This document shows positions 1 through 6,497 of a stretch of DNA of 6,497 nucleotides, piece after piece (positions within the stretch are counted from its first letter, which is position 1; each line of letters starts with the position of its first letter). Source of the DNA: Candidatus Mcinerneyibacteriota bacterium. GTDB taxonomy: Bacteria > AUK180 > JAQVHJ01. The stretch spans positions 1 to 6,497 of the forward strand of contig DAOVMD010000181.1 in NCBI GenBank assembly GCA_030630935.1, in the 5' to 3' direction. Position numbers and translations under genes: made by a program. Under the pieces are notes generated by a model. It was not told the DNA's origin. It saw only the letters and a program-made list of their open reading frames with translations, and ran no database searches.

Positions 1-167
1 CCAACTTCATCACAATGTTCTAAGCCTGCAATTGATCCATTATATCCTGTTGCAAGGATATTCTTCCCTTTTACAATGAGAGCACCTACTTTCTTCCTAT
101 CACAAGTGGAACGTTTACTTACCATCTCAGCAATATCCATGAAATAACTATGCCAATCTTTTCTCAT
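1..167 (-). CDS. dCMP deaminase (ComEB-like), N-terminal 55 residues, cut by left edge
   Basis: Translating the minus strand from ATG at 165-167 gives an open frame to the window edge. It begins MRKDWHSYFMDIAEMVSKRS and continues through TCDRKKVGALIVKGK, ATGYNG and HCDEVG. The pattern W-x2-YFM-x-IA, RSTC-x-R-x2-VGA, ATGYNG and HCDE is the hallmark N-terminus of the deoxycytidylate deaminase family (T4 dCMP deaminase, Bacillus ComEB). These cytosolic zinc enzymes convert dCMP to dUMP for dTMP synthesis. The catalytic HAE and PCxxC zinc motifs would lie beyond the left edge, so activity cannot be judged. GAGG at 174-177 sits 6 nt before the ATG and supports this start. The gene follows preA by 72 nt on the same strand and may be co-transcribed; the gap contains an inverted repeat (188-209). 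Confidence 0.88.
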   Translation of the reverse strand, partial: MRKDWHSYFMDIAEMVSKRSTCDRKKVGALIVKGKNILATGYNGSIAGLEHCDEV

Positions 168-187
168 CTATAACCTCTTTTATCATT

Positions 188-209
188 GAGATATACCATG
201 GTAGATCTC
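188..209. repeat. Imperfect inverted repeat between preA and dCMP deaminase gene
   Basis: The 22 bp read GAGAT-A-TACC-AT-GGTA-G-ATCTC. The outer 5-bp arms (188-192 and 205-209) are perfect. One mismatch (193/204) follows, then the inner 10 bp form a perfect palindrome, TACCATGGTA. It lies 31 nt after the preA stop and 21 nt before the deaminase ATG. On the minus strand it is not followed by a T-run, so it is not a canonical intrinsic terminator. It could be a repressor operator, a leader hairpin near the deaminase ribosome binding site, or a processing site. Its function is inferred from position only. Confidence 0.45.
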
Positions 210-239
210 TACTAAATTTATAAATAGTTTTTAATTAAA

Positions 240-1427
240 TTACTTTATCTCTATACACCCTTCAACCGGGCAAATAGATGCACATAATCCGCAACCAGGG
301 CATTTATCATCATCAACAACCGGTAATCTATCTTCATTTAATGTAATTGCTCCATGAGCACCATCACTACATGCTATATAACAAAGGTCACATTTTATGC
401 ATAAATCCCAATTGATTTTTGAGTTTGGATCAGCTTCCTGAACAAGCCCGTCATGTGTAGTAAGGAATGGTAAGGCCTTTCCTTTAATTTCTTCAATACT
501 ATTAAAACCCTTTTCATCAAGATAATTATTTACACCACTTAATATTTCCCAAAGAATCCTAAAACCATAATGCATAATTGCGGTTCCGATTTGAACTGTT
601 CCGGCTCCTAAAAGGAAAAATTCAATAGCATCACTCCAGGTTGAACAACCCCCTACCGCAGATATTCCAATATCTACATTTTGTGCCACTTCAGATAAAC
701 ACATAAGAGCAATGGGTTTAATTGCTGGTCCGGTAATCCCTGCATAAGTACCTTTTCCGTCCACACTTGGAAGTGGTGAGAACGTATCTAAATCCACACC
801 TATTAAACCTTTCACTGAGTTAATAGTACAAACTGCATCACATCCTGAACGTTTTACAGCATTTGCAATTGCAACGATATCTGTAACTTGAGGTGTAAGT
901 TTAATAATTACCGGAGTATCACCCGCAGCATCTTTTACCCACTTTGCAACAGTTTCTGTTGCTTTAGCTGATTGTCCAAGCATCTTCCCCGGTTCATCTC
1001 CAAGAGTACCCTGGGGGCATGAGAAGGAACACTCGATCATATCGGCTCCGGCTTTGATTAACCTCTCTACTAATTCCTGCCAATGCTCCTTTTTCTCACC
1101 CATAATACTGGGTATCAACATTCTATCAGGAAATTCCTTCTTTAATCTTTTTACTACTTCTTCCACTTCATCAATATGATGCTCGGAAATTAAGTCAATA
1201 TTAGCAAGTGCCATAGTTTGTTTCCCGTCATAATTTATCCCTGTCATCATGGGATATTTCAAAGGTACTTCCTGCCCTTCTACTGAAGTAGTTTTAAAAA
1301 CTGCACCGCCCCAACCAACTTCAAAGCCCTTCTTTATAATATCATAATTATCCGAACTGGGAGTTGCTGCAATTAAAAATGGGTTAACCATTCGTTTTCC
1401 TAAAAATTCTATTGATAAATCAGCCAT
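240..1427 (-). CDS. preA: PreA-like dihydropyrimidine dehydrogenase, FMN/4Fe-4S catalytic subunit
   Basis: The protein has 395 residues, close to E. coli PreA (about 411). Residues 1-310 form a dihydroorotate-dehydrogenase-like FMN barrel: NPFLIA (15-20), the FKT lysine (K45), IECSFSCPQG (131-140), KLTP (176-179), TINSVKG (201-207) and the phosphate-binding GISAVGG and QIGTAIM stretches. The C-terminus has two ferredoxin-type 4Fe-4S motifs, C343/C346/C349/C353 and C376/C379/C382/C386. With PreT, this family reduces uracil and thymine to 5,6-dihydro forms in the cytosol using NAD(P)H. The active-site loop reads MLGQ at 149-152, with Leu150 where mammalian DPD has its general-acid cysteine (ACGQ), so the exact substrate is uncertain. 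AGGAG at 1437-1441 lies inside the end of preT, 9 nt before the ATG, and the genes are 2 nt apart, which implies coupled expression. The family call is firm; the pyrimidine substrate is inferred. Confidence 0.88.
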   Translation of the reverse strand: MADLSIEFLGKRMVNPFLIAATPSSDNYDIIKKGFEVGWGGAVFKTTSVEGQEVPLKYPMMTGINYDGKQTMALANIDLISEHHIDEVEEVVKRLKKEFPDRMLIPSIMGEKKEHWQELVERLIKAGADMIECSFSCPQGTLGDEPGKMLGQSAKATETVAKWVKDAAGDTPVIIKLTPQVTDIVAIANAVKRSGCDAVCTINSVKGLIGVDLDTFSPLPSVDGKGTYAGITGPAIKPIALMCLSEVAQNVDIGISAVGGCSTWSDAIEFFLLGAGTVQIGTAIMHYGFRILWEILSGVNNYLDEKGFNSIEEIKGKALPFLTTHDGLVQEADPNSKINWDLCIKCDLCYIACSDGAHGAITLNEDRLPVVDDDKCPGCGLCASICPVEGCIEIK

Positions 1428-1429
1428 TT

Positions 1430-2788
1430 TTATTTTCTCCTGCTTTCAAAGTAATTATAAATATTTGACGCAACTTCCTTACCTGATTGAATTGCATTAA
1501 CAGCAGTTAATGGACCGGTAATAATATCGCCAATTGCAAAAACTCCCGATTCGGAAGTCTGCATGTTATTATCTATAATGAGCTCACCACTCAATGAAAG
1601 TTCCAGCTTTTCATTTGAAAGCAAATCTTGATCCTTGGTCTGTCCAATTGCAATTATTACTTTATCACACTCAATGATACTCTCCGAACCTTTAATCGGA
1701 ATGGGACGCGGACGTCCGCTCTCATCAGGTTCTGTGAGTTTCATACGAATAATTTTTATACCTGTAACCTTCCCGGTCTTACCAATGATTTCGATTGGGT
1801 TGGTCAAAAACATAATTCGCACACCGTTATTTAAAACCGTCTCAACTTCTGATTTCCAAGCAGGCATATTTTGAAAATCCCTTCTATATACAATCTCTAC
1901 TTCAGTGTTCGGTAAACGTCTGATTGTATCTGCACAGTCCATCGCAACATTCCCTCCACCAATCACAATTACTTTACCATTACTTAAATCAGGATCCGGT
2001 AAAGGTTCTTTCATCGCCCGAATTTTATTTAAAACATTATCAGGATAATATACCCCTTTTAAATTCTCACCTTTTATCCCAAGGTTCTTATATTTTGATA
2101 ATCCTAATGCTAAAACAATTGCATCATATTCCTTTTTTAAATCCTTCAAATGAATTTTCTTTCCAAGCTCTTTATTGTATTTTAGATTTACTCCAAGGTC
2201 TTTAATGAACTCAACTTCTTTAGCAATTATACTTGATGGTAATCTGTAAGATGGTAAAGAATATCTTAATATCCCACCGGCATTGCGCTCCTTATCAAAA
2301 ACGTCAACCTTATACCCCATGAATCTTAAAAAATATGCTGCTCCAAGACCACCGGGACCGGCACCAATTACTGCAATCTTTTCTTTTTGTTCCTTCTTAA
2401 TCTTAAAACTTATCTTGAAATCTCCGGTGATTCTTTTATTGCAAACAAATCGCTGTAATTCCCCGATCGCAATAGGATAATTCAATGCCCGGGCACGACA
2501 ATTCTCTTCACAAAGTTTTTCCTGGGGACAAATCCTTCCACAAACTTCTCCAAAAGGATTATCAAGATAAATTAGTTCTGCTGATCCCTTATAATTCTTT
2601 TGAGCAAGTCTCTTTATAAAGCCCGGGATGTTGATACCGACAGGACAACCCTCTCGGCATGGAGCTTCCCAGCAAAATAAACATCGGTTTGCTTCATGAA
2701 CAGCTTGAGATAGTGTAAGAACCGGATAGACTTCGTCAAAGCTATTTATTCTTTCATTATAATCAAGCTTCTTTGAAATTTTAGCCAT
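1430..2788 (-). CDS. preT: PreT-like NAD(P)H/FAD/Fe-S oxidoreductase subunit (GltD-like)
   Basis: From the ATG at 2786-2788 the protein has 452 residues. The N-terminus is a GltD/DPD-type iron-sulfur domain with cysteines C36, C39, C44, C48 (CLFCWEAPCREGCP) and C83, C87, C93, C97. An FAD Rossmann motif GAGPGG is at 142-147, an NAD(P)H Rossmann motif VIGGGNVAMD at 275-284 with YRR at 301-303 (typical of NADPH binding), and the FAD-closing IGD motif at 419-421. This is the electron-input half of dihydropyrimidine dehydrogenase: it takes hydride from NAD(P)H and passes electrons through FAD and Fe-S to PreA. The frame stays open upstream to a TTG at 2816-2818, but AAGGAG at 2798-2803, 9 nt before the ATG, fixes the shorter start. 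It is first in a preT-preA operon behind a consensus promoter (2841-2869). A glutamate-synthase small-subunit-like role is possible, but the preA neighbour argues for PreT. Confidence 0.87.
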   Translation of the reverse strand: MAKISKKLDYNERINSFDEVYPVLTLSQAVHEANRCLFCWEAPCREGCPVGINIPGFIKRLAQKNYKGSAELIYLDNPFGEVCGRICPQEKLCEENCRARALNYPIAIGELQRFVCNKRITGDFKISFKIKKEQKEKIAVIGAGPGGLGAAYFLRFMGYKVDVFDKERNAGGILRYSLPSYRLPSSIIAKEVEFIKDLGVNLKYNKELGKKIHLKDLKKEYDAIVLALGLSKYKNLGIKGENLKGVYYPDNVLNKIRAMKEPLPDPDLSNGKVIVIGGGNVAMDCADTIRRLPNTEVEIVYRRDFQNMPAWKSEVETVLNNGVRIMFLTNPIEIIGKTGKVTGIKIIRMKLTEPDESGRPRPIPIKGSESIIECDKVIIAIGQTKDQDLLSNEKLELSLSGELIIDNNMQTSESGVFAIGDIITGPLTAVNAIQSGKEVASNIYNYFESRRK

Positions 2789-2797
2789 ATTTCTATT

Positions 2798-2803
2798 CTC
2801 CTT
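2798..2803 (-). promoter_or_regulatory. Ribosome binding site that fixes the preT start
   Basis: The minus strand reads AAGGAG, followed after 9 nt by ATG at 2788. It selects this ATG over the in-frame TTG at 2818, which has no such site and overlaps the rightward promoter's -35 box. Confidence 0.8.
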
Positions 2804-2811
2804 ATTAGTAA

Positions 2812-2840
2812 TTGACAATAGGTTTTATTTATTGTATAAT
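2812..2840 (+). promoter_or_regulatory. Consensus sigma-70-type promoter for rtcB (rightward)
   Basis: TTGACA at 2812-2817, a 17-bp spacer, then TATAAT at 2835-2840: both hexamers match the housekeeping consensus exactly with ideal spacing. The expected start of transcription is near 2847, giving rtcB an AT-rich leader of roughly 148 nt. The -35 box lies inside the preT 5' leader, so this promoter overlaps the leftward one and the two cannot easily be occupied together. The start site is inferred, not measured. Confidence 0.85.
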
Positions 2841-2869
2841 ATTATATGATAAAAATTTTAAAATGTCAA
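2841..2869 (-). promoter_or_regulatory. Consensus sigma-70-type promoter for preT-preA (leftward)
   Basis: On the minus strand, TTGACA (2864-2869), a 17-bp spacer and TATAAT (2841-2846) match the consensus exactly. Upstream of the -35 box an A-rich run (about 2870-2889 on this strand) resembles an UP element. Transcription should begin near 2834, giving preT a leader of about 46 nt. The -10 box directly abuts that of the rightward promoter. Confidence 0.85.
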
Positions 2870-2994
2870 TTAATTTTTTTGTTTTTCTTAATAAATATTA
2901 TTATGAATGGTTTAGCTAATAAGAGAGAAACACTTGAATATTTTTATTATTCCAGGTTGATTTTGGGAACTAACTAACTTTAGGAGAGATTAAA
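2847..2994 (+). promoter_or_regulatory. Long AT-rich 5' leader of rtcB
   Basis: About 148 nt lie between the predicted start of the rightward transcript and the rtcB ATG. I see no GC-rich hairpin, T-tract terminator or recognised riboswitch. A 24-codon frame (2903-2977, starting MNGLANKRETLEYFYY) ends 17 nt before rtcB but has no Shine-Dalgarno site, so it is not called as a gene. The rtcB ribosome binding site AGGAG is at 2982-2986. The leader also overlaps the leftward promoter's spacer and -35 box. Confidence 0.5.
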
Positions 2995-4452
2995 ATGACA
3001 CCAAGATGGCAAGGTAAACTTGAGAAACTCGATGAGAATAGATTTTTAATCCGGAAGGAAACAATCCCCGGAATGCTGGTGGATGGAATAATCTATTCGG
3101 ATGATAGATTAAAACAACACCTTCTAAACGATAATACACCTTTACAGGTTTCAAATGTTGCTTTTCTCCCGGGAATTCAGAAGTATTCACTTGCAATGCC
3201 GGATATTCATTGGGGATACGGATTTCCAATTGGCGGAGTTGCAGCAATCGATCCGGAATACGGCGTCGTTTCTCCGGGTGGAGTTGGGTATGATATCAAC
3301 TGCGGTGTGAGAATGTTAACAACAAACCTGTTTTATTCAGAAACAAAAAAATATTTAAGTAAACTCCTAACCCAATTATTCGAAAATATACCTTGCGGCC
3401 TGGGACGTGGCGGATTAATAAGACTTAGTAAGAAAAACCTAATAGGCGTCTGTAGAAACGGTAGTTACTGGGCTGTTCAAAATGGTTTTGGTTGGGATGA
3501 AGATGTTGATTTTACTGAAGAAAATGGGAGATTGGATGGAGCTGAACCGGAGAGAATTAGCGACTATGCTTTTAAAAGAGGAAGTGCTCAGCTTGGAAGC
3601 CTTGGTTCCGGGAACCATTTTTTAGAAATACAAAAAGTACAAAAAATCTTCGACACCGAAAAAGCTAAATACTTTAACTTGGAAGAAGGAATGATTACTG
3701 TCATGATCCATTCCGGGTCAAGAGGTTTCGGACATCAGGTCTGTTCTGATTCACTTAAATTTATGAGAAATGCTCCTGAAAAATATGGGTTTAAAATTCC
3801 CGATAAACAATTAGCATGCGCCCCGATAAACTCAGAAGAAGGAAAAGCGTATTTAGGTGAGATGAATTCTGCTGCAAACTATGCATGGGCTAATCGGCAA
3901 GTTATGACACACTTTGTAAGAGAGAGTTTTGCTAAAGTCCTTAAGAAAAAAAGTGATGAGCTCGGATTAAAATTAATCTATGACGTTGCACATAATATTG
4001 CAAAATTTGAAGAATTCGAGATTGACGGTATTAAGAAGAGACTTTTAGTACATAGAAAGGGAGCAACAAGGGCTTTTGGACCTGGTAATAAAAATATCCC
4101 TGCCAAGTATAAACCTATTGGGCAACCTGTCCTAATCCCCGGAGATATGGGAACAGCATCATATTTGATGGTCGGTACAGAAAAAGCAGAATTAGAAACA
4201 TTCGGATCCACAGCTCACGGGGCAGGACGAATGTTATCAAGAGCCGCAGCGGTAAGACAGACTAAGGACCGCTCTATCCGTGAAGAACTTTCAGCTAAAG
4301 GAATAATTGTCAGGTATCGCGGGAAAAAAACATTGAGAGAAGAAATGCCTGATGCTTATAAAGATATTGATTTAATTGCGGAGATTGTTGATAGAGCCGG
4401 TTTATCAAAAAAAATTGCACGATTAGTACCATTAGCAGTTTTAAAAGGATAA
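2995..4452 (+). CDS. rtcB: RNA-splicing ligase RtcB (3'-phosphate/5'-OH RNA ligase)
   Basis: The protein has 485 residues, matching the full-length archaeal-type RtcB (about 481 in Pyrococcus horikoshii). RtcB joins RNA 2',3'-cyclic-phosphate or 3'-phosphate ends to 5'-OH ends using GTP and Mn2+, in tRNA splicing or RNA repair in the cytosol. All catalytic residues can be matched: D100 and C103 in GYDINCGVR, N207/H208 and E211 in LGSGNHFLE, H239 in IHSGSRG, H333 in AHNIAKFEE, the HRKGATRA block at 353-360, the guanylylated histidine H408 in HGAGR, and the penultimate Lys484. Numbering runs 4-5 ahead of the Pyrococcus enzyme throughout, so there is no deletion. AGGAG at 2982-2986 is 8 nt before the ATG. 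It is the first gene of a two-gene unit with the hydrolase 4 nt downstream. No archease, RtcA or RtcR gene is in the window. Confidence 0.96.
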   Translation: MTPRWQGKLEKLDENRFLIRKETIPGMLVDGIIYSDDRLKQHLLNDNTPLQVSNVAFLPGIQKYSLAMPDIHWGYGFPIGGVAAIDPEYGVVSPGGVGYDINCGVRMLTTNLFYSETKKYLSKLLTQLFENIPCGLGRGGLIRLSKKNLIGVCRNGSYWAVQNGFGWDEDVDFTEENGRLDGAEPERISDYAFKRGSAQLGSLGSGNHFLEIQKVQKIFDTEKAKYFNLEEGMITVMIHSGSRGFGHQVCSDSLKFMRNAPEKYGFKIPDKQLACAPINSEEGKAYLGEMNSAANYAWANRQVMTHFVRESFAKVLKKKSDELGLKLIYDVAHNIAKFEEFEIDGIKKRLLVHRKGATRAFGPGNKNIPAKYKPIGQPVLIPGDMGTASYLMVGTEKAELETFGSTAHGAGRMLSRAAAVRQTKDRSIREELSAKGIIVRYRGKKTLREEMPDAYKDIDLIAEIVDRAGLSKKIARLVPLAVLKG

Positions 4453-4456
4453 AAAT

Positions 4457-5134
4457 ATGCAGACATTAGCTCATATTCAATATGGTTGGCTTCTAGCTAA
4501 CATTGATAAGGATTTAAACCTAACTGAAAGGAGATTAATCACTTTAGCTGCATTCGTTCCCGATATTGATAGTATCGCACAATTATTTGGAACAGATGCA
4601 TTTTATAACTATCATCATATTGTTTTACATAATTTCCTAACAATGTTCATCTACTTAGTAATTGCATTTATTTTTACAAGGAGAATAAAAGTCCTTGCAC
4701 TTACTGCGCTATCCTTTCTTCTACACCTTGGAACGGATTATGTAACTTCAGATTGGCCTCTACAATTATTTTATCCATTCTCCAAATTCGAAGTTACTCT
4801 TGAAGAATTTATCCCATCAGAGATAATTATCTCTCTACTTCAACCAATCTTCGCTTACGGAATTATTATTGCAACAATTATTATTCTAATCAAATATAGA
4901 AGAACTTTTATTGAAGCATTCTCAAAAAATCTCGACATATTATTAATAAACTTTGCTCTCCTTCCTTTTAAAAACAGATGTGCTTTCGATCAAAACAGAG
5001 CACTCTACAAGTGTTCCGAATGTGGGAAAACACTATGTGCTAAACATAGATATTTTATTAAAGGACTAAAAGTAATATGCCCGGATTGTAAAAAGATTTC
5101 GGTTAACTCCGTTAACCAAACAGAGAACAGATAG
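4457..5134 (+). CDS. YdjM-like membrane metal-dependent hydrolase with C-terminal zinc finger
   Basis: The protein has 225 residues. The first two thirds show the YdjM/DUF457 pattern of putative membrane-bound metal-dependent hydrolases: H6 near the start, PDID (35-38), H54-x3-H58, LHLGTDYVTSDWP (89-101) with H90 and D94, and YPFS (106-109). Hydrophobic spans at about 59-75, 79-93 and 122-146 fit membrane segments. After a basic stretch (K146-R149) comes a cytosolic tail with C186-x2-C189, C194, H197 and C208-x2-C211, which looks like a zinc-binding treble-clef or B-box-like module. No substrate is established for this family. AAAGGAT at 4443-4449 overlaps the end of rtcB, 7 nt before the ATG, and only 4 nt separate the two genes, so translation is probably coupled. 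A functional link to RNA ligation is suggested by context only. Confidence 0.72.
   Translation: MQTLAHIQYGWLLANIDKDLNLTERRLITLAAFVPDIDSIAQLFGTDAFYNYHHIVLHNFLTMFIYLVIAFIFTRRIKVLALTALSFLLHLGTDYVTSDWPLQLFYPFSKFEVTLEEFIPSEIIISLLQPIFAYGIIIATIIILIKYRRTFIEAFSKNLDILLINFALLPFKNRCAFDQNRALYKCSECGKTLCAKHRYFIKGLKVICPDCKKISVNSVNQTENR
5101..5117. repeat. Perfect 7-bp inverted repeat at the end of the hydrolase gene
   Basis: GGTTAAC-TCC-GTTAACC forms a hairpin with a 3-nt loop across the last codons (VNSVN). It also contains GTTAAC twice, itself a palindrome. It is not followed by a T-run, so it is not a standard terminator, though it could stabilise the 3' end of the rtcB-operon mRNA. Confidence 0.45.
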
Positions 5135-5151
5135 CAGAGAGTAGAGAGCAG
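5118..5151. repeat. Degenerate purine-rich repeat (CAGAGA-like)
   Basis: Just across the hydrolase stop codon the sequence cycles through CAGAGAA, CAGATAG, CAGAGAG and TAGAGAG, ending in CAG: about four imperfect 7-nt units. It codes only the last residues of the hydrolase and then becomes intergenic. It looks like slippage-generated low-complexity DNA; no function is evident. Confidence 0.4.
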
Positions 5152-5396
5152 TCGTTTTATAGATAACAATATGGGCATCATGGGGACGTACATTATCTTT
5201 CTATAACGCTTGTACATTTATGTGCATTGGGTTCATCCTTCTAACGGGAGAATTAAATGCTTATGATCAGGGAGACCGGTCGGTAGCCCCTACTTTGTTT
5301 GTGATACAATGCTTTGGTCTTTGAATGAATACATCAAAAAAGGATTAGTACCATAAGAGTTGTAAACGATTTAAAAAAAGAGGAAATAAATTTTAA
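5135..5396. other. 262-bp convergent intergenic region without a gene
   Basis: Neither strand has a convincing gene here: the frames are short and lack good ribosome binding sites. No hairpin followed by a T-run serves either flanking gene. It contains the end of the purine repeat, a near-palindrome TGTACAT-TT-ATGTGCA (5211-5226, one G:T pair), and a GC-rich imperfect palindrome (5269-5293). The mixed composition suggests it may hold debris of a small mobile or intergenic repeat element. Confidence 0.5.
5269..5293. repeat. GC-rich imperfect palindrome, possible REP/MITE-like relic
   Basis: AGGGAGACCGGTCGGTAGCC followed by CCTAC has outer GGG/CCC arms and an inner ACCG/CGGT pair around the ACCGGT palindrome, with a small internal mismatch. 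It is clearly richer in G and C than its AT-rich surroundings. Sequences of this GGGCGACCGGTCGGTCGCCC style recur as dispersed intergenic repeats in many bacteria. This copy would be decayed, and that identity is inferred from shape only. Confidence 0.35.
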
Positions 5397-5717
5397 TTAT
5401 TCAATATTTATATTTTTCCAAAGAAATAATTTCAGGTCTATACTGCCATCTTCCCTGAATTCAATACCTTCATCTTCCAGAAGCTTTTTCTGGGTTTCAA
5501 GCCCGGCACCGGATCTCAGGGATATCTTACCCTGACTATTTACGACTCGGAACCAGGGCAATTTTTCTTTTCCGGAAGAAGAATGTAAAATATAAGATAC
5601 TTGTCGAGCTGCACGGGGACTCCCGGCAAGGCGAGCAATTAAACCATAAGTTGCAATTTTACCCTTTGGGATTTTTTTAATTAAGTAAATTACTTGTTGA
5701 TAAAATGTTTTTTCCAT
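5397..5717 (-). CDS. Alkyltransferase-like protein (ATL), MGMT family without the catalytic cysteine
   Basis: The 106-residue length is typical of ATL proteins. The MGMT-type DNA-binding domain is clear: FYQQVIYLIKKIPKGKIATYGLIARLAGSP (5-34, broken here at IP for reading: IPKGK at 16-20) and AARQVSYIL (36-44). Y24 and R38 match the base-flipping tyrosine and arginine finger of human MGMT (Y114, R128). The alkyl-acceptor motif PCHRV is instead P54-W55-F56-R57-V58, so it cannot transfer alkyl groups to itself. Known ATLs bind O6-alkylguanine and flag it for nucleotide excision repair; that role is inferred here. Stops lie upstream in frame, so this ATG is the only plausible start, although no good Shine-Dalgarno site precedes it. 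It is co-directional with the PaaX-like gene and convergent with the hydrolase gene. Confidence 0.88.
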   Translation of the reverse strand: MEKTFYQQVIYLIKKIPKGKIATYGLIARLAGSPRAARQVSYILHSSSGKEKLPWFRVVNSQGKISLRSGAGLETQKKLLEDEGIEFREDGSIDLKLFLWKNINIE

Positions 5718-5817
5718 TTTTCTGTTCTTTATTCTTTTTTATTTCCTAATAATAAGGCAGCTAACTTCTTGCTTAGTTCTTAATGCTTTTTCAAACGAAA
5801 ACAATAATCGTTCGAAA

Positions 5818-5892
5818 TCAAAAGAAAAATATAATATCTAAGAAAATAGCCAGATTTAACTCTTCTTTCTTTTTCTTCTTCTTTTTAGTCAT
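5818..5892 (-). CDS. Tiny lysine-rich ORF with strong ribosome binding site (24 codons)
   Basis: From ATG at 5890-5892 the minus strand encodes 24 residues: Met-Thr, seven lysines, Glu-Glu, then a hydrophobic tail (LNLAIFLDIIFFF) and TGA at 5818-5820. A strong Shine-Dalgarno AAAGGAG (5899-5905) sits 6 nt upstream, in the style of the preT and preA sites, and the ATG is 20 nt behind the PaaX-like stop codon, an operon-like arrangement. I recognise no family. A basic head with a hydrophobic tail suggests a small membrane-associated peptide. Alternatively it is the broken 5' end of a longer gene: an overlapping frame (from about 5837 down to 5744, reading FERLLFSFEKALRTKQEVSC) could be its shifted continuation, the A-run being slippage-prone. 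Confidence 0.4.
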   Translation of the reverse strand: MTKKKKKKKEELNLAIFLDIIFFF

Positions 5893-5912
5893 AAGATTCT
5901 CCTTTATTAATA

Positions 5913-6497
5913 TTATTTTTTCTTCATTTTACTGCTCTTGAATACACTCTCAAAATATGCATTGGAGATAGGGTCAAGCAAATTAAAAAAATCAAAGTAG
6001 AACTTTTTAACCTTTTTAACCTTCCAGGTCTTCGGTAATAATTCAGGTGGAATCTTCGGGTCTTCAAAAGATAATTCAATCCATTCTGAACTCATCTTGA
6101 ATTTTGTTGCAAAACATTTAGCAGGAGAAAACATCTTTCCCTTTTTACAGGCTTTAAATTTTTTCTGATACTTGTTCATATAACTTACGAATAGCTTCTC
6201 AATTTTTTTTAAATTCCAGACCCGGTTAAGAAGCTCTTTTGTGTCTTTCTCTACATATTCCGCTTCAAATATATCAATATACTTCTCAATCTTTAGATGT
6301 TCCGCTAACTTGTAAACCTCGCTACTGAAATCATGCGGATAAATATAAATTGAATTACCAATCGCTCCAAAACCAACAGAAGTTAACTTACAACGAAATG
6401 CATCTCGCTTTTTCCGCTGTTTCTCAGGAATATTATAAATTATCAATCTCCATTTTCCGTCCCATTTATGTTCCTCTTCAAAATGATAAGCCCTATC
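5913..6497 (-). CDS. PaaX-family transcriptional regulator, middle and C-terminal domains (5' end beyond right edge)
   Basis: The frame is open from the right edge; the visible 194 residues begin DRAYHFEEEHKWDGKWRLII and end in TAA at 5913-5915. WDGKWRLIIYNIPE, the following K/R-rich RDAFRCKL, and VGFG-x6-SIYIYPHD are the signature of the PaaX middle domain, which has a Cas2-like ferredoxin fold. The later DPKIPPELLPKTW matches the PaaX C-terminal domain (DP-x-LP-x-ELLP-x2-W). The N-terminal winged-helix DNA-binding domain is outside the window. E. coli PaaX represses phenylacetate-degradation genes and is released by phenylacetyl-CoA, but no such genes are here, so target and ligand are unknown. 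The tail is lysine-rich (SSKMKKK). Because of the fold it could be mistaken for a stand-alone Cas2; the C-terminal domain argues against that. A TTG at 6444-6446 is not a likely start because the conserved WDGKW lies upstream of it. Confidence 0.82.
   Translation of the reverse strand, partial: DRAYHFEEEHKWDGKWRLIIYNIPEKQRKKRDAFRCKLTSVGFGAIGNSIYIYPHDFSSEVYKLAEHLKIEKYIDIFEAEYVEKDTKELLNRVWNLKKIEKLFVSYMNKYQKKFKACKKGKMFSPAKCFATKFKMSSEWIELSFEDPKIPPELLPKTWKVKKVKKFYFDFFNLLDPISNAYFESVFKSSKMKKK

Follow-up and report, generated by a model that had tools for sequence, protein, structure and literature searches.

The 206-bp gap between the preT-preA genes (minus strand) and rtcB (plus strand) of a Candidatus Mcinerneyibacteriota bacterium holds a pair of face-to-face consensus promoters, which probably form a bidirectional promoter, constitutive and of the housekeeping-sigma type, for preT-preA on one side and rtcB and a ydjM-like gene on the other, used by one polymerase at a time. 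The site is a rare and extreme (full-consensus) member of the known bidirectional promoters and no new kind of element. We infer the activity of both promoters, and their shared output, from the sequence elements and the gene arrangement found in the window, i.e., the whole stretch of 6,497 nt that was analyzed.

Two Facing Consensus Promoters in One Intergenic Gap

The gap contains an exact TTGACA-17-TATAAT promoter at 2812-2840 (plus strand) and, directly adjoining it, a second exact copy at 2841-2869 (minus strand). The rtcB-directed promoter consists of a -35 box at 2812-2817 and a -10 box at 2835-2840, and the preT-directed promoter of a -10 box at 2841-2846 and a -35 box at 2864-2869; the hexamers match the consensus exactly, both spacers are 17 bp long and neither promoter has the TGn of an extended -10. 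The abutting -10 boxes compose the palindrome TATAATATTATA at 2835-2846, in which no base is common to both boxes. The earlier note had reported this exact pair with its coordinates, its 17-bp spacers and the 12-bp palindrome, all of which proved correct on the sequence; its further claim of mirror symmetry is valid for the hexamers and fails for the spacers, where 7 of 17 positions agree (shuffle mean, 7.3). Since the symmetry of the hexamers is absent from the spacers, the site is made of two face-to-face promoters and not of an inverted duplication, and a mirror duplication or invertible element was ruled out because the spacers match no better than shuffles do.

Each half of the site has the features of a housekeeping sigma-70-type promoter (a -35 TTGACA, a spacer within 16-18 bp, a -10 TATAAT and over-representation in the genome), and the symmetric -10 at 2835-2846 can be used in both orientations, as in the bidirectional promoters of Warman and Grainger. 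The exact elements thus bear out the reading of two sigma-70-type promoters facing each other between preT-preA and rtcB. Chance is no explanation of this two-promoter sequence: shuffles of the window hold on average 0.02 TTGACA-17-TATAAT promoters (0 of 200 reach two), and when the 206-bp intergenic region was shuffled 3000 times, no shuffle contained both full promoters.

Flanking Genes and Predicted Transcripts

On the minus strand, preA (240-1427; 395 aa) encodes a dihydropyrimidine dehydrogenase subunit (NCBIfam PRK08318.1, 451 bits, cutoff 335), the closest solved structures of which are dihydropyrimidine dehydrogenases. The adjacent preT-like gene (1430-2788, minus; 452 aa) encodes an NAD(P)H/FAD/4Fe-4S subunit with the Pfam domains Fer4_20 and Pyr_redox_2; its top solved relative is 4ylf, listed as dihydropyrimidine dehydrogenase subunit A, followed by Nfn subunits, and it is named after its neighbour and its domains, with likeness also to Nfn and glutamate synthase subunits. 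A Shine-Dalgarno-like AAGGAG (2799-2804, minus) precedes its ATG at 2788. On the plus strand, rtcB (2995-4452; 485 aa) encodes an RNA ligase (Pfam RtcB, 571 bits) and has a Shine-Dalgarno-like AGGAG just upstream; a YdjM-like membrane protein gene (4457-5134, plus; Pfam YdjM, 38 bits, cutoff 29) follows at a separation of 4 bp and is probably cotranscribed with it.

When the start is placed at the last -10 base + 7, transcription of rtcB is predicted to begin at 2847 (zone 2846-2848, plus, on account of nearby purines), with a leader of ~148 nt, and that of preT-preA at 2834 (zone 2833-2835, minus, likewise), with a leader of ~46 nt. These predictions reproduce the starts that the earlier note had estimated, and its statement that each -35 box lies within the other promoter's leader was also correct, the box falling at ~+18 to +23. 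Going by the -10 positions, the divergent starts would be 13 bp apart. Each promoter is directed towards the proximal end of a genuine gene with a ribosome-binding site, and the leader would be of plausible length. An RNA element in the leaders was ruled out, as the window has no match to a known RNA family in Rfam.

These observations bear on whether both directions are genuine. Symmetry of the -10 element commonly yields reverse initiation (Middlemiss et al., 2023, PMC10268837), and the reverse -35 box is poor at most of the other abutting sites of the class; one of the two directions could then be a side effect of the symmetric -10 or a site at which polymerase is trapped. At the preTA/rtcB site, however, neither -35 box departs from the consensus, preT and rtcB each require a promoter and the 206-bp gap holds no further promoter of at least 10/12 matches at another position, which makes a single genuine direction very improbable.

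Predicted Sharing of the Site by Opposing Polymerases

Because full-consensus promoters stand face to face with abutting -10 boxes, their open complexes are expected to overlap, both melting nearly the same dozen bp and each covering the other's -35 box. A single polymerase would bind in one of two orientations, and initiation would be divided between the two operons by the relative rates of binding and escape. Minor asymmetries might decide how this constitutive supply is split; one of them is an A-rich tract (2870-2891, minus; 91% AT vs 77% on the other side) that lies upstream of the -35 box of the preT-directed promoter. This tract is a weak candidate for a UP element, and the UP-consensus scores (7/14 vs 6/14) do not tell the two sides apart. 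Steric exclusion of opposing polymerases can safely be predicted from the overlap of their footprints, in support of the mutual exclusion proposed in the earlier note. Perfect consensus promoters can be escape-limited, and this possibility means that promoter strength cannot be read from the sequence; with a perfect -35 box on either side, the two directions should compete at the basal level already, provided that promoter escape does not limit output.

The original paper on bacterial bidirectional promoters is reportedly that of Warman et al. from 2021, as cited in PMC10268837. Further work on such promoters (Middlemiss et al., 2023, PMC10268837; Warman et al., 2026, PMC12825309) provides a framework for comparison. 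In E. coli, opposing polymerases cannot bind bidirectional promoters together, and improving one -35 box represses the opposite direction (PMC12825309). The tested E. coli promoters were too weakly active at the basal level to compete, and competition required the artificial improvement of one -35 box or the addition of an activator; on its own, competition merely reapportions and constrains expression (PMC12825309). The favoured start-to-start distance is typically 18 bp, and also 10 and 23 bp, and about one quarter of the E. coli bidirectional promoters lie between divergent genes (PMC10268837, PMC12825309). The preTA/rtcB site resembles these promoters in its sigma-70-type -10 symmetry, in divergent starts within 7-25 bp and in exclusive polymerase binding, the latter two as predicted here. 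It differs in its predicted distance of 13 bp, intermediate between two of the favoured values, 10 and 18 bp, in that both -10 boxes are perfect and abut, sharing no base, unlike those of the 18-bp class, and in that both -35 boxes are also perfect. Similarly, acrA/acrR and soxS/soxR of E. coli produce two divergent mRNAs from one site and show competition once one direction is strong (PMC12825309), but their regulators are encoded next door, whereas none is seen at preTA/rtcB. Unlike the tested low-basal E. coli promoters, the natural sequence described here already lies at the strong end for either orientation, and would therefore allow a direct test of competition and noise reduction without activators.

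The earlier suggestion of a switch balancing rtcB against preT-preA found no such backing: no regulator, operator or feedback is in sight, perfect consensus is the common strong promoter of this genome, and competition alone only reapportions or constrains expression in E. coli (PMC12825309). Among the annotated neighbours in the window there is no regulator gene, a distant PaaX-like fragment excepted. In the absence of any sign of memory or of a regulated decision, the term switch exceeds the evidence, and bistable switching is not indicated. A regulator-free version, in which competition for the shared -10 has been selected for anticorrelated expression of preTA and rtcB through mutual exclusion, would draw on the two perfect -35 boxes, under which strong competition is expected if the 'up' mutants of PMC12825309 are a guide, and on the recurrence of the divergent preTA/rtcB arrangement in a second genome, G004. 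Nevertheless, exclusion at one site would re-equilibrate at every initiation and hence keep no memory, and the exact form was found nowhere else in the class. We also know of no functional link between pyrimidine reduction and RNA repair. Taken together, such selected switching is improbable.

Frequency of Single and Paired Consensus Promoters

The genome that carries the pair (3.16 Mb) has 197 exact TTGACA-15..19-TATAAT sites vs 6 for the reversed control (192 vs 3 when only spacers of 16-18 bp are counted). A single perfect promoter is therefore ordinary in this genome, and the TTGACA/TATAAT consensus is the organism's own promoter type. With spacers of 16-18 bp, there are 149 exact sites in the family's other genome (G001) and 36-56 in the rest of the class. 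Separately, a near-identical promoter, TTGACTTTTGGTGAAAAAATAGTTATAATATATATTATA, was seen four times (G000 C46:19702, C120:12039, C179:72 and C249:72), with three of the four copies near contig ends, and belongs to a multicopy element.

The pair, on the other hand, is rare, as the earlier note had surmised: a search of 386 genomes for exact pairs whose spacers are 17 bp long and whose -10 boxes are separated by 0-12 bp gave this site alone. Allowing up to 3 mismatches in 24 with 0 bp between the boxes gave 11 places in 10 genomes, vs 0 in the reversed control; only the preTA/rtcB site has fewer than three mismatches, the other 10 having three each. In IMG/VR there is one further exact dual promoter, in a T4-like phage, where it is flanked by co-directional genes. 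It was found on two contigs (L195:2973-3030 and L196:7640-7697) that are identical in the 58 bp and in the neighbouring genes and evidently represent the same phage. Given these co-directional neighbours, the dual arrangement alone need not mean two mRNAs.

Related Arrangements in the Class

Across seven genomes of the class, the looser pattern of TTGA..TCAA outside and TANNNT..ANNNTA inside, with 0-12 bp between, occurs at 23 places vs 2 in controls, and ~80 sites vs 9 in the control have a strong promoter followed, at no more than 12 bp, by a perfect -10 box in reverse orientation. Among 72 unique sites of the latter kind, the commonest separations are 0 bp (14, with the two strands of the preTA/rtcB site counted as two) and 4 bp (12), as judged against a uniform expectation that ignores composition and with one near-copy of a repeat omitted, which leaves the 0-bp counts unaffected. 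A strong promoter with an abutting reverse -10 (TATAATATTATA) is present at ~12 other loci of the seven genomes. Where a simple ORF caller resolved both flanking genes, 7 of 11 other 0-bp loci lie between divergent genes; the loci at 3-4 bp are similar (~5/10), and 0 bp is therefore not clearly privileged.

The nearest sibling, at G001:C429:2645-2702 in the same family, also carries TATAATATTATA, i.e., two perfect and abutting -10 boxes, with 17-bp spacers on both sides and divergent genes around it. It differs in its -35 boxes (TTGACT and TTGCAA; promoters of 11/12 and 10/12) and in its unrelated genes, lipoprotein-like and endonuclease III-like as named from sequence only. Two abutting pairs of the own genome were rejected as siblings: C130:1240, which is located within a gene, and C300:270, which drives a single gene. 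It is unlikely that selection has repeatedly favoured, in this lineage, a bidirectional promoter geometry of abutting perfect -10 boxes whose starts are ~13 bp apart, with preTA/rtcB as a natural full-consensus form in which polymerase competition alone sets the ratio of the two operons.

The gene pair itself offers a further comparison. No RtcB match, and with it no orthologous region, was found in G001, the one other genome of the family that the comparison covered. In G004, from another family of the class, preA-preT is likewise divergent from rtcB (L134, G004:C10:50500-56500), and the PreA, PreT and RtcB proteins are 37-50% identical to those of the window. In the 77-bp gap of G004, TATAAT-TT-ATTGTA makes a facing pair of -10 boxes separated by 2 bp, such as 0.8% of shuffles contain; these boxes are weaker and degenerate, and the -35 boxes are poor and not conserved, so the strong promoter form is not common to both loci. 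Thus, a shared divergent promoter at preTA/rtcB may be old and its strong form not, although one locus is a weak basis for this. Outside the class, a PreT or PreA homologue was found near RtcB at 0 of 80 RtcB loci from named genomes.

This comparison, together with the counts above, also bears on whether two independently selected strong promoters came to abut by chance in a short divergent gap, their geometry being without function. Such an origin is possible, if the less probable: strong consensus promoters are very common in the own genome, the spacers are not mirrored, the exact phage copies do not lie between divergent genes and the excess of abutting pairs over other spacings is modest. 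It fits poorly with the lack of a second exact pair at 0-12 bp in the 386 genomes, with near-matches that exceed their control and with the opposed -10 boxes that G004 has between its preTA and rtcB. Whether the geometry was selected is all that separates chance abutment from a shared constitutive bidirectional promoter; both imply the same mode of action, and they are therefore not exclusive.

Other Features of the Window

The PaaX-like protein (5913-6497, minus), with central Cas2-like and C-terminal domains, is truncated by the contig end. An alkyltransferase-like protein with an O6-methylguanine transferase DNA-binding domain is encoded at 5397-5717 (minus) and carries PWFRV at the active-site motif, which is usually PCHRV. 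Finally, a dispersed repeat at 5100-5400 has 51 matches in the own genome (70-96% identical), mostly to two modules (query ~1-80 and 145-241).
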